From contig CP092079.1 of assembly GCA_022226955.1 (NCBI GenBank), positions 1,271,053 through 1,335,052 on the forward strand: a DNA stretch of 64,000 bases. The letters run 5' to 3'. A model generated the notes under the pieces. That model was not told where the DNA came from, searched no databases, and was given only the letters and a program-made list of their open reading frames with translations. Below are positions 1-64,000 of the stretch, one piece after another. The position numbers and the translations under genes were made by a program. Within the stretch, counting starts at the first letter, position 1; each line of letters starts with the position of its first letter. Source of the DNA: Nitrospira sp. Its GTDB lineage: Bacteria; Nitrospirota; Nitrospiria; Nitrospirales; Nitrospiraceae.

Positions 1-42
1 CGGCAGCATCTCACAAAATCCCCTGTCTTGTCGCCGACTTCG

Positions 43-72
43 TTGACAGGCACTTTTTGAAAATGCTACAGT
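43..72 (+). promoter_or_regulatory. Candidate sigma-70 promoter upstream of the DUF151 genes
   Basis: TTGACA at 43-48 and TACAGT at 67-72 are separated by 18 bases. The -35 box is a full consensus match and the -10 box matches four of six positions. It lies about 60 bases upstream of the first DUF151 start and would serve that gene and possibly the genes behind it. This is prediction from base pattern only. Confidence 0.4.
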
Positions 73-130
73 CCTCCATTCTTCATCTGTCTTCCACGAT
101 CACTTATTTGGATGAACGGTCGAATTTGTC

Positions 131-586
131 ATGATTACGCAAATGCAGGTCAAGGGATTGATGTTCGATCCCTACAACAACGCCTATATCGTCGTTCTCC
201 GAGATGAAGATGAAGCGGAGATGCTGCCGATCTGGGTTGGGAAATCAGAGGCGAGCGCCATCAGCCTTGCGCTGGAACATGTGGCGCCACCTCGTCCAAT
301 GACACACGATTTCATGAAGTCCTTTCTAGATGCCTACAATGCTAAAGTGATTAGCGTGGTCATTACGGACTTGAATGAACATACATACTTTGCCAAGATT
401 CATCTGATGTACGAAGATTCGGAATACGCCGTCGACTCTCGCCCCAGCGATGCGATCGCGCTGGCGATCCGGTCGGAAGCGCCTATTTTCGCCAACGAGT
501 CGGTCATCCGAAAGCAAAGCTCGGAAGAACTCGAGCAATGGTTAGAAAATCTCAAGCCGGAAGATTTCGGCAAACTGGATTCCTGA
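131..586 (+). CDS. DUF151 / bifunctional nuclease family protein, copy 1
   Basis: A 151-residue protein of the DUF151 family, whose members include plant and mycobacterial bifunctional nucleases; the bacterial role is poorly defined. Family features visible are the central PPRPMTHD stretch and the RPSDAIALA motif near residue 105, which is the conserved signature. It has no signal peptide or membrane segment, so it is probably cytoplasmic. A second paralogue follows 13 bases downstream and rplM-rpsI come next, so the pair may be co-transcribed with the ribosomal genes. The family assignment is firm; the nuclease activity is only known from distant relatives. Confidence 0.88.
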   Translation: MITQMQVKGLMFDPYNNAYIVVLRDEDEAEMLPIWVGKSEASAISLALEHVAPPRPMTHDFMKSFLDAYNAKVISVVITDLNEHTYFAKIHLMYEDSEYAVDSRPSDAIALAIRSEAPIFANESVIRKQSSEELEQWLENLKPEDFGKLDS

Positions 587-599
587 CGCAACTGTGACC

Positions 600-1085
600 A
601 TGAGCGACTCCATACTCTCAAACAATTCCGACCTCATTCCACTATCGGTAAGCCGTGTCGTTGAAGACGCCAATACAGATACCAGGATTCTCGTCTTGAC
701 CAGAATCGACGATCAAGACACCTTCACGATTTGGATCGGCGCCCCCGAAGGCGACTCGATTCGCCGCGCCTTGGATTCGGCCACGCCCCCCCGGCCGATG
801 AGCCACGATTTAATCAAGAGCTTCGGCGAACACTTCGGCATTGCAACTAAACGAGTTGTCCTGACCGATGTGAAAAGCAGCACGTATTACGCTACCATTT
901 TTCTAGAGAACAACGGAGTGGAGCGGTCGATCGATGCCCGGCCCAGCGATGCCATCGCCCTGGCCCTTCGAACGCACGCACCGATCTATACCACTCAGGA
1001 CGTGTGGAAACGGCGCAGCGGGCAACACCTAGATGCCTGGCTCGCGAAGCTCGATACCAAAGATATCGACACACAAGAAGTCTAG
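600..1085 (+). CDS. DUF151 / bifunctional nuclease family protein, copy 2
   Basis: A 161-residue paralogue of the preceding gene with the same landmarks in the same order: PPRPMSHD, then ARPSDAIALAL near the C-terminal third. It has a longer, divergent N-terminus. ATG at 600 is preferred; a GTG at 594 is the alternative, and neither has a clear Shine-Dalgarno site, which suggests coupling to translation of copy 1. The two copies are clearly diverged, so the duplication is not recent. Cytoplasmic; substrate and role unknown. Confidence 0.85.
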   Translation: MSDSILSNNSDLIPLSVSRVVEDANTDTRILVLTRIDDQDTFTIWIGAPEGDSIRRALDSATPPRPMSHDLIKSFGEHFGIATKRVVLTDVKSSTYYATIFLENNGVERSIDARPSDAIALALRTHAPIYTTQDVWKRRSGQHLDAWLAKLDTKDIDTQEV

Positions 1086-1125
1086 GATGTTTGGTTTGAC
1101 TAATTGCGAGGAGTAGAAGACCGCC

Positions 1126-1554
1126 ATGACGACTTATCTTGAAAAACCGGCCAATGTAAAAGAACAGTGGCACCTTGTGAACGCCGAAGGGAAAACCCTG
1201 GGACGCCTGGCGGCTAAAGTCGCCGGCATTCTCCGCGGCAAACATCGTCCAACCTTCACGCCAAACGTGGACATGGGCGATCACGTCGTGATCATTAACG
1301 CTGAAAAAATCCATTTGACCGGCAACAAGATGCAGGACAAGCTCTACCGGCATCATTCCGGCTACCCCGGCGGACTTAAAACCACCGATGCGCAGCACCT
1401 GTTCAAGAAAGATCCGACTGAATTATTGGTGCGCGCCATTGAGGGCATGCTTCCCAAGAATCCGCTCGGCAACGGCATGGCAAAAAAACTCCGCGTCTAT
1501 GTCGGATCGAATCATCCGCATCAGGCACAACACCCGGAACCCCTTTCCCTGTAG
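1126..1554 (+). CDS. rplM: 50S ribosomal protein L13
   Basis: A 142-residue L13, an early-assembling protein of the large ribosomal subunit that contacts 23S rRNA. Recognised from the N-terminal half with GKTLGRLA, the GDHVVIINA segment and the GGLK and GMLPKNPLG motifs, at the usual length for the family. A GAGGAG ribosome-binding site lies upstream of ATG 1126. It precedes rpsI by 29 bases, the conserved L13-S9 arrangement of bacteria, and the pair ends in a strong terminator. Confidence 0.98.
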
Positions 1555-1583
1555 CCCTTAGAATTTAGAAGGAGACGAGTCCT

Positions 1584-1979
1584 ATGGCAGCCGTGACACA
1601 GTACGCAACAGGTCGCAGAAAATGTGCCGTAGCCAGAGCCTGGGTAACCGGGACGGCCACCGGTGAAATTACCGTGAACGATAAGCCGCTGGAGAAGGCC
1701 TTTCCCCGCCTTACCCTCCGGCAAATCATCCAGCTTCCCCTTGAAATGGCTGGACTCACCGGCAAGTATTCGATTAACGCGACGGTCTATGGAGGCGGCC
1801 CGACCGGCCAGGCCGGCGCACTCCGTCACGCCATTGCACGCGCACTCGTCGTCTTGAGCCCCACCGTACGGACCCCGCTCAAGAAAGAAGGCCTCCTCAC
1901 GCGTGACTCTCGCGTGAAGGAACGAAAGAAATACGGACAGAAGGGTGCTCGTAAGCGCTTCCAGTACTCCAAGCGCTAA
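1584..1979 (+). CDS. rpsI: 30S ribosomal protein S9
   Basis: A 131-residue S9, whose C-terminal tail reaches the P-site of the small subunit. Visible family features are the N-terminal ATGRRKCAVAR motif, the GGGPTGQAGA loop and the terminal KKYGQKGARKRFQYSKR, with the invariant basic -KR end that contacts P-site tRNA. An AGAAGGAGA ribosome-binding site precedes ATG 1584. It is the second gene of the rplM-rpsI operon and is followed within 25 bases by an intrinsic terminator. Confidence 0.98.
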   Translation: MAAVTQYATGRRKCAVARAWVTGTATGEITVNDKPLEKAFPRLTLRQIIQLPLEMAGLTGKYSINATVYGGGPTGQAGALRHAIARALVVLSPTVRTPLKKEGLLTRDSRVKERKKYGQKGARKRFQYSKR

Positions 1980-2001
1980 ACAGCGGAGCCAAAGAACGAG
2001 G

Positions 2002-2030
2002 AAGGGAAGGCTCCGGCCTTCCCTTTTTTG
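2002..2030 (+). terminator. Intrinsic terminator after rplM-rpsI
   Basis: A 10-bp perfect stem, AAGGGAAGGC (2002-2011) with GCCTTCCCTT (2016-2025), closes on a TCCG tetraloop and runs into six T residues. Position just after the rpsI stop codon fits termination of the ribosomal operon before argC. Confidence 0.93.
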
Positions 2031-2080
2031 TTGCCCACAACCTGACGCTCTCAGCGCCAGCTCGATTAGGATAACAAGCC

Positions 2081-3133
2081 ATGCCAAAGAAATTTCGCAT
2101 CGCGATCGCAGGAGCCAGTGGTTATGCCGGAGCGGAACTCGTCCGCCTGGCCGCCGCGCACCCCTACTTTGACATCGCCGCGGTGACCTCTGAGAAATCG
2201 GCCGGCCAACCCGTCGCCTCTGTATTCCCCAGTCTCACCGGCGTCGTGCAACACAAGTTCGAATCGCTGGCGCCAGAAGCCCTGGCCGAACAGGCCGACG
2301 CTCTGTTCCTCGCGCTGCCTCATACGAAATCGCAAGAGCCGGTTGCACTCTGCATAAAAGCAGGCAAGCTGGTTGTGGATCTGAGCGCAGACTACCGGCT
2401 CAAGAATGTGGCGGCATACGAACAGTGGTACCAGACGCCTCATGCCCACCCTGAGCTGCTTCAAGAAGCCGTCTACGGATTGCCGGAACTCCATCGAAGC
2501 GCCATCGCGAAAGCGAAGTTAGTCGCATCGCCAGGTTGCTACCCGACCGCCGCCATCTTGCAACTGGCGCCGCTCTTTGCCAAAGGACTTGTCCAGCTCG
2601 ATTCCATTGTCATCGATGCGAAATCAGGAATCTCCGGAGCGGGACGGAGTCCGGCCCTGCCCTATCACTTTCCGGAAGCCCATGAATCGTTAGAGCCCTA
2701 TAAGATCGGTGCGCACCGCCATATTCCAGAAATCGAGCAGGAACTCTCCGGCGCCTTGGGAACGCCCGGTGCGGTCACCATCGCCTTTACCCCGCATCTC
2801 GTCCCGATGAATCGGGGTATTCTGAGCACCGCCTACTGCAAACTGAACACCGATATCAAGCTCCCAGAATTACGCGCGCTGTATCGGGAATTCTATCAAG
2901 GCGAGCGGTTTATCCGTCTCTACGAAGACCTCGTTCCCAATCCCCGTTACATCAAGGGGTCGAACTTTTGCGACATCGGCGTCTATGCGGACCGGCGCGC
3001 CGGATGGGTTGTCACCGTTGCGTCCGTGGATAATCTGGTCAAGGGCGCCGCCGGGCAAGCCATTCAAGCCATGAATCTGATGATGAGACTTCCTGAAGAA
3101 ACAGGGCTCACGGCGCCGGGCAGTTATCCTTAA
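2081..3133 (+). CDS. argC: N-acetyl-gamma-glutamyl-phosphate reductase
   Basis: A 350-residue ArgC, the NADPH-dependent third step of arginine synthesis that reduces N-acetylglutamyl phosphate to the semialdehyde. The N-terminal dinucleotide fold carries GASGYAGAEL, the catalytic cysteine lies in ASPGCYPTA near residue 150, and the substrate loop GISGAGR follows. Full length for the type-1 enzyme. It is followed 31 bases later by argJ, so the two arginine genes probably form one unit behind the ribosomal operon terminator. Confidence 0.97.
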   Translation: MPKKFRIAIAGASGYAGAELVRLAAAHPYFDIAAVTSEKSAGQPVASVFPSLTGVVQHKFESLAPEALAEQADALFLALPHTKSQEPVALCIKAGKLVVDLSADYRLKNVAAYEQWYQTPHAHPELLQEAVYGLPELHRSAIAKAKLVASPGCYPTAAILQLAPLFAKGLVQLDSIVIDAKSGISGAGRSPALPYHFPEAHESLEPYKIGAHRHIPEIEQELSGALGTPGAVTIAFTPHLVPMNRGILSTAYCKLNTDIKLPELRALYREFYQGERFIRLYEDLVPNPRYIKGSNFCDIGVYADRRAGWVVTVASVDNLVKGAAGQAIQAMNLMMRLPEETGLTAPGSYP

Positions 3134-3164
3134 CGCACATTTTTTCGAGCCACCTTTCAACGGA

Positions 3165-4379
3165 ATGACTGCCATGAAAACCAACGTATTGGGCGTAACA
3201 GCACCGCAAGGATTCGAAGCCGCCGGCATCCATTGCGGCATCAAAAAGCCAGGCATCCTCGACTTAGCACTGGTCGTATCCACCGTTCCCGGTCCCATTG
3301 CAGGAATCTTCACGAAAAACCGCGTGGTCGCCGCACCGGTGATTCTCGACCGCCGCCATCTTCGGCAGCGCCGCGGCCGCGCCATTATCGTCAACAGTGG
3401 AAATGCCAATGCCTGCACCGGCACGAAAGGACTCGAAGCGGCAGTTGCCATGGCGACTGCCGTAAGCAAGAGCCTGGCAATTCCAGTGCACCAGGTCTTC
3501 GTTGGATCGACCGGCGTCATCGGACGAACGCTCCCGATCGATCGCGTAAAAGTAGGCGTCCCAACATTGATCGAAAAACTCAGCCGCACGGGAGGACGCC
3601 AGGCTGCTCAAGCCATCCTCACCACTGACTTGCGGCCAAAAACGGTCGTGCTCCAAGCCACAATCGGCGGCCGGGTCGTGACCATCGGAGGCATGGCCAA
3701 AGGTTCGGGCATGATCCATCCCAATATGGCGACCATGCTCGGATACTTGACTACCGATGCCGCCATTACGCCGGCCGCGCTGCAACGCGCGCTGAAGTCC
3801 GCGGCCGATCAGTCCTTCAACTGCATCACCGTCGACGGCGATACCAGCACGAACGACACCGTTCTCTGCTTGGCCAACGGGCTGGCGAACAATGCGACGA
3901 TTCAATCCGGTACCAAGCACTATCGTCAGTTTGAGCAATTGTTGACCGAAGCTTCTCAGACGCTCGCCCTGGCCATTTGCCGTGACGGTGAAGGGGTCAC
4001 CAAAGTCGTGAAGGTCGCTGTCGGCGGGGCAAAGACGGTAGCGGCCGCCAAACGTGTCGCGAGCACGATTGCCACCTCCAATTTAGTCAAAACCGCCTTG
4101 TTCGGCGAAGACGCCAACTGGGGGCGCGTGATGGGCGCGCTTGGGCGATCCGGCGTTCTCATCAACCCCGACACCATCACCGTGCATTTCGACAACATTG
4201 TGATGGTCAAACGAGGAATGGGAACAGGACTCGCGGCAGAACGGAAGATCGCACGGGTCTTCAAGCAGAAAGAATTCACGATCTCCGTCGAACTCGGACA
4301 AGGACAAGCAGCGGCTCACATGTGGACAACGGATTTGTCCTACGACTATGTCCGCATTAACGCCAGCTATCGATCCTGA
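3165..4379 (+). CDS. argJ: Glutamate N-acetyltransferase / ornithine acetyltransferase
   Basis: A 404-residue ArgJ, which transfers acetyl from N-acetylornithine to glutamate (cyclic arginine pathway) and may also use acetyl-CoA. The self-cleavage site is seen as KGSGMIHPNMATML near residue 185; the Thr of MATML is the nucleophile exposed by autoproteolysis into two subunits. FGEDANWGRVMGA and the C-terminal TTDLSYDYVRINASY are also family hallmarks. ATG 3165 is used; ATG 3174 is an equally possible start. Second gene of argC-argJ. Confidence 0.96.
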   Translation: MTAMKTNVLGVTAPQGFEAAGIHCGIKKPGILDLALVVSTVPGPIAGIFTKNRVVAAPVILDRRHLRQRRGRAIIVNSGNANACTGTKGLEAAVAMATAVSKSLAIPVHQVFVGSTGVIGRTLPIDRVKVGVPTLIEKLSRTGGRQAAQAILTTDLRPKTVVLQATIGGRVVTIGGMAKGSGMIHPNMATMLGYLTTDAAITPAALQRALKSAADQSFNCITVDGDTSTNDTVLCLANGLANNATIQSGTKHYRQFEQLLTEASQTLALAICRDGEGVTKVVKVAVGGAKTVAAAKRVASTIATSNLVKTALFGEDANWGRVMGALGRSGVLINPDTITVHFDNIVMVKRGMGTGLAAERKIARVFKQKEFTISVELGQGQAAAHMWTTDLSYDYVRINASYRS

Positions 4380-4543
4380 CCATGGCTCTCGCACCTAAGC
4401 CCTTGAAAATCAACCGTCGCTATGTTAGCGTGCCGAGGTTGTAACGGTGCATTGGATAGCTCCGTTCACACCATTGGCGTGAGCGGAACGTGTATTTACA
4501 AATTTAACATCAGCGAAGAAACGCGCTGCTTGGCTTGAGAATA

Positions 4544-4606
4544 AGGGGACTCGTTCCCCTCACCCGCACGGCGGGTGCTCTGCAAGCCTTGAAGGGAGGT
4601 GAAGGC
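4544..4606 (+). promoter_or_regulatory. Structured leader of rpsB with three consecutive hairpins
   Basis: Directly upstream of rpsB are three consecutive stems: AGGGGA/TTCCCCT (4544-4560), the perfect 7-bp CACCCGC/GCGGGTG with a three-base loop (4561-4577), and GCCTT/AAGGC (4586-4606), whose loop contains the ribosome-binding site GGGAGGTG. The arrangement suggests translational control of rpsB, as known for S2 in other bacteria, but the structure here does not obviously match a named leader family. The stems are seen; the regulation is inferred. Confidence 0.45.
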
Positions 4607-5377
4607 ATGGGAGTGGTCACAATTAAGGAATTGCTGGAAGCGGGCGTGCATTTTGGACACCAGACGAACCGCTGGAATCCCAAAATGAAGAGATATCTCT
4701 TTGGCGAACGCAACGGCATCTACATCATCGACTTGCAACAGACGCTCACGCGGATGGAGCAGGCCTATGCCTTCGTCCGAGACACCGTGGCAGCCGGTGA
4801 AACGGTCCTGTTTGTCGGCACCAAGCGGCAAGCTGCGGAAATCCTCGAAGAAGAATCCAAACGCGCCAACATGTTCTTCGTGAATCAGCGCTGGCTTGGC
4901 GGCATGCTGACGAACTTCAAAACGATTCGTCTCAGCATCGACAAGATGAAGAAGATGGAAACGACGTTACAGAACCCTGCCGAGCATGGCTTGAAGAAAA
5001 AAGAAATCATGCTCATGCAGAAGGACATCGTCAAATTGCAAAAGTATCTTTCCGGCATTAAGTCCATGCGCGGCCTTCCCGGCGCAATCTTCGTGCTGGA
5101 TACGCGCATCGAAAAAATCGCTGTGCAGGAAGCGACCAGACTGGGCATCCCTGTCATTGCCATTTTGGACAGCAATTGCGATCCGGACAACATCACCTAC
5201 CCGATTCCTGGAAACGACGATGCGATCCGCTCCATCAAGCTGATCACGTCGAAGATTGCCGATGCCTGTATCGAAGGCGCGCATATGAAAGCGCAGCGCG
5301 AGGAAGCCGACTTCCAAGCCGCCCCGGCAGCCAGCGGAAAGCCTGCCGCAGTGAGCGCAGCCGCTCCGGTCGCCTAG
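4607..5377 (+). CDS. rpsB: 30S ribosomal protein S2
   Basis: A 256-residue S2, which joins the small subunit late and helps recruit S1. The start [20 protein letters not shown] is typical, with [22 protein letters not shown] and later [13 protein letters not shown] and [16 protein letters not shown] 4607 follows a strong GGGAGGTG site; an in-frame ATG 24 codons upstream would lie in the structured leader and adds residues foreign to the family. The C-terminal Ala-rich tail is low-complexity. Head of the conserved rpsB-tsf-pyrH-frr cluster. Confidence 0.97.
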
Positions 5378-5446
5378 GCAATCCAACAACCACATACTCA
5401 TGACAATTTTTCTCATCGCGTAAGGCGCAGGATAGGATAGAGGACC

Positions 5447-6043
5447 ATGGCAGGATCAAGTCAGCTCGTAAAAGAACTTCGTGAAAAAACCGGCGCCGGC
5501 ATCCTGGATTGCCAGAAAGCATTGACTGAAAACGGCGACGATGTCGAAAAGGCCATCGATTATCTCCGCCAAAAAGGCCTGGCGGCGGCGGCCAAGAAGG
5601 CCGGGCGTGAAACGAATCAAGGATTGATCCATTCCTACATCCATATGGGTGGAAAGATCGGCGTCCTGATCGAAGTAAACTGCGAGACAGACTTTGTGGC
5701 GCGCAACGAAGAGTTCAAGGCCTTTGTGAACGATCTTGCCCTCCAAATTGCCGCGGCAAAACCGTCGTACGTCAAGCGCGAGGATATTCCAGCGGACTTA
5801 GTCGAGCGAGAGAAAGCTATTTTCGAAGGCCAGGCCAAGGAATTGGGAAAGCCCCCGGCCGCCTGGCCGAAGATCATTGAAGGCAAGCTGGAAAAATTCT
5901 ATCAGGAAAACTGCCTGCTGGAACAATCCTTCATCAAGGATCCGACCGTCACCGTCAAGGATCTGGTTGCCCAAAAGATTTCCAAGATCGGTGAGAACAT
6001 GAACATCCGGCGGTTCACCCGCTTTCAGTTAGGCGAAGCATGA
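5447..6043 (+). CDS. tsf: Elongation factor Ts (short form)
   Basis: A 198-residue EF-Ts, the nucleotide exchange factor for EF-Tu. Signatures are the N-terminal UBA-like region with [15 protein letters not shown], and [12 protein letters not shown] near residue 80, which contacts EF-Tu. The length matches the short, single-core type seen in Thermus and many non-proteobacteria, not the ~280-residue E. coli type. It lies between rpsB and pyrH and overlaps pyrH by four bases (ATGA), indicating coupled translation. Confidence 0.97.
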
Positions 6044-6765
6044 GCTCTGCAAAATACCGGCGCCTCCTTCTGAAAGTCAGCGGGGAGATGTTGGCCGGTG
6101 AGCAGGGCTACGGTATTCAGCCATCGATTCTCGAAGGCCTGGCGCAAGAAATCGCCTCCGTCGTGGCCTTGGATGTCCAAGTTGCCGTCGTCATTGGCGG
6201 CGGCAACATTTTCCGCGGGCTCGCCGCCAGCGCCTCCGGAATGGAACGAGCGTCCGCCGACTACATGGGCATGCTCGCCACGGTGATGAATGCGCTCGCG
6301 CTCCAGAATGCGCTGGAGCGAGTCGGCGTCATCACCCGCGTCCAATCCGCCATCGAAATGCGCCAGCTAGCCGAAGGCTATATCCGGCGGCGAGCCATTC
6401 GCCATCTGGAAAAAAACCGCGTCGTTATCTTTGCCGGCGGGACCGGCAACCCCTATTTCTCGACCGATACCGCCGCCGCGCTCCGAGCCATGGAAATCGG
6501 CGCTCAAGTGATCCTGAAGGGAACCAAGGTCGATGGGATTTACGATGCCGATCCCGTGAAAAATCCCTCGGCCAAAAAGTACAGCGAGATCCCGTTCCTC
6601 TCGATCTTGAATCAAAACTTGAAAGTGATGGACTCCACGGCCATCAGCCTCTGCATGGATAACAATCTTCCCCTCATCGTCTTCAAATTGACCGAACAGG
6701 GGAACTTCAAGCGGGTCGCGCTCGGCGAACCCATCGGCACGCTGGTCACGATCAGCCCGCGCTAG
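6040..6765 (+). CDS. pyrH: UMP kinase
   Basis: A 241-residue UMP kinase of the amino-acid-kinase fold, which phosphorylates UMP to UDP for nucleotide synthesis. Seen are the N-terminal [11 protein letters not shown], the glycine-rich [27 protein letters not shown] and the VDGIYDADP loop. Full length. It starts inside the tsf stop codon and is followed 19 bases later by frr, the common bacterial arrangement. Confidence 0.97.
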
Positions 6766-6784
6766 CTCATTACGGAGTACCGCT

Positions 6785-7348
6785 ATGTCGAACGCAGCGA
6801 CAGTCAAGCAATCCCTGACGACCCATATGGACGGCGCCGTGGAGCACCTTAAGCGAGACCTGGCCGGCTTGCGAACAGGCCGAGCCTCGGTGGCGCTTCT
6901 GGATAATATTCGAGTCGATTACTACGGCACGATGACGCCGCTCAAGCAGATTGCCAATATTTCCACCCCGGAAGCGCGGCTCCTTACGATTCAACCCTGG
7001 GAACCGCAGTTGATCAAGGAGATTGAAAAATCCCTGGCCAATTCCGGGCTGGGCGTGAACCCATCCAACGACGGCAAGATGATTCGAGTCCCTCTTCCCC
7101 CGCTGACTGAAGAACGCCGAAAAGAACTGACGAAGATCTGCAAAAAGCACGGCGAAGATACCAAGGTGCAAATCCGCGGCTTCCGGCGCGATGCGAATGA
7201 GGAGTTAAAGAAACTCCAAAAAGATGCCCAGCTGACCGAAGATGAACTGCGAAAGGCCGAGCAGGATACCCAGAAGCTCACCGAGCAGTACGGGCAGAAA
7301 ATCGACGATGTCATCAAAAAGAAGGAACAGGAAATCATGGAAGTCTGA
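6785..7348 (+). CDS. frr: Ribosome recycling factor
   Basis: A 187-residue RRF, which works with EF-G to split post-termination ribosomes. The three-helix domain carries LRTGRAS near residue 30 and the beta domain LPPLTEERRKEL; the C-terminal helix is rich in Lys and Glu as usual. Normal length. The gene closes the rpsB-tsf-pyrH-frr cluster and is followed 28 bases later by the alanine racemase gene in the same direction. Confidence 0.97.
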   Translation: MSNAATVKQSLTTHMDGAVEHLKRDLAGLRTGRASVALLDNIRVDYYGTMTPLKQIANISTPEARLLTIQPWEPQLIKEIEKSLANSGLGVNPSNDGKMIRVPLPPLTEERRKELTKICKKHGEDTKVQIRGFRRDANEELKKLQKDAQLTEDELRKAEQDTQKLTEQYGQKIDDVIKKKEQEIMEV

Positions 7349-7376
7349 GCCAGGCTTCCCTGTCCATTCTCACCGC

Positions 7377-8534
7377 GTGCCGACTATTTCACCATTCTCT
7401 CCGACCTACGCAACCGTCGATCTCTCCGCCCTCATCCATAATCTGACGCAATTGCGCGGCCTGCTCTCGCCAGGATGCGAGATCATGGCCGTCGTCAAGG
7501 CCAATGCGTACGGACACGGCGCCGTCGAAGTGTCGCGGGCGCTCATCGCACAGGGAGTCGGCCGCGTCGCGGTTGTCTCAATCGACGAAGGCATTGCACT
7601 CCGTGCTGCCGGCATCGCCGTTCCTATTGTCATTCTTGGGCCGCTCTTCCCGAAGCAGGTCGGCGACCTCATTGCTCATCGACTAACACCGGTTATCAGC
7701 GACCGTTCGTTGATTCCAGCCCTGACACAGGCCACCGCCTCGCTCGCAGCGCCCTACCCAATTCATCTCAAAGTAGAAACAGGCATGGGCCGTCTCGGAC
7801 TGGCCATGGACGAACTGCTGGCCCTCATCGATTCAGGCGACCTGCCACCGTCGCTCAACATTGAAGGGCTGCTGACCCACTTTGCCGATTCCGACGGTCT
7901 CACGTCGGAACAAACCGAACATCAGTTGACGCTCTTTCAAAAAACCGTGAGCGGCCTCACGGCCCGCGGCATTTCTATTCCGTTGATTCATGCGGCGAAC
8001 AGCGGCGGCACCGTTCGCTATCCGCGGTCGCACTATTCGCTCATCCGCCCCGGCATCATGCTCTACGGATACCACACCTTGCCGGTATCCGTTCCGGCAC
8101 CAGACCTCAAGCCGGTCCTATCTTTACAGAGCAGTATTGCGCAGGTCCGGGCCATTCCGACCGGGGGCACCATCAGCTATAACGCCACCTTTGTCGCCAA
8201 GCGGCCGACCCGTGTCGCCGTCCTCCCAATCGGTTATGCCGACGGATTCAATCGAAGACTGTCCAACCGAGGAGAAGTCCTCGTCCAGGGGCGGCGCGCC
8301 AAAGTGATCGGCACCGTCTGTATGGATATGGTGATGATCGATGTGACGGATATTCCGGACACGACCGTCGGAGACGAGGTCGTCCTAATTGGCCGCCAGG
8401 GAGCCGATCGGATTACCGCGGCCGATCTGGCCGAATGGACTGGCACCATCGCATACGAAACGCTCTGCGCCATCGGCGCGCGCGTCCCGCGCCGCTATCG
8501 AGCGCTGCCTGAGCCAGCTGCATCGCCTCATTAA
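7377..8534 (+). CDS. alr: Alanine racemase
   Basis: A PLP-dependent alanine racemase (about 385 residues from GTG 7377) that supplies D-alanine for peptidoglycan. The PLP lysine is in VVKANAYGHG near residue 40, the second-base tyrosine region is SIGYADGFNRR-like near residue 285 (seen as LPIGYADGFNRR), and YETLCAIGARVPRRY ends the protein. Family homology begins just after GTG 7377; longer in-frame extension overlaps frr and is not family-like. The stop overlaps the convergent porin gene by four bases. Confidence 0.93.
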   Translation: MPTISPFSPTYATVDLSALIHNLTQLRGLLSPGCEIMAVVKANAYGHGAVEVSRALIAQGVGRVAVVSIDEGIALRAAGIAVPIVILGPLFPKQVGDLIAHRLTPVISDRSLIPALTQATASLAAPYPIHLKVETGMGRLGLAMDELLALIDSGDLPPSLNIEGLLTHFADSDGLTSEQTEHQLTLFQKTVSGLTARGISIPLIHAANSGGTVRYPRSHYSLIRPGIMLYGYHTLPVSVPAPDLKPVLSLQSSIAQVRAIPTGGTISYNATFVAKRPTRVAVLPIGYADGFNRRLSNRGEVLVQGRRAKVIGTVCMDMVMIDVTDIPDTTVGDEVVLIGRQGADRITAADLAEWTGTIAYETLCAIGARVPRRYRALPEPAASPH

Positions 8535-9934
8535 AAATTCACTCTGAACGAAATCCCGCCGCTGTGATAGGTCGTGCGATAGAGTCCATTCACCGCAGCC
8601 GCCAGCGCGCAGCCGCAACTCACCGTCCGCTGTTCATAGATGGAAGCCTGGTACGACAGATCAAGTCCCACCGCTTTCGGCTTGATCGGCCCGACTCCAA
8701 AATCGCCGCAACGGATGCCGAAAATCGTCCCCCCCTCCTTGCAGACCAGCCCGAATCCCACCGCTGGAATATGGACATCGGCGGATGGAATAGTGGGATC
8801 GAATGTGAGATCGGGAATTTGCGTCGGTGAATTGGTATACCCGGCGCGCACCGCCATTTCCCACTCCGGCAACGAGTCCATCTTCAGCCACCGGTACTCG
8901 GTCCCAATCATCACCGTATACGTACTGCGCCAGTTTTGCGGCTGTGGAACGACCGACCCATTACCCAGATAGATATCCAAATTCCTGACGGATTTCCATC
9001 CGACATAATCCACATCCAACTCCAGCTTCCATTCACGTTCGGCCGTTCTCGTCGGCCAGATGGCAATCGCGCCGGTGAAGACTTGCGGCAGCACAAACGT
9101 CGCCGACGCATCCGAGGTCTTCACCCCGTTGGCGAGAATGCCTCCGTTCAACGGCAGCGCCACCTGATTCCGATAGACCAACCCGATATTGGCGATGGGT
9201 TGTCCATCGCCGTTCCTCAGAGCGGTATAGAGCAGGCTCACGTTATATCCAACCGCTGTCCCTTTGCCGTACAGCTCTGCTTGTTGCCCAGCCGAACCGA
9301 ACACCGGCACCGCGCCGGTTGAAATAAACTGCTTCTCGAAATGCCCCTCCCCCAACATATCGGAGAAGGTATAGATATCCATCCCAAGTCCCAACGAGAG
9401 ATCCCGCGTCACTTGATAGGCCATCGTAGGCTTGATACTGATCAACGGCATCGCGGAAAACGTCGCCTTAAACCGTTGCGGACCGTTGTCCGGATACCGG
9501 CTCACGGAACCGAACGGCGAGGTCAGACCGATCCCGAGAGTCAGCCCGCTCAAGCTCGTCACGCCAAGATCGCCGAGGTTCGCTGTGATAAACAAATGCG
9601 CCGGCGCCGGCCAGGCCAAACTCCCATCGCGGTTCCCCGTGGCGTTGGCTCCGGAGGCACTCGTGAAACTGGTTGTTCCGCCGGTCAACAATCCTCCGGC
9701 CAACAGTTGCACACCACGCAACTGTGTCATGCCGGCCGGATTGTAATAAAGCGCAGACGGGTCATCAGCCTGTGCCGCGAACGCATTGCCTTGTCCGGAT
9801 GCGGACGTCCCCTGCCCTTGAATCCTCGGCACCTGAGCTGACACCGGAGAGGAACACCAGATTGAGAGAAGAAGGCCGCCGACGATTGCCCCAACCCATA
9901 ACGCTCGCCCACATTTCAATACAGCTGTGTTCAA
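8531..9934 (-). CDS. OmpP1/FadL-type outer-membrane transport protein
   Basis: A protein of about 467 residues in the FadL/OmpP1/TodX family, 14-strand outer-membrane barrels that take up hydrophobic compounds such as long-chain fatty acids. It has an N-terminal signal peptide ending near SPVSAQ, then the family stretch GQGNAFAAQADDPSALYYNPAGMTQL, and ends with Phe after alternating strands, as barrel proteins do. A TTG at 9934 is chosen because GGAGG lies five bases upstream. The substrate cannot be read from sequence. Convergent overlap of four bases with alr. Confidence 0.9.
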   Translation of the reverse strand: MNTAVLKCGRALWVGAIVGGLLLSIWCSSPVSAQVPRIQGQGTSASGQGNAFAAQADDPSALYYNPAGMTQLRGVQLLAGGLLTGGTTSFTSASGANATGNRDGSLAWPAPAHLFITANLGDLGVTSLSGLTLGIGLTSPFGSVSRYPDNGPQRFKATFSAMPLISIKPTMAYQVTRDLSLGLGMDIYTFSDMLGEGHFEKQFISTGAVPVFGSAGQQAELYGKGTAVGYNVSLLYTALRNGDGQPIANIGLVYRNQVALPLNGGILANGVKTSDASATFVLPQVFTGAIAIWPTRTAEREWKLELDVDYVGWKSVRNLDIYLGNGSVVPQPQNWRSTYTVMIGTEYRWLKMDSLPEWEMAVRAGYTNSPTQIPDLTFDPTIPSADVHIPAVGFGLVCKEGGTIFGIRCGDFGVGPIKPKAVGLDLSYQASIYEQRTVSCGCALAAAVNGLYRTTYHSGGISFRVNF

Positions 9935-9990
9935 CAAATCCTCCGATTAGGTGGCTGCTATCGAATCATTGCAGCCCCACACCTTCAACA

Positions 9991-12843
9991 TTATTGAAAC
10001 CAGCGCGCCATCGCAGCACGCAACGCATCCGCATCGAACGGCTTGAGTAAATACGCCTGCGCTCCCATCCCGATCGCCTGAACTGCCAGCTCCTGAGAGC
10101 CTGACGCCGTCATGACGATGACGGGAATCTCGGGGTGCTTCAATCGAATCTGCTGCAGCAAGTTCAATCCATCCATCTGACCCAGGTCAATGTCGAGAAG
10201 AACCCCAACATAGCTGGTCGATTGGATCGTCGCCAGCGCCTCCTGCCCGTCCATCGAAGCTTCCGGGCAATATCCGCTGGCCTTCAACCGGTCGAACAGC
10301 CACTGCCGAATATCCGGATCGCCGTCGGCGACGAGCACTCGCTGCACGGCAATCGGCGGGCTAGACGGCGCCGAGGGAGGCGTTGAGCGGAGAGGCAATG
10401 TAAATGAGACTTCCGCTCCTCCTGTAAAACAGTTTTTGGCCGAGACACTGCCCCCTTGCAGCTCGACGAGCGTTTTCACGATGGAGAGCCCCAACCCAAG
10501 CCCCTTAGGTCCGCTTCGCTGTCCCTGCTGCACCCGAAAAAACGGATCGAAAATCTTCTCGAGATCCTCCACCGGAATCCCCGGCCCCGTGTCCCGGACC
10601 AAAATGCGGACAAACCGCGGGCTCGACGATTCGATGGCCACCGTCACTTCACCGTCCTCCGGCGTATACTTGACGGCATTCTGAATCAAATTCACCGCCA
10701 CCTGAATCAAGCGATCGCGGTCGGCCCAGACCTCGACCCGGGCATCTCGCGCCGTGATCCCCAATCGCTGTCGCTTGGCGGAAGCCAAGGGACGTAATTG
10801 CTCAATCGCGTCCATCAAGCAAGACTCCAGATCCACATCGACCGGATGCACCTCCAGCCGGCCGGCTTCGATCCGAGTCCGATCCAGAAGGTCTTCGATC
10901 ATCCGGATCAGCCGGTCTGAATTATCCAGCATCCGCAGCAAATACCGCTGCTGTTTCTCGTTCAGCGGACCGGTCAGTCCATCCAGAAGATTCTGCACAA
11001 ACCCCTTGATCGACGTCATCGGCGTGCGCAGCTCGTGCGAGACATGGGACAGAAACTGCGACCGCAGCCGGTCGGCCTGCTCCAGCGCCTCCGTACGCTC
11101 GCGCACTTTCAATTCCAATCCAACATTCCACTCCTCGATCTGTTGATAGGCCGCCGCATTATCCAGCGCGATCGCCACTTGATTCGCCAGCGTGGTCATC
11201 AACTCAAGATCGTCCTTCGTCAGGCTCGGCTCGTGCGTCCGATCGACCGTCAGAATCCCCAGGATATGGTCTTTGGCCTTCAACGGGACGATGATCAGAG
11301 ACTTCGTCCGGCTCAACTCCGCCAACCGTTGATTGACCGGGTGGAGCTTCTGACTGATCGATTGCACATCCTCGATCAACAGCGGAAGGCCTTGCAGCAC
11401 CGCCATCCCCTCCGGACTGTTCCGGTCCGTCACCGGCACCTCGCAATTCTGCGAGTAGGCTAAGACTTCCTCGGACGCGCCGATCACACGCACATGCCGA
11501 ATGACCGAACGCAACGGATCGAACATCGAAACCATGGCACGGTCGTAGTGCAAATCCTTCGTCAGCGTTTCCAAGACGCGCTCCAGCAACGTGTCTCGGT
11601 CCAGCGTCGCGCTGAACAGCAGGCCGGCTTGATGCAACACCGTCAATTGCGTTACCTTCCGCCGCAACTCGACCCGCGTCTGCTCCTGCCCTAAATAGGC
11701 CTCGCGCAACTCCTCATGCCGCGACTCAACGAAGGCGATCTGCTCGTGAATGAGCGCCTCGCGCTGCTGGCTTTCCTTGCGCAAACAATGCTGCATCAAC
11801 CATCCGGCTGCCATGACCGGGCTGAATCCAGCCAGCGCCATCTCGATGGGCCCCAGCCCTGGCACCAGCGCCCACAGCCCTCCTGCCAGGCACAACCCGA
11901 TCAGGCCGCTCCACAGGATCCAATGCGACTGGCGCTTCGCTCCCGGGTTGCCCCAACCAGCCCACACCGGTTCATTCTGAGAAAGCCCCTGTCTGGGCTC
12001 AACCGAAAGGGCATCGCAGGAAGCCAACTCGGACGGCACCGGCAACGCCGCCAGAGACTGCGCGCGTTGCTTCCTGCGTGCCGGCCCGTCGGATTGCCAC
12101 CGAATGAGCCATCGACACCAGTCATCGTCGTTGGACACACAGGAGAGATTCGTCAATGTCGCTGGAGGCAGTCCATGCACGCGCGCCGGAACCGCCGCAA
12201 AAATCCCTTGGGCAGACTGGCAGACCAAATAGGTACAGCGCCGCCTGAAAGGCCCGAACTGGCGCAGCGTCCGGTCTGAAAACCGCATGGCGAGCGTGGC
12301 GGATCCCTGCGTCACCTCGACCACCCGGCATTCGACCGAGCCCGAGGCAAATTTATTCCCGAAATAGGGGAACATGCCGTAAATCTGTTCGAGCGAGAAT
12401 GGACGCGCCAAGACCTGGATGATCGGCGACATTTTTTCCATTCCGCCCGTAAAGAGAAAGTTCGGATCGCCGGTCAACAGTTCGCAGAACTCGTAGAGAT
12501 AGGCGGCAAATTCGTAGGAGTAGCTATTCCAGGGGTTCTTCAGAAACTCAGGCGTGACATGATAGACCGAATCTTTAATGCGCCAATTCAACAGCACGCA
12601 TAATTCATTGACCGCCTCCGAGCCGGCGCCTTCTCCCCGTTCACGAGTCAATGTCTTCTCCAGGTCGAGAATCACCGCCCTGATGCTCATCCCGCTCAGA
12701 TCCCTGATCGTCTGGCCCTGCTCGTCCAACCCGAACGGGCGAAATTCCATGAACGGCCGGTCAAGAATCCTGCGTTCTTTGGGTAAGAGCTCGACCAGCG
12801 GCATCACCGCGGGCTCGATCCCGCCCAATGGCTGCACAGACAT
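9991..12843 (-). CDS. Large hybrid sensor histidine kinase (V4R-like sensor, TM, GAF, HisKA, HATPase, REC)
   Basis: A 950-residue sensor kinase. The first ~265 residues resemble heme-NO/V4R-type small-molecule sensing domains (a Cys-Asp-rich hairpin CVSNDDDWCRW). Two membrane segments lie at about 310-360, followed by GAF (about 400-560), HisKA with phosphoacceptor His in SHVSHELRTP, HATPase_c (GLGLGLSIVKTL) and a C-terminal REC domain with Asp in LLDIDLGQMDG. ATG 12843 follows GGAGG; upstream residues look non-coding. The REC may receive phosphate intramolecularly. It has no adjacent separate regulator. The N-terminal domain assignment is tentative; the kinase core is certain. Confidence 0.92.
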   Translation of the reverse strand: MSVQPLGGIEPAVMPLVELLPKERRILDRPFMEFRPFGLDEQGQTIRDLSGMSIRAVILDLEKTLTRERGEGAGSEAVNELCVLLNWRIKDSVYHVTPEFLKNPWNSYSYEFAAYLYEFCELLTGDPNFLFTGGMEKMSPIIQVLARPFSLEQIYGMFPYFGNKFASGSVECRVVEVTQGSATLAMRFSDRTLRQFGPFRRRCTYLVCQSAQGIFAAVPARVHGLPPATLTNLSCVSNDDDWCRWLIRWQSDGPARRKQRAQSLAALPVPSELASCDALSVEPRQGLSQNEPVWAGWGNPGAKRQSHWILWSGLIGLCLAGGLWALVPGLGPIEMALAGFSPVMAAGWLMQHCLRKESQQREALIHEQIAFVESRHEELREAYLGQEQTRVELRRKVTQLTVLHQAGLLFSATLDRDTLLERVLETLTKDLHYDRAMVSMFDPLRSVIRHVRVIGASEEVLAYSQNCEVPVTDRNSPEGMAVLQGLPLLIEDVQSISQKLHPVNQRLAELSRTKSLIIVPLKAKDHILGILTVDRTHEPSLTKDDLELMTTLANQVAIALDNAAAYQQIEEWNVGLELKVRERTEALEQADRLRSQFLSHVSHELRTPMTSIKGFVQNLLDGLTGPLNEKQQRYLLRMLDNSDRLIRMIEDLLDRTRIEAGRLEVHPVDVDLESCLMDAIEQLRPLASAKRQRLGITARDARVEVWADRDRLIQVAVNLIQNAVKYTPEDGEVTVAIESSSPRFVRILVRDTGPGIPVEDLEKIFDPFFRVQQGQRSGPKGLGLGLSIVKTLVELQGGSVSAKNCFTGGAEVSFTLPLRSTPPSAPSSPPIAVQRVLVADGDPDIRQWLFDRLKASGYCPEASMDGQEALATIQSTSYVGVLLDIDLGQMDGLNLLQQIRLKHPEIPVIVMTASGSQELAVQAIGMGAQAYLLKPFDADALRAAMARWFQ

Positions 12844-13060
12844 GGCATCCTCCACTTCGAAACAGGCCGTTCGCGAGACAATCGTACTCGTGAACGCACC
12901 GCTGCGCCGGAGTCCGTTTCCGGCGCAGGTAGTATAAGAAGGGGGCGCGAACGACTTCAAGAAGAAACCGCGGAGACGGCGTGACAAATCGCGCAGAAGA
13001 CCTGTCAACAGAGCGGATTCGCGCGCGCGGTCGCCCGGTCCTGCAGGCTAACGGAAGGGC

Positions 13061-13369
13061 TTACTGCTTCACCCGGCGTTTGAGCTGCTTCTCGATACTG
13101 GCTACTTTGCTGGACAGCCGGCCCTTGGCTGCTTTCCGATAATCGACTTTGATCGTGCAGGAAATTCGGCCACAGTCTTTCCGCATCCGTTCATAGCACT
13201 TCTTCACAACCCCGAAGACTTCATCCCACTCGCCTTCCAGCACTGTGCCCATCGGATTGAGCCGATAATCCACGCCGCTCTTGTCGATGATATCGAGCGA
13301 GCGAGCGACATATTTTCCAACACTCTCCCCTTTGCCCAGCGGAGACATACTGAATTCAAGCAACACCAT
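13061..13369 (-). CDS. MTH1187/YkoF family (DUF77) thiamine-binding-like protein
   Basis: A 102-residue cytoplasmic protein of the MTH1187 family, small ferredoxin-fold proteins that form tetramers; some bind thiamine precursors. Seen are the start MVLLEFSMSPLGKG, VGKYVARSLDII, the LNPMGTVLEG segment and the basic C-terminal helix. ATG 13369 is supported by family alignment. It lies 14 bases downstream of the siroheme-synthase-like gene, in the same orientation, so the two are probably co-transcribed. Function in this organism is not established. Confidence 0.85.
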   Translation of the reverse strand: MVLLEFSMSPLGKGESVGKYVARSLDIIDKSGVDYRLNPMGTVLEGEWDEVFGVVKKCYERMRKDCGRISCTIKVDYRKAAKGRLSSKVASIEKQLKRRVKQ

Positions 13370-13383
13370 GGCCGCCGACTCCT

Positions 13384-14052
13384 TTATGTGGTTTTCGCCG
13401 CCGATGCCGCCGCTCCTGCCGCCGCCTGGCGAGCCCGCTCTTCCTGCCACACCTTCGGATATTGCACCTTGCCCAACAGACGAAATCCATCCAGCGCTTC
13501 ACGCAATAGGGCGCGCCGTTTTTCCGCATCCGGCACATTGGCCTTCGCCTGCTCGCGGAGATGTCCAAGCCAATCGACAAAAGTCGAAAACTCCTCATCG
13601 AGAATGCGTTCCAAATCTTCTTTCATAAAGCCCGACAAGGCCGGCGCCACCCCGCTGCTGCTGATCGCGACCCGGGCATGCCCAACCGCCACCACCGCCG
13701 GCATCGTGACCGTGGACAATTCCGGCATATCCGTCGACCACAGGAGAAATCCCTTCTCTCGAGCCTTCCCCAGCAACATCCTGGCAAAATCCCGATCTCC
13801 GCGGATCGTATTCAATACCAGAATCGTATGCTCCAGATCGGTCTCGCGAAAATGCCGGCCGCGATGGATGACTTTCGCGGAGGCGGCCAATTGCTTCAAC
13901 GTGTCATGCAAAGTCGGACTGATCACCGTCACCTTGGCGCCGGATTCGAGCAGCCGTTGCGACTTCTCCGCCGCTTCTTCATCGCCGCCAAGCACCAGGA
14001 CGGAAAAGCCCTTCACATCGAGCACCAAGGGAAAACCAGGATTGGGAGCCAT
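13384..14052 (-). CDS. Precorrin-2 dehydrogenase / sirohydrochlorin ferrochelatase-like protein (CysG N-terminal type)
   Basis: A 222-residue protein of the siroheme-synthase N-terminal family, which makes siroheme from precorrin-2 using NAD. The Rossmann site is VLVLGGDEEAAEKSQRLLE near residue 20, followed by the canonical siroheme order with MPAVVAVGHARVAISSSGVAPAL. ATG 14052 follows GGAGG by eight bases. There is no uroporphyrinogen methyltransferase half, so that step must come from another gene. Siroheme is needed for nitrite and sulfite reductases, and d1-heme pathways also start here. Confidence 0.88.
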   Translation of the reverse strand: MAPNPGFPLVLDVKGFSVLVLGGDEEAAEKSQRLLESGAKVTVISPTLHDTLKQLAASAKVIHRGRHFRETDLEHTILVLNTIRGDRDFARMLLGKAREKGFLLWSTDMPELSTVTMPAVVAVGHARVAISSSGVAPALSGFMKEDLERILDEEFSTFVDWLGHLREQAKANVPDAEKRRALLREALDGFRLLGKVQYPKVWQEERARQAAAGAAASAAKTT

Positions 14053-14189
14053 AACATGTTCCTCCATACCGCACAGCCTGTGACTGGTTGCCATCATACA
14101 ATAGCGTCTTCCTGGCCGTAAACCGTGCTCTCCCCTTTTCCAGGCGACCTGTTTATAATGCGACGCTCATTTGCAACGGTGGAGGATGC

Positions 14190-14642
14190 ATGGCCGGCAT
14201 GTCGGGGAAAGCCATCGGAATGGCAGGGAGTATCATTGGATTGGCAGCGCTGGCCGCCTGGCTCGGCCTCGCTCATAGCTGCGATCCAGCCACCGGAGAA
14301 CCGGTCGTCGCAGGGCGAGTAACCATCGCGGCGAATCTGGCCGATCAGGTCAAGCCGACCGACGTGCTCTTCGTGATTGTAAAGCGCCCTCAGGGCCCGC
14401 CCCGTCCCATCGCCGCCAAACGCATCGACCATCCGACATTCCCCGCCTCCTTTGAAATCACCAACGCCGACGTGATGGTAGAAGGCTCGGAGCTGCGCGG
14501 CATGGTCGATATCGTGGCCCGGCTCGACCGCGACGGCCAGGCCGGCCCAGCCCAGCCAGGCGACATCGAAGGACGCTACGCCAAGAACCCCACTCTCCCG
14601 GGCGGACGAGACTTCGAGATTGTCCTGGATACGGTGAAATAG
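14190..14642 (+). CDS. CcmI/CycH C-terminal-domain-like protein
   Basis: A 150-residue protein with an N-terminal membrane anchor (about residues 5-28, SIIGLAALAAWLGLAHSC) and a periplasmic domain resembling the C-terminal domain of cytochrome c biogenesis protein CcmI: AGRVTIAANLADQVKPTDVLFVIVKR, then PIAAKRID and QPGDIEG. The CcmI TPR region is missing. A Cys ends the hydrophobic segment, so a lipoprotein is possible. ATG 14190 follows GGAGG. A role in cytochrome c maturation is inferred from the domain only. Convergent with the HNH gene across a palindromic repeat. Confidence 0.72.
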   Translation: MAGMSGKAIGMAGSIIGLAALAAWLGLAHSCDPATGEPVVAGRVTIAANLADQVKPTDVLFVIVKRPQGPPRPIAAKRIDHPTFPASFEITNADVMVEGSELRGMVDIVARLDRDGQAGPAQPGDIEGRYAKNPTLPGGRDFEIVLDTVK

Positions 14643-14694
14643 CAGAGATACAGCAGCAGCACCAGTGTCAAAGTTTGAACTACCCAACACTCAG

Positions 14695-14815
14695 GGGATG
14701 CTCAAAAAGCTTTCCCGCAAGGCCGCAACGAGTGAAGGACCGAGGCGTACCCTCTGGGGTACGTTGAGGGTCTGAACGATGTGAGAACGCAGCGGGGGAG
14801 ATTTTTCAGCATCCC
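14695..14815. repeat. REPIN-like palindromic element, copy A
   Basis: About 121 bases; outer stem GGGATGCT pairs with AGCATCCC, centre is GTACCCTCTGGGGTAC, and the shared core GCAAGGCCGCA and GAGAACG are present. It ends two bases before the stop codon of the HNH gene. Confidence 0.9.
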
Positions 14816-14817
14816 GC

Positions 14818-15363
14818 CTACGTCTCGGCAGGGTCGGCGTCCAACTCCATATTCCAATACAGATAATCCCGCCAGCTCTCCGGTGTGTTGCGAATCCCAA
14901 TCGTGATCGTAATCACCGGGCTCCAGCGCGGCTTCACCGGTTTCTTCTTCAAACGCATCCCAGCTTCATCCGGCGTCCGTCCGCTCTTCTTATTATTGCA
15001 ACGCCAGCAGGCCGTGGTGATATTTTCCCATGTCTTCTTTCCGCCTTTGGCAATAGGAATGACGTGGTCGAAAGTCAGCTCTTCCGTTCGAAACTTCCGA
15101 TTGCAATACTGGCAGGTATAGCCATCGCGCGTAAAAATATTGATGCGGGAAAACTTCACCGCTCGGTGGCTGTCTTTCAGACGCACCAGCTTGAGAAGCC
15201 GCATGACCGCAGGGAGTTTAATCGAGAGAGAGATGCCGTGAATTTCACGGTCGTAGACTTCGAGGACTTCGACTTTACCTTGCCACAGCAGGGCAATGGC
15301 TTTTTGCCAGTGAACCACGCGCAGCGGTTCGTACGTCGAGTTGAGCAGGAGAGTCATTTCCAT
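14818..15363 (-). CDS. HNH endonuclease
   Basis: A 181-residue HNH-family nuclease. The beta-beta-alpha-metal site is complete: FTRDGYTCQYC, then EELTFDHVIPIAKGG (catalytic His) and WENITTACWRCNNKKSGRTP, with two CxxC knuckles for zinc. The N-terminal MTLLLNSTYEPLRVVHWQKA segment is the conserved start of the stand-alone HNH group widespread in bacteria; its biological substrate is unknown and it is not linked here to a restriction or phage system. ATG 15363 has GAGG seven bases upstream. The stop codon touches repeat copy A. Confidence 0.9.
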   Translation of the reverse strand: MEMTLLLNSTYEPLRVVHWQKAIALLWQGKVEVLEVYDREIHGISLSIKLPAVMRLLKLVRLKDSHRAVKFSRINIFTRDGYTCQYCNRKFRTEELTFDHVIPIAKGGKKTWENITTACWRCNNKKSGRTPDEAGMRLKKKPVKPRWSPVITITIGIRNTPESWRDYLYWNMELDADPAET

Positions 15364-15527
15364 GCAGCAACCTCATTCCCTATCTGGCTCCTCTCTGAGA
15401 GGCGGTCCAGTCAATTCAAGGGCGTATTGTTTATTTTTATGCCATAGGATCAGGTCTAAATCAAGCAACCCTACATCCATCGCCCGACTAGCGAGCCCCG
15501 TACAGCATACCGACTACCATGCCGGCA

Positions 15528-15647
15528 AGGATGCTCAAAAAGACCGTCCGGCAAGGCCGCAGCAAGCGAAGAGGCGAGGCGTACGCTGCGGTACGTTGAG
15601 CCTCTGCGTGAAGCGAGAACGCCGCTGGCGGACTTTTTCAGCATCCT
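15528..15647. repeat. REPIN-like palindromic element, copy B
   Basis: About 120 bases; outer stem AGGATGCT/AGCATCCT, core GCAAGGCCGCAG, centre GTACGCTGCGGTAC (loop differs from other copies but the stem is kept) and GAGAACG. It lies between the divergent HNH and Rieske genes and is the one copy not abutting a stop codon. Confidence 0.9.
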
Positions 15648-15686
15648 GCTAGACGCCGCTACCGGTTTTTTGGGACACTGGCCAGC

Positions 15687-16013
15687 ATGAAAGAATTCGT
15701 CACCGTCGCCGCGCTCGCCGACGTTCCACCGGGAACGGTCAAGACCGTGGCGGTTGAAGGTATTTGGATCGCACTCAGCAATGTGGGCGGCACGCTCTTC
15801 GCCATCGATAATACCTGTCCGCATGCGGGCGGGCCGCTAGGCGAAGGGCCACTGAAGGAGGGCATCCTTGAATGCCCCTGGCACGGATGGAAATTCGATG
15901 TCCGAACCGGCCAACGCATGAACAATCCGAACTTCACCGTCGCCTGCTGCGAGGTGCGCGTCGCCGACGGGCAGATTCAGATCAAACTCCCCGAAGATAT
16001 GTCTGCCTTTTAA
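15687..16013 (+). CDS. Rieske-type [2Fe-2S] ferredoxin
   Basis: A 108-residue soluble Rieske protein. Cluster ligands are visible as CPHAG near residue 45 and CPWHGWKFD near residue 64, the two Cys-x-His pairs. There is no signal peptide or transmembrane anchor, so it is a cytoplasmic ferredoxin of the NirD/dioxygenase-ferredoxin type, not a bc1 subunit. No oxygenase gene lies beside it, so the electron acceptor cannot be told. The upstream ribosome-binding site is weak; the start is set by the family N-terminus. Confidence 0.9.
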   Translation: MKEFVTVAALADVPPGTVKTVAVEGIWIALSNVGGTLFAIDNTCPHAGGPLGEGPLKEGILECPWHGWKFDVRTGQRMNNPNFTVACCEVRVADGQIQIKLPEDMSAF

Positions 16014-16056
16014 GCAAGCACGGCATCGGCTTGGAGAAGGCTTTTACCGCATGCTC

Positions 16057-16569
16057 CTACGCAGGCGGCAGCGGCGGCGCGCCTGGCAGCGGCGGCGCAG
16101 GAGTCTGCGGACGATCGGAATCCGGCGGCGCGGGCGTCACGCCATCGGCAGGCACCGAGGCGGCATTGACCTTCTTCTTCCCCAAGTGCGCGTGCCAGAT
16201 GAACTCCCGCTCGAACCATTGGCTATTCACACTCTGATCGCGCAGCTGCACACGAATCTCGTAGAGATCTCCCTCCACTTGCTTGACGCGCCACTCACCG
16301 AGTCGAACCCCCTGCCCACGCTCCTTCATCGAACGAACATGTTCGTTCATCGCTTGAAGAATTGTCGGAGCTCCAATGGCCTGATGGGTCTGCACCAGCG
16401 CGAGCGCCTCAGCCGCCTGCTTGTCCGCCATCGGATTGAGAGAGGGCGGTTTCGTGACAAAATAGTAGAGTCCGCCAAACACCAGCACCGCCACTACGGC
16501 ATAGTGGAGCGTTCGCACCAAGGACGAAGATCCCGGCGCGGCAGTCGAAGAAGACGGATCGGTGCTCAT
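16057..16569 (-). CDS. Conserved hypothetical single-pass membrane protein
   Basis: About 170 residues. After a Ser/Pro-rich cytoplasmic start it has one membrane helix (about 20-40, LHYAVVAVLVFGGLYYFV), an extracytoplasmic domain with EWRVKQVEGDLYEIRVQLRD and ends in a Pro-rich tail (PAPPLPGAPPLPPA-like). The start ATG 16569 is chosen because residues further upstream are unlike a coding start. No family is recognised. It stands alone, convergent with the Rieske gene. Confidence 0.65.
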   Translation of the reverse strand: MSTDPSSSTAAPGSSSLVRTLHYAVVAVLVFGGLYYFVTKPPSLNPMADKQAAEALALVQTHQAIGAPTILQAMNEHVRSMKERGQGVRLGEWRVKQVEGDLYEIRVQLRDQSVNSQWFEREFIWHAHLGKKKVNAASVPADGVTPAPPDSDRPQTPAPPLPGAPPLPPA

Positions 16570-16760
16570 AGTGTAGAACTCAATTCCATACGAGAGAATG
16601 ATCGGCTGACGGATAAAATACGTCGCGGGCATCTTAGGAAGCGCTTGGATGGTTGTCAATGGACGATCCTGCGCGCACCCTGGCTGCTTGTCTGACGAAA
16701 AGCCGGTATGTTACAAGTAACTCGGCATTGTCGTCACTCGAATCACCAAGAGCAGCTCAC

Positions 16761-17204
16761 ATGAAATTCTTTTTGTACGGAGACAACCTGAATCTGACCC
16801 AACTGAAGCGCCGGGCGCCGGAACACAAGTTCCTCTACCTTGCGACCTTGGGCGATCACACCATTAAGTTCTGCCGCTGGTCGTCACAGTGGCGTTGCGG
16901 GCTCGCCAGTATCGCACCCTCTCCAGGAGAAAAAGTCTGGGGCGGCGTCTTTGAACTGACCGATGAAGACCTGAAAATCATGGATGAGTTCGAGCAAGAC
17001 GTTCCACAGGGAGCATACCGCCACCTACAGATTACGGTTATCAATGAAGCCGGTGAGAAAGAACTTGTCACCACCTATGCTGCCAATCCCATCGGAAAGT
17101 TCAAACCGAAAGATCACTATCTCGACTGGATTATCAAAGGACTCAAGCAGTGGAAACTGCCTGAGGAAGCTCTCGATCAATGGCATGCATACCGGCCAAA
17201 CTGA
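16761..17204 (+). CDS. Gamma-glutamylcyclotransferase-like (GGCT/AIG2 fold) protein
   Basis: A 147-residue protein. The N-terminal YGDNL (family YGxNL) and the mid-protein GGVFELTDEDLKIMDEFEQ resemble GGCT-fold enzymes, where a Glu in the second motif is catalytic. The family acts on gamma-glutamyl or related amides; the substrate here is unknown. ATG 16761 is chosen because the homology starts there. It is followed about 97 bases later by a thioredoxin-like ferredoxin gene. Confidence 0.72.
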   Translation: MKFFLYGDNLNLTQLKRRAPEHKFLYLATLGDHTIKFCRWSSQWRCGLASIAPSPGEKVWGGVFELTDEDLKIMDEFEQDVPQGAYRHLQITVINEAGEKELVTTYAANPIGKFKPKDHYLDWIIKGLKQWKLPEEALDQWHAYRPN

Positions 17205-17301
17205 TCCCGTTCATCATCGACATACGGTACGTCATGCACCCTATCGTCATTAGAAAGCTGGCAGCCGGTCGCTGACAGCGCTTTCCATAAAAGGAGACTC
17301 T

Positions 17302-17628
17302 ATGCCAAAGCCCAAGCATCATATTCTCGTCTGCACCAACTCCCGCCCTCCGGGACACCCCAAGCCGTCATGCGGCAGCGCCGGTGCGGCGCAGTTGCTT
17401 ATGGCCTTTAACATGGGACTGATGCAGCGCGGCACGCCACCCGGCCAGGTTCTCGTCAGCGCCACTGGGTGCCTGGGTCCTTGCGAGCAGGGTCCAACCG
17501 TCGTCGTCTACCCCGATAACATCTGGTACTCGAAAGTAACGGAAGCCGATGTTGCCACCATCCTCGATGAACACATCATCAAGGGAACACCGGTCGCAAA
17601 ACTGAACCCCGACGCAGCCTGGCAATAA
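17302..17628 (+). CDS. Thioredoxin-like [2Fe-2S] ferredoxin
   Basis: A 108-residue ferredoxin of the thioredoxin-like (NuoE/Shethna-type) class. It starts KPKHHILVCTNSRPPG, with cluster Cys in VCTN, SCGS, and GCLGPCEQGP, then VVVYPDNIWYSKVTEAD. AAGGAGA lies well before ATG 17302. A related protein is encoded at 46001. Both are cytoplasmic single-domain electron carriers; partners unknown. moaB follows 18 bases downstream, so they may share a transcript. Confidence 0.88.
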   Translation: MPKPKHHILVCTNSRPPGHPKPSCGSAGAAQLLMAFNMGLMQRGTPPGQVLVSATGCLGPCEQGPTVVVYPDNIWYSKVTEADVATILDEHIIKGTPVAKLNPDAAWQ

Positions 17629-17646
17629 CTTTCCGACAAGTACACT

Positions 17647-18159
17647 ATGGTCAGCGCGACCCATCATGAGCACAAACACCATGCGCCCCGCTCCATCGGG
17701 TGCATGGTCATCACCTGCAGCGACACCCGCACCGCTGAGACGGATACGAGCGGCCAGCTCATTCAAAAGCTACTGAAGGAACAAGGCCACACCATCGCCG
17801 CCTACCATCTGGTGAAAGACGAACCGGCCCAGATCACCGCGCGGATCACGGAAGGCATCGCCAATGACACCGTGCAAGCCATCATCGTCAATGGCGGAAC
17901 TGGAATCTCTCGGCGGGACTCAACGTTTGAAGCGGTCGATGCGATGCTGGAAAAACGGCTGGATGGATTCGGCGAAGTTTTCCGCTACCTGACCTATCAA
18001 GAGATCGGCTCGCCGGCCATCATGAGCCGCGCCACCGCCGGCATCATCAAAGGCCGCGTCCTCTTCTCCACCCCAGGCTCAGAAAACGCCGTCCGCCTGG
18101 CGATGGAGAAACTCATCCTTCCCGAACTCGGACACCTGGTCAAAGAACTCACGAAGTAA
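17647..18159 (+). CDS. moaB: MoaB/MogA-family molybdopterin biosynthesis protein
   Basis: A 170-residue protein of the MoaB/Mog family, which adenylylates molybdopterin before metal insertion. Family motifs are VITCSDTRTAETDTSGQL, IIVNGGTGISRRDSTFEA and the C-terminal TPGSENAVRLAMEKLILPEL. The gene lies directly after the ferredoxin gene. Molybdenum cofactor is used by nitrite oxidoreductase, a key enzyme if the host is a nitrite oxidiser; that link is inference. Assignment to MoaB rather than MogA is by length and overall look. Confidence 0.88.
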   Translation: MVSATHHEHKHHAPRSIGCMVITCSDTRTAETDTSGQLIQKLLKEQGHTIAAYHLVKDEPAQITARITEGIANDTVQAIIVNGGTGISRRDSTFEAVDAMLEKRLDGFGEVFRYLTYQEIGSPAIMSRATAGIIKGRVLFSTPGSENAVRLAMEKLILPELGHLVKELTK

Positions 18160-18219
18160 GTGCTGAATGCCGAGCTTTTGAATCTTTCAGCACTCAAGTC
18201 TCAGCACTCAGCACTTCCC

Positions 18220-18657
18220 CTAGTCTTGCGAAATCTTCGGTTCAGAATACCCCTGCTCCGGCGCCGCAATACTTGATTGGGCATACCGTTTATAAAACCG
18301 CATCACGTCCCGCACCGAGACGACGCCGACAATCTCGCCGCCTTTGGTGACGCCGAGATGGCGCACGCCGAGATCGCCCATCATGTCTTGAGCATCGTCG
18401 ACCGGCTCACTCCCCTCGATCGTGCAGAGAGGTGTCGTCATGACCTTCTCGACCGTCACCTTACCAAGCGGCTTACCGGCGGCCACCGCCCGGCGGACGA
18501 TATCCGTATCCGTCACAATGCCCACTGTTTGCTTGCCCTTCTTCACCAACAGCGACCCGACTCGGGCCGCCCGCATCTTCTTCGCCGCACCCACAATCGA
18601 CATCCCCGGTCCGACCGTTTTGGGATTCTTGCTCATGATCTTGGATACTGTAGACAT
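18220..18657 (-). CDS. CBS-domain pair protein
   Basis: A 145-residue protein made of two CBS repeats: first with MSKNPKTVGPGMSI... GIVTDTDIVRRAV, second with MTTPLCTIEGSEPVDDA... GVVSVRDVMRFY. Such stand-alone CBS pairs bind adenine nucleotides and act as energy or redox sensors; the partner is unknown. ATG 18657 is chosen as the family start; GGGAGG upstream supports it. A palindromic repeat and then the alcohol dehydrogenase gene lie beyond its 5' side. Confidence 0.88.
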   Translation of the reverse strand: MSTVSKIMSKNPKTVGPGMSIVGAAKKMRAARVGSLLVKKGKQTVGIVTDTDIVRRAVAAGKPLGKVTVEKVMTTPLCTIEGSEPVDDAQDMMGDLGVRHLGVTKGGEIVGVVSVRDVMRFYKRYAQSSIAAPEQGYSEPKISQD

Positions 18658-18824
18658 GATTTCCCTCCCTCGTTGATGAGATAGAGTGGAAAGAACGCCG
18701 GCCGCGCTCATTCAGCTTTGACTTAGAGTAGCACAGGTAGAAGGGAGCACTCAAAACAGACTGAACGAAGCAGCAGAGAGCATGAGAACGAGAAGGCGCT
18801 ATTCGCTCGGCGTTAATTAAAACA

Positions 18825-18945
18825 GGCTGTTCAAAACGGCCTTCCAGCAAGGCCGCAGCCGAGTCAAAACCGGAGGCGTACCCTCATGGGTACGTTGAGG
18901 ATTTTGACGAGGGGAGAACGAAGCTGGAGGCCATTTTCAACAGCC
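18825..18945. repeat. REPIN-like palindromic element, copy C
   Basis: About 121 bases; outer stem GGCTGTT/AACAGCC differs from copies A and B but remains paired. An inner stem GTCAAAACC/GGATTTTGAC and centre GTACCCTCATGGGTAC are visible. It ends one base before the stop codon of the alcohol dehydrogenase gene. Confidence 0.9.
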
Positions 18946-18946
18946 G

Positions 18947-19975
18947 TCAAACGGTCAACACAATTTTCCCGAAGAACTTTCGGCTCACCATCTGCTCTTG
19001 CGCCGCGCGCGCGTCCTGAAGCGGATAGGTGCGGTCGATCACCGGAATCAGCCGCTTCTGGCCCATCAGCTCCGCCGCCTTTACCAGCTCCGCCCGCGTG
19101 CCCATGTACGAGCCTGTGATCGTATACTGGCGCGAATAGATGTACCGGAGATCCACCTTCACTTCCGCGCCGGTCGTCGCGCCACAGGTAATCAAGCGGC
19201 CGCCTTTCGCCAGCGACGCCAGACAGCTCGCCCACACCTCCGGACCGATATGCTCAATCACCACATCGACGCCATGGCCCTCGGTCAGCAGCTTCACCCG
19301 ATCCGCCACGTTCTCCTTCGTATGGTTGATCACCGCATCGGCGCCGAGTACCACCGCCTTGGGCATCTTGTCGTCCGATCCGACCGTCGTGATCACCCGC
19401 GCGCCGGCAAGCTTGGCCAATTGAATCGCCATAGTCCCGACACCGCTCCCTCCCCCCATGATCAGCACCGTCTCGCCATGTTGGAGCCCGACCTTGGCAA
19501 ACAGCATATGCGAGGCCGTGACCGACACGAGAGGAAACGCCGCCGCCTGCTCGAAGGAGAGATTCTCCGGCATCGGCAACACATTGCGGAACGGCACTTT
19601 CACATACTCGGCATAGCCGCCGTGCATCATCGCGCCGATCAGACTGTACGACCGGCACATATTGTCTCGGCCGGACAGGCAATACTCGCACTTCCAACAA
19701 CTGACACCCGGCGAGACAAAGACCTTCTGCCCTGTCGTCACATTATCCACCTGCGCACCGACCTGATCGACCACACCGGCGATGTCGGAGCCGGACACAT
19801 GCGGCATCGGCATGGGATAGGCCGGATTGCCCTGCCTGATCCAAATATCGAGATGGTTCAACGCACAAGCCTTGACCCGAACCAGCACCTCATCCGGACC
19901 AATCACCGGCGTGGGCAAATCCTCATACGACAATTTATCCGGACCACCATGCGCGCGAAACAATACAGCTTTCAT
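18947..19975 (-). CDS. Zinc-dependent alcohol dehydrogenase family (MDR) oxidoreductase
   Basis: A 342-residue medium-chain dehydrogenase/reductase. The catalytic-site cysteine is in VKACALNHLD, the structural zinc site is the four-Cys stretch SCWKCEYCLSGRDNMC, and the NAD(P) Rossmann site is VLIMGGGSGVGTMAIQLAK near residue 165. ATG 19975 is favoured by AAGGAG six bases upstream over GTG 19981. The substrate is not evident; this subgroup includes quinone reductase-like and alcohol dehydrogenases. Flanked on both sides by palindromic elements. Confidence 0.9.
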   Translation of the reverse strand: MKAVLFRAHGGPDKLSYEDLPTPVIGPDEVLVRVKACALNHLDIWIRQGNPAYPMPMPHVSGSDIAGVVDQVGAQVDNVTTGQKVFVSPGVSCWKCEYCLSGRDNMCRSYSLIGAMMHGGYAEYVKVPFRNVLPMPENLSFEQAAAFPLVSVTASHMLFAKVGLQHGETVLIMGGGSGVGTMAIQLAKLAGARVITTVGSDDKMPKAVVLGADAVINHTKENVADRVKLLTEGHGVDVVIEHIGPEVWASCLASLAKGGRLITCGATTGAEVKVDLRYIYSRQYTITGSYMGTRAELVKAAELMGQKRLIPVIDRTYPLQDARAAQEQMVSRKFFGKIVLTV

Positions 19976-20135
19976 AGTCACTCCTTGCTAGACCACATCT
20001 GACATCATAGAACCAGATCGGAAGAACCGGGCAGAAGCTTGAGAGAGACAACGATGACAGGAACAATACCCATCAAGGCCTAGCAACGAACGAAGGGAAT
20101 TCTGTGGTTCGGCCTTCTGCTACCCTAACCTTCCT

Positions 20136-20163
20136 GCAGGTTGCTCAAAAACGCTGTCCGAAC
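20136..20163. repeat. Partial left end of a REPIN-like element
   Basis: Around 20136-20163 the sequence GGTTGCTCAAAAACGCTGTCC resembles only the left arm of the family (GGATGCTCAAAA...). No matching right arm follows; copy D begins immediately after. It looks like a truncated copy. Confidence 0.5.
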
Positions 20164-20165
20164 CA

Positions 20166-20286
20166 GGCTGATCAAAACATCATGTCGCAAGGCCGCAGGG
20201 AGTGCGGCGACTGAGGCGTACCCTCTGGGGTACGTCGCAGGGAGACGTACGACCGAGAACGCAGCGAGATGATGTTTTCATCAGCC
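20166..20286. repeat. REPIN-like palindromic element, copy D
   Basis: About 121 bases; outer stem GGCTGA/TCAGCC continued by AAAACATCAT/ATGATGTTTT, core GCAAGGCCGCAGG, centre GTACCCTCTGGGGTAC. Ends three bases before the stop codon of the PhzF gene. Confidence 0.9.
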
Positions 20287-20289
20287 GGC

Positions 20290-21219
20290 CTAGAATTTCA
20301 GCTCGCCCTCCACCACCATCACACACTCCCCTCCGACCTTCACGGCCTGAATCACGCCGTCCGACGAATCCACCTGGATGAGAATGCGCGAGGGCCGTTC
20401 GATCACATAGCCCTGCTCTGCAACAATCTCGGTTGTTGGCTTCACATCGATAATGCGGTGATGCACCAGATAGGCCCCCAGCGCCCCGCTGGCGCTGCCA
20501 GTGGCAGGATCTTCAAGAATGCCGATGGCCGGCGCAAACATGCGCGTATGAACGGTCGAGTCCGGCTCAACCGTGACGGTTGTGAAAACCATAATCCCGT
20601 TCGCGCCGAAGCGGCGGCACAGCTCGGTAATTGCAGAGGGATCTGGCCGGATCGACTGAACCGCGGTCAGCGTCCGGATCGGCAGAATCAAGACCGGCAA
20701 TCCCGTCGACACGACCTCAATCGGCGACTTGGCCTCGGCGACCGCATACTTCGGCAGCCCGAGCGAAAGGGCCAGCTTATAGAAATCTTTCTCATCCTCC
20801 ACCCGGTCGAGAAACTCCGGCTTGGGCTGCGACATGACCACATACTCAATCTGCATTCCCCCCCCATGCAACTCCACTGGAAACAAGCCGATGTTGCACT
20901 CGTAGAGCAGGCGGGTGACCGCACCGGTAAGGGGTATGCGCCCGAGCTGCGCCAGTAGATAAAACGTGCCGATCACCGGATGGCCGGCAAAGGGAATCTC
21001 CTGTGTCGGCGTGAAAATCCGCAACCGGACCACCGCCGCCGGATCGGTAGGTGGAAACACAAAGACCGTCTCGGAAAGATTCATTTCCCGGGCGACCTGC
21101 TGCAACTGGCCATCGGAAAGCCCGTCGGCATCGGGAAACACGGCGACAGGATTGCCGCCGAACGGCTCGGACGTAAACACATCGGCTTGATAGAACTTCA
21201 GCGAGCGGCGATCGGACAT
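20290..21219 (-). CDS. PhzF family isomerase/epimerase
   Basis: A 309-residue protein of the PhzF fold (DAP-epimerase-like). Motifs are the start KFYQADVFTSEPFGGNPVAV, SETVFVFPP (catalytic-type Glu), FTPTQEIPFAGHPVIGTFYLL and the C-terminal EDPATGSASGALGAYLV. The family isomerises small carboxylic acids; outside phenazine clusters the substrates are mostly unknown, and no phenazine genes lie here. It stands between palindromic elements D and E and is co-oriented with the neighbouring radical-SAM gene. Confidence 0.92.
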   Translation of the reverse strand: MSDRRSLKFYQADVFTSEPFGGNPVAVFPDADGLSDGQLQQVAREMNLSETVFVFPPTDPAAVVRLRIFTPTQEIPFAGHPVIGTFYLLAQLGRIPLTGAVTRLLYECNIGLFPVELHGGGMQIEYVVMSQPKPEFLDRVEDEKDFYKLALSLGLPKYAVAEAKSPIEVVSTGLPVLILPIRTLTAVQSIRPDPSAITELCRRFGANGIMVFTTVTVEPDSTVHTRMFAPAIGILEDPATGSASGALGAYLVHHRIIDVKPTTEIVAEQGYVIERPSRILIQVDSSDGVIQAVKVGGECVMVVEGELKF

Positions 21220-21257
21220 GTGCAGTCACTCCTATCAATCCTGACGTCAGCTCCCCT

Positions 21258-21380
21258 GGCATGTCCAAAAAGACCTTATGGCAAGGCCGCAGGGAGTACG
21301 GCGACTAAGGCGTACCTCCGAGGTACGTCGCAGGAAGACGTACGACCGAGAACGCGGCCAGAAGTCTTTTTCAACATGCC
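21258..21380. repeat. REPIN-like palindromic element, copy E
   Basis: About 123 bases; outer stem GGCATGT/ACATGCC, core GCAAGGCCGCAGG, centre CCTCCGAGG flanked by GTAC and GTAC. Ends one base before the stop codon of the radical-SAM gene. Confidence 0.9.
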
Positions 21381-21381
21381 A

Positions 21382-22620
21382 CTACGCAGGCCTCGGAATA
21401 GCCTCGTAAGCCTTCGCCATCGGATTGCGCAGATAACTCTCGATATAGTTCTGCAGTGAGCCATTGCGATACAGCTGCTCATTGGCGAAACGTGTATCGA
21501 CCCTGTGAAGCACTTTCACCTTCACACCGGTCTTTTCCGTAAACTGCTCCAGTGTCACACCGGTAATATCGCTGTACGGTCCGCGCCCCGATTGCATGAT
21601 GCACTTGGGCACATGGATCATCTTTTCCGTCGTGATCCGACGCGCAATATCGTCGAAGGTCAACAACACCGTGCAATCCGAATCACCGCTGAGCATCGCA
21701 TTCGGCACATAGAGGACTCGTGCCTTATTCTTCCGGTACATCGAGAGAATCTTCGACACACTCCAGCCCGTGACCAGCGTGTCCTTCTTTTCCAACTCAA
21801 GCGAATCGAAGAGACTGACAATCCGCTTCCGGCTGAGAAACGCCGTGATGTAGGCCTCCGTATGGATGGTCTGGAGGTTCGGCAAGGCGGCATCGTAGAT
21901 CCGCAGCGCTTCCTCCGCCAGATGCTTCCGGCCCTGCCGCATGAGACTCGCCGTCTCTTCCTTCAGGCCTCGCACCGGCGTGAGCGTGCCCATCCAGAGC
22001 ACGCACTTTTGATTGATCTTGGAAATGGCAATGGCGTCTTTCGACATCGTACCGGCATCGAAGGCATAAAAATTCGCCGAGGACACCGCCGGACCGTCCA
22101 GCACTTTCATCAGATGGGTGATCGAAGGCGCATGGGGCATGAGCCGCTTCCGGTAGTCGCTGAGCGTGATGACCGACAGCTCAAAATTGATCCGGCCCGG
22201 ATACTGCGAGACCAGTTGGTGGATCTTCGGCACATGCACAAAGCCGACGGTGAAGAACTGAATGCTCTTGTCCGTGTACTTGAGAAAGTCCTCAACCCAC
22301 TCCATCGCCTTCGGGTGGAGAAACAGATCGGTCCATTCCATAAACTCGTTGCCGCCCAGGCACCAGAACTGCTTCGGGTCCGTCGGTTTCTTGCTGATGT
22401 AGTCGAGGATAAATTTCCAATCCTCGTCGGTGGTCTTGGGGGGATCGAGCGTTTCGCGGTACGAGTGATCCAGCTCGTAGCAGAATTCGCACTTCACCGG
22501 GCAGTCGCGCCCGAGACTGAGCGGGATCTTCCCCGCGTCCATCTCACGGCGCAACACCTCACGATAATCCTGCCTGGCAAAGATCGGAGCGGCCTGGAGC
22601 ATCGGAATGAGAGTTGGCAT
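21382..22620 (-). CDS. Radical SAM protein of unknown function
   Basis: A 412-residue radical-SAM enzyme with the canonical cluster motif CPVKCEFC (Cx3Cx2C) near residue 40. It then has FWCLGGNEFMEWTD (a Gly-Gly-Asn-Glu SAM-binding-like motif), and further TIM-barrel-like stretches; no SPASM-like Cys cluster is seen at the C-terminus, where single Cys residues sit in DCTVLL and KCIMQSG. The family makes 5'-deoxyadenosyl radicals to modify substrates, unspecified here. The start is the first ATG, 22620. It lies near two B12-domain radical-SAM genes (23-27 kb), which suggests but does not prove joint use. Confidence 0.8.
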   Translation of the reverse strand: MPTLIPMLQAAPIFARQDYREVLRREMDAGKIPLSLGRDCPVKCEFCYELDHSYRETLDPPKTTDEDWKFILDYISKKPTDPKQFWCLGGNEFMEWTDLFLHPKAMEWVEDFLKYTDKSIQFFTVGFVHVPKIHQLVSQYPGRINFELSVITLSDYRKRLMPHAPSITHLMKVLDGPAVSSANFYAFDAGTMSKDAIAISKINQKCVLWMGTLTPVRGLKEETASLMRQGRKHLAEEALRIYDAALPNLQTIHTEAYITAFLSRKRIVSLFDSLELEKKDTLVTGWSVSKILSMYRKNKARVLYVPNAMLSGDSDCTVLLTFDDIARRITTEKMIHVPKCIMQSGRGPYSDITGVTLEQFTEKTGVKVKVLHRVDTRFANEQLYRNGSLQNYIESYLRNPMAKAYEAIPRPA

Positions 22621-22654
22621 TGATTGGCGACCTTGCTCCAGTTACAGTACTACG

Positions 22655-22930
22655 ATGAACGACGAAACAATTCCTGAAGAAATTACCCGCGCCCTAGAGA
22701 TTCTTGGGCTCACGCTCCCCGTCACCACCGAAGAGCTGGAACGGGCCAAACGCGTGCAACTCTATACCTGGAACCCAGCCCGCTATTCGAATCTAACGAA
22801 CAATCCCAAAGCCTACATGCAGGCCTACAAGAAGGCTGAAGAGATGACTAAGATGGTTGAAGCCGCTTATGCGCTCCTCACCGCCGTCCTCGTACCGGAT
22901 GAATCTTCGAGCGATCAGTCTTCTTCCTGA
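22655..22930 (+). CDS. Small J-domain-like protein lacking HPD
   Basis: A 91-residue protein with sequence TRALEILGLTLPVTTEELERAKR and a helix with EEMTKMVEAAYALLTAV, the helix II-III pattern of a DnaJ J domain. The HPD tripeptide that activates DnaK is replaced by WNPAR. It is divergently placed from the radical-SAM gene at 22620 with a 34-base gap, so the two promoters must overlap. Function unknown; a J-like fold without chaperone activity is one possibility. Confidence 0.6.
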   Translation: MNDETIPEEITRALEILGLTLPVTTEELERAKRVQLYTWNPARYSNLTNNPKAYMQAYKKAEEMTKMVEAAYALLTAVLVPDESSSDQSSS

Positions 22931-22944
22931 ACCGCCATCTCCCC

Positions 22945-23066
22945 AGGATGCTCAAAACGGCGTCCCACTAGGCCGCAAGCGAGTCAAAACCGGAGGCGTA
23001 CCCTCAGGGGTACGTTGAGGATTTTGACGAGCTGAGAACGACGTGGGAGGTCGTTTTGAGCATCCT
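22945..23066. repeat. REPIN-like palindromic element, copy F
   Basis: About 122 bases; outer stem AGGATGCTCAAAACG/CGTTTTGAGCATCCT is perfect over 15 pairs. Centre GTACCCTCAGGGGTAC. Ends one base before the stop codon of the B12-radical-SAM gene; the small J-like gene ends 14 bases before its start. Confidence 0.92.
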
Positions 23067-23067
23067 G

Positions 23068-25026
23068 TTAGCCGACACCGTGGGAGACCACACGTGACAT
23101 TCCCTCTTTCCCATCTTCGCCCTCGCCCATCGCCACCGGCCACGTGACCAGACCTGAGACGCTGTCTGAAGCCCCCACCGTTTGCTGCTTCGCATAAATC
23201 TGCGGCAGGTTGTTCGTGCCGAACTTGGAGATGTAGAGAAATACGTGCTCGCGGGAATTCACCCGCACCGCCCAGGGCTTGAAGTCATTCTTGTAGAACT
23301 CTTCGCAGAGCTGCATTGCGTCGAGACAGGAAATCCCCACCGGTTCGTTCAGCGTGTAGTAGTAGTCCAGCGGCAGGTCATACTCTTCTTGCTTGTGAAT
23401 CGTGATGCCGAACTTCTCCGGATTGCGCACCATCGGCGTGTGGCGATACGCCACGAAGTAGAACAGTTCCACCGAATGAATCACCGGCTGATTGTCGATG
23501 ACGAACTGCCGCGTCTCCAACGCTTCGTCGCGCGTTTCGCCGGGGAAGCCGTAGAAGGCCATCACGTGGTTCCAGATCCCCGCCTTCGACGCCTGGTGGA
23601 GATTGTTCTGGATCACGCTCTTCTTGGCGTGCTTGTCCATGAGGTTCAGCACGCGCTCGTTCGCCGACTCCATCCCGTAATAGAGCGTGCAACAGCCGGC
23701 CTTCGCCGCGAGATCCCACACGGCCTGGTCCTGTAGCGTTTCTTCAAAGCGGATGAGCGTCGTCCACTTGATGCCGGTCTGCTGATCCACCAGCATCTGC
23801 GACACTCGTTTGAACAGCGCGGGCGGATAGGATTCGTCGGAGAAGAGAAAGTGTGTACACTGATACTTATCCCGCAGCGCCGTCACCTGCTCGACAACAT
23901 GCTGCGCCGTCATGCCGCGGTATTGATCAAAGTAGCCCTGCCCGTGGTCGCAGAACGTGCAGCGGCCCCAGTAGCAGCCGCGCGTCGCGAGATAGGGAAT
24001 GATCCGTTCCGGCACAAAATAGTGATCCAGCGGCAGGCCTTCAAAATCAGGGAGCGGCAGCGCCGCCGTCTTCTCAGTATAGACTTCCTTGCTCTGCTTT
24101 ACCCCGTCGGCATGGCGATACATCAGATTCGGTACAGATTCCAACGCCCGCTGGCCGTTCAGCGCCTCGATATACCAGAGCAACGCATGTTCGCCTTCGT
24201 AGAGAATCGCCGCGTCGAACACCTCGGTGAAGAACCGCTCATGATGCGGCAGCTCTTCCTGCAAGCGCGTAATGACGTTGCCTCCGACCACCACCTTAAT
24301 GTGCGGGAACGTCTCCTTGATCATCTTGCAGAAGGTTAGCCCTGCCAGCAGCTGCATCTGTGTGCCAATGGAGATGCCGACCACCGTCGGCTTTTCTTTA
24401 CTGACCGAGGGCAGCACGAGCTGATTGCAGATGTCGCGATAGACATTCACCTGCTCGTCGTCGAGGCAGGCAAAGACTTCTTTGGAGACGCCCGGGCGAT
24501 AGCCCAGGTTGCTTTCCATCGGATAGAAGACCAGCGAGGCCGGATAGTAGGCGGCGGAAATATACTGCATCGCCTCGCGGAAGCAATTCAGCGCCAGCTC
24601 CAGCTTCTCGGCTGCATAGAACCGCTCGCCGCGCACAACAAGCTTCGCGTCTTCCGCACGCTCAGCTAAGTCGAACACATCGACCGCGTAGGCCTGCTCG
24701 ATCACCGCTTTCTGATCGGCCTCGCGCTCCGTGAGCGTGCCGGCCTTTTCTTTATCCTGAAGCGGCTTAAGCTGCATCCCCAACCGGGCTTTTACCCAGA
24801 TCAGGAACTCCATCGTGAAGAAGTGGTCGTACATCTCGATGTTGATGTCGCGCTGCACGACCTGATGCCCCGCTTCCCGCAACACGGCGGTGAGCGCAGG
24901 CAGCGCCAGATAGGGCGCCGTCGGCACCCACTCGGGCGGAAATAGCAGCATGACCTTCGACGTCTTCCGATCTTCTTTCTTGATCGGCGACAGCCCGTCT
25001 ATTTGGACAAGACCACTTGCGCTCAT
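23068..25026 (-). CDS. B12-binding-domain radical SAM protein, copy 1
   Basis: A 652-residue protein with an N-terminal B12-binding-like Rossmann domain (VMLLFPPEWVPTAPYLALP, then GISIGTQMQLLAG, about 20-330), a radical-SAM core from about 350 with the cluster loop CYWGRCTFC, which is spaced Cx4Cx2C rather than the usual Cx3Cx2C, and a C-terminal domain. The B12 lower-ligand motif DxHxxG is not seen; the equivalent place reads DINIEMYD. ATG 25026 has GGAGG. Class B radical-SAM methyltransferases are the nearest named group; substrate unknown. It is a paralogue of the gene at 25185 (compare LPALTAVLREAGH with LPSLTAVLRQAGH). Confidence 0.85.
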   Translation of the reverse strand: MSASGLVQIDGLSPIKKEDRKTSKVMLLFPPEWVPTAPYLALPALTAVLREAGHQVVQRDINIEMYDHFFTMEFLIWVKARLGMQLKPLQDKEKAGTLTEREADQKAVIEQAYAVDVFDLAERAEDAKLVVRGERFYAAEKLELALNCFREAMQYISAAYYPASLVFYPMESNLGYRPGVSKEVFACLDDEQVNVYRDICNQLVLPSVSKEKPTVVGISIGTQMQLLAGLTFCKMIKETFPHIKVVVGGNVITRLQEELPHHERFFTEVFDAAILYEGEHALLWYIEALNGQRALESVPNLMYRHADGVKQSKEVYTEKTAALPLPDFEGLPLDHYFVPERIIPYLATRGCYWGRCTFCDHGQGYFDQYRGMTAQHVVEQVTALRDKYQCTHFLFSDESYPPALFKRVSQMLVDQQTGIKWTTLIRFEETLQDQAVWDLAAKAGCCTLYYGMESANERVLNLMDKHAKKSVIQNNLHQASKAGIWNHVMAFYGFPGETRDEALETRQFVIDNQPVIHSVELFYFVAYRHTPMVRNPEKFGITIHKQEEYDLPLDYYYTLNEPVGISCLDAMQLCEEFYKNDFKPWAVRVNSREHVFLYISKFGTNNLPQIYAKQQTVGASDSVSGLVTWPVAMGEGEDGKEGMSRVVSHGVG

Positions 25027-25053
25027 AATCCTCCACCCGCGACTTCTATCATC

Positions 25054-25177
25054 AGGATGTTCAAAAAGGTCTTCAAGCAAGGCCGCAGACGACGAAAGCA
25101 CCGGAAGCGTACCCTCTGGGGTACGTTGAGGATGCTTTCAAGGCGAGAACGCCGCTGGGAGCCTTTTTCAACATCCT
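25054..25177. repeat. REPIN-like palindromic element, copy G
   Basis: About 124 bases; outer stem AGGATGTTCAAAAAGG/CCTTTTTCAACATCCT, core GCAAGGCCGCAG, centre GTACCCTCTGGGGTAC, ending seven bases before the stop codon of the second B12-radical-SAM gene. Confidence 0.92.
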
Positions 25178-25184
25178 GCACAAA

Positions 25185-27083
25185 TTACATCTTTCCAGCC
25201 AATGTAGGCGTATGCCCAGCAATCTTGGCGGCTTGATATTGCAGATCCCGCAATTTCTCCAACCCGAACTTCGCGATATAGAGAAAAATATATTCCCTGA
25301 TATACAGCCGCAAATCCCAGCCAGCGTAATGATTCTGCTCGAACTGCTGGAACACCCGCTCAGCCTCTTCGATGCTCAGCCCGCTCTTCACCGTGAAGTA
25401 GTAGTCGAGCGCCAGATCCCATTCAGGATTCTTGTACGCTGTCACGCCCCACTTCTCCGGATGCTTCGCCACCGGATTATGCCGACCAAGATCGAACGTG
25501 CCGAATCCCAGCGAATGGACATAGTCTTTGTTCTGCTCCAGGAATTCCACCGAGGACCAGGCTTCTTCCCGCGTCTCGCCGGGAAAGCCGAAAAAGCCCA
25601 TGCAGTGGTTCCAGATCCCAGCCTCCGCCGTGCGCTTGAGATGCTCAGTCATGATGGCGGTCGTCGTGGCCTTGTCCATCAGCTTCAACACCCGTTCGTT
25701 CCCCGACTCATAGCCGAAGTGGAGATACTTGCAGCCGGACTCCTTCGCATCCTGCCAGACTTGATCTTCCAGCAAGCTCTTCTCGAACCGCATATGCGTC
25801 GTCCAGGTAATGCCCATGCCGCTGTCGATCAAGCCGCGCGTCAGCTTGCGAAACAGCGCCGGCGGATAGGATTCGTCAGTGAAGTGAAAATGCTTCGCGC
25901 CATACTTGTCGCGCAGATGCCGGATCTCGCCTAGAATGTCCTGGATCTTCTTCGACCGGTAGCCCGCCGTATAGCCCTCGCCATGATCGCAGAACTCGCA
26001 GCGGCCCCAGTAGCAGCCGCGCGTCGCCAGATAGGGCAAGATCTTCGTCGGGACAAAATACTTCTCCAGCGGCAAGCCGTCGAAGTCCGGCGGCGGCAGC
26101 GCATGCATGTCTTCCGCAAAACTCGTCTCCGACGTATGGACCCCGGTGGCGTCCTTATAGATCGTGTTCGGCACCTCGGCCAAACTCCGCTTCGCCCCCA
26201 CCGCCGACACGAGCTGCACGAAGGCGGTTTCACCTTCATAGACTACCGCGCTGTCGAAGTACTGGAACAGTGGCGACTGCGGCAGCACATCGCGCAGGCG
26301 CGTCACCGTATTGCCGCCGATGGTGATGTGAATATGCGGGAAGTGCTGCTTGATGAGGGAACAGAAGGTCATGGTGGAGAACATCTGCTGCTGCAAGACA
26401 ATCGAAATACCGATTACATCCGGCTGTTCTGCCTCGATCGCCGGTTTCACCAGCTGCTCGAACACCTCACGATAGATATTCACCTGCGTATCGTTCACCG
26501 CGTCCATTACTTCGGACGAGACAAAGACTTTGTAGGACAGATCCGTCTCCATCGGAGGCATGCAGATCCGCGCCGGGGCATAGACCATGGAAATGACCGA
26601 CGTCACTTCACGGAATACTTGAATCGCCCACTCCAACTGATCGATTTCGTAGAACACTTCTCCGCGGATAATCGCCTTGGCCTTCTCCGCTTTCTTCGTC
26701 AATTCCTCAATCCGCTGCCGGGTCAGATCACAGAGCGCCAGCTGTAAATCCATCTCGTCGGCGCTGAGATCGCGCTTCTTGGAGAGCTTGCGGAGCCGGT
26801 CAAGCTGCTGCGGCACCCGGCGCAGGACTTTCTTCAGAAAATCCTCACTGAAGTACCAGTCCCACATTTCCAGGTTGATGTCCTTTTGGATGACCGTATG
26901 ACCGGCCTGACGAAGGACAGCGGTGAGGGAAGGAAGACTGAGATAGGGTTCGGACGGAAACCAATCCGGCGGGAAGATCAGCAGGACCTTCATCTTCCGG
27001 CCACTGGTGGCTTCAAACTTCTGACGATTCAGGAGAATCAGTTCTTTGGAAGCCCGCTCGCCCTTCGTATACTCAACACGCAT
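25185..27083 (-). CDS. B12-binding-domain radical SAM protein, copy 2
   Basis: A 632-residue paralogue of the previous gene. Same order: VLLIFPPDWFPSEPYLSLP, a B12-type domain with DINLEMWDWYF in place of DxHxxG, the cluster loop CYWGRCEFC with Cx4Cx2C spacing, followed by DHGEGY, and the KLMDKATT/FGFPGETREEA radical-SAM C-terminal motifs shared by both copies. The start ATG 27083 has GAGGAG eight bases upstream; an internal Met about 30 codons in (MKVLL...) is the alternative. No accessory genes such as a methyl acceptor or transporter lie nearby. Confidence 0.85.
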   Translation of the reverse strand: MRVEYTKGERASKELILLNRQKFEATSGRKMKVLLIFPPDWFPSEPYLSLPSLTAVLRQAGHTVIQKDINLEMWDWYFSEDFLKKVLRRVPQQLDRLRKLSKKRDLSADEMDLQLALCDLTRQRIEELTKKAEKAKAIIRGEVFYEIDQLEWAIQVFREVTSVISMVYAPARICMPPMETDLSYKVFVSSEVMDAVNDTQVNIYREVFEQLVKPAIEAEQPDVIGISIVLQQQMFSTMTFCSLIKQHFPHIHITIGGNTVTRLRDVLPQSPLFQYFDSAVVYEGETAFVQLVSAVGAKRSLAEVPNTIYKDATGVHTSETSFAEDMHALPPPDFDGLPLEKYFVPTKILPYLATRGCYWGRCEFCDHGEGYTAGYRSKKIQDILGEIRHLRDKYGAKHFHFTDESYPPALFRKLTRGLIDSGMGITWTTHMRFEKSLLEDQVWQDAKESGCKYLHFGYESGNERVLKLMDKATTTAIMTEHLKRTAEAGIWNHCMGFFGFPGETREEAWSSVEFLEQNKDYVHSLGFGTFDLGRHNPVAKHPEKWGVTAYKNPEWDLALDYYFTVKSGLSIEEAERVFQQFEQNHYAGWDLRLYIREYIFLYIAKFGLEKLRDLQYQAAKIAGHTPTLAGKM

Positions 27084-27292
27084 GAAGGAGGCTCCTCGTC
27101 TATCGCACCGGCATTCAGAAATCGAAAGAATGCCAAGGGGTTAGCTATAGGAGGACATATTGTAAGGGGGTGGGAGAATCAGATGCAAGAGCGGGAGGCT
27201 ATGGAAGGCCACCCATGTTGGTCTTGAAACTCCTCAATGCGCACGTCTTTCAATCTTGACAGAGACCACCATATTCAAGAGGATTGCTCCGC

Positions 27293-27529
27293 GTGAGTAC
27301 CAGGCCACAAAATGAACGAAAGTTTGGACAGTGGGAAGACTTGCCGCGCGGCGAAAGACGGTATTGGATTGAGGTCTCAAGCCGATCAGGCTGGAAAGTT
27401 CGGTACGTCAAAGAGGTCGATACCAACGATGTAACTCTCCGTTTCTATCAAGAGGTCTACAACGAGATCGGTGAAATGATTGAGGTCCACCACAAGTATC
27501 CGGTAGACTTAGGCCATCGAAAGGTCTAG
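27293..27529 (+). CDS. Hypothetical protein, first of a two-gene pair
   Basis: About 78 residues from GTG 27293, with RYWIEVSSRSGWKVRYVKEVD and IEVHHKYPVDLGHRKV. It is an acidic/basic mixed small cytoplasmic protein of unrecognised family. The next gene begins five bases after its stop codon and runs in the same direction, so the pair is probably translated from one mRNA. A toxin-antitoxin role is conceivable from size and spacing but nothing in the sequence shows it. Confidence 0.6.
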   Translation: MSTRPQNERKFGQWEDLPRGERRYWIEVSSRSGWKVRYVKEVDTNDVTLRFYQEVYNEIGEMIEVHHKYPVDLGHRKV

Positions 27530-27534
27530 CTGCT

Positions 27535-27798
27535 ATGCCACTCATCACCCGTGAATCGGTTGCCGAGAAACTTGGCGCCTATCTTCATCACGATCTGTCT
27601 TTGGCCGCTCTTGTGGACTGGGCAGAATCGGCACTGATGAATGACGATTTCGATCCTGCCCACTTGGTGACCATTCGGAATGTCATTGTCAGAATAGGCG
27701 CCGCAGATGTGCGCACATTCGGACTTGCGTGGGAAGACTGCGAACAACTCCTCTCCCAACTCGGCTATTCAGCTCAGGTCAATATCGTCGCCCGATAG
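27535..27798 (+). CDS. Hypothetical protein, second of a two-gene pair
   Basis: An 87-residue protein beginning MPLITRESVAEKLGAYLHHDL, probably largely helical, with ALVDWAESALMNDDF and a C-terminal ECEQLL-like helix (seen as EDCEQLLSQLGY). No known domain is recognised. It is separated from its upstream partner by five bases. The pair is in the accessory region close to transposase and toxin-antitoxin genes. Confidence 0.6.
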   Translation: MPLITRESVAEKLGAYLHHDLSLAALVDWAESALMNDDFDPAHLVTIRNVIVRIGAADVRTFGLAWEDCEQLLSQLGYSAQVNIVAR

Positions 27799-28015
27799 CT
27801 AAGCTAGAGAGCTGACTCAACCTACGCATTGCCTTCGGTCCATCTGAGCAGAGATAGCGCAGCCCCTCCTGTAAGCCTAAAAATCGATCACGATGTAGGG
27901 TTGCAAGACCTGACCCTAATTGGTCTAATTGGTTGTTCGTTTAATCTCAAGGTCTCTGAGCAGGACGTAGTCCTGATGGGTCGCAATCGTATGCAGGTTC
28001 GTCAATGACATTGGC

Positions 28016-28702
28016 TCATCTCCTTATGAATTTCTTTGTGGCAAAGTAGCAGTGGTCAGTCAGATGACCTTGTTTGTCCGCGCTTACAATGGCCGTAAAG
28101 CGTTTCCCACCATTGTACGGTGGTTGTTTGAACGGATTATCGAGCACCAGATAGTAGCGGCCACGAAATCGAAATGGATTTATCTGAGGAGCACCGCCAA
28201 TGTGGTGATAGAACTCTGCCGTCCCCTCTCGATATTTGGGAAGCTTGCGTAATTCATACTGCCTATGTGGAAATTGGCCAATCACCCCACTCGCTTGCTT
28301 GGCTATCGATGCATCAAACACAAAGTGAGGCGGTGGTTGTGGAGCCTGTTTGCCCTCGGCATAGATAAAGAGGTTGTCGCTTAACACGTTCCGAACACAG
28401 CCTGCATCTTTGAGTACGGTGTCGTCATCCCCATCATTATCGACATCGAACTGCGCCAGCTGATCACAGCTGCAATAGCCTTCGTTCGCGAGCGTCCATT
28501 CAATCGCGGTAAATTCCTCGTGCTGATCGTATTTCAACTCCCCAAAGCTCCTCATGTCTTCGTTAAAAAGGCTCAGCATATGTCGACAGACGGCTTCCGC
28601 CTTGCCCATGACCAACGCATAATCCCCAGCTATAGCCAGATCGGTCATTAGCAGCCACAACAAGCCCAGCACGAATCCCGACCCTCGCCGCAGTCGCTTC
28701 AT
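28016..28702 (-). CDS. Secreted hypothetical protein with a Ca-binding-like loop
   Basis: A 228-residue protein. Residues 1-25 (MKRLRRGSGFVLGLLWLLMT... LAIAG) form a signal peptide. In the middle FDVDNDGDDDTVLKD is a DxDxDG-type loop as in EF-hand/FG-GAP calcium sites. Cys residues in CSCD and GCVRN could form disulfides. The C-terminal half has RFRGRYYLVLDNPF. ATG 28702 is chosen at the signal-peptide Met; longer reading into the RAYT gene is not credible. It lies next to the RAYT unit (28738). Confidence 0.7.
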   Translation of the reverse strand: MKRLRRGSGFVLGLLWLLMTDLAIAGDYALVMGKAEAVCRHMLSLFNEDMRSFGELKYDQHEEFTAIEWTLANEGYCSCDQLAQFDVDNDGDDDTVLKDAGCVRNVLSDNLFIYAEGKQAPQPPPHFVFDASIAKQASGVIGQFPHRQYELRKLPKYREGTAEFYHHIGGAPQINPFRFRGRYYLVLDNPFKQPPYNGGKRFTAIVSADKQGHLTDHCYFATKKFIRR

Positions 28703-28737
28703 ACCATCACCCTTTCCCGCACCACCGACGAAATAAC

Positions 28738-29470
28738 GGGGACATTCTACGTTTCCACAAGCTTCTGCGGCCTGCCGATGGACCGGAGACTGGCATCCAA
28801 CCCCAGCAACGCCGCGGTTACCACAGTCCAGGCTTCCGATCCAAACGGCGCGTTGCGATTCACGCTCTGTCGGATCCGCCACACCTCCGTCTCGTCCATC
28901 GCCCCGTTTACCCAATCGAGCCATGGTTCTGGACGTGCGACAGGGCCCACGTCCCCACGAAGGCCTTGCACGGACTCTTTCCACCTCTGCGCACTCGACC
29001 AGCGCCAGTCTTCGGCTCGTGTTACCAGATGCGCACGGACCGGATTCAGCTCGATATAGCGCAGCACGGTCAGGAGATGGTCGTCTTGCTCGATGGGAAA
29101 TGCTTTGAACCGGCCTTGCCAGATATGACCACTGGATTCGTGATAGGTGTGATACCGCCGCACGTGGGCAGTCAGCAGCCACTGCATCCATCGACTCAGA
29201 TCCCCATCGTGATACGGCCACAGCGCCAGATGAAAATGATTGGGCATCAGGCAATACGCCAGGATGCGCATCGGGATACGCTGCGATGCGTCACGCAGCA
29301 GCGTGATGAACGCCTGATAATCGCCATCCGCATGAAACACTTCGGCTCGGGCATTGCCCCGATTGATGACGTGATAGCAATAATCCCCCACTGACGCCCG
29401 CGCCGTCCTTGGCATACGCCCCTACCTCATGTCCACGATCTCACGCCGCTCGGAAATGGAGAATGTCCCC
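28738..29470 (-). mobile_element. RAYT transposable unit with 19-bp inverted ends
   Basis: The RAYT gene is bordered by imperfect inverted repeats: GGGGACATTCTACGTTTCC (28738-28756) and its partner at 29452-29470, reading GGGGACATTCTCCATTTCC on the other strand, 17 of 19 bases matching. The 733-bp block between the repeats has only the transposase gene. No target-site duplication was identified. Confidence 0.7.
28747..29415 (-). CDS. REP-associated tyrosine transposase (IS200-like, Y1)
   Basis: A 222-residue RAYT of the TnpA-Y1 (HUH) superfamily, which nicks palindromic single-stranded ends. It has the N-terminal CYHVINRGNARAEVF motif, the HUH pair in MPNHFHLALWP (His-Phe-His) near residue 65, and GHIWQGRFKAFPI followed by the catalytic Tyr region YIELNPVRAHLV. 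Normal length and no visible disruption, so it could be active. RAYTs are usually single-copy domesticated genes linked to REP/REPIN repeats, and this window has many such repeats. Confidence 0.88.
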   Translation of the reverse strand: MPRTARASVGDYCYHVINRGNARAEVFHADGDYQAFITLLRDASQRIPMRILAYCLMPNHFHLALWPYHDGDLSRWMQWLLTAHVRRYHTYHESSGHIWQGRFKAFPIEQDDHLLTVLRYIELNPVRAHLVTRAEDWRWSSAQRWKESVQGLRGDVGPVARPEPWLDWVNGAMDETEVWRIRQSVNRNAPFGSEAWTVVTAALLGLDASLRSIGRPQKLVET

Positions 29471-29480
29471 ATTTTTCTCT

Positions 29481-30563
29481 TTACTCTCCCTTCCCTTTAC
29501 AGAAGTTGATCATTTTGAGAGTTCGGGTACCTGGCTTGCCTGCCAATAACGCGCGAAAGCTATCTGCTCCAGCTTGCGAGTGCAGCACATGGACAAACGC
29601 AATTTTGCAGCCGTCAGGAGAGACTGCTTCGTTCCACACCAATCCAGAGAGAAGTCGCTGGGGATGATCTCTTACAAGCAGATAGCCTCCAGCCGTACCA
29701 ACTGTGTCATAACCCGCTCGCCCCCCAACAAGAAACAAACCTCTTTTCGTGAGATGGGCATTGCCCCATCCCATTCGTTCCCAGTCTTGTTCCTTTGGTT
29801 CAAGGATTTTAGTCACCGTCCCATCGGGGCTGAGTTGCCAAATAGAAACGGCATCCGAGCTGCGTTGTTCGCCTTTAAGAATATATGCATTAGCGAATTC
29901 AGCATAAGTGGCGTGAAATTGGACCTCCCGTCCTATAAGCGGCAATTCAATATTCTTCTTGGAATCAGGCGTATGGAGGACAATGGGGGTGGATTTTCCT
30001 GATGGATCAACCCAGATGGGAACTCCGAAATCCAAGTGTCCGTGCTCTTCAAGTAGCGCCCATCGTCGGTGCCCATCTTGGCTGATCCATTCAGGTTGTT
30101 GTTCATGTTGACGACAGCTCGTGCCATTGATCCATATTTTTTCTTCTTCACGCCGTTCATGTGCTCCGTTTAGATCTCCTGTCACCACATTCCATAGATC
30201 CTGGCCTGGCTGAACCCTCTGCTTGAAAGCAACAACTCCGTGAAAAACACACAGACCTACTTGACTATCAATGTTCCAATACTTCGTGACCTTATTCTGA
30301 GTTATGTCCCAGATAAATATCCCCGTCTCTCTAAGCTCGTGTCCGTCACCAGCACTCTTCTGGCCGAACCTGCTGACTTCATAGCCGTGAAACACAACAT
30401 GCTCGTTATCAATCCATCCAAGCTTCGCCTCAGCAGCCGGGAATTTGGAATCCTGGATCGGATAGTGCGGCTCCCCACACGCTACTAGCTGCGGGCTCAA
30501 CCCCATGAAGAGCAGTACGACGATCAGAGCCAACTTTCGCGTTAAATCAATAGGGCCAGGCAT
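29481..30563 (-). CDS. Lipoprotein with PD40/TolB-like beta-propeller features
   Basis: A 360-residue protein from ATG 30563 (alternative ATG 30593 adds 10 residues). Residues 7-29 are a hydrophobic export signal ending in the lipobox LVAC, so it is probably a lipoprotein. Repeated GWIDNEHVVF, ISQDGHRRWALLEEHGH, WQLSPDGTVTKI and AVSPDGCKIAFVH segments are typical of TolB/PD40 beta-propeller blades. No enzymatic motif. Function unknown; it sits alone in the accessory region. Confidence 0.65.
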   Translation of the reverse strand: MPGPIDLTRKLALIVVLLFMGLSPQLVACGEPHYPIQDSKFPAAEAKLGWIDNEHVVFHGYEVSRFGQKSAGDGHELRETGIFIWDITQNKVTKYWNIDSQVGLCVFHGVVAFKQRVQPGQDLWNVVTGDLNGAHERREEEKIWINGTSCRQHEQQPEWISQDGHRRWALLEEHGHLDFGVPIWVDPSGKSTPIVLHTPDSKKNIELPLIGREVQFHATYAEFANAYILKGEQRSSDAVSIWQLSPDGTVTKILEPKEQDWERMGWGNAHLTKRGLFLVGGRAGYDTVGTAGGYLLVRDHPQRLLSGLVWNEAVSPDGCKIAFVHVLHSQAGADSFRALLAGKPGTRTLKMINFCKGKGE

Positions 30564-30593
30564 GAGTATTGACTTATTAGACTCCTTCACCAT

Positions 30594-31045
30594 CACCCCC
30601 AGCAGCACTGACTCGATGAAGCCAACATCGACGTAGCCGCCCCCCCCTGTGCCACGCCGATATGGCTGTCATTCGCCGAATGCGGCTGATCGGAATGGTC
30701 AACTGGCCTCAACCTCACATTCAACGCCATCGCTTTCTTCGCGTCTCCCATATCACACCATTCCTTCTAATAGTGAATCCTACTAAATTATCTTGCGCGC
30801 GAGAGATATAGTAGGAGGGGGGGGGACGTTGTCAAGCGGCTACGCCGCACAGGATCGATGTCCTGCCCTTTGCCATGCCAACAGGCATGCCTCTCTTTGC
30901 CTCAAGCACCCTCCTCACACGGCAGCTTCGATTTCATCCTGGCCATCCCCGATGAGAGCACTGTAGGCATCGGACCTTGCTCAGACTTGCAGTCCGTGAG
31001 TGCCCAATGCCTTTGCGCACCATCCATCACTCACCGCATCGTGCG
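30594..31045. other. Gene-free stretch with G9 tract
   Basis: No convincing coding region in about 450 bases between the lipoprotein and hicB promoter. A run of nine G lies at about 30817-30825. Nothing else was recognised; short open frames here lack ribosome-binding sites. Confidence 0.4.
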
Positions 31046-31075
31046 TTGTCTGTTTCATCGAACTTGTATTAGAAT
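31046..31075 (+). promoter_or_regulatory. Candidate hicBA promoter
   Basis: TTGTCT (31046-31051) and TAGAAT (31070-31075) are 18 bases apart, 31 bases upstream of the hicB ATG. HicB usually autoregulates such a promoter; no operator was identified by eye. Confidence 0.45.
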
Positions 31076-31105
31076 ATGCGTCTTCCTTGAGGAGGAACGC
31101 CACCT

Positions 31106-31318
31106 ATGCGATACCGAGTTGTGCTTGAACAAGATGAAGACGGAATCTATGTCGCCGAATGTCCCACCCTGCCAGGCTGCGTGAGTCAAGGCCATACACG
31201 CGATGAGGCCCTGACCAATATCAAAGATGCGATGGCGGGCTATCTTGAAAGCCTAACCCGCCATAACGAACCGATCCCCCCCTCGATCTGGGAGGAAACG
31301 GTGGATATCGCGCTGTGA
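31106..31318 (+). CDS. hicB: HicB-family antitoxin
   Basis: A 70-residue HicB-type protein beginning MRYRVVLEQDEDGIYVAECPTLPGC, with the family PxLPGCxSQG-like stretch and the GYLESL helix. It lacks an obvious C-terminal DNA-binding domain, so it resembles the short HicB form. GAGGAGG lies ten bases before ATG 31106. The hicA start codon overlaps its stop (GTGA). HicB proteins neutralise the HicA mRNA interferase by direct binding. Confidence 0.9.
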   Translation: MRYRVVLEQDEDGIYVAECPTLPGCVSQGHTRDEALTNIKDAMAGYLESLTRHNEPIPPSIWEETVDIAL

Positions 31319-31539
31319 GCAAATTGCCCGTCATCTCAGGGCACGATGCAGTCCGCGCTTTGAAGCAAATCGGGTATCTGGTTGACCATCAGACGGGCAG
31401 CCATCTGATTCTGAGACAGGTCCATCCTCCTCATCGACGCCTCACCATCCCGACTCACGCGGAACTGGCCAGGGGCACCCTCCGCAGCATTATCCGGCAG
31501 GCCGGCCTGACCGTGGACGAATTCCGCAGCTTACTCTAG
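31315..31539 (+). CDS. hicA: HicA-family mRNA interferase toxin
   Basis: A 74-residue HicA toxin, a dsRBD-like mRNA interferase that cuts mRNA. Landmarks are LPVISGHDAVRALKQIGY, the catalytic His in GSHLIL, and the C-terminal GTLRSIIRQAGLTVDEF. It starts with GTG, overlapping the hicB stop by four bases, giving tight coupling. The order antitoxin-first is seen in many but not all hic loci. Intact by sequence, so the locus could be functional. Confidence 0.9.
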   Translation: MSKLPVISGHDAVRALKQIGYLVDHQTGSHLILRQVHPPHRRLTIPTHAELARGTLRSIIRQAGLTVDEFRSLL

Positions 31540-31796
31540 CCTGAATGCGGATCTCCTAAACAGAGCCCTTTTCCCATGACTTACAGAAGCACGCCGTGCA
31601 ATCAGACAGCCCTCCCCTGCTTACGTGGCTGCCGCGCCTCACACATGCTCATCAGCACCTGCTAAATCTGTTGATGCAACCGCACGAGCACATCCACATC
31701 CATCGCCACGCGAGTGACGAACTGGCCGTCAATCGCTTTCAGCACCGACCGTCCATCCTTCGCTGTATTAGAGAGAAGATGGTATCAGCGGAGAGG

Positions 31797-32529
31797 AAAT
31801 GGTGTCAGGAACCATTGTTCACCAGACCCTTCCTTAGGCGACCTCGGCCTCGCATCGTCGCCCCTAAGTTCCATTGTGTCACCATCTGCTCCACCCAGCG
31901 CTCACTACCAAACGGTTGGCCTTTACTCACGCTCCGTCTGAGCGCGTCGATCTGCTCGCGTAATTCGTCCGTATTCACCCACTCGCCCCAGTCATCTGGC
32001 TTTGCGATCGGCCATTCATGCTCCCGAACACTTGGTGCGGTGCCCGCGCTGCTCCACCACCACTGCTCCGCTCGTTCAACCAGCCCTGCCCGTACCGGAT
32101 TACGTTCGACATACCGACAGACGGTCAACAAATACTCACTCGTCTCAACCGGAAACGATTTAAATCGTCCTTGATAGACATGCCCCTCACCCACCGTATG
32201 GCGATGCTGATGCCATCTTTGCGTGTGAGTCAGCGTGAGCCAGTTCATAAACCGGGAGAGGCCTCCATCCCGTCGCGGCCACACCACAAGATGCCAGCGA
32301 TTCGGCATAACACAGTACGCCAGGAGCCGCATCGACAGGCGGTCACACGCCTGAACCAGCACTCGTTCAAAGGCCGCATAGTCCCCGTCGTCTTCGAACA
32401 AGATCCGGCGCGCGTTGGCGCGATTCAAGACGTGATAGACGATCTCTGCCGTAGTCGCTACGTAACAGTCGTCCTATGCCCCCCCCTCAGTTCATGCCGC
32501 TATCCAAACAATGGTTCATGACACCTTTT
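31797..32529 (-). mobile_element. Second RAYT unit with 23-bp imperfect inverted ends
   Basis: AAATGGTGTCAGGAACCATTGTT at 31797-31819 is matched in inverse by 32507-32529 (AAAAGGTGTCATGAACCATTGTT on the other strand; 21 of 23 identical). The 733-bp interval holds only the degraded RAYT gene, whose stop codon lies inside the left repeat. The end sequence differs from that of the first unit. Confidence 0.65.
31805..32473 (-). pseudogene. Degraded RAYT gene (lost start, broken HUH)
   Basis: The reading frame encodes a RAYT: ...AEIVYHVLNRANARRILFEDDGDYAAF, MPNRWHLVVWP, VYQGRFKSFPV and YVERNPVRAGLV. Upstream the frame is stopped by TAG at 32474-32476 and no ATG, GTG or TTG occurs between it and a TTG at 32428, which would remove the conserved YHVLNR motif start. 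The HUH pair reads Arg-Trp-His, so the first histidine is missing. Both features suggest inactivation; a functional protein from TTG 32428 (207 residues) is the alternative. Confidence 0.7.
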
Positions 32530-32784
32530 TACAGACGATACGTTTAGCGATAGCGGGAAAGGGCGTTCTTGGCAAGCGTGCTTTAACGTATGCGCATCCA
32601 TCGTGAGGTCGCGGCCATCGAACAGGACCTCGATGCCACACCTCTCCGCCTTCGTATGACCACAGTCGGCCGCTTGCGATGGAACTCAGACCTGCTCATT
32701 AATCAACTTCGAGCAATCGACAGCCAAAGATTGGTCCAGGGTCCGTGGCTCGGCTCTCGCACACCCTTCACTGATCGCTTTCGC

Positions 32785-34014
32785 TTACTGCCAACTGGCG
32801 GCAATCACAGCCTGCACATCCTGTGGCCGTTGATCGATCGCTTGATCCCACGTCAACCCACTCTGGCTGCTGAACGTCGCCATGGCCTGGATGAGCTGGT
32901 TTACCTGCATACTGAGCAAGGTCTGTCCATTCCCAGCCTGGATCGTCTCCGTCCGGTTCGCGGCGCTCGTGTACCAATTCTGGATAGTCACCGCATCCGC
33001 CGATCCGTGAATCGCGATACGCAAATTGTTGGCCTGGCGGCTGAGGACAAGATCCAGCGGGTTAATCGTGGCGCCGAATTGAGTGGTGTCGGCTGTCCCA
33101 TTGTTATCCTGAATGAGGTCTTGCCCATCGCCTCGGAAGAACTGGAAGGTGTCGTTTCCATTACCGCCACTAAGAATATCGTTGCCTTGCCCCCCTGCCA
33201 GGGTATCGCTGCCGCTGCCACCACTCAAGGTATTGGCCGCAGCATTGCCGGTCAGTACATTGGCCAAACTGTTGCCGGTTCCGTTAACGGCCCCTGCGCC
33301 GGTCAAGGTCAAGTTTTCAAAATTGGAACCCAGCGTCCAAGCCACCGAGCTTTGAATCGTATCGATCCCCGCGTTGGCATTTTCAACCACGGTATCGCCT
33401 GCACCGATCACATAGGTGTCATTCCCCGTCCCACCGGTTAACACGTTGGCGGCGCTGTTGCCGATTAACACGTTGTCGAGCGCGTTGCCTGTGCCATTGA
33501 TCGCACTCGCACCAGTGAGCGTAAGGTTTTCAATGTTACTCCCAAGCATATACGTCAGCGCGCTCTGCACGGTGTCTGTTCCTCCGCTGACTGATTCAAC
33601 CACCGTATCGCCAATCCCAACGACATAGGTATCGTTCCCAGCTCCGCCGGTTAAGACGTTGGCGGCGCCGTTGCCTGCCAACACATTATCCAGCGCATTC
33701 CCGGTTGCGTTGATGGCAGCCGAGCCAACCAGCGTCAGATTCTCGATATTTTCTCCCAAGACATACGTCACCGAAGCCTGAACCGTATCGATCCCCTCAT
33801 TCGCATTCTCCATCACCACGTCGCCCGCATTGTCGACCAGGTAGCCATCATCACCCAGACCACCACTCATTGTATCGATGCCCGCGCCACCATCAAGGAC
33901 ATTGGCGGCGCTATTTCCAGTGAGCACATTATTGAGGCCATTGCCAGTCGCATTGATCGCGCTGCTCCCCACAAGAATGAGATTTTCAACGTTGTCCCCC
34001 AATCCATACGTCAC
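32785..34014 (-). CDS. RTX/Ca-binding repeat protein, C-terminal fragment (after frameshift)
   Basis: About 409 residues, out of frame with the 33986-36688 gene but continuing its product. It has repeats of the type [16 protein letters not shown]... [17 protein letters not shown], i.e. M10-C/RTX-like glycine-aspartate repeats, then a C-terminal domain ([19 protein letters not shown], like hemolysin-related C-terminal domains) and ends at SWQ. The first visible residues [12 protein letters not shown] are mid-domain, so no genuine start exists here. Together with the N-terminal part this gives about 1300 residues. The product without the join would lack the presumed C-terminal secretion signal. 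Confidence 0.75.
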
Positions 34015-36688
34015 CGATGACTGAACCAGGTCGATTCCTTCGCTCCCCCCCCTCGCTCACTGCATCGCCAGCGTTATCGATAATGTAGCTGTCGTCTCCA
34101 GCCCCTCCCCACATCTGGTCCGCCCCTGCTCCGCCGTCAAGCGTGTCGTTGCCCTCTCGGCCATCAAGCAGGTTGTTCAAGCTATTTCCTATTACGATAT
34201 TATTTAGGCTATTGCCGATCCCGTCTGAGGCGAGCCCCAGGAGTGTGAGATTCTCGATATTAGCTCCCAGGGTGTAGCCGGCCAACACGCTCTGAACCGT
34301 ATCGCTCCCTTCGTTCACCTGCTCAACCACCACATCCCCAAGTTCACCCACAATATAGCTATCGTTGCCGGCACCACCCTGCATCGTATCGTGACCGAGT
34401 CCGCCATCGAGAATATTGTCACCCACGTTGCCGACAAGGGTATTGTCGCTGGCACTCCCGGTGGCATTGATGGCAGCCGAACCGGTTAGAACAATCGTTT
34501 CAACTTCCGCCTCGGGAGCCAGCGCATAACTTACCGACGCGCGAACGATATCATTCCCTTCGCCATAAACCTCGACGACTGCGTCCGATGCATCGTCGAC
34601 CAGATAGGTATCGTTGCCGGAGCCTCCCCACATCTGGTCCACCCCTGCTCCGCCATTGAGCATATCGTTGCCCTGCCCGCCATTGAGCGAGTCATCATCC
34701 GCCCCTCCCAGCAAAACATCATCGCCTTCATTCCCATTCAGATGATCGTTTCCACCCAAGCCTTGCAGGTAATTGGACGCATCACTTCCCCAAAGATAGT
34801 CAATTCCCTCAGTTCCTATCTGCGATTGCTGCACACGCGCTTGCATCGCCGCCGCATCCCAGACGGTTCCATCGGCAAACCGAATCTGTTCAATCGTATT
34901 GCCGATGACCATCTGGTCGTCCGACTGAGCCAGTCGCAACGTCAGCGCCCCATTACTCGTCACCCAGTCTTGCGTGATGAAGAGACTCGACGGCATCACC
35001 CCGTCCATGATCTGCACGGTATCGATCTCCGCAGGCTCCCATCCCCAGTCCTGTACCGTGTCCTGTCCGCTGCCTACTCCAAACAGATAGGTATCGCTGT
35101 CACCCCAATCCTGCATGGCGTCATTGCCCGCCCCGCCGTTGTACACATCGTTGCCGACACCCCCGGAGAGCTGATCGTTGCCCGCGCCGCCAAGCAGCGT
35201 ATCGATGCCCGCGCTCCCTTGGAGAAAGTCATCGCCTGCGCCACCATCGAGATAGTTGTTCGGCCAGCCCCCGGATAGATAGTCGTTGTTTGCAGTCCCT
35301 ATTTGCACTTGCTGCACGCGCGCTTGCATCGCTGCCGCATCCCACCGCGTCCCATCGGCAAACTGAATCTGTTCGATCGCACTACCACTCTGAATTACAA
35401 GTTGATCGTCCGATTGAGCCAATCGCAGCGTCAGCCCTCCAGGATTCGTTGCCCAGTCTTGCGTAACCAACAGGCTAGCCGGCGTCACCCCATTCATGAT
35501 CTGCACGGTATCAATGTCGGTCGGCCCCCACCCTCCATCCTGTACCGTGTCCTGCCCGCTGCCTGCTCCAAACAGATAGGTATCGCTACCGCCCCAATCC
35601 TGCAGAAGATCATTGCCCGCTCCGCCGTTGTACACATCGTTGCCAGCGCCCCCGGAGAGCTGATCGTTGCCCGCGCCGCCAAGCAGCGTATCGATGCCCG
35701 CGCTCCCTTGGAGAAAGTCATCGCCTGCGCCACCATCGAGATAGTTGTTCGGCCAGCCCCCGGATAGATAGTCACTGCTTGCGATCCCCATTTGCACTTG
35801 CTGCACGCGCGCTTGCATCGCTGCCGCATCCCACCGCGTCCCATCGGCAAACTGAATTTGCTCGATACTGTTACCGATAACCATCTGGTCGTCCGACTGA
35901 GCCAGTCGCAACGTCAGCGCCCCACTACTCGTCATCCAGTCTTGCGTGATCAGCAGATTGGTCGATGCAACTGCACTGCTGACCTGGACGGTATCGATCT
36001 CCGCAGGCTCCCATCCCCAGTCCTGTACCGTGTCCTGTCCGCTGCCTACTCCAAACAGATAGGTATCGCTACCCCCGGCATCTTGCATGACATCATTACC
36101 AACGCCGCCGTTGTATGTATCATCTCCCCATCCACCCAAGAGCTGATCGTTACCGCTTCCACCAAGCAGCGCGTCATTTCCGTCATACCCATTCAATGTG
36201 TCATCGCCTTGGAGCCCCTGCATATAATCGCCAACTTGAGTGCCATACAGAAAATCATTCGATTGATTTCCCACTATCAGCGGACCCGAATGTGCCTGAA
36301 TCGCCGCCGCATCCCAGACGGTTCCATCGGCAAACCGAATCTGTTCAATTGTATTGCCGATGACCATCTGGTCGTCCGACTGAGCCAGTCGCAACGTCAA
36401 CGCCCCATTGTTCGTCGCCCAGTCTTGGATGATGAACAGACTGGCTGGCATCACCCCGTTCGTGATCTGCACGGTATCGATGTCGGCCGGCTCCCATCCC
36501 CAGTCCTGTACCGTGTCCTGCCCGCTACCTACTCCAAACAGATAGGTATCGCTGCCGCCCCAATCCTGCATGACATCATTGCCCGCCCCGCCGTTGTACA
36601 CATCGTTGCCATAGTCCCCAGCCATATAGTCGTTACTGGGAGTCCCATTAAGGACGTCATCGTTCGGAGTTCCATAGATATCAGCCAT
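33986..36688 (-). CDS. RTX/Ca-binding repeat protein, N-terminal part
   Basis: 900 residues with no signal peptide, as for type I secreted proteins. It is built of at least four ~163-residue modules: RTX nonapeptides ([23 protein letters not shown]), then [32 protein letters not shown] and [11 protein letters not shown], which is the hemolysin-type calcium-binding related domain. It then runs into M10-C-like repeats. ATG 36688 follows GGGAGG. The frame ends early in [10 protein letters not shown], caused by the G8 tract at 34045-34052. Inferred as a secreted or cell-surface protein, perhaps an adhesin; no type I transporter genes are in this window. Confidence 0.82.
34045..34052 (-). other. 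G8 homopolymer (C8 on +) responsible for the RTX frameshift
   Basis: Eight consecutive C bases on the + strand (G on the coding strand). With seven G the product reads ...[16 protein letters not shown] and continues in the downstream frame; with eight it ends soon after. Either a slippage-type genetic switch or a sequencing error. Confidence 0.85.
35138..35775 (-). repeat. Near-identical 489-bp direct repeats in the RTX gene
   Basis: Two stretches of about 145-150 bases, at about 35138-35285 and 35627-35775, are nearly identical and 489 bases (163 codons) apart. Related but more diverged copies occur at about 34918 and 36372. They lie in the N-terminal modules of the RTX gene. Confidence 0.8.
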
Positions 36689-36706
36689 GATCGATCCTCC
36701 CTTATG

Positions 36707-37057
36707 CTAGTCAGCATTCAGCGTGTTGATGGATGACTTGCTAAACTTGGGTGGGGCTTGAGTGGTCAGAGCCTTAATGACGCCCATGACTTGCTGGTGC
36801 AATCGCATGAGATCCGGCAATCCCATTGCGACCCTCGTCACAGTCATACCGACGAAACTCTTGCCAGCTCCACTACCCTCAGCCAATCTTCTTGCAACCT
36901 GCGCAAGATGGGCAGGCTCGATAAATCCAAAGTCCAGATAAGCCATCGCGTGCGAGACGCCAACGTAGCTATAATTCGCAAACTTCGGCTGGCCAACCTG
37001 CTCGCTGCTCCGCAGCCGAACCTGCAATGCATCCGTCTCAGGCACCTGTTCTGACAT
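36707..37057 (-). CDS. DUF3467-like small protein upstream of the RTX gene
   Basis: A 116-residue protein with KFANYSYVGVSHAMAYLDFGF and the C-terminal helix LPDLMRLHQQVMGVIKAL, a pattern similar to DUF3467. AAGGAGG is present before ATG 37057. The gap to the RTX start is only 18 bases, so it is probably co-transcribed. Cytoplasmic; no function known. The neighbouring position raises the possibility of a role in RTX gene expression, which is inference only. Confidence 0.68.
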   Translation of the reverse strand: MSEQVPETDALQVRLRSSEQVGQPKFANYSYVGVSHAMAYLDFGFIEPAHLAQVARRLAEGSGAGKSFVGMTVTRVAMGLPDLMRLHQQVMGVIKALTTQAPPKFSKSSINTLNAD

Positions 37058-37181
37058 ACCGTCCTCCTTGACAACCCTCTTGGCCATTGCCTTGTTCATG
37101 ACATGCATCAGTGCCCAAGCCAAACGCAACCGTTCGCAATACCTGCCTCGAAAGGCATGTCATCTATTTGCATTGCTATAT

Positions 37182-37838
37182 ATGTACAATCACCCCGACT
37201 CGTCAAGCTCTTCGGATGCCAAACTTGCAATCATAAGACAAGACCATCTATGTGCCCACACAGCCGCCAGGAGAAAGGATGAAGCCACCGACTTCTTCGG
37301 TCAGCCTAAAACCGTGACGATGTACAGAAACGGCTCGGAGATTAACTGGGAATACCCGAAATTTGGCCTCACGCTCGGATTCGATGCCAATGGATTCCTC
37401 GTCCGCTGGAAGCATGTGGGGCCCCATTCAGTCCAGCAGGGCGGTTCCGAGTCACCTTCGCGCGCATCCCGCTTCGCCGGGTTAGAGGGCAGTGCGAAGG
37501 AAGAGAAGTCCGTGCGCTCAGGACAGGAGCCTATCGATCTGTCACAGCGCTTGGAGAAAATGCAGCTAGAATCCAAAGGTCGGGACCAAGAGAAAAGTGC
37601 AGAACGGCATTGTCAACGATTGTATCCCCGCGACAGAACGCTCCAAGACAGCTGTACGAAATACGAGATAGATAAGAGCCGGAGCCCGTTGTTTTCAGAA
37701 ACCATGGCTCGGGATGCCGAACGTGTCGCGAAAGTGACCTGTCGATACCGCTGGCGGCACGACCTGGCTCTCGCAGAATCCTGCGAACAGTACGAACGAG
37801 ACAAGATCCTCAGCGACTTCCGAACATATCAACGATAG
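37182..37838 (+). CDS. Hypothetical protein (SmpA/BamE-like segment)
   Basis: About 218 residues from ATG 37182 (MYNHPDSSSSSD). The segment DFFGQPKTVTMYRNGSEINWEYPKFGLTLGFDANGFLVRW recalls the SmpA/OmlA (BamE) fold, used in small envelope proteins. The second half is charged with paired Cys patterns such as CQRLYPRDRTLQDSC and CRYRWRHDLALAESC. No good signal peptide is visible at this start; a longer frame from 37068 has a hydrophobic beginning but overlaps the divergent gene. Divergently placed from the DUF3467-like gene. Confidence 0.5.
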   Translation: MYNHPDSSSSSDAKLAIIRQDHLCAHTAARRKDEATDFFGQPKTVTMYRNGSEINWEYPKFGLTLGFDANGFLVRWKHVGPHSVQQGGSESPSRASRFAGLEGSAKEEKSVRSGQEPIDLSQRLEKMQLESKGRDQEKSAERHCQRLYPRDRTLQDSCTKYEIDKSRSPLFSETMARDAERVAKVTCRYRWRHDLALAESCEQYERDKILSDFRTYQR

Positions 37839-38004
37839 TTATCTACCGCCGAGTAAGCGCTATCCCCCCGCCGCACTCCCGCTTTATCGAACCGGCAACG
37901 GTCAAAGCCCACCTCGATCGATCGCACAGGCTATTCCAGAATTAGGGCGTGGATGAGCACCCATAAAAGAAGACATCCTGAGCAAGGAGCAAATTGGGAG
38001 AATG

Positions 38005-38035
38005 AAAAACGGGCAGGCGACTCATCGCCTGCCCG
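38005..38035 (-). terminator. Intrinsic terminator of the band-7 gene
   Basis: On the minus strand the stem CGGGCAGGCGA/TCGCCTGCCCG (11 bp, four-base loop) is followed by five T; it lies 30 bases past the band-7 stop codon. Confidence 0.8.
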
Positions 38036-38065
38036 CATATACCGCAGAGAACTGAAACTGGATCG

Positions 38066-38902
38066 CTACTGACCCGAGGCCAGCGGCGGCATGTTGATGC
38101 CAACTCGCTCTAGACCCATGATGACAGTCAGAGCGCTCGGCGAGTGCTGGACAATTTCCTTTTGCACTTCAATGCGGCGCAGATCGACAAACTCCGGCGC
38201 GGTCAGGCCAAGCGATTCACGATAGGCGCGGTCGGCGATGCCGCGTTGTTTTTCTGCTTTTTCGCGCGATTCTTCCGCTTTTTGAAACTCCACCATCGTG
38301 ATCTTGCGCTGTTCTTGAATGATGGTCTGTGTCGTCTGCTCCACCACGCCCTTAGGCGGCAGGATGCTTCCGACCACCACACGGTTCAGTCGAACCGGGA
38401 TGCCCTGTTTCTCGATGAGCTTCGTTTGCACTTCTTTAGCGATAGCATCCTGTAACTTCTGTCTCGTGGTGGGATCGGTGGTCAGCTGAAAAAGTGGATA
38501 TTTCTGCACCTCTTCACGCACAAACGTACGGAACGCTTCTTTGGCGTTATTGGCATACCAATTCGGCCCATACTTGCTGATCAGCTCCGGCGAGCGCCCT
38601 TCGATCACGTTCGCAATCAAGAACGCATCGAACGACACCGGCGCGTTTTCAGCCGAAATGATGTCGAAATGCTCAGAGTATTGCACCGGCCTGATATCGA
38701 CATCGACAACTTTTGTGGTGGGCGCCACCACCACACGGCCGGTCTTCGTGGGAATTGGATCAACCCCACCATGGCCGAAGAAGAAGGGTTGCTCGACCAG
38801 CACTCCTTCGTGGCCGGCCTCGATCGCCACACATCCGGTTCCCACGGCCATCAATCCGACGACCGCCACCATTCCACATAGGCTCATCGCGCCTCTCCTC
38901 AT
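38066..38902 (-). CDS. SPFH/Band 7 (prohibitin-like) membrane protein
   Basis: A 278-residue SPFH family protein. The N-terminus is a membrane or lipoprotein signal (VAVVGLMAVGTGC, then VAIEAGHEGVLVEQ). The band-7 region has VDVDIRPVQYSEHFDIISAENAPVSFD, EEVQKYP and a long helical C-terminal region (QEQRKITMVEFQKAEESREKAEKQ) typical of stomatin/HflK-type. GAGGAGGAG precedes ATG 38902. SPFH proteins organise membrane microdomains or regulate proteases; the partner is unknown here. The Cys makes a lipoprotein possible. Confidence 0.83.
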   Translation of the reverse strand: MRRGAMSLCGMVAVVGLMAVGTGCVAIEAGHEGVLVEQPFFFGHGGVDPIPTKTGRVVVAPTTKVVDVDIRPVQYSEHFDIISAENAPVSFDAFLIANVIEGRSPELISKYGPNWYANNAKEAFRTFVREEVQKYPLFQLTTDPTTRQKLQDAIAKEVQTKLIEKQGIPVRLNRVVVGSILPPKGVVEQTTQTIIQEQRKITMVEFQKAEESREKAEKQRGIADRAYRESLGLTAPEFVDLRRIEVQKEIVQHSPSALTVIMGLERVGINMPPLASGQ

Positions 38903-39115
38903 ACACTCCTCCTCGGTTAGTCTCGTCTCCAGAACAAGACTGTGCAAGACGATGACGGGTGAATAGCCGGCGACTCATCAGCCGCGAATCATCACAGCAA
39001 TACCTTACGAAGCGTGTTGACGGAATGTCAAACGAGGCAGTGGCGCGATATCCTGCCGAAACCTCGCAGGACCTGTGAGGACGGGCACCGAATGGAAGAG
39101 GATCTGAGTAAGGGG

Positions 39116-39517
39116 CTAGAAAATGCCGGCCTGCTTCTGCAACCAGCGCACATACGTAATGATCTGATCCACGTCTTCGGGGGTCACTGCATCGATTTTC
39201 GGCATGTTCCCAAATTGCCAGTGGTGGGCCTTCACCCCGTTGGCCGCTGCGCGTTGGAAGGCCGGATCGCCATGATGGTTGGGTTCATAAATTTTATGGA
39301 CCAGCGGCGGACCTTGGCTCGTTCCGACACCACCCAGGCCATGACAGGCTGAACAGTTGGCTTTAAACTTTCCCTCGCCCACCTGCAATTCGGCCGGCAC
39401 GGCACTCACGACCGCCGTCTTCGGCGCCGATTCCCCCTGGCTGCATGCCGGAGTCGCTCCCACGACACACAACAACGCTGCCCAGCAACAAATCCGCGAG
39501 GTCTTCGAGATCTCCAT
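39116..39517 (-). CDS. Cytochrome c (class I, single haem)
   Basis: A 133-residue exported c-type cytochrome: N-terminal signal (WAALLCVVGATPACSQG, with a lipobox-like ATPAC), haem motif CSACHGLGG near residue 55 and axial-ligand Met in the NMPKID region, ending WLQKQAGIF. Size and motif fit a cytochrome c5/c6-like electron carrier. ATG 39517 has AAGGAG upstream. It lies seven bases after a 55-residue membrane-protein gene, so they form one unit. Electron donor or acceptor unknown. Confidence 0.86.
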   Translation of the reverse strand: MEISKTSRICCWAALLCVVGATPACSQGESAPKTAVVSAVPAELQVGEGKFKANCSACHGLGGVGTSQGPPLVHKIYEPNHHGDPAFQRAAANGVKAHHWQFGNMPKIDAVTPEDVDQIITYVRWLQKQAGIF

Positions 39518-39524
39518 GATGCGA

Positions 39525-39692
39525 TTACTCCTTCGGGGCCGGTTGATCGGGCGGTGCGGAGGGCTTGCCAAATTGCTCCTGCAACATCGCCTCGGTTTTC
39601 GCCAATGTCATGCGTCGATACAGCCGCGCGCCGACCGGCACAAGAACGATCAACCCAATGGTCAGATACATGAAAAATTCTTCGGGAGACAT
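39525..39692 (-). CDS. Small single-pass membrane protein beside the cytochrome c gene
   Basis: A 55-residue protein, MSPEEFFMYLTIGLIVLVPV... with one transmembrane helix (residues about 6-22), a basic stretch RLYRRMT and an acidic/proline tail ending PAPKE. It is directly upstream of and co-oriented with the cytochrome c gene, seven bases apart. It could be a small subunit or assembly partner; no family is recognised. The ATG codon at 39692 is plausible but its ribosome-binding site is weak. Confidence 0.55.
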   Translation of the reverse strand: MSPEEFFMYLTIGLIVLVPVGARLYRRMTLAKTEAMLQEQFGKPSAPPDQPAPKE

Positions 39693-39710
39693 AGATATTG
39701 AGCGCTCCTA

Positions 39711-39834
39711 GAGGATGTTCAAACAAGCCGTTCAGCTAGGCCGCAGCGAGTGAGGACCCGAGTCGTACTGTTTCATGTACGTTGAGAGTCCGAAGGATGC
39801 GAGAACGACGCTGGCGGCTTGTTTCAACATCCTC
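39711..39834. repeat. REPIN-like palindromic element, copy H
   Basis: About 124 bases; outer stem GAGGATGTT/AACATCCTC. The centre GTACTGTTTCATGTAC is less conserved than elsewhere and the core reads GCTAGGCCGCAG. The right end overlaps the queC stop codon by two bases. Confidence 0.9.
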
Positions 39835-40537
39835 AGAGTACCGCATAGGCGACCGGATCCTCAACACCCGCCTTGGCAAATCCTTGGCGGCGAATGACAC
39901 AACTGTCGCAACGGCCACAGGCCAGCGGCCCAATCGGATCGTAGCAACTATGGGTCAGATGCAGCGGCGCCTGGAGCTTCATCCCCAATTGAATAATCTC
40001 GGCTTTCGAGAGCATCAATAACGGCGCATGCACTTCCAGGCGCGCGCCTTCAACACCGCGCTTGGTGCCAATGGCAACAGCTTGCTCAAATGCGCGGACA
40101 AACTCCGGCCGGCAATCGGGATACCCGGAATAGTCCAGCACGTTGGCCCCGAAATAAATGGCCGACGCCCCAACAACCTCGGCATGCGCGGCAGCCAACG
40201 ACAGGAAAATCAGGTTTCTCGCGGGAACATAGGTCGCCGGGATTCCCTGTGACCGCTCCTGCTCGTGGCGATCCTTGGGAACGGCCTGATCTCCGGTTAG
40301 CGCCGATCCTCCAAGAGCCCGAAGATCCACATCTATCACAATGTGGTTGTGAGCCTGGAGCGCTGCGGCCACCTGTTTGGCTTGCTCGACCTCGATGGCG
40401 TGCCGCTGGCGATAGGCAATGGTCAGCAAAAAAAGCTCGCATCCCTCTTGCTTGGCTACGGCGGCTGTGACCGTCGAATCCAGCCCTCCACTCAGGAGGA
40501 CGACGGCACGAGGCTGAGATGTCGCGTCAGGAGACAT
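39833..40537 (-). CDS. queC: 7-cyano-7-deazaguanine synthase
   Basis: A 234-residue QueC, the ATP-dependent enzyme that makes preQ0 from carboxy-deazaguanine for queuosine. The PP-loop is LLSGGLDSTV near residue 15, with TIAYRQRHAIE and the C-terminal zinc-binding CGRCDSC and PYVPARN-type ATYVPARNLIF motifs. Full length. No other que genes are near. The stop codon overlaps repeat copy H. Confidence 0.96.
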   Translation of the reverse strand: MSPDATSQPRAVVLLSGGLDSTVTAAVAKQEGCELFLLTIAYRQRHAIEVEQAKQVAAALQAHNHIVIDVDLRALGGSALTGDQAVPKDRHEQERSQGIPATYVPARNLIFLSLAAAHAEVVGASAIYFGANVLDYSGYPDCRPEFVRAFEQAVAIGTKRGVEGARLEVHAPLLMLSKAEIIQLGMKLQAPLHLTHSCYDPIGPLACGRCDSCVIRRQGFAKAGVEDPVAYAVL

Positions 40538-40647
40538 GGATTGAGAGACTGCCGGAGCGACCCACCCCAGCAGGAAGTTTCACGCAACTCTGCACAAATA
40601 CACTGAAGCGGTGCCGCACATGGAGAGAGGCGGAACGAAGACGGCGA

Positions 40648-41208
40648 TCAATCGCGATCTTCTTCCTTCTCAATTTTTTCCAGCAACTCGGCTTTGGACT
40701 GGCACTCCACACAGAGCTTGGCAAAGGGCACGGCCTGAAGCCGCTTTTCGCTGATCTCGATCCCACACTCGGCGCACATGCCATACGTGCCGTCACGCAA
40801 GCGATTGAGCGACTCGTCGATAGCTTGCCGACGACGATTGCGCATTTCCATGAGCGAGATGCCGAGTTCACGATCAAGATCCATGAGCGCCTGGTCGCCG
40901 ACATCGCGGGCGGACTCTAACCGCCGCTGCTGATCCTCCGTCAACGATTGGCCAAGATTGCCTTCGATTTCACGAATGATCTCCTGGCGCTTGCCCATCA
41001 GCATCTGGTGCAACGTTTCTTGGCGGCGTTCACGGGCATCCCGATCTTTCGCCGATTCTTTGGGACGCATCGCCTCGACAATAATCTGCGCGGAAGCCGC
41101 TTTCGTCGGCGCCGCGTCAGCAGGAGCAGGCTTCTTAGGCTCAACTTCGGAAACCGGTTTGGTCTTTTTCACTTCTGTTTTCTTTTTTGCAGGTACTTTG
41201 GTTGCCAT
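40648..41208 (-). CDS. DksA/TraR-type zinc-finger regulator
   Basis: A 186-residue protein. A basic, proline- and alanine-rich N-terminal tail (about 1-45) is unusual for the family. Then come a coiled-coil region (KRQEIIREIEGNLGQSL... DLDRELG) and the C4 zinc finger CAECG...CVEC. DksA binds the RNA polymerase secondary channel and tunes rRNA and stress promoters with ppGpp. ATG 41208 has AAGGAG. The acidic tip pair of true DksA was not identified with confidence, so TraR/DksA-like is the safe name. Confidence 0.85.
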   Translation of the reverse strand: MATKVPAKKKTEVKKTKPVSEVEPKKPAPADAAPTKAASAQIIVEAMRPKESAKDRDARERRQETLHQMLMGKRQEIIREIEGNLGQSLTEDQQRRLESARDVGDQALMDLDRELGISLMEMRNRRRQAIDESLNRLRDGTYGMCAECGIEISEKRLQAVPFAKLCVECQSKAELLEKIEKEEDRD

Positions 41209-41308
41209 AATATGCTCCTTGGGTAGAGAGTCCCCCAAAAAAAGTCGGGAATCTATATCACGGCATGTAGGCTTTGACAAGGGCTAGTGGTCACTAGCCA
41301 AAAGAACC

Positions 41309-41797
41309 CTAGGAATAGAGGATGGTCGAATGAACAGGATATCCAGCGAGTTTTTCTCTTCCCTTGAGCCCCTGTAGCTCAACCAGAAAATCGAGTCCTA
41401 TGACTTCCCCGCCAAGCTGGCTCACGAGACGGACAGTTGCCTCGGCCGTCCCTCCGGTGGCAAGGAGATCGTCTACGATCAAAACCCGCTCTCCCAATCC
41501 GATGGCATCCCGGTGGATTGCCAAAGTATTCGAGCCATATTCAAGGCTGTACTTCACCTCGAAGCAATCCGCCGGCAATTTGCCCGGCTTGCGAACCGGC
41601 ACAAATCCGGCGCCGAGCTGGCCAGCCAGTACGCCTCCGAAGATAAAGCCTCGGGATTCGATCCCGACCACCTTATCGATCCGTGCATCTCGGTATCGCG
41701 CGGTCAGGTCGTCGGTCAACGCGCGAAACGCCGTGGCATCTTTCAGCAATGTCGTAATGTCGTAAAAGAGAATGCCGGGCTTGGGAAAGTCCGGCAC
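41309..41797 (-). CDS. apt: Adenine phosphoribosyltransferase
   Basis: An APT that recycles adenine to AMP with PRPP. The PRPP loop is [17 protein letters not shown] near residue 112, and [20 protein letters not shown] begins the visible frame. The GTG 41797 start gives about 162 residues, short for the family; homology continues upstream as [11 protein letters not shown], where the frame is open to an ATT at 41839 that overlaps the sigma-factor stop. That would give about 176 residues. No standard start codon exists in the added part. Start uncertain; function firm. Confidence 0.9.
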
Positions 41798-41838
41798 TTC
41801 GCGGATGAGGGCTTGATAGTCGATGGCGGTCTCCGGAA

Positions 41839-42762
41839 TTAAAGCAGGTCGGCCTGCGTCAGGGTCTTTCGCTCGATGGTGCCTCGAAGCCGGACTAACG
41901 CCGTTGTTTCGATTTGACGAACCCGTTCACGGGTCAGCCCCATCTCCCGGCCGATTTCTTCCAGCGTCTTAGACTCATCCCCGTCGAGCCCGAACCGCGA
42001 CACAATAACAGTTTGTTCTTTCTCAGGCAACGCCTTGACCCACCTCATCAGCTCCACGCGACGCCGGACTCCGTCTGCCGTATCGTCGGGGGACATGCTC
42101 ATCGGATCTTCAATGACATCGCGCAAAAAAGTATCCGTGCGATCGTTCAGGGGGCTGTCCAGCGAACAGGTCGTCCTGGTCAACTGCTTCAGGTCGAGGA
42201 TTTCCTCCTCGTTGGTCTTCATTTTCTTCGCCACTTCGTGCGCCATCGGCTCCCGACCAAGCTCCTGCACCAATTGCTCGACCTTCCCCATATACCGGTT
42301 CAGCCGCTCAACCACATGCACGGGCAGACGCACCAGTTTGCCCTGATTGATGATGGCCCGTTCAATATATTGGCGAATCCACCAGGAAGCGTACGTGCTG
42401 AAACGAAATCCGCGCTTGTAATTGAATTTTTCAACCGCCTTGATCAGCCCAAGATTGCCTTCCTCGACAATATCCGAAAACGGAAAGCCTCGATTGATAT
42501 ACCGCTTGCCGATGCTGATCACCAGGCGAAGATTCGACTCGATCATGATCTGCCGCGCCTGCTCATCGCCGGCCTGCACCCGCTTTCCTAATTCCTGTTC
42601 CTGTTTGAAATTGAGCAGCGTCGAACGACGCACTTCGCGCAAATAACTCTTGAGCGTATCCAATCCTTCCGACCGGTTCGAGGCCCTCTCCTCGCGGTCT
42701 GGCGGACTGTCCGCTTCAATCTCCTCGACGTCGTCAGACGACTCTCGCCGGGCTTCACTCAT
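41839..42762 (-). CDS. RpoS-like (group 2) sigma-70 factor
   Basis: A 307-residue sigma factor of the RpoD/RpoS group. Region 1.2-2 is [18 protein letters not shown] and [21 protein letters not shown], region 2.4 is [20 protein letters not shown], region 3 carries [19 protein letters not shown], and region 4 [19 protein letters not shown] for -35 recognition. No N-terminal region 1.1, and the length fits group 2. The name rpoS is possible but not proven. It is followed by apt in the same direction with its stop codon touching the presumed apt start. Confidence 0.9.
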
Positions 42763-42816
42763 GCCTTGAAGCTCCTCGTCCTGCGTCCCATAGCGATCGG
42801 CATCCTTTGACTTGGT

Positions 42817-43101
42817 TCACTCGTGCCATATGTGAAATTCAGTAAAACGGCTGGTCCCAGGATTCCACTCGACGGTCACCGCCGTAACCCGCGCGGCTGG
42901 CGGTCCGACTCCGAGCTCTGTGAGCAGCGACTCAATGGTTTCGCGCGGCCCTTCGACATCCAATTCGACTCGACCGTCGCCAAGGTTGCGCACCCCGCCG
43001 ACCAGCTTGCGCTGTGCGGCCGCTCGCGCCGCAAACGCCCGGTACCCAACCCCCTGCACACGACCGCTCACAAGCACATGCGCCCGCACCTGAGATGTCA
43101 T
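42817..43101 (-). CDS. acyP: Acylphosphatase
   Basis: A 94-residue acylphosphatase, cleaving carboxyl-phosphate bonds. The catalytic Arg is in GRVQGVGYRAFAARAA, the catalytic Asn in GGVRNLGDGRVELDVEG, and RFTEFHIWHE ends it. ATG 43101 (MTSQVRAHVLVSG) is the family start. It lies downstream of the tRNA-Pro gene and before the sigma factor in the same orientation. Confidence 0.93.
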   Translation of the reverse strand: MTSQVRAHVLVSGRVQGVGYRAFAARAAAQRKLVGGVRNLGDGRVELDVEGPRETIESLLTELGVGPPAARVTAVTVEWNPGTSRFTEFHIWHE

Positions 43102-43355
43102 GCTCGCATCAACCTTACAACCCGCAACAGATTGCGCAACACGGTGGAATACTCTCACACCTCCTCAGGCCCGTCACGCGTTTTGCAAATCTACGCGAGA
43201 AAGATCACGCGCGCAGATTCAACCTGCGGCGAATGAGCCGTCGCCGCATGCGCGGCCTGCAAACAGATAGAGGGAAATACGAGCTGAAGGATTTTCTCCG
43301 CGTGCGTCGCTAAAGATGACATTAACGAAAAGCACGCGGTACGAGTGAGATGAAA

Positions 43356-43432
43356 TGGTCGGGGCGAAAGGATTTGAACCTTCGACCCCTGCGTCCCGAA
43401 CGCAGTGCGCTACCGGGCTGCGCTACGCCCCG
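43356..43432 (-). tRNA. tRNA-Pro (anticodon CGG)
   Basis: A 77-base tRNA with encoded CCA, read on the minus strand. The acceptor stem is CGGGGCG pairing with CGCCCCG, the anticodon stem CTGCG/CGCAG encloses TTCGGGA (anticodon CGG, reads CCG), and the T-arm contains GGTTCAAATCC. Its coordinates were set from the acceptor pairing and CCA end. Confidence 0.97.
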
Positions 43433-43468
43433 ACAAGGCGACTCACAAAAAACGGGAACCGGATTGTC

Positions 43469-44572
43469 TTACAAGATGGGGGTAAAACGCAAGCCATGTG
43501 CTTCAGCGACTCCTGGATGGGTCACCTGGCCGTTTTTTAGGTTGACACCTTTGGCTAATCCTGGATCGGATTGAATGGCCCGATCGACGCCTTCCGACGC
43601 CAAGCGAAGGAGATACGGCAGCGTGGCATTCGCCAACGCGAACGTGGATGTCCGCGGAACGATACCCGGCATATTCGCCACACAGTAATGCACCACACCA
43701 TCGACGGTGTAGACCGGGTCAGAATGTGTTGTGGCCTTCGTCGTCTCGAAACAGCCTCCTTGATCGACCGAAACATCCACAACGACAGCCCCTGGCTTCA
43801 TACGCGCCACCATGGCCCGCGAAACCAGCTTGGGCGCTTTCGCCCCTGGAACGAGCACTGCGCCGATCACAAGATCCGCCGCACGCACCGCCTGTTCGAC
43901 GGCCGCTTCATTGACCGCACGGGTCACGACACGCCCCTGATACAGATCGTCCAAATAACGCAGCCGATCGATATCCAAATTGATTACCGTCACCTGCGCG
44001 CCCAGCCCAACCGCGATCCGGGTCGCGGAGGCCCCGACCACACCGGCGCCAAGCACCACCACGTTCCCCGGCTCCACGCCAGGCACTCCCGCTAACAAGA
44101 CCCCACGCCCCCCCTGAATCTTTTCCAAGTAGTGCGCGCCGACTTGAACCGACATGCGCCCGGCAATCTCGCTCATCGGCCTCAACATTGGAAGGCTGCC
44201 ATCGCGCGCCACCGTCGTTTCATACGCAATGGCAGTGATCTTTGCCTCTAAAAGAGTTTTGGTGAGTTCGGGAAGAGAAGCGAGATGCAGATAGGTAAAG
44301 AGAGTCTGCTCCGGACGAAACAAGGCACACTCGGACAGCAACGGTTCTTTGACTTTGACGATCAGGTCAGCCTTCTCAAATACCTCGGCTTTAGACGCAG
44401 CAATCGTCGCACCGGCCTGTCGATACTCTTCATCGGTAAAGCCACTTCCCGCCCCAGCCGACGGCTCCACCCAAATCCTGTGCCCGGCCTTGCGCAGCGC
44501 CGACGCCCCGTCCGGAGTCAGGCTGACACGATATTCATGATCTTTGATTTCTTTAGGGACGCCGATAATCAT
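43469..44572 (-). CDS. ald: Alanine dehydrogenase
   Basis: A 367-residue NAD-dependent alanine dehydrogenase, interconverting alanine and pyruvate plus ammonia. The beginning [20 protein letters not shown] with catalytic Lys and Arg, the FTYLHLA segment, the Rossmann motif [17 protein letters not shown] near residue 175, and [17 protein letters not shown] are all diagnostic. It lies nine bases downstream of the exported Lon-like gene, same strand. It could supply nitrogen control or alanine for the cell wall; alr is elsewhere. Confidence 0.95.
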
Positions 44573-44580
44573 CTTCGATC

Positions 44581-45477
44581 CTATGAGACTGGTCTTAGGG
44601 AGCGGCCCGTCATAATCTCATATGCGTCCGCCAGAGTCCTCACCTCCGTCACTTTTATAGATCGTGCCATTCCTTTATCGGTAATAGCAAATGTGTTTTG
44701 CCCGGCGGGCAGCAGCATTTCATGAATAGTCCGCATCATATGGCACCCCTCGATCTTGTGCTCCAATCCGCCGACTGGCCCAATAACCAAATTCATATCA
44801 ATGGTGCCAGAGATGCAGACATCCGTTCGCACCGGATCTCCGAGTAATGCAGCGGCCACAGCAACTGCCCAGGCGGCGCCGGCGCTTGGGCCATCGATTT
44901 GCTCGCCGGCATGCAACAGCGAGCCGACCGGCATCGTCAACTGCGCCCGCACGAATCGCGGGTCGTAATCGACCGCTTTTGCCGCAGCGAGCACAGCCAC
45001 CACAAAGGTCTGTCTCGGCACATTTCGAAAGTGGTGGTCCGTCCCCAAATACGGTCCGTTACCCGCGTCCCAATGCTCAAGGTCAATCTGAACCAATGCG
45101 ATATCGCCCTGATTAGGACGGTGCCATCCCTTCGCGGCAAGGTCAGGGGCCATTCTCGTGACATAGAGGTTCGGAACCGTCCGAGAAGACGGTTCAAAAG
45201 GCCGCGATGACAGCGGCCGCGATATTTTCCGAATCGACGTCTGGGGAACCTCATCCCGCGTCTTCCTCGATTCAAGAGGAGCCGTCACAGTCTGAGTTGG
45301 GGCCGTTTGCAGGGCAGGGAGAGAGCCGACTTCTTGACACCCTGCGCCTCCCCTATCGCTAAACAGAATGTTTCCGTCGGCTTGCTTGCATTTCCATAAA
45401 TTGGCAAGGCTCTGATCGGCAAGCATCGCGCATCCCAACAATACTCCCACTCCAAATCGTACGGTTCGACTCCTCAC
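44581..45477 (-). CDS. Exported protein with DUF4124 start and Lon (S16) protease domain
   Basis: A 298-residue protein. Residues 1-25 form a signal peptide (FGVGVLLGCAMLADQSLA). LWKCKQADGNILFSD with two Cys is a DUF4124-like segment. From about 115 on it is a Lon-type proteolytic domain: catalytic Ser in QIDGPSAGAAWAVAVAAALLG and Lys in GGLEHKIEGCHMM, i.e. the S16 Ser-Lys dyad. There is no AAA+ ATPase part, so it must act outside the cytoplasm without ATP-driven unfolding, if active. Neighbour of ald. The domain combination is unusual; role unknown. Confidence 0.78.
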   Translation of the reverse strand: MRSRTVRFGVGVLLGCAMLADQSLANLWKCKQADGNILFSDRGGAGCQEVGSLPALQTAPTQTVTAPLESRKTRDEVPQTSIRKISRPLSSRPFEPSSRTVPNLYVTRMAPDLAAKGWHRPNQGDIALVQIDLEHWDAGNGPYLGTDHHFRNVPRQTFVVAVLAAAKAVDYDPRFVRAQLTMPVGSLLHAGEQIDGPSAGAAWAVAVAAALLGDPVRTDVCISGTIDMNLVIGPVGGLEHKIEGCHMMRTIHEMLLPAGQNTFAITDKGMARSIKVTEVRTLADAYEIMTGRSLRPVS

Positions 45478-45606
45478 GATTGAACCCCTCCGCCTTCCTC
45501 ATGAAACTATAGCAGAGCCTCTCGCGCGGCTAGACAGTCCAAAAACCCCTGGTGTAAGATGCGCGCGCCACTAAAAATCCCGCTCATTTTATCGAGGAGG
45601 CTCGCG

Positions 45607-45990
45607 ATGGATCTGTCGACCGGATCGTGTCATGCCTGTCAGGCTACTTCCGGCCCGGTGATCAAGTATTCACTGGGAAAGGATTTTTTCGGACGCCCCT
45701 ACGACCGGCTGTCCCCCTCTTCCGATCAAAATCCGAAGTGGTATTGCGAAACCTGCTCGATGCATAAGACCCTGCAGCGGGATTTCCGCGACATTCGAAC
45801 GGAATACGAGAAGCTTTCGGCCTCACAATCGTCGGAACTGGCCAAAGGGGAAGAATTTCGACGGGCATTCTTGCGGCTGCGTGAGATCCGCACAATCCTG
45901 GATGCCCAGCCTGGCCAATCTCTGTTTCTCAATGTTGCAGAGGTTCAGTTGCTAATGGAACGCCTCAACACCGCCACCATGCCCGTATAG
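45607..45990 (+). CDS. Hypothetical protein with two CxxC zinc-ribbon motifs
   Basis: A 127-residue protein. Near residue 8 it has CHACQ and near 45 CETCSMHK, so a zinc-binding CxxC pair is likely. The rest is helical and charged (QRDFRDIRTEYEKLSASQS, then FRRAFLRLREIRTILD). GAGGAGG precedes ATG 45607. It is followed 10 bases later by the thioredoxin-like ferredoxin gene in the same direction. Function unknown. Confidence 0.72.
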   Translation: MDLSTGSCHACQATSGPVIKYSLGKDFFGRPYDRLSPSSDQNPKWYCETCSMHKTLQRDFRDIRTEYEKLSASQSSELAKGEEFRRAFLRLREIRTILDAQPGQSLFLNVAEVQLLMERLNTATMPV

Positions 45991-46000
45991 GACGACGCCC

Positions 46001-46351
46001 ATGCCTGGATTCAAACGCCATATCTTCGTCTGCACCAATCAACGGTCGGCGGACGACCCTCGCGGCAGCTGCTCGAAACTCGGGTCGCAAGCCTTGCACG
46101 ACCTGTTCAAGCAAGAAACAAAACGGCTGGATTTGAAAAATATCGTCCGCGCTAACAAGGCCGGCTGCCTAGACCGTTGCGCCGAAGGGCCCAGCGTGGT
46201 GATCTACCCCGAAGGCGTCTGGTATACCGTCAAATCCGACGTCGATGTGAAAGAGATCATGGAGCGCCATGTCATGAATGGCGAAGTCGTCGAACGACTA
46301 CTCATGCCCGGCCACCCGGCGCCGGCGACACTCCCTCCACTCTCCAAATAA
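46001..46351 (+). CDS. Thioredoxin-like [2Fe-2S] ferredoxin
   Basis: A 116-residue ferredoxin related to the one at 17302: KRHIFVCTNQRSADDPRGSCSKLGS, then ANKAGCLDRCAEGPSVVIYPEGVWYT. The four Cys (VCTN, SCSK, GCLDRC) are the cluster ligands. The tail after GEVVERLL is low-complexity proline/alanine. It heads a run of same-direction genes (46001, 46368, 46778), so is probably part of one operon supplying electrons to something not in the window. Confidence 0.87.
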   Translation: MPGFKRHIFVCTNQRSADDPRGSCSKLGSQALHDLFKQETKRLDLKNIVRANKAGCLDRCAEGPSVVIYPEGVWYTVKSDVDVKEIMERHVMNGEVVERLLMPGHPAPATLPPLSK

Positions 46352-46367
46352 GACGCGCGCAGGCACT

Positions 46368-46781
46368 ATGGCTGTTGAAGAGAAGTGGAAAGCCAACCAG
46401 GAAAAGGTGGCGTTTGCCAAGCAGTTTCCCGGGCTGACGCTGGACTGGCATACCTGCACAGGTAAAACCGTTCAAGCCGTGGTTTCCTTGACGGGCAAAC
46501 AAGGGGCCGCCGTGATCGTGTTCACCGACGGCTCGTTTACCATTGTGCCTCCACTGGCTCCAGAAGCCTGGGAGTTCGGACAGGCCCTGATCGATGCGCG
46601 CGCCTATCTTGAATCCAAACACCAGGCCGCCTACGTGGAGTATGATCGACTGGCCAAGAAGGATAAAGACGCGCTCAAGTCGGCCAGGGCGGACAAGATC
46701 ATCGGCGCGATTGAGAACAACCTCGAACAGATCCCCGAACTCAAAGACCGGCTGAAAGCCCTTGTGAAGGAGTGGACGTGA
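46368..46781 (+). CDS. Conserved hypothetical protein between two ferredoxin genes
   Basis: A 137-residue soluble protein, MAVEEKWKANQEKVAFAKQF..., with an alpha/beta start (LDWHTCTGKTVQAVVSLTG, AAVIVFTDGSFTIVPP) and a helical C-terminus rich in Lys and Asp. No family recognised. It ends with a four-base overlap (GTGA) with the 4Fe-4S ferredoxin gene and lies 16 bases after the 2Fe-2S gene, so the three are surely coupled. Role unknown; electron transfer context is inferred. Confidence 0.72.
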   Translation: MAVEEKWKANQEKVAFAKQFPGLTLDWHTCTGKTVQAVVSLTGKQGAAVIVFTDGSFTIVPPLAPEAWEFGQALIDARAYLESKHQAAYVEYDRLAKKDKDALKSARADKIIGAIENNLEQIPELKDRLKALVKEWT

Positions 46782-47074
46782 GCAGTCTTCCCGACAAAAA
46801 TATGTTTGAGATCTTCTCCCAAGGTCTCTTTGAAGGAGTCAAGCCTATGATGGTCACCCGCGATCACCTCGTCCGCCACCCAGACCGGTGCCTGCACAAC
46901 GGCATCTGCATTCCCATCTGCCCGACCAGCGCCTGGCTCTCGACGCCACCCTATAAATTCGATCCCTCCCGCTGCCTGGAAGGCTGCCGCCTCTGCTTAG
47001 ATGCCTGCCCATCGCAAGCCATCTTCGGAGTCTTCAAAAAGGGCGATAAGATTCTCGCACCGCAGAAGAAGTAA
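46778..47074 (+). CDS. 2[4Fe-4S]-type ferredoxin
   Basis: A 98-residue protein from GTG 46778 (overlapping the preceding stop codon by four bases). One cluster site is the classical CRLCLDACPSQA with CLEGC before it; the other is CLHNGICIPICPTSA, where spacing differs from the classical form (C-x5-C-x3-C). It is a soluble low-potential electron carrier of the bacterial ferredoxin class. GTG 46772 and ATG 46802 are alternative starts. Third gene of the small redox operon. Confidence 0.82.
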   Translation: MSSLPDKNMFEIFSQGLFEGVKPMMVTRDHLVRHPDRCLHNGICIPICPTSAWLSTPPYKFDPSRCLEGCRLCLDACPSQAIFGVFKKGDKILAPQKK

Positions 47075-47181
47075 CAACCCCTACAAACTACGACTGATTA
47101 AATCATCTTATTCAATCCAAGAACTATTTCAAATCCAAGCGGCCGCAGGTAACTTGTCTGCGACCGGTTATATTCTCATGG

Positions 47182-47496
47182 CTACCGTTGCGTCCGCGAC
47201 ACCTCAATGACTAGCTTAGTTACCGACGAAAAAGATACAACCGTGGTCCATTCATCCTGCTTGGGATCACCAAGCCAAATCCAGCTGTACTGATTGGGGG
47301 CTTTCCCAACTCTCATTTTCTTATCTGGCTCTCCAGCCCTGCTCAACACATCAACTTCGGTCATGCCCGAGCTAATCATTGAATAGGATTCAAAATCGAG
47401 CGCTCTCGCAAGAGCATCATTTAACCGACCGCTGTCGTTTAATTGACTCAGAGCGAAGACGAGACTACTCAGAACAACTACTTTAGCCTGAATCAT
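47182..47496 (-). CDS. Small exported protein, BamE/SmpA-like
   Basis: A 104-residue protein. Hydrophobic N-terminus (VVVLSSLVFALSQL) suggests export. ISSGMTEVDVLSRAGEPDKKMR matches the SmpA/OmlA (BamE-like) motif, which is common in envelope proteins. ATG 47496 follows GGAGG. The last residues TKLVIEVSRTQR form a beta strand end. No operon partner; the squalene synthase gene begins the next co-oriented block further on. Function not established. Confidence 0.62.
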   Translation of the reverse strand: MIQAKVVVLSSLVFALSQLNDSGRLNDALARALDFESYSMISSGMTEVDVLSRAGEPDKKMRVGKAPNQYSWIWLGDPKQDEWTTVVSFSSVTKLVIEVSRTQR

Positions 47497-47598
47497 ACCA
47501 ATACCTCCAGGTTTGCCCTTCACAAAATACAATGAAAAGCTTATCTAAGAAGGCCAAACAGTCAAACCATGGACACCAGGGCTATCAACCTCTAGCCC

Positions 47599-48645
47599 TT
47601 ATAGCGTCCATTTTCGCAACCTGCCCCAATAGGCTGTTCCGATGGAGCCGCAGGCCCCGGTGAAGGTGGTGAGCGCCAGGATTCGATAGACGTTGCTGCG
47701 TGGAATTTTGACTTTCACGGCAGGGTTTAACAGATCCGGCGAATGCAGCACGAGCTTAAGCGATTCGCCGGCGGACAGGATGGGCCACATACAGGATAGC
47801 CGAAGGCGCATCTCGTAACGTGGAATCGCCATCGTATACATCCAGCCTTGATCCAGATGTTCCGTGGCCATTCGAACCAGCTTGCTTAGCACCGGCTGGA
47901 AGCGCGGCAGATTGGTTTGATTAAGCAGATCGCGCGGCACAAGCCCGGCCTCGTCCAGCATCGTCTCCGGAATGTAACAACGCCCCTTCTGCAAATCGTG
48001 CGCGATGTCTTTCACGATATTCGTAAGCTGCAATCCTTTCCCGAACCGCACCCCCGCAGCGGACATGTGCCGCACATCCCACGACGCCAGCGCCGTTCGA
48101 TGCGCGCACATGAGATCGGTCCAGAACTCGCCCACGCAACCGGCCACGTAATAGGTGTAGCGATCCAGCTCGTCGAGCGTCTTCAACGCTACCAGCTCAT
48201 CGGCAGACTGCCCGGGGAAACGGCTCAGATCCATCTCCATTCCTTGTGTCAGCGTCGTCATAAGCCGCTGCACGCGCCGCCGATCTTCCGGTGAGCACTC
48301 TTGAAACAGCCGAAAACAGTCTTCCAGCCGTTCAAGCAACACGCGTTCGGAGGAATCTTGCTGGAGCGGGACCATTGCCTGTTGAATAGCGCGAATCTGC
48401 GCCCAGGAAACCTGGTCGCTTACGAACTGCGCTTTCAGCTGGCTGAGGAAGTCGAGACGCCGAGAACGATCGATCAGATCCGTATCGGCGATGGTGTCGG
48501 CGGCGCGGGCAAACAAATACCCCAAGCCAACCTGATCCCGCACATCTGCCGGAACGACGACCAGCGTCGTGTAGAACAGACGGGACACTTGCTTGAGCAG
48601 GTCGCGAAGCAGCTCGGACTTGGATGAGTGCGTACTCGTGAACAA
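47599..48645 (-). CDS. Squalene/phytoene synthase family protein
   Basis: A 348-residue trans-isoprenyl diphosphate synthase that joins two prenyl diphosphates head-to-head. The two Asp motifs are ARAADTIADTD near residue 47 and NIVKDIAHDLQKGRCYIP near 210, and YTYYVAGCVGEFW sits between. It ends near a hydrophobic C-terminal region (YRILALTTFTG), a possible membrane anchor as in squalene synthases. Product could be squalene for hopanoids; phytoene cannot be excluded. It lies three bases after the cupredoxin gene, same strand. Confidence 0.88.
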   Translation of the reverse strand: MFTSTHSSKSELLRDLLKQVSRLFYTTLVVVPADVRDQVGLGYLFARAADTIADTDLIDRSRRLDFLSQLKAQFVSDQVSWAQIRAIQQAMVPLQQDSSERVLLERLEDCFRLFQECSPEDRRRVQRLMTTLTQGMEMDLSRFPGQSADELVALKTLDELDRYTYYVAGCVGEFWTDLMCAHRTALASWDVRHMSAAGVRFGKGLQLTNIVKDIAHDLQKGRCYIPETMLDEAGLVPRDLLNQTNLPRFQPVLSKLVRMATEHLDQGWMYTMAIPRYEMRLRLSCMWPILSAGESLKLVLHSPDLLNPAVKVKIPRSNVYRILALTTFTGACGSIGTAYWGRLRKWTL

Positions 48646-48648
48646 CCT

Positions 48649-49068
48649 CTACTTTACGTCGAACGTGCCTTCCATCCCTTTGTCGCGATGGCTCGGCAGA
48701 GGCCAAAGACGTTTGTCGCAATAGATAGGGTAAGAGCCAGCCTGTGCCGGCGTAAACGTGACGACGACGGTTTTTCCAGCCGACAGGTCCTGCTCAACAG
48801 AGAATTCCTTGATGATAAAGTTATGCGGCGTAATCGTTGTGGCGCTTATCAAGGTCAACTCAACCGGCCTCCCGGCTTCGACAACCAAATGATTCGGCGT
48901 ATAAGAATAACTGTCGAGGACGACCGTGGTTCGTTGAACCCCATCGCTCCCCACCGGAACCACAAACGGTGGACCTGGCGTTGCGACATCCGCAGCCTGC
49001 GCGACTGCGATCTGCAGCGCGAACAGCATTCCCACCAACCAGGCCAGCACACTCCCTCGCATACGCAC
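48649..49068 (-). CDS. Exported cupredoxin-domain protein
   Basis: A 139-residue exported protein: signal peptide ending AVAQA near residue 24, then a cupredoxin domain with likely copper ligands His in TPHNF and Cys-His-Met in CDKRLWPLPSHRDKGMEG. LRR-like start: two Met codons near the N-terminus leave the exact start open (ATG 49068 taken). Such proteins carry electrons or bind copper in the periplasm. It is just upstream of the squalene-synthase gene, but a shared role is not evident. Confidence 0.8.
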   Translation of the reverse strand: MRMRGSVLAWLVGMLFALQIAVAQAADVATPGPPFVVPVGSDGVQRTTVVLDSYSYTPNHLVVEAGRPVELTLISATTITPHNFIIKEFSVEQDLSAGKTVVVTFTPAQAGSYPIYCDKRLWPLPSHRDKGMEGTFDVK

Positions 49069-49232
49069 CTCCGCAGATGAGACCCTTCTAACAGGATCAT
49101 GCCGAAGGGGTCAACTTTGCCCCACAGTTTCAGGGGCTTCCACGCCATCTTGACCTTTGCCGATCAGGCCTTATATTCAGATGCTCAGCAGGTCCAGATT
49201 ACCGGCGATGCATTTCAAACAGGTAGTGTGTG

Positions 49233-49238
49233 TATAAT
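49233..49238 (+). promoter_or_regulatory. TATAAT -10 box upstream of htpX
   Basis: A perfect TATAAT lies 63 bases before the htpX ATG. A weak -35 (GCATTT region near 49210) means the promoter may be activator-dependent or extended by other factors. Confidence 0.4.
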
Positions 49239-49300
49239 CATGGCAACAAAATCACTCGCCCCACACCAGCGGCGAGCTTCTGTCTCTAAGGAGGACTTCG

Positions 49301-50218
49301 ATGAAGTGGCTTAAGGGCATTGGGCTCTTCTTAATTGCAAACTTTTTGATCTATTTGACGCTGTCGTTCACGGCCAACATCCTGATCAATAGCGTGCTCC
49401 CGGCATTCGGCATCGATGTCCGCGGGGTGTTCAGTCAACAACTGCTCGTCTGGTCGCTCGTGATCGGATTCGGCGGCGCGTTCATCAGTTTAGCCTTTTC
49501 GAAACAGATGGCTCGCGCGATGCTCGACTGCGAGCAGATCACCCAGCCCCGGTCGCATGCCGAACAGGTGATCTACGGATCGGTCCAGGAGATCGCGCAA
49601 CGGCTCGGCATTACGATGCCGGAGGTGTGGGTCTACAACTCGCCGGACCCCAACGCCTTTGCCACCGGTCCCAGCAAGAATAACTCCATGGTCGCCGTCT
49701 CGACCGGCTTGCTCCAGAACTTGAAGGAAGATGAAGTGAAGGCCGTGCTCGCCCATGAGATGGGGCACGTTTATAACGGCGACATGTTCACCACCACGGT
49801 GCTCGCCGGGCTGATGAATACCTTCGTCTACTACATCAGCAATTTCCTTTCGAGCATGGTGGGGCAGCCCTCGGGGCAGGACCGTGAAGAAGGCAGCGCC
49901 GGCAATCCGATCCTAGCCTTCGTGGTCTACATCGTCTTGCAAGTGGTGCTCTCGTTCCTGGCGATGATTGTCGTAAGCTGGCATTCGCGCCGACGGGAAT
50001 TCGCCGCGGACGCGTTTTCCGCCAAGGTCTACGGCAAAGAGTCGATGATCGGCGCGCTGCGCGGCATCGATCGCTGGGTCAGCCGCACGCAGTTTCAGCC
50101 CAGCAACCAGGATGCCCTGGCCACGATGAAGATTTCCGGGAGCACGTCGGGATTCATGCATCTCTTCGCCACACACCCGCCGATCGAAGCACGAGTGGCG
50201 GCACTCGAACAGCTGTAA
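49301..50218 (+). CDS. htpX: Zinc metalloprotease HtpX
   Basis: A 305-residue M48 membrane protease that degrades misfolded inner-membrane proteins. The zinc site is LAHEMGHVYNGD near residue 150, with further ligand Glu in RREFAADAFSA. Two N-terminal TM helices (about 5-25 and 45-65) and two more after the HEXXH region are seen. The glutathione peroxidase gene follows 20 bases later in the same direction. Confidence 0.95.
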   Translation: MKWLKGIGLFLIANFLIYLTLSFTANILINSVLPAFGIDVRGVFSQQLLVWSLVIGFGGAFISLAFSKQMARAMLDCEQITQPRSHAEQVIYGSVQEIAQRLGITMPEVWVYNSPDPNAFATGPSKNNSMVAVSTGLLQNLKEDEVKAVLAHEMGHVYNGDMFTTTVLAGLMNTFVYYISNFLSSMVGQPSGQDREEGSAGNPILAFVVYIVLQVVLSFLAMIVVSWHSRRREFAADAFSAKVYGKESMIGALRGIDRWVSRTQFQPSNQDALATMKISGSTSGFMHLFATHPPIEARVAALEQL

Positions 50219-50238
50219 TCAAGAAGAAGGAGCCCCTC

Positions 50239-50832
50239 ATGAACATATCCCTCGCCACGGCATCTCTATTGACGCTCATGGGCGGGCTCCTTTGGGTGAC
50301 CCCAAGCGTGCAGGCTGAACAGGAAGGACGACTGATGGCCGCAAAAACAACGAGCTTCTATGACTTCACGATGGACGACATCGACGGGAAACCGGTGAGC
50401 CTCAGCCAGTACAAGGGCAAGGCGCTCCTGGTCGTTAACACGGCCAGCTTCTGCGGCAATACCCCGCAGTACACAGATCTCGAAGCCATGTACGAGCAGT
50501 ATCGTGACAAGGGATTCGAGATCCTGGCGTTTCCCGCCAACAACTTCGGCCAGCAAGAGCCGGGCACGAACGCAGAAATCAAAGGCTTCTGCCTGACCAA
50601 ATACAGCGTGAGCTTTCCCCTCTTCAGCAAAATCAGCGTCAAGGGATCTGACAAGCACCCGCTGTATCAGTATCTGACCGAGAAGAGTCCGTTCCCCGGC
50701 GAAGTGGAGTGGAATTTCCAGAAGTATCTGGTCGATCGCAACGGCAACATCGTGGCGCGTTTTCCGCACCGCATGAAGCCCTCATCGCCGGAAATCGTCA
50801 AGGAAGTGGAACGGGTGCTCGCCGCCAAGTAG
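50239..50832 (+). CDS. Glutathione peroxidase-type (thiol peroxidase), exported
   Basis: A 197-residue Gpx-family peroxidase. The N-terminal 26 residues (LATASLLTLMGGLLWVTPSVQA) are a signal peptide, so it works in the periplasm. The catalytic Cys is in NTASFCGNTPQYTDLE (Cys, not Sec), followed by FPANNFGQQEPGTN (resolving motif, Gln) and the WNFQKYLVD motif with Trp. Electron donor may be thioredoxin rather than glutathione, as usual in bacteria. Located after htpX. Confidence 0.92.
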   Translation: MNISLATASLLTLMGGLLWVTPSVQAEQEGRLMAAKTTSFYDFTMDDIDGKPVSLSQYKGKALLVVNTASFCGNTPQYTDLEAMYEQYRDKGFEILAFPANNFGQQEPGTNAEIKGFCLTKYSVSFPLFSKISVKGSDKHPLYQYLTEKSPFPGEVEWNFQKYLVDRNGNIVARFPHRMKPSSPEIVKEVERVLAAK

Positions 50833-50837
50833 CGGCA

Positions 50838-51125
50838 TCACGCTCTTCGGTAAAATGTAATGTGCTGTTGGTATTCCTGGATCGCCGCCTGGAGCGAGGC
50901 TTTTCCAAGAGGAATATTCGCTTCCAGCGTGTCTTCGATCGCGACCTCGTCGATTTCCACGTCGTAGCGGTCCTGAATGTTGGTCCGTACCGGCCCTCCC
51001 TGAGTGATATCCCGCGGCATGAAGATCTCTTTCCAGATTTCCTTTTCGACCAGGCAGACATCTCGAAACCGTTCATAGAGCAACGTCAACTTCTCCACAT
51101 CGGTAACCTTCACACGTTCTCCCAT
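50838..51125 (-). CDS. Hypothetical protein
   Basis: A 95-residue cytoplasmic protein, MGERVKVTDVEKLTLLYERFRD..., charged and probably helical with a middle PRDITQGGPVRTN loop. ATG 51125 and an upstream GTG (51155) are both possible starts; AAGGAG is nearer the first. No family is recognised. It is convergent with the peroxidase gene and followed by the exported-protein gene at 51182 in the same orientation, 56 bases apart. Confidence 0.6.
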   Translation of the reverse strand: MGERVKVTDVEKLTLLYERFRDVCLVEKEIWKEIFMPRDITQGGPVRTNIQDRYDVEIDEVAIEDTLEANIPLGKASLQAAIQEYQQHITFYRRA

Positions 51126-51181
51126 CGTAAGACATTCTCCTTCATAGTCTCGCACGCAATGCCTATATCGGTTGGTAGCGA

Positions 51182-51838
51182 TCAGCGCGCTGGCTCAGGA
51201 GAGGAAAGCGGCTTGTCCGTAATCGTAAAGCGCAACGTCCCCACCTGATTGACGGCATGGAACGACTGTTGCCCATGCGGAGCGATGTACAACTTGACGA
51301 CATACCCACCCAGCGGCCATCGCTCGCCCGGTCGCTTCAACTCAAGGAACCCATAACGCTCATACCCCGGCAGCTCCAGAATGTCCTGCCCGAGCGGTTT
51401 GGCCGGCAAGGCGCCGCCCTTCCCTTCTAAAAACCACTGCGCACTGAACTGGGTGGGGTCTTCCAGGGGAGCCGATTCAAAGACAATATAGACCACCGCC
51501 GCATCCGGCGAAAATATCGACGTGGGGTCCACCGGTTTCAATCGCGGGTCTTGCGTATACCAGCCCTTTCGACCGAACGTGTCCCACTCGACTTCATACC
51601 CCCTGGCCATCTTGATCCAGGTAAACAACGATTGAGGGGTTCCGGCTTGCTGGTCGTCGAACGACGGGCTTTGCGTCGCTCCAAACTCCGTCGTCTCCTG
51701 CTCCTTCTGAGGCATCAAATCTTTCCCGCTTGCCGGAGAGCCCCAGAGATTGACCGCCCAAAGACAGCACCCCACGGCAGCTACCGTAACTGGAGTAGGC
51801 CATCTATTCGGGTAAGCTCTGAGCCTGAGACGTCTCAT
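51182..51838 (-). CDS. Exported hypothetical protein
   Basis: About 218 residues. The N-terminal MRRLRLRAYPNRWPTPVTVAAVGCCLWAV... looks like a signal anchor or signal peptide with a basic start. Later segments include PQSLFTWIKMARGYEVEWDTFG, SAQWFLEGKG and YVVKLYIAPHG, a beta-sandwich-like pattern. Three in-frame Met codons (51859, 51847, 51838) compete for start; 51838 is chosen for GAGGA. No family recognised; an envelope role is the likely limit of inference. Confidence 0.6.
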   Translation of the reverse strand: MRRLRLRAYPNRWPTPVTVAAVGCCLWAVNLWGSPASGKDLMPQKEQETTEFGATQSPSFDDQQAGTPQSLFTWIKMARGYEVEWDTFGRKGWYTQDPRLKPVDPTSIFSPDAAVVYIVFESAPLEDPTQFSAQWFLEGKGGALPAKPLGQDILELPGYERYGFLELKRPGERWPLGGYVVKLYIAPHGQQSFHAVNQVGTLRFTITDKPLSSPEPAR

Positions 51839-51968
51839 TGTCCTCATCCTCGCCCGCATGGTATCGAGACTCAACAACAGGGGTCAACCATGCGTACGCC
51901 TCTATTGATGAAGAGGTAGAACCGCAAACCTCGCACGATTCTCCTGACATTTCCGCAGCAAGCTTCGG

Positions 51969-52169
51969 CTAGCGCGACATCGTGGGATCTGCAGAACGCC
52001 CTTGCTCCTCCAGCTTCAACTTTTCAAAGGTCTTGTCGGCATGACCTCGCACCTGTTCCGGTGTCATCGTAGAAGTCGGTTTCGGGGCTTCACTCGCACA
52101 GCCGCCAAGACTCAACAGCACGCTGGCCACCACCGCTCCGGCCCCCATTATTCGATCTCGATTCTTCAT
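51969..52169 (-). CDS. Small lipoprotein
   Basis: A 66-residue protein: signal MGAGAVVASVLLSLGGC with the lipobox LGGC at residue 24, then a short charged tail with HADKTFEKLKLEEQGR. Small exported lipoproteins of this kind are common and often unannotated. Function unknown. It lies in the gap before the GatB/YqeY gene on the other strand. Confidence 0.68.
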   Translation of the reverse strand: MKNRDRIMGAGAVVASVLLSLGGCASEAPKPTSTMTPEQVRGHADKTFEKLKLEEQGRSADPTMSR

Positions 52170-52339
52170 AGTCTCCCCTTTCCTCTCGCCTTTCCAATGC
52201 GCGCGCCATCGTCACGCATTATGATACTACGCCTTCATCTCGGCAGGCACCACTAGCCCTCCTTCGTTGACTCGTTCAAAAAGCCAGAGTATTCTGACTC
52301 ATTCATTCTTTCTGCCTCCGATGAACGATTGAGGTGACC

Positions 52340-52786
52340 ATGTCATTACGAGACCGCTTAACAGAAGATTTAAAACTCGCGATGAAATCGAGAGATCAGC
52401 TTCGAATGGATGTCATCAGGATGGTCAAAGCCGCGATTATGAATAAGGAAATGGAACTCAAGAAAGACCTGGACGACGCGGAAATGAGCAAGATCATGAC
52501 GACCTTGATCAAACAACGCCGCGACTCCGTCGAGCAATACGAAAAGGCCCAACGCCCTGAACTGGCCGCAAAAGAACGCCAGGAAATCACCATCATCGAA
52601 GGCTACCTCCCGCAAGCGCTCTCCCCACAACAGCTTGCGGATCTTGTCGGAAGCGTCATCGCTGAGTTGGGCGCCAGCTCACCGAAAGACATGGGCGCGG
52701 TTATGAAAGCCGTGATGGTCCGTCTGGCAGGGCAGCCGGTTGACGGAAAAATCATCAGCGATCTCGTCAAATCGAAACTTCAATAG
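52340..52786 (+). CDS. GatB/YqeY domain protein
   Basis: A 148-residue YqeY-family protein, the domain found at the end of GatB and in stand-alone tRNA-related proteins; function of the stand-alone form is not settled. It shows SLRDRLTEDLKLAMKSRD, KEMELKKDLDDAEM and the C-terminal domain LPQALSPQQLADLVGSVIAE and VDGKIISDLVKSKL. ATG 52340 follows GAGGTGACC. The next gene starts 127 bases downstream on the same strand. Confidence 0.88.
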   Translation: MSLRDRLTEDLKLAMKSRDQLRMDVIRMVKAAIMNKEMELKKDLDDAEMSKIMTTLIKQRRDSVEQYEKAQRPELAAKERQEITIIEGYLPQALSPQQLADLVGSVIAELGASSPKDMGAVMKAVMVRLAGQPVDGKIISDLVKSKLQ

Positions 52787-52913
52787 CCCGGTATCTGCAT
52801 TCCATTCGGACGCTCCATCCGCATTTGCTACACTTAGGCAATACCCTGCGGAGAGAGTCGGCCTTCATCCCCTCTCCAGTTTCTCTCTCAATCGTCCGTT
52901 AAGAGAAAGTATC

Positions 52914-53552
52914 ATGGCCATTCTTATTGTCGACGACTCCCCTGACCAGCACCTGCTCCTGCGCTCGCTCCTGACCAAGGCGGGATACGGAGACATCCTG
53001 ACAGCGGAATCCGCCAAAGCCGCGTTTACCACACTCAATCTGGAAGGAACCACGCTGACCACTCCAGTCGATCTCGTCCTCATGGACGTGCTGATGCCGG
53101 AGCTTGACGGCGTCTCCGCCTGTAGACAAGTCAAGAGCACGCCTCACCTCCGCGACATTCCGATCATCATGGTCACCGCAAAGAACGATCTCAGCAATCT
53201 GAAAGAAGCCTTTGCCGCCGGAGCCATGGATTACATCAATAAACCCGTGAGCAGCGTGGAACTGCTGGCCCGCGTGTCCTCTGCCCTGGCGCTCAAACAC
53301 GAGATGGATTGCCGCAAGGAACGAGAGAGCGAATTGCAACGGAGCAATGACGACTTGCAGCGCGCCCTCAAGGAAGTGAAAGTCCTGCGCGGCCTGATTC
53401 CCATTTGCGCGTCCTGCAAGAAAATCCGCAACGACGGCGGTTTCTGGCAACAGCTGGAAGAGTATCTCTCCGACCACTCCGAGGCCGAGTTCAGCCACGG
53501 CCTCTGCCAACCCTGTGTCAAAAAGCTTTATCCTGGCGTTTACCCAGACTAG
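52914..53552 (+). CDS. Response regulator with Cys-rich C-terminal tail
   Basis: A 212-residue protein. REC domain at 1-125 (VDDSPDQ acidic pair, phosphoacceptor Asp in LVLMDVLMPELDG, TAKND, NKPVSS), a coiled-coil of about 30 residues, then a tail with CASCKKIRNDGGFW and HGLCQPCVKKLYPGVYPD, i.e. CxxC...CxxC. No DNA-binding or GGDEF domain. The tail may be zinc-bound and act in protein interaction. ATG 52914 matches the REC start. The REC resembles that of the next gene and the two lie 44 bases apart. Confidence 0.86.
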   Translation: MAILIVDDSPDQHLLLRSLLTKAGYGDILTAESAKAAFTTLNLEGTTLTTPVDLVLMDVLMPELDGVSACRQVKSTPHLRDIPIIMVTAKNDLSNLKEAFAAGAMDYINKPVSSVELLARVSSALALKHEMDCRKERESELQRSNDDLQRALKEVKVLRGLIPICASCKKIRNDGGFWQQLEEYLSDHSEAEFSHGLCQPCVKKLYPGVYPD

Positions 53553-53596
53553 CTGTTACGCTCCCTCCAGCATCTCACTGAGCGCGTCATACACTT

Positions 53597-54601
53597 ATGG
53601 CTATCCTGATCGTCGACGATTCGCCTGATGATCGTCTGCTGTTGCAATCGATTCTCTCCGCCGCCGGATACGAACAAATTCTTGTTGCGGATTCCGCCGC
53701 CCATGCCTTTAAACTGATCGGCCTCGACAACGGCAAACAGGCCACCGCCCGTGTCGACCTGATTCTCATGGACATTCTCATGCCCGCCATGAGCGGGATC
53801 GAAGCCTGTCGCCAGATCAAAGCGAACGACCGATTCCGCGATACCCCCATCATTATGGTGACGGTTAAAACAGACCCCGTGGAGCTCCAACTCGCATTCG
53901 CGGCGGGCGCCATGGACTACGTCGCCAAACCTGTCAACAAGATCGAGCTGCTGACCCGCGTGCGGTCGGTGCTTCGGCTGGTCCACGAGATCGACCGGCG
54001 TCGGGCGCGCGAACAGGAACTCCTCGAAGTCATGCGACAGTTGCAAGAAGCCAATCAGATGCTGCTCCGGCTTTCCTGCCTGGACGGCCTCACCGGCATT
54101 ACGAATCGCCGGCAGTTCGATGACTTCCTCGACCAGGAATGGCGGCGCGCTGTTCGCGAGTCGACCCCTGTCTCGCTCATCATGTTCGATATCGATCGAT
54201 TTAAAACCTACAACGACAGCAAAGGCCATACGGCTGGAGACGAGTGTCTCAAACAAGTCGCCACCGCCGTCACAGGAGCCGTCAACCGGCCGGGCGATCT
54301 GGTGGCCCGCTACGGTGGAGATGAATTCGTCATCGTCCTTCCCGGCACCGGCATCGATGGCGCGGCGCAAGTCGCCGAGGGTCTCCGCCGACGCGTCGAG
54401 GAGCTGCGGATTTCTCATACCGACGACGTCCTGGTCACCGTCAGCGTCGGCTATGCCAGCATGATTCCCAATCGCCACGCCTCGCCGACCGACTTAATCA
54501 AGGCCGCCGACCAGGCGCTCTACCAAGCCAAGCAGGAAGGCCGGAATCGTGTCAAACCTGCCGGCCTCCTCTCCTTAGTACAAAACACCCGCGATAGTTA
54601 A
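53597..54601 (+). CDS. REC-GGDEF diguanylate cyclase
   Basis: A 334-residue response regulator with an output GGDEF domain that makes cyclic di-GMP. REC is at 1-125 (DDSPDD, Asp in [13 protein letters not shown]), a coiled linker follows, and the GGDEF domain carries [10 protein letters not shown] near residue 240. A product-inhibition site RxxD (RPGD) lies five residues before GGDEF, so feedback control is probably intact. ATG 53597 matches the REC start. Neighbour of a hybrid kinase and HPt that may phosphorylate it. Confidence 0.93.
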
Positions 54602-54645
54602 GCTCCGTCGAAAAAATCACCTGAACGAATCCATAAGAGAGTGGC

Positions 54646-56901
54646 ATGCCACGTCCCCCAGACCTTCCTCGACGAAAATCGACGAGGCCATCGGCCGCCG
54701 CTCCACGCCAACCGGTCCGCCCCGCATCCTCGACGAAACGTTCGCCTCCGGCGGCACATCCAGCCATCGACCCAGCCATAGTCCTTGAACAATATCAGGA
54801 TGCGCTCAGAGCCTTGGCGCATCACGAGGCCCTGACAGGCGGCGATCTTTCCCACGCCTTCCAAGCCATCACGGAAACGTGCGGAACGCTCTTACAAGTA
54901 CCTCGCGCCAGCATCTGGCTTTTCGATAAGAATCGGCTCGCTATCGCACAGATTAATCTGTACGACCGGGGCGGCCACCATCATTCCGACGCCTCCCTCA
55001 AAGTGGCAGACTACCCTGCGTACTTTCGCGCCATTGCCGACGAGAAACATGCCATTGCCGCCCACGATGCCGGCTCCGACCCGCGAACCAAAGATTTCTC
55101 AGATACCTACCTCCGGCCAAATCGTATCGGCGCCATGCTGGACGCTCCAATCAGGCAAAAAGGACACGTGGTTGGAATCCTCTGCGCAGAACATGTCGGC
55201 AAACGTCGTCAATGGACTCCGTATGAAATCCACCTCGCTAGCTCCCTCGCCACCATGGCCACACTGGCGCTGGAAGCCGCCGAACGGCGGGAAGTCGAGC
55301 AGGCCCTCCGCATAGCCAAAGATGCCGCCGAAGTGGCGAGTCTGGCGAAGAGCGAATTCCTCGCCAGCATGAGCCACGAAATTCGCACTCCCATGAACGC
55401 CATTATCGGCATGGCCGACCTGCTCTGGGAAACTCAAATGACTCCGGAGCAACGGAAATATCTGCGCATCTTCCGGCGGGCTGGCAGCAATCTCCTCAAT
55501 CTCATCAACGATATCCTGGATCTCTCGAAGGTTGAATCCGGGCATCTGGAACTGGAATCCATCGACTTTGACCTCAACGAAGTCCTCGACAAGGCTGTCG
55601 AGATTCTGGCCATGCGCGCTAATGAAAAAGGGCTAGAGCTCGCCTGCCATCTGGCGCCAGATGTCCCCTCGTCGCTCATCGGCGACCCACACCGGCTCAA
55701 CCAGATCCTCATCAATTTGATCGGCAACGCGCTGAAGTTCACAGACAAAGGCTCGGTGATTGTTCACATCGCCAATGAGCCAGGCGCCTCTACGCCGGGC
55801 GTGATCCGCTTCTCCGTCACCGACACCGGAATCGGAGTGCCGCCCGGGCAACTCGTCAAAATCTTCGACAGCTTCATCCAAGCCCATAGTTCGACCACCA
55901 GACATTACGGCGGAACCGGGCTAGGCCTCACTATTTCGAAACACTTAGCGGAACGGATGAACGGGCGCATCTGGGCGGACAGTGTTGTGGGGAAAGGCAG
56001 TACGTTTCATTGCACGCTCGCCTTCGGGGTCGCCTCCAGCCTACCGGCAAACAGGACGGCCCAGAAGATCAACTTGTCCGGCGTGCGTACCTTAGTTGTA
56101 GACGACCATCCCACTAACCGCCTGATTCTGAGGGAAACGCTCGGGGCCTGGGGTGCCATTGTCACTGAGGCGGAAAATGGCCCAGCGGGCCTGGCTGAAC
56201 TTCAGCGCGCGGCGGATTCCGCCACACCCTACGAACTGCTCCTGCTGGATTGCCGCATGCCCAGCATGGACGGATTTGCCGTGGCTGAAGCCGTGAACAA
56301 CTCGCCTGTTCGAGCGGGACTGACCGTCATCATGCTCACGTCCAACCACTGGGCGGACGATATCGCCCGCACCTATGATCTTGGCCTGGGTGGATATCTC
56401 GTCAAGCCCATCAGACGGTCCGATCTCTACCAGACAATCGGCATTGCCTTGGGGCGTGCCAAGGGCACCCCGATACCTGGACCCGACACCGCCGTCCTGG
56501 AGCTCCCCACTCCGGCCGCGTCTCTGCGTGTGCTGCTAGTCGAAGATTCTTCGGACAACCAGCTACTGATCCGCTCCTATCTCAAAAGCACCAGCCACCG
56601 CCTGGATATCGCCGACAACGGCGCCATCGCCGTGGAGAAATTCAAGAACGGCCACTACGATCTCATTCTGATGGATATACAGATGCCGGTCATGGATGGC
56701 TTGACCGCCACAAAAACCATTCGCCGCTGGGAACGCGATCAAGATCTGCCGCCGACGCATATCATCGCGCTGACGGCCTTGGCGCTCAAAGAAGAAGCCG
56801 TCAAAATCTTCGAGGCCGGGTGCAATACACACATGACCAAACCCGTCAAAAAGGCCGCCCTTATCGAACTCTTACAAGCCTGTAAAGGACACCGCCCATG
56901 A
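54646..56901 (+). CDS. Hybrid sensor histidine kinase (GAF-HisKA-HATPase-REC-REC)
   Basis: A 751-residue cytoplasmic hybrid kinase. A Pro/Ser-rich tail is followed by a GAF domain (about 60-215), HisKA with His in [15 protein letters not shown] near residue 247, HATPase_c ([14 protein letters not shown]), then two REC domains: Asp in [12 protein letters not shown] (first) and [13 protein letters not shown] (second). No transmembrane helix. It overlaps the HPt gene by four bases (ATGA), so a His-Asp-His phosphorelay is very likely. The signal read by GAF is unknown. Confidence 0.94.
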
Positions 56902-57224
56902 CCGATCCCAAGCTCGCCGCGCTCGAACGCATCACCGTGTCGATCGATCCTGACCTGGAAGACATCGTCCCAACCTTTCTAGCCAACCGCCAGAAAGATC
57001 TTCAGACACTGCGCGCGGCCATCGCCGAGAAAGATTTCGAAACGATTCACATGCTTGGCCATCGAATGCGGGGCGACGGCGGTGGATATGGGTTCAATGC
57101 CATCAGCGCCATCGGTAAGGCTATGGAACTAGCGGCGGGTCGGCACGATGAGCCGGCGATTCAGCGACAGATCGCAGAGCTTGAAAACTTTCTTGCCCGC
57201 GTCCATATCGTCTATCGCGCCTAA
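56898..57224 (+). CDS. HPt-domain phosphotransfer protein
   Basis: A 108-residue HPt protein. The phosphoacceptor His is in [15 protein letters not shown] near residue 55, with a four-helix pattern typical of the family. Translation is coupled to the hybrid kinase by ATGA overlap. It probably moves phosphate between the kinase REC domains and other regulators such as the REC proteins upstream. Confidence 0.88.
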
Positions 57225-57251
57225 TCAAATCTGGGACGCCGCTTCCCGTGT

Positions 57252-58109
57252 TCAGCGGACAACCAGGACGGAACAGGGACTGTGCTGCACCACGCGCGTC
57301 GACACACTCCCCAACAAGACCCGTCCGATCGCGCCGAGCCCCTTGGCTCCGGTCACGATCAGATCGGCCTTGTGCGTCTTGGCGATTTTGAGAATCTCCT
57401 CGGCCGGCTTCCCAAGCTTCGGAGCCTCTTGCACCTGAAAGCCCGCGTTCGCCAGCTTATCCGCATACCGCTGAACAATCGCCTGGCCCGCCTGGCGCAC
57501 TTCCGGATATTTAAGGAACGGCATCGCATGCACCACGGTCACATTCATCGGTTGCTTTTTCGGCCCGTTCGGCTGTGGGTTGATATTCCTGATCAGAAAC
57601 CGAACCGCCTTGTCAGATGCCGCGGATCCATCGATCGCCAGCACGATGCGCCGAAGCGGGCGGGCGGCCTCTTTCACGACCAGCACTGAACAAGCAGCGT
57701 GATGAATCGCATGGGTCGAGATGCTTCCCAGCATGAAACGATCCAGCGCATCCAACCCCCGCGATCCCAACACCAGCAACCCCACGCCTCGCGACACCTG
57801 CTTCGTAATCGTCGAAGCAACGCTGCCGCGCTTCACCGTGACCGTGCCGCTCATTCCCAAAGACGAGAGCAGGCTCTTCGACTCCGCCTTGGCGGATTTG
57901 GCGGCGGCTTCCATGCGTTTCACTTCCCGCTGAACATACCGCCCGGTGCCCACCGCCACCGGCTGAACCATGAACGGCGCACGCAAACTGGCTACATCCA
58001 CCACATGCACAACACGCAACACCGGCTTGACCGCCAGCGGAAGATTCGCAACCCACTCAATCGCCCATCGTCCGTATTTCGATCCATCCGTCGCCACCAG
58101 CGCTTTCAT
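57252..58109 (-). CDS. Universal stress protein, tandem UspA domains
   Basis: A 285-residue protein with two UspA domains. The nucleotide-binding glycine motif appears twice: LGSRGLDALDRFMLGSIS in the first half, and TGAKGLGAIGRVLLGSVS near the C-terminus, so ATP binding is likely. ATG 58109 with GAGGAGGA precedes MKALVATDGSKYGRW. Tandem Usps respond to starvation and redox stress; the role is general. It is convergent with the HPt gene and is the first of three Usp genes here. Confidence 0.93.
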   Translation of the reverse strand: MKALVATDGSKYGRWAIEWVANLPLAVKPVLRVVHVVDVASLRAPFMVQPVAVGTGRYVQREVKRMEAAAKSAKAESKSLLSSLGMSGTVTVKRGSVASTITKQVSRGVGLLVLGSRGLDALDRFMLGSISTHAIHHAACSVLVVKEAARPLRRIVLAIDGSAASDKAVRFLIRNINPQPNGPKKQPMNVTVVHAMPFLKYPEVRQAGQAIVQRYADKLANAGFQVQEAPKLGKPAEEILKIAKTHKADLIVTGAKGLGAIGRVLLGSVSTRVVQHSPCSVLVVR

Positions 58110-58333
58110 AAGTCCTCCTCGTTCATTGACCAAGTTGTCGAGCTCTTCCCGGTCCACTCATTCAACCCGTACGATTGATACTGTATATTCAGGACAACGA
58201 GATTGGTCATCTGAACTGGGCGCCCGCAACGCATTCACATCGCTCGCCGGGAGACCGATAATCCACCCCGACGAAATGCGCGTTACTTTTCGGAAACTTG
58301 TCGTGATGCATGCGGCTCGTCTCTGCCTGGGAT

Positions 58334-58549
58334 TCATTCGCGAGCTTCATGAATTTCTTCCATCACAATTACTTCCGCATCGAGCCAATCCTCAAGATCG
58401 TGCCCGTCCCGGCACCCGCGCTCACTCCACAATTCGTAGGCCTTCACAGCGATGCGCTCCCGCATCCCGTCCGGCAATTCGATTGGATTGGCCGCGCGTG
58501 ACGGCCGGCTGGCCGGCGCGCTCTTTCGCTTTCGAACCACAGTCGCCAT
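58334..58549 (-). CDS. DUF2934-domain small protein
   Basis: A 71-residue protein: a basic disordered start (RKRKSAPASRPSRA) and the DUF2934 motif RIAVKAYELWSERGCRDGHDLEDWLDAE, with MEEIHEARE at the end. GGGAGGTGATT before ATG 58549 is a strong ribosome-binding site. The domain is widespread in bacteria and of unknown function, often near stress genes. It lies among three Usp genes, which is consistent with that. Confidence 0.8.
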   Translation of the reverse strand: MATVVRKRKSAPASRPSRAANPIELPDGMRERIAVKAYELWSERGCRDGHDLEDWLDAEVIVMEEIHEARE

Positions 58550-58588
58550 AATCACCTCCCTGGTGAATGGGGGGCTCGCCGTAGATAT

Positions 58589-59536
58589 TTAAGACAATAT
58601 CCGGCGATGCCTCGGCCCATATATTGGACTACGTACCGTGAGCACCGGACAACGAGACTGGCACAGCACCGCCTCTGCCACACTTCCACTCAGCGCATGG
58701 GACAACCCTCGACGCCCATGCGTCCCCATTACGATCACATCGGCCGGGATCATCCGAGTGCTGTCGAGAATCGATTCAAACGGAGTTCCTCCGCGCACCT
58801 GTGAATCAGTCTGAATCTTACTCTCTGTCAGCGCATGCGTCATCTCGCCCAACCGAACCAGGACCTTCTCCCTGGTCTCCTCTCGTTTGCCGCTGTGCAA
58901 GAGCGTGAAGTCCAAGCCGTATGAAACCGGCTCCAGCACATGCAGAAGCGTCACGGATGCGCTATGGCGCTGAGCCACGAGTGCAGCATACTCCACAGCT
59001 TCGATAGAACAATCTGAAAAATCCACCGGGACCAGAATTCGATTGAGACTGATCTCGTCGCAGGACCCAGTCTTGCCCGACCGCGCCTCGTCAAGATCCA
59101 CTCTCACCGTGAGCACCGGACAAGGCGCGGTGCGAATAACCCGTTCTGCCGTGCGTCCGAGCAGCACATGCGCCAGGCCGGACTTGCCTTTCATGCCGAC
59201 AACCACCAGATCAGAATCCTCAGCCTTGGCAACGGCCACAACCTCATCACAAGGAATCCCCGTGGCAATCCTGGTCTGCAAAGAAATTCCTCGGGCCACG
59301 GCCCGAGCCTTCAGGTCCACCAGCTGCTGGGCTCTGGCCTTCATGAGTCCGCCGAGATAAACCTCGTTGGCCGGATACTCCGGACTCATGCCAGACGGAA
59401 ATTCCAGCACCGTGAGTACGGTCAGGGTAGCCCGCCAGGTCGCCGCCAAGCAGCAGGCATACTCTTCGGCCCGCAACGCCCAGCTAGAAAAGTCGGTTGC
59501 CAGGAGAATATGCGGCCGGTCGGTCTCTCCGCTCAC
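58589..59536 (-). CDS. Universal stress protein, tandem UspA domains
   Basis: A 315-residue two-domain Usp. The G-2x-G-9x-G type nucleotide loops are GMKGKSGLAHVLLGRTAERV in the N-terminal half and GTHGRRGLSHALSGSVAEAV in the C-terminal half. GTG 59536 is chosen because it overlaps the preceding cupredoxin stop by four bases (GTGA) and has GGAGG; longer in-frame starts overlap that gene. The overlap indicates translational coupling with the cupredoxin, so copper or redox stress may be linked. Confidence 0.9.
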   Translation of the reverse strand: MSGETDRPHILLATDFSSWALRAEEYACCLAATWRATLTVLTVLEFPSGMSPEYPANEVYLGGLMKARAQQLVDLKARAVARGISLQTRIATGIPCDEVVAVAKAEDSDLVVVGMKGKSGLAHVLLGRTAERVIRTAPCPVLTVRVDLDEARSGKTGSCDEISLNRILVPVDFSDCSIEAVEYAALVAQRHSASVTLLHVLEPVSYGLDFTLLHSGKREETREKVLVRLGEMTHALTESKIQTDSQVRGGTPFESILDSTRMIPADVIVMGTHGRRGLSHALSGSVAEAVLCQSRCPVLTVRSPIYGPRHRRILS

Positions 59537-59958
59537 ACAGCCTCCACATTCAACAGCAACAGTTCTCCAGTCATATTCGGATGGATCGAGCACCGAAATT
59601 CGTGGCGGCCGGGACGCGACATGTTGAACCGCAGTGCCGCATTCTGCTTGGCATCCAACAACAATCCTCCTATTCCTCTTCCGTAGACCACCACCCCGCC
59701 TTTCTCCACCTGCGTCGGAATGCCTTCGAACATCGTCGAACCAAAATCGTGGCGTTCCGCATCCTCGTTCTTGATCCTGATCACCGTTGCCACACCAAGC
59801 CGGAGCGTGCTTTGCTTGGTCACAAACTTAAAATCTTGTATGGTTACATCAACCACCTGTTCAGATTGCGGCCACAACGAAGAGTCCGCTCCGCTCCACA
59901 ATACCCACGCGAGCCCTAACATCGTCGCCCATCTCCACATCTGTCCTTGCTGTATCAT
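59533..59958 (-). CDS. Exported cupredoxin-like protein
   Basis: A 141-residue protein. Signal peptide around MWRWATMLGLAWVLWSGADS, then a cupredoxin domain: His in ERHDFGSTMF, and the ligand cluster CSIHPNMTGE (Cys, His, Met) near the C-terminus. Thus a periplasmic type-1-copper-like protein. ATG 59958 has GAGGTG upstream. It is the first gene of the cupredoxin-Usp pair (with 58589). Confidence 0.78.
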   Translation of the reverse strand: MIQQGQMWRWATMLGLAWVLWSGADSSLWPQSEQVVDVTIQDFKFVTKQSTLRLGVATVIRIKNEDAERHDFGSTMFEGIPTQVEKGGVVVYGRGIGGLLLDAKQNAALRFNMSRPGRHEFRCSIHPNMTGELLLLNVEAV

Positions 59959-60351
59959 CGTTGCACCTCTCCTTATCCACCTGGTAGCCAACCTTTCGAC
60001 AGCCCTCTCTTGACCTATCAGCAAGACCAATGCTACTGCATGAACGCGATAATCCTGCGCCTGACCGCACATAGAAACAATGGCTTGGTCACCTCTTCCT
60101 ATTCCCTTACATTCTGCCCCTTAGGTCTTCCTCTCACAAGAGGGAAGCTTGCTACAGTGCTACCGTGCTTACTGAGGCAGAACGCGACAGAACCCACTCC
60201 GGTGTCAGCTGACAACAGGGAACGGGCAATGCCTCTTCAGCGCACAATCCTTTCACTCTATGGCGCTTACAACCTATTTTCGTAGCCAGCTGAGCGGGAA
60301 AACAGAGCGGCATTGGATTTGCTGACTCTCTCGATGAGCAGGAGATATCCT
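59959..60351. other. Intergenic region between divergent stress genes
   Basis: About 390 bases between the cupredoxin gene (-) and the small leader gene (+). It must hold the divergent promoters. No clear -10/-35 pair, operator or RNA gene was recognised, and the short open frames here lack family support. Confidence 0.4.
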
Positions 60352-60468
60352 ATGACACAGACACACTGGATTCTAGTCGAGACCATTGCGCTCGATGTGA
60401 CGACCAGAGTGCATCTGCGATTTTTCTGTCCAACGGATTGTCCTGAGCAACGGAGAGGTCACCGATGA
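60352..60468 (+). CDS. Short open frame overlapping the third Usp gene (possible leader peptide)
   Basis: 38 codons beginning ATG at 60352 with AGGAG seven bases upstream, encoding a small basic peptide with Cys-Pro-Thr-Asp-Cys in its second half (CPTDCPEQRRGHR end). Its stop TGA overlaps the ATG of the Usp gene (ATGA at 60465-60468), so ribosomes that finish it can restart there. It may be a genuine small protein or just a translational leader. Composition alone does not decide. Confidence 0.45.
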   Translation: MTQTHWILVETIALDVTTRVHLRFFCPTDCPEQRRGHR

Positions 60469-61328
60469 ACATACTGTTGGCCATCGATGGATCGGATCAA
60501 TCCTATGAAGCGGTTCGCGCGTTGAAATATGTGGCCCGCGCCGAAGCGTTGCACATCCTGCATATCTTGGATGTCCCGACTCCGGCCTATCCTATGATGG
60601 TACCGGAGGTCGCACACGAACTGTACACGACGATCGAACGGACGATGCAAGAAGATGGCGCCAGACTGCTTGACCGGATTATGTCACTCCTGCCGATGGA
60701 CTGTGGCCCTGTCACCAAGCATATGGAGATCGGTTCACCGGCGGATCGGATCGTGGAATATGCGGCACAGCACCGGATCGACCTTATTCTCGTCGGGGCC
60801 CGCGGACTTGGCCCTCTTAAGGAACACCTGATGGGCAGTGTCTCCCATCGGGTGCTCACCTTCTCCAAGAGCGCTGTCCTGATTCTGCCGAACTCTGTGA
60901 AGTCTCTGACCCAAGTGCTGCTACCGTTGCAAGGGTTGCAAGATGCCGAACGTGCACTCTTATTTCTTCGGCAGCATCCATTCCGGGAAGCAATCACTAT
61001 CACCGCGCTCACCGTGCTTCCACAAACCAGGCCACCCTGGCCGGTCGACGCCGTCGCAGAGCAGGAAATGGAAGCACAGGCCCTGCGGAGCGCTGAGACC
61101 TTTATCAACTCCGTGGCGTCGGATCTGAAGCAGATGGGCTACAGCACCCATGCCAAATCAACATTGGGAGTTCCAGTCGAAGCGATTCTCCAGGAAGCCA
61201 AGGCTCTCAACACTGATCTTTTGATGATGGGATCTCGCGGCCGCCACGCGCTCAGCCGGATGGTACTTGGCAGCGTGGCACATGCGGTCCTCCATCATGC
61301 GCAATGCCCACTCCTAGTCTTCCACTAG
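60465..61328 (+). CDS. Universal stress protein, tandem UspA domains
   Basis: A 287-residue two-domain Usp. First domain has MNILLAIDGSDQSYEAVRAL and GARGLGPLKEHLMGSVSHRV; second GSRGRHALSRMVLGSVAHAV, both with intact nucleotide loops. The start ATG overlaps the short upstream frame. The inter-domain stretch TKHMEIGSPADRIVEYA belongs to the first domain. It is the third Usp in the region, distinct from the others in sequence, so not a recent duplicate. Confidence 0.92.
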   Translation: MNILLAIDGSDQSYEAVRALKYVARAEALHILHILDVPTPAYPMMVPEVAHELYTTIERTMQEDGARLLDRIMSLLPMDCGPVTKHMEIGSPADRIVEYAAQHRIDLILVGARGLGPLKEHLMGSVSHRVLTFSKSAVLILPNSVKSLTQVLLPLQGLQDAERALLFLRQHPFREAITITALTVLPQTRPPWPVDAVAEQEMEAQALRSAETFINSVASDLKQMGYSTHAKSTLGVPVEAILQEAKALNTDLLMMGSRGRHALSRMVLGSVAHAVLHHAQCPLLVFH

Positions 61329-61386
61329 CAGAGAAGTTGCTGATAAGGCATATGCATCTCACCTGCAATAGGAAAAAGAGTTACCG

Positions 61387-61751
61387 ATGCCTAGGATATC
61401 CCAAGCACTTGGACTCATCGCCGGTTTCAGTCTTCTCCTGAACGCACTGTCTATTGCTGCGCAAGATCTGCCGGCTGATCTGCCCTGCGGCAAAACTCTT
61501 TATCTGAACCACTGCGCAGCCTGCTATGGCCAGACCGGCCATGGCGACGGTCTAGCTGCGGCCTCACTCAGAATCACACCAGCGAACTTTCATCAATTCC
61601 GATTCTTTCTGAAGTTGGATGAAGAACTGTTCACACAATTGAGCATGAGATAGTCTTCAGCCCCATGCATGCCTGGTCCAACAGCCTCACTGAAGAGCAG
61701 ATGACCGATGTCTTAGCCTACGTGCGAGTGCTTTCCCTGGGAAGCAATTGA
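61387..61751 (+). pseudogene. Degraded c-type cytochrome gene (haem motif CxxCY, frameshift)
   Basis: The first frame, 88 codons from ATG 61387, has a signal peptide (ALGLIAGFSLLLNAL) and LYLNHCAACYGQTGHGDG, a cytochrome c motif in which the haem-ligand His of CxxCH is Tyr (TAT for CAT, one C-to-T change). It stops at 61651-61653. The rest of the family, SPMHAWSNSLTEEQMTDVLAYVRVL, continues in a different frame to TGA at 61749-61751. Both defects point to an inactive gene. If expressed it could not bind haem normally. Confidence 0.75.
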
Positions 61752-62045
61752 GTCCCCCTCTTTACCCGCACTAACACTTCTCGCAAACACCCCACGCTCA
61801 TCAAGCCAGACCAAGCCTCCACGGCGTTTAGCCGTAAGTGCTTTGCGTCGCGACAAAGAAGACCGCCGTGTACCGATAGCGAGAGGTGAGGGACAGGACA
61901 GACAGGACAGGACCGAATGATGAGAGGTAACTGCAACCTGCAGATTACGGCATGAGAAAAATCGCTAGCGGTAAAGAGGGCTCGAACTTCAAATACAGCA
62001 CAGCGGGATCAGGCCCGACCCGATTCTGGCCTAGAATCCACACGC

Positions 62046-62103
62046 GAACTCCAGCCGGCATAGCTTACTGTATGGCAATGCTAAACCTGCCAGGCTGGAG
62101 TTC
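62046..62103. repeat. Hairpin between the cytochrome remnant and the zinc-ribbon gene
   Basis: GAACTCCAGCC (62046-62056) and GGCTGGAGTTC (62093-62103) form an 11-bp perfect inverted repeat with a 36-base loop. It could form a terminator-like stem for the minus-strand gene at 62125 but has no T-run. The preceding stretch from 61752 holds no recognisable gene. Confidence 0.45.
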
Positions 62104-62124
62104 CACTACCTAGCCATCGGCCAG

Positions 62125-62304
62125 CTAGGCAGCAGCCACTTCAACTTCCTTCGCAGCTTTGGCAGCAAGGCTATTCTTGCGATTATTGGAGATTGTCCGA
62201 TCAATAATCGCTCCACAATTAACGCACTTCCACGCATAGAACACTAGAAAGAAATCCGAGAACCGTTCCAACATCATCAAGCCTTTGCATTTCGGACAAC
62301 CCAT
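62125..62304 (-). CDS. 59-residue zinc-ribbon protein
   Basis: ATG 62304 with GGGAGGAGA upstream encodes MGCPKCKGLMMLERF... and CVNCGAIIDRT, two CxxC pairs spaced as a zinc ribbon, then a basic and Ala-rich tail (RKNSLAAKAAKEVEVAAA). It is short and easily missed. The family is not named; similar small zinc ribbons exist in other genomes and may bind nucleic acid or protein. It faces an AT-rich gene-free region on its 5' side. Confidence 0.75.
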   Translation of the reverse strand: MGCPKCKGLMMLERFSDFFLVFYAWKCVNCGAIIDRTISNNRKNSLAAKAAKEVEVAAA

Positions 62305-62828
62305 GATTATCTCCTCCCATTAAGTGAAGGTTGACGTACGCCTCATGGGTTTAGCAATTTACGATCCAGAGTTTAGTAGTTTACGATCTAGCATTGTATC
62401 TTTATAATAATCATCCACTTATAACATTAAACATCTCATATTATCTTCGTGGAGACTACTTATTCGTACACTATTGTACAGCCCGTATCATTTTTACGCC
62501 GAGTACGGTCTAAGGTCTACGGCATCTATTTTTACGACATCTTCAACGATTCACGTTTTTACCAAAACATCTTCGTAACGCACAGTAAATAGAGATTAGC
62601 TAGAAAGTAAATAAATTCAATAACAAAAACATTAGCTTATTAGCAGTGAACAAATCTGAACAGCCGGAGCCATCGACGACGACTAAAGCATTATAGGAAA
62701 CAGCAGCCGTGCTGCACTGGAGGTCGCTCGATTATTTTCCACCTCTTTGCTGACGGCCATCGAATACTTGCCTGACAGGCTATTCCAAGGTTGAGCCCAG
62801 CCAACTGAATTCTGTATTTTATAGGCCT
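62305..62828. other. AT-rich gene-free stretch
   Basis: About 520 bases with no credible gene, clearly more AT-rich than the surroundings from about 62340 to 62660. It has repeated short motifs: TTTACGATC twice (62370-62400 region) and TTTTTACG at about 62490 and 62528. It may be promoter or binding DNA or a relic of transferred sequence; nothing more can be supported. Confidence 0.5.
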
Positions 62829-63125
62829 ATGCATGCCTCCTTGCGAATCCACGCCGGACTTCCGCAACTCCTTGTTAAATGCGCCATGATCATGTTGTGC
62901 ATCTGCGTGCTGGTGCAGATGCTGGGCGCGCCTACCACATTACTGAATTTCGCTCCCACGCCGGATGCGTTCAGCGCTTCCGCCTCTGAGGGCTTTTCAC
63001 TTCCGGTCTCAATTCCTTTGACCTGCGCCGAGCTTATTGCACTCTTGCCGAAGGCCATCCGACAGAACCCTCACAATCCACTCCTCAATCATGCTCTGTT
63101 CCACCCTCCTGTAAAGAATCGCTAA
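62829..63125 (+). CDS. Hypothetical small protein with an N-terminal hydrophobic segment
   Basis: A 98-residue open frame with a hydrophobic span (LLVKCAMIMLCICVLVQML, about 14-32) that could be a membrane segment or signal, then a low-complexity Ser/Pro tail. Cys residues sit within the hydrophobic part. No family is recognised and the ribosome-binding site is weak, so it may not be a gene. Confidence 0.4.
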   Translation: MHASLRIHAGLPQLLVKCAMIMLCICVLVQMLGAPTTLLNFAPTPDAFSASASEGFSLPVSIPLTCAELIALLPKAIRQNPHNPLLNHALFHPPVKNR

Positions 63126-63539
63126 TTCTCGCTGACCAATCCCCACTCATGAAGAAGCAGCTTCTGGCCTGCAGCTGATTGAAGGCTTCGATCTATGTTG
63201 TGTCTTGAGGTGGAACTGCCCGTGAAATGTTGCCGAGCAGATGTGCCAGAGAACGCCTCTCCCGACTGACAGGATCGCCGAGGGAAGACAATGGCAGAAG
63301 AAATTTGAGGCTCAGCCCAAGACCGCGTATGGATTGTAGGAAAAAGAAATGTTCGCTGTAGCGATTGCTGACTTTTTTATCACCGGTCCTCGAGCCGGCC
63401 AATCAGGCAGGATTAGCAAGATATCCGTCGCTGACTATGCCAGCAGACTAATAAATTCGGACTCTCGAAACGGACGACCGGTGTGCTGCGATGGCCTTAT
63501 TCCATGGGGCGCGAAACAACGAAAACACGTCTTGTTTCT
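63126..63539. other. Gene-free stretch
   Basis: About 410 bases without a credible gene; frames in it lack motifs or ribosome-binding sites. No repeat element of the REPIN-like family was found here. Confidence 0.4.
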
Positions 63540-63564
63540 GGGGCGCGGCTCTCAGCCGCGCCCC
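63540..63564 (-). terminator. Strong hairpin after the lysine-rich repeat gene
   Basis: GGGGCGCGGCT and AGCCGCGCCCC (11-bp perfect stem, three-base loop) lie 12 bases after the stop codon of the minus-strand gene. No T-run follows, so termination is probable but less certain. Confidence 0.55.
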
Positions 63565-63575
63565 CTCGGACCAGC

Positions 63576-63800
63576 CTACTTTCCGCCGGCGTCCTTCTTT
63601 TCGTCCTTCGACTCATCGGCCAAAACCACGTGGCCACCCTTGTCTTTCTTCTCTTCTTTCTTGTCGTCACTGAACATCACCACATGGCCGCCCTTATCTT
63701 TCTTTTCCTCTTTCTTGTCGTCTGAAGCAAGGGCAATCGTCGACATCGTGCTGAAGCTGAGAAACGCCACCAGAGCCATCAATCCATTGAAGCGCGTCAT
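63576..63800 (-). CDS. Small secreted Lys/Asp/Glu-rich repeat protein
   Basis: A 74-residue protein: signal peptide ending at ALA (residue 25), then two 18-residue copies of SDDKKEEKKDKGGHVVMF-type sequence and a third partial (DESKDEKKDAGGK). The mature protein is about 49 residues, highly charged and free of Cys; His in GGHVV could bind metal. ATG 63800 follows GGAGG. Probably periplasmic or extracellular. No family named. The DNA of the two units is also repeated, with a 54-base period. Confidence 0.72.
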   Translation of the reverse strand: MTRFNGLMALVAFLSFSTMSTIALASDDKKEEKKDKGGHVVMFSDDKKEEKKDKGGHVVLADESKDEKKDAGGK

Positions 63801-63964
63801 AAGAACCTCCATGAATACCGATGAGGTGAGAGTATTTATCCGGCCATACCCCATGCATGACCGGTATCTAGGCGTACCAAGCGCGAGGCATTCGACACAA
63901 TGGACAAAATCACCGGAGACCAAACCGCTTTTGTCCAATGCACCGGAATGACAAGGGAGGCACA

Positions 63965-64000
63965 ATGAGTGGCATCGGATCGCCCTCTATGCTTAACAGA
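63965..64000 (+). CDS. Possible gene start truncated by the window end
   Basis: ATG at 63965, preceded by AGGGAGG at four to ten bases, opens a frame of 12 codons (MSGIGSPSMLNR) still open at the window edge. Only the start can be judged; product unknown. Confidence 0.35.
   Translation, partial: MSGIGSPSMLNR

Follow-up and report, generated by a model that had tools for sequence, protein, structure and literature searches.

Two adjacent genes of a Nitrospira sp. chromosome, here called A and B, are read with moderate confidence as ancient paralogues that form an uncharacterised, Nitrospirales-specific branch of the class-1 cobalamin radical-SAM enzymes and most likely act as C-methyltransferases; the specificity refers to the Nitrospirota genomes surveyed, with plasmids added for distant relatives. 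They lie in the window analysed, a 64,000-nucleotide stretch of contig CP092079.1, together with a third radical-SAM gene, C, and a gene for a small protein, J (Table 1). A and B would, we infer, bind cobalamin and transfer methyl groups, and they may have their substrate in the nitrite-oxidation machinery, whose proteins are the best-motivated candidate. Judged by family, the N-terminal Rossmann domain would hold cob(I)alamin for methylation by one SAM; a further SAM, placed on a [4Fe-4S] cluster bound by a Cx4Cx2C loop, would give rise to a 5'-deoxyadenosyl radical that abstracts hydrogen from an unactivated carbon, and the resulting substrate radical would then pick up the methyl group from methylcobalamin. 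C would be a separate DUF512/Mmp10-class cobalamin radical-SAM enzyme of the same block, missing in comammox.

Table 1. Features of the A/B block, in positions of the window
Feature	Position	Strand	Basis
PhzF-family isomerase, conserved neighbour; functional link only presumptive	20290..21219	-	Pfam, NCBIfam, synteny
C, radical-SAM protein with Cx3Cx2C (CPVKCEFCY) and a divergent DUF512-type C-terminal domain, 412 aa	21382..22620	-	Pfam, hhalign
C residues 276-372, aligned with the cobalamin-binding DUF512 domain	21505..21795	-	hhalign
C cluster loop C40-PVK-C44-EF-C47, then aromatic Y48	22480..22503	-	invariant columns, alignment A2
J, conserved small protein of 91 aa resembling a degenerate J domain, transcribed divergently from C; ORF opens at 22607	22655..22930	+	synteny, alignment
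Repeat of the dispersed ~112-nt family, located downstream of B	22954..23065		genome-wide repeat comparison
B, paralogue of A, 677 aa from GTG 25101, probably 652 aa from ATG 25026	23068..25101	-	identity, Pfam, orthologue starts
B cluster loop C376-YWGR-C381-TF-C384	23950..23976	-	alignment, orthologues
Dispersed repeat of ~112 nt, copy separating A from B	25065..25176		genome-wide repeat comparison
A, cobalamin-type (class 1) radical-SAM enzyme, 632 aa	25185..27083	-	Pfam, model, fold comparison
A cluster loop C357-YWGR-C362-EF-C365 (Cx4Cx2C)	25989..26015	-	invariant in A orthologues

The three radical-SAM reading frames of the original prediction were all found where it had placed them, on the minus strand, and its description of A and B as B12-domain paralogues holds: the proteins are 45% identical over 603 aa, and both exceed the Pfam gathering cut-offs for Radical_SAM and B12-binding (62.6 and 42.8 bits in A). 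The class-1 architecture, in which a B12-type Rossmann domain at the N-terminus is joined to a radical-SAM core, is seen in both by Pfam, and in A also by its fold, and the nearest NCBIfam models are nearly all of cobalamin radical-SAM families (PhpK, RiPP C-methyltransferase, ApyD, BchE, MgmA). As had been noted, the B12-like domain is missing the DxHxxG motif; cobalamin radical-SAM enzymes are generally without it and hold cobalamin base-off, with no His ligand (PMC13331322). An invariant serine, S227, takes the place of OxsB S184 in the alignment, where the class has a Ser/Thr after strand 3 close to the cobalamin base; no axial-His motif is present, and GG256-257 is invariant. The loop residue that aligns with OxsB N186 is nearly fixed within each paralogue, as Val in A, as Gly in B and, in a third paralogue called N, as Thr. 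B appears more likely to start at ATG 25026 than at GTG 25101; starting at the GTG would add 25 residues that overlap the repeat, and orthologues mostly begin near M-S-A/S-S-G-L.

The three-cysteine cluster motif is present in A and B as a Cx4Cx2C variant instead of the strict Cx3Cx2C; the loop described earlier, RGCYWGRC[ET]FC, is real in both proteins, being fixed in 93 A orthologues, with RGCYWG[RK]CTFC in 88 B orthologues. The spacing had been taken as the mark of a special system, and that part of the proposal falls because the loop aligns with canonical loops by a one-residue insertion (RGCYWGRCEFC in A vs RGCY-GTCEFC in G062) and occurs in OxsB, in plasmid-borne relatives and in the published GenD1. 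It is also found in N, in another relative encoded by the same genome and in most of the distant relatives checked, and was rejected as a special signature since it is common in the clade.

In the tree, A and B each form a single clade (99/99 and 100/100), and the two clades are sisters (98/99); their duplication predates the radiation of the Nitrospirales. Of 56 genomes of the order, 55 carry A and 54 an intact B, the two genes being adjacent everywhere except at contig breaks; at the cut-off used, neither is found at comparable similarity in nine other genomes of the class. The neighbourhood check thus finds the pair side by side across the order, so that the independent occurrence that would have weakened the idea of a joint system is not seen; the order-wide presence is confounded by common descent. 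With Gly in B and Val in A at the position expected under the cobalt, the pair is kept, on these comparisons, as what appear to be two non-redundant enzymes. Broken or aberrant B copies, which may be assembly errors, were observed in four comammox MAGs (G108, G133, G191, G195).

That A and B act, perhaps sequentially, on one lipid, cofactor or metabolite, as was first proposed, is a real possibility, though it falls short of being probable. Sequential action would be suggested by adjacency and an ancient duplication, and lipids or cofactors are one candidate class of substrate. Small molecules are the substrates of most class-1 cobalamin radical-SAM enzymes that have been characterised, A and B are neighbours without being redundant, and genes for the PhzF isomerase and a zinc dehydrogenase are conserved nearby; however, no biosynthetic gene cluster was found, the remaining neighbours (CBS, MoaB-type, ferredoxin, GGCT, Rieske, HNH) resemble general chromosomal synteny, and A and B score far below the cut-offs of the lipid and cofactor enzyme models HpnJ, HpnR, BzaD and ladder-B12.

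The repeat noted between the paralogues belongs to a family dispersed over about 40 places in the chromosome, on which ground it was rejected as a system part. J accompanies the pair in nearly all loci, whether or not C is there, and more likely starts at 22655 than at 22607, the latter overlapping C. On the earlier label of a J-like protein, a Pfam search gave neither a J domain nor any family, and within its core (W-x-P-x-R-Y-a-n-LTNNP-x-x-YM) the W-x-P-x-R-Y that replaces HPD is only suggestive. As the one small protein retained beside the pair, J could be the substrate or partner in a RiPP maturation system in which A and B modify it or a short precursor peptide, and TIGR03975, the RiPP C-methyltransferase model, is the best match for A (130.8 bits). 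This is very improbable, as that score lies under the 281.85-bit cut-off, no RiPP precursor gene or conserved precursor-like ORF was found next to the pair, the RiPP enzyme checked carries Cx7Cx2C, and J lies on the opposite strand with a structured J-like core that lacks leader/core form.

The structure prediction for A (pLDDT 78.5, pTM 0.83) supports the cobalamin radical-SAM fold, with OxsB (Z 21.0), TsrM (21.0), AprD4 (20.1), MgmA (19.7), CysS (19.2) and TokK (17.6) as matches; the cluster loop is, however, of low confidence, residues 362-373 having pLDDT below 50. AprD4 shares the fold yet is no methyltransferase, and OxsB is likewise a non-methylating member; the fold of A therefore proves neither methylation nor even cobalamin use. 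A and B might catalyse an OxsB-type rearrangement, a BchE-type cyclisation or an AprD4-type dehydration, which is rather unlikely: OxsB and AprD4 belong to the nearest fold matches and the residue under the cobalt is unlike that of OxsB, TsrM and TokK, but the top NCBIfam models (PhpK, RiPP C-methyltransferase) are methyltransferases. C-methylation remains the preferred reading for A and B.

The sole functional context found comes from N, a paralogue at 34% identity that is present in 55 of 56 Nitrospirales genomes; A, B and N are a three-member set in nearly every sampled nitrite-oxidising genome of the order. Five loci were read, with both families represented, and in each of them N adjoins EB_dh (NxrC, the nitrite-oxidoreductase gamma-subunit) and TorD-type chaperone genes, inside the published NxrC/TorD cluster NITMOv2_3614-3631, whose presence is diagnostic of nitrite oxidation (PMC12342949; PMC6606698). 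NXR-like alpha subunits (37-41% identical) also occur in other Nitrospirota without genes of A/B/N grade. TIGR03479 was rejected as an NXR proxy, as its hits include type-II molybdoenzymes of other kinds and, at the cut-off, it failed to detect this genome.

C had been called unrelated to its neighbours, and profile comparison does rule it out as an A/B paralogue (prob 1.5); it is nevertheless probably a cobalamin enzyme of another class, namely a divergent DUF512-type (Mmp10-class) radical-SAM enzyme. Among its orthologues, 21 of 21 have Radical_SAM and 16 of 21 DUF512 (best E 8.7e-4), the window copy reaching 11.7 bits against PF04459, below the gathering cut-off of 25 bits, and an hhalign match (prob 81.5, E 1.1e-5) ties residues 276-372 to DUF512 radical-SAM proteins. 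Y48, for the aromatic or hydrophobic residue that separates cluster and cobalamin, and L319, for the Leu below the cobalt, are invariant in alignment A2 and match csDUF512 F95 and L366 by alignment only; the expected dimethylbenzimidazole-contact Thr aligns with T284 in the window copy and is Met in many orthologues. The structure model of C is poor, with a mean pLDDT of 51, and a PDB profile search returned chance matches only. All 69 amoB-positive (comammox) Nitrospiraceae lack C, which 76 of the 106 others have, an anticorrelation that reflects only 1-3 evolutionary events. Many independent losses were rejected, since the A+B tree gives 3 changes, 2 of them forced by well-supported branches, with rows G105 and G165 unstable; the A-only tree gives 5, partly because the truncated loci L220 and L221 contributed B instead of A. 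The lack of C in comammox is a clean genomic marker whose cause can be tested.

Mmp10 (class 2) and MgmA (class 1) both modify methyl-coenzyme M reductase, and by analogy N, A and B, with C in canonical nitrite oxidisers, may C-methylate NXR subunits or partner cytochromes. This is unlikely as it stands, although N sits in the NxrC/TorD cluster, the A model is near MgmA, the set is all but universal in the order, and C, in sharing the Mmp10/DUF512 domain, creates a pairing of class 1 with class 2 like that near mcr genes (PMC5943407). Against this, no nxr genes lie near A and B, nitrite is oxidised by comammox Nitrospira although they have no C, NXR-like alpha subunits exist in other Nitrospirota without the set, and the searched literature contained no report of a modified NXR residue. 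The fuller version, a dedicated methyltransferase set for NXR and its electron-transfer partners that dropped one member towards comammox, is doubtful; if true, it would parallel, in aerobes, the modification of methyl-coenzyme M reductase by Mmp10 and MgmA. Nitrospira rank among the major nitrite oxidisers, and for many genes diagnostic of that lifestyle the function is not known (PMC12342949). That an aerobic order keeps oxygen-sensitive B12 radical enzymes in almost all its sampled members points to an indispensable chemical step, and the position of N beside the gamma-subunit gene makes modification of NXR or its partners a direct question for mass spectrometry.

Among known systems, the PhpK-family P-methyltransferases (TIGR04479) share the N-terminal B12 fold and radical-SAM core and are the best NCBIfam match for B, at 145.8 bits (129.1 for A) against a cut-off of 600. 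The RiPP C-methyltransferases share the same two domains (111.1 bits for B) but have longer cluster loops; no phosphinate or RiPP gene cluster was found beside A/B, and membership in either family is ruled out by scores far under the cut-offs. OxsB, TsrM, TokK and CysS resemble the A model over about 400-430 residues (Z 17-21) and are base-off without DxHxxG, and the OxsB loop is also Cx4Cx2C (RGCDYSRCTFC); they differ in the low identity of 13-18% and, for OxsB, TsrM and TokK, in carrying Asn, Arg or Trp at the position expected under the cobalt. MgmA (TIGR04014) is likewise a class-1 protein methyltransferase, acting on a glutamine of methyl-coenzyme M reductase, an enzyme of methanogens, but its cluster loop is of canonical length and A and B reach only 62.2 and 44.0 bits against a cut-off of 360. 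C differs from the DUF512 proteins and Mmp10 (class 2) in its sub-cut-off DUF512 score, the lack of a PDZ domain and the unconserved base-contact Thr, and shares with them Cx3Cx2C followed by an aromatic residue, the C-terminal DUF512-like domain and the aligned lower-face Leu.

Genes A and B, the adjacent sister genes of the window, lie on a complete 3.64-Mb chromosome, share 45% identity over 603 residues and both score over cut-off against the Pfam families Radical_SAM and B12-binding, which bears out the original prediction of radical-SAM paralogues with a B12-like domain. The gene order A-B-J-(C)-PhzF-zinc dehydrogenase-CBS-MoaB-ferredoxin-GGCT, in which J is a small protein and C a third radical-SAM gene, is conserved over much of Nitrospirales; it is not read as a single operon because the strands are mixed and the neighbours are housekeeping genes. 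J has the core W-x-P-x-R-Y-A-N-LTNNP-x-x-YM, belongs to no Pfam family and is kept beside the A/B pair with or without C. The intergenic repeat of the window is dispersed over about 40 places across the chromosome.

Features of the window, with positions in nucleotides
Feature	Position	Strand	Description
A	25185-27083	minus	632 aa
B	23068-25101	minus	677 aa; probably 652 aa, from ATG at 25026
C	21382-22620	minus	412 aa
J	22655-22930	plus	small protein between B and C
Repeat	14703-14814		~112 nt, intergenic
Repeat	18834-18945		~112 nt, intergenic
Repeat	22954-23065		~112 nt, intergenic
Repeat	25065-25176		~112 nt, intergenic
Transposase	28747-29415		IS200-like/REP-associated
Transposase	31805-32428		IS200-like/REP-associated
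Small ORF pair	31106-31539		adjoining; by eye look like HicB/HicA toxin-antitoxin
RTX-type ORFs	32785-36688		large, calcium-binding repeats, internal repeat ~483 nt; gene may be frameshifted, as its two long, overlapping ORFs are in different frames

A similarity search at 1e-60 over 198 Nitrospirota genomes returned matches in 56 Nitrospirales genomes and one distant genome (G104), and none in the class's nine remaining genomes. Orthologues of A occur in 55 of the 56; a MAG of 230 contigs (G018) has neither gene, in G108 only about the first 80-109 residues of B are left, and elsewhere the two are adjacent except where a contig ends, against an independent occurrence of the two. A and B form two monophyletic sister groups, and the duplication is therefore older than the split between the two families of the order, f1 and f2. 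Several MAGs of comammox (ammonia-oxidising) Nitrospiraceae carry a truncated, interrupted or partly duplicated B (loci L084, L095, L104, L221; genomes G133, G108, G191, G195) but an A that is intact where readable; the state of B could be decay or misassembly.

The predicted CYWGRCxFC loop with Cx4Cx2C spacing is present in both genes, fixed as RGCYWGRC[ET]FC across 93 A orthologues and conserved as RGCYWG[RK]CTFC in those of B. It does not mark a special system, since the four-residue gap recurs in the chromosomal paralogue N (RGCYYKDCAFC), a further relative in the same genome (HGCYWKQCTFC), plasmid-borne relatives from Rhizobium, Sinorhizobium, Parabacteroides, Ideonella, Vitreoscilla and Aureibacter, aligned OxsB (RGCDYSRCTFC) and GenD1, for which Cx4Cx2C has been described (PMC4340712). 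The plasmid-borne relatives come from the scan beyond Nitrospirota, which covered plasmids. Through a relative with RGCYGTCEFC the A/B loop can be seen to align with the three-residue form of canonical Cx3Cx2C enzymes. DxHxxG is absent as stated, but this is usual: enzymes of this kind bind cobalamin base-off without His, and a missing motif is the rule (PMC13331322). The RiPP enzyme compared has seven residues in the same gap, and a RiPP as substrate of A/B is very improbable.

N (C1:2674883; L161:7878-9671) is 34% identical to A and present in 55/56 Nitrospirales genomes, G179 lacking it. At five loci read in both families it is preceded by genes for a 4Fe-4S ferredoxin, a TorD/nitrate-reductase-delta protein and an EB_dh protein of the type of NxrC, the gamma subunit of nitrite oxidoreductase (NXR), and followed by a second EB_dh gene and multihaem cytochromes. 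This neighbourhood corresponds to NITMOv2_3614-3631, a published cluster put forward as diagnostic of nitrite oxidation, with high transcription of its nxrC_2 and TorD-like genes; a radical-SAM gene at this place is not mentioned in the main texts (PMC12342949; PMC6606698). Other Nitrospirota genomes that lack A, B and N also encode NXR-like alpha subunits, of 37-41% identity, and radical-SAM enzymes of the A/B/N kind are therefore no general need of that molybdoenzyme family. Among the candidate substrate classes for A/B, a small molecule or lipid is a tentative possibility and a protein of the nitrite-oxidation machinery a less likely one; these readings and that of the chemistry overlap, and their likelihoods need not sum to one. 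No description of A, B, C or N was found in the literature searched.

C is unlike an ordinary radical-SAM protein and is probably a divergent DUF512-type enzyme, DUF512 being a cobalamin-binding domain common to Mmp10 (PMC11659888). DUF512 matches appear in 16/21 C orthologues, the best (E 8.7e-4) under the cut-off, and hhalign (probability 81.5, E 1.1e-5) places C 276-372 against DUF512 radical-SAM proteins of the phylum, which are related to csDUF512, a protein of solved structure (9cg1). Y48, the aromatic after the third Cys, and L319, aligned with the lower-face Leu, are invariant; the residue at the base-contact Thr position is not, and the structure model of C is too poor for fold comparison. 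Among 175 Nitrospiraceae genomes, C is present in 76, amoB, the mark of comammox, in 69, both in 0 and neither in 30 (Fisher p 5e-25, descent ignored). On the A+B tree, C-less rows require three changes and a single clade has 16 of the 18, so that absence of C represents one to three evolutionary events; G175 and G191, amoB-negative and C-less, are nested within the comammox clade. Absence of C is a clean clade marker of comammox, short of proof for a functional link.

The structure model of A, built from a 36-row alignment (pLDDT 78.5, pTM 0.83; poor in the cluster-loop region 362-373), aligns over about 370-431 residues with OxsB, TsrM, AprD4, MgmA, CysS and TokK, at Z 17.6-21.0. Invariant residues are G256-G257 and S227, the latter aligned with S184 of OxsB; the base-contacting residue printed as Ser84 in the published OxsB text is, we infer, this S184, because the residue facing cobalt is Asn186. 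At the position aligned with Asn186, A has Val229, B Gly and N Thr, each nearly fixed, and on this alignment the three likely differ in cobalamin handling. The most likely chemistry of A/B, held with moderate confidence, is cobalamin-dependent radical C-methylation. OxsB and AprD4 have their fold in common with A, yet neither of them methylates, which makes a chemistry other than methylation a real rival.
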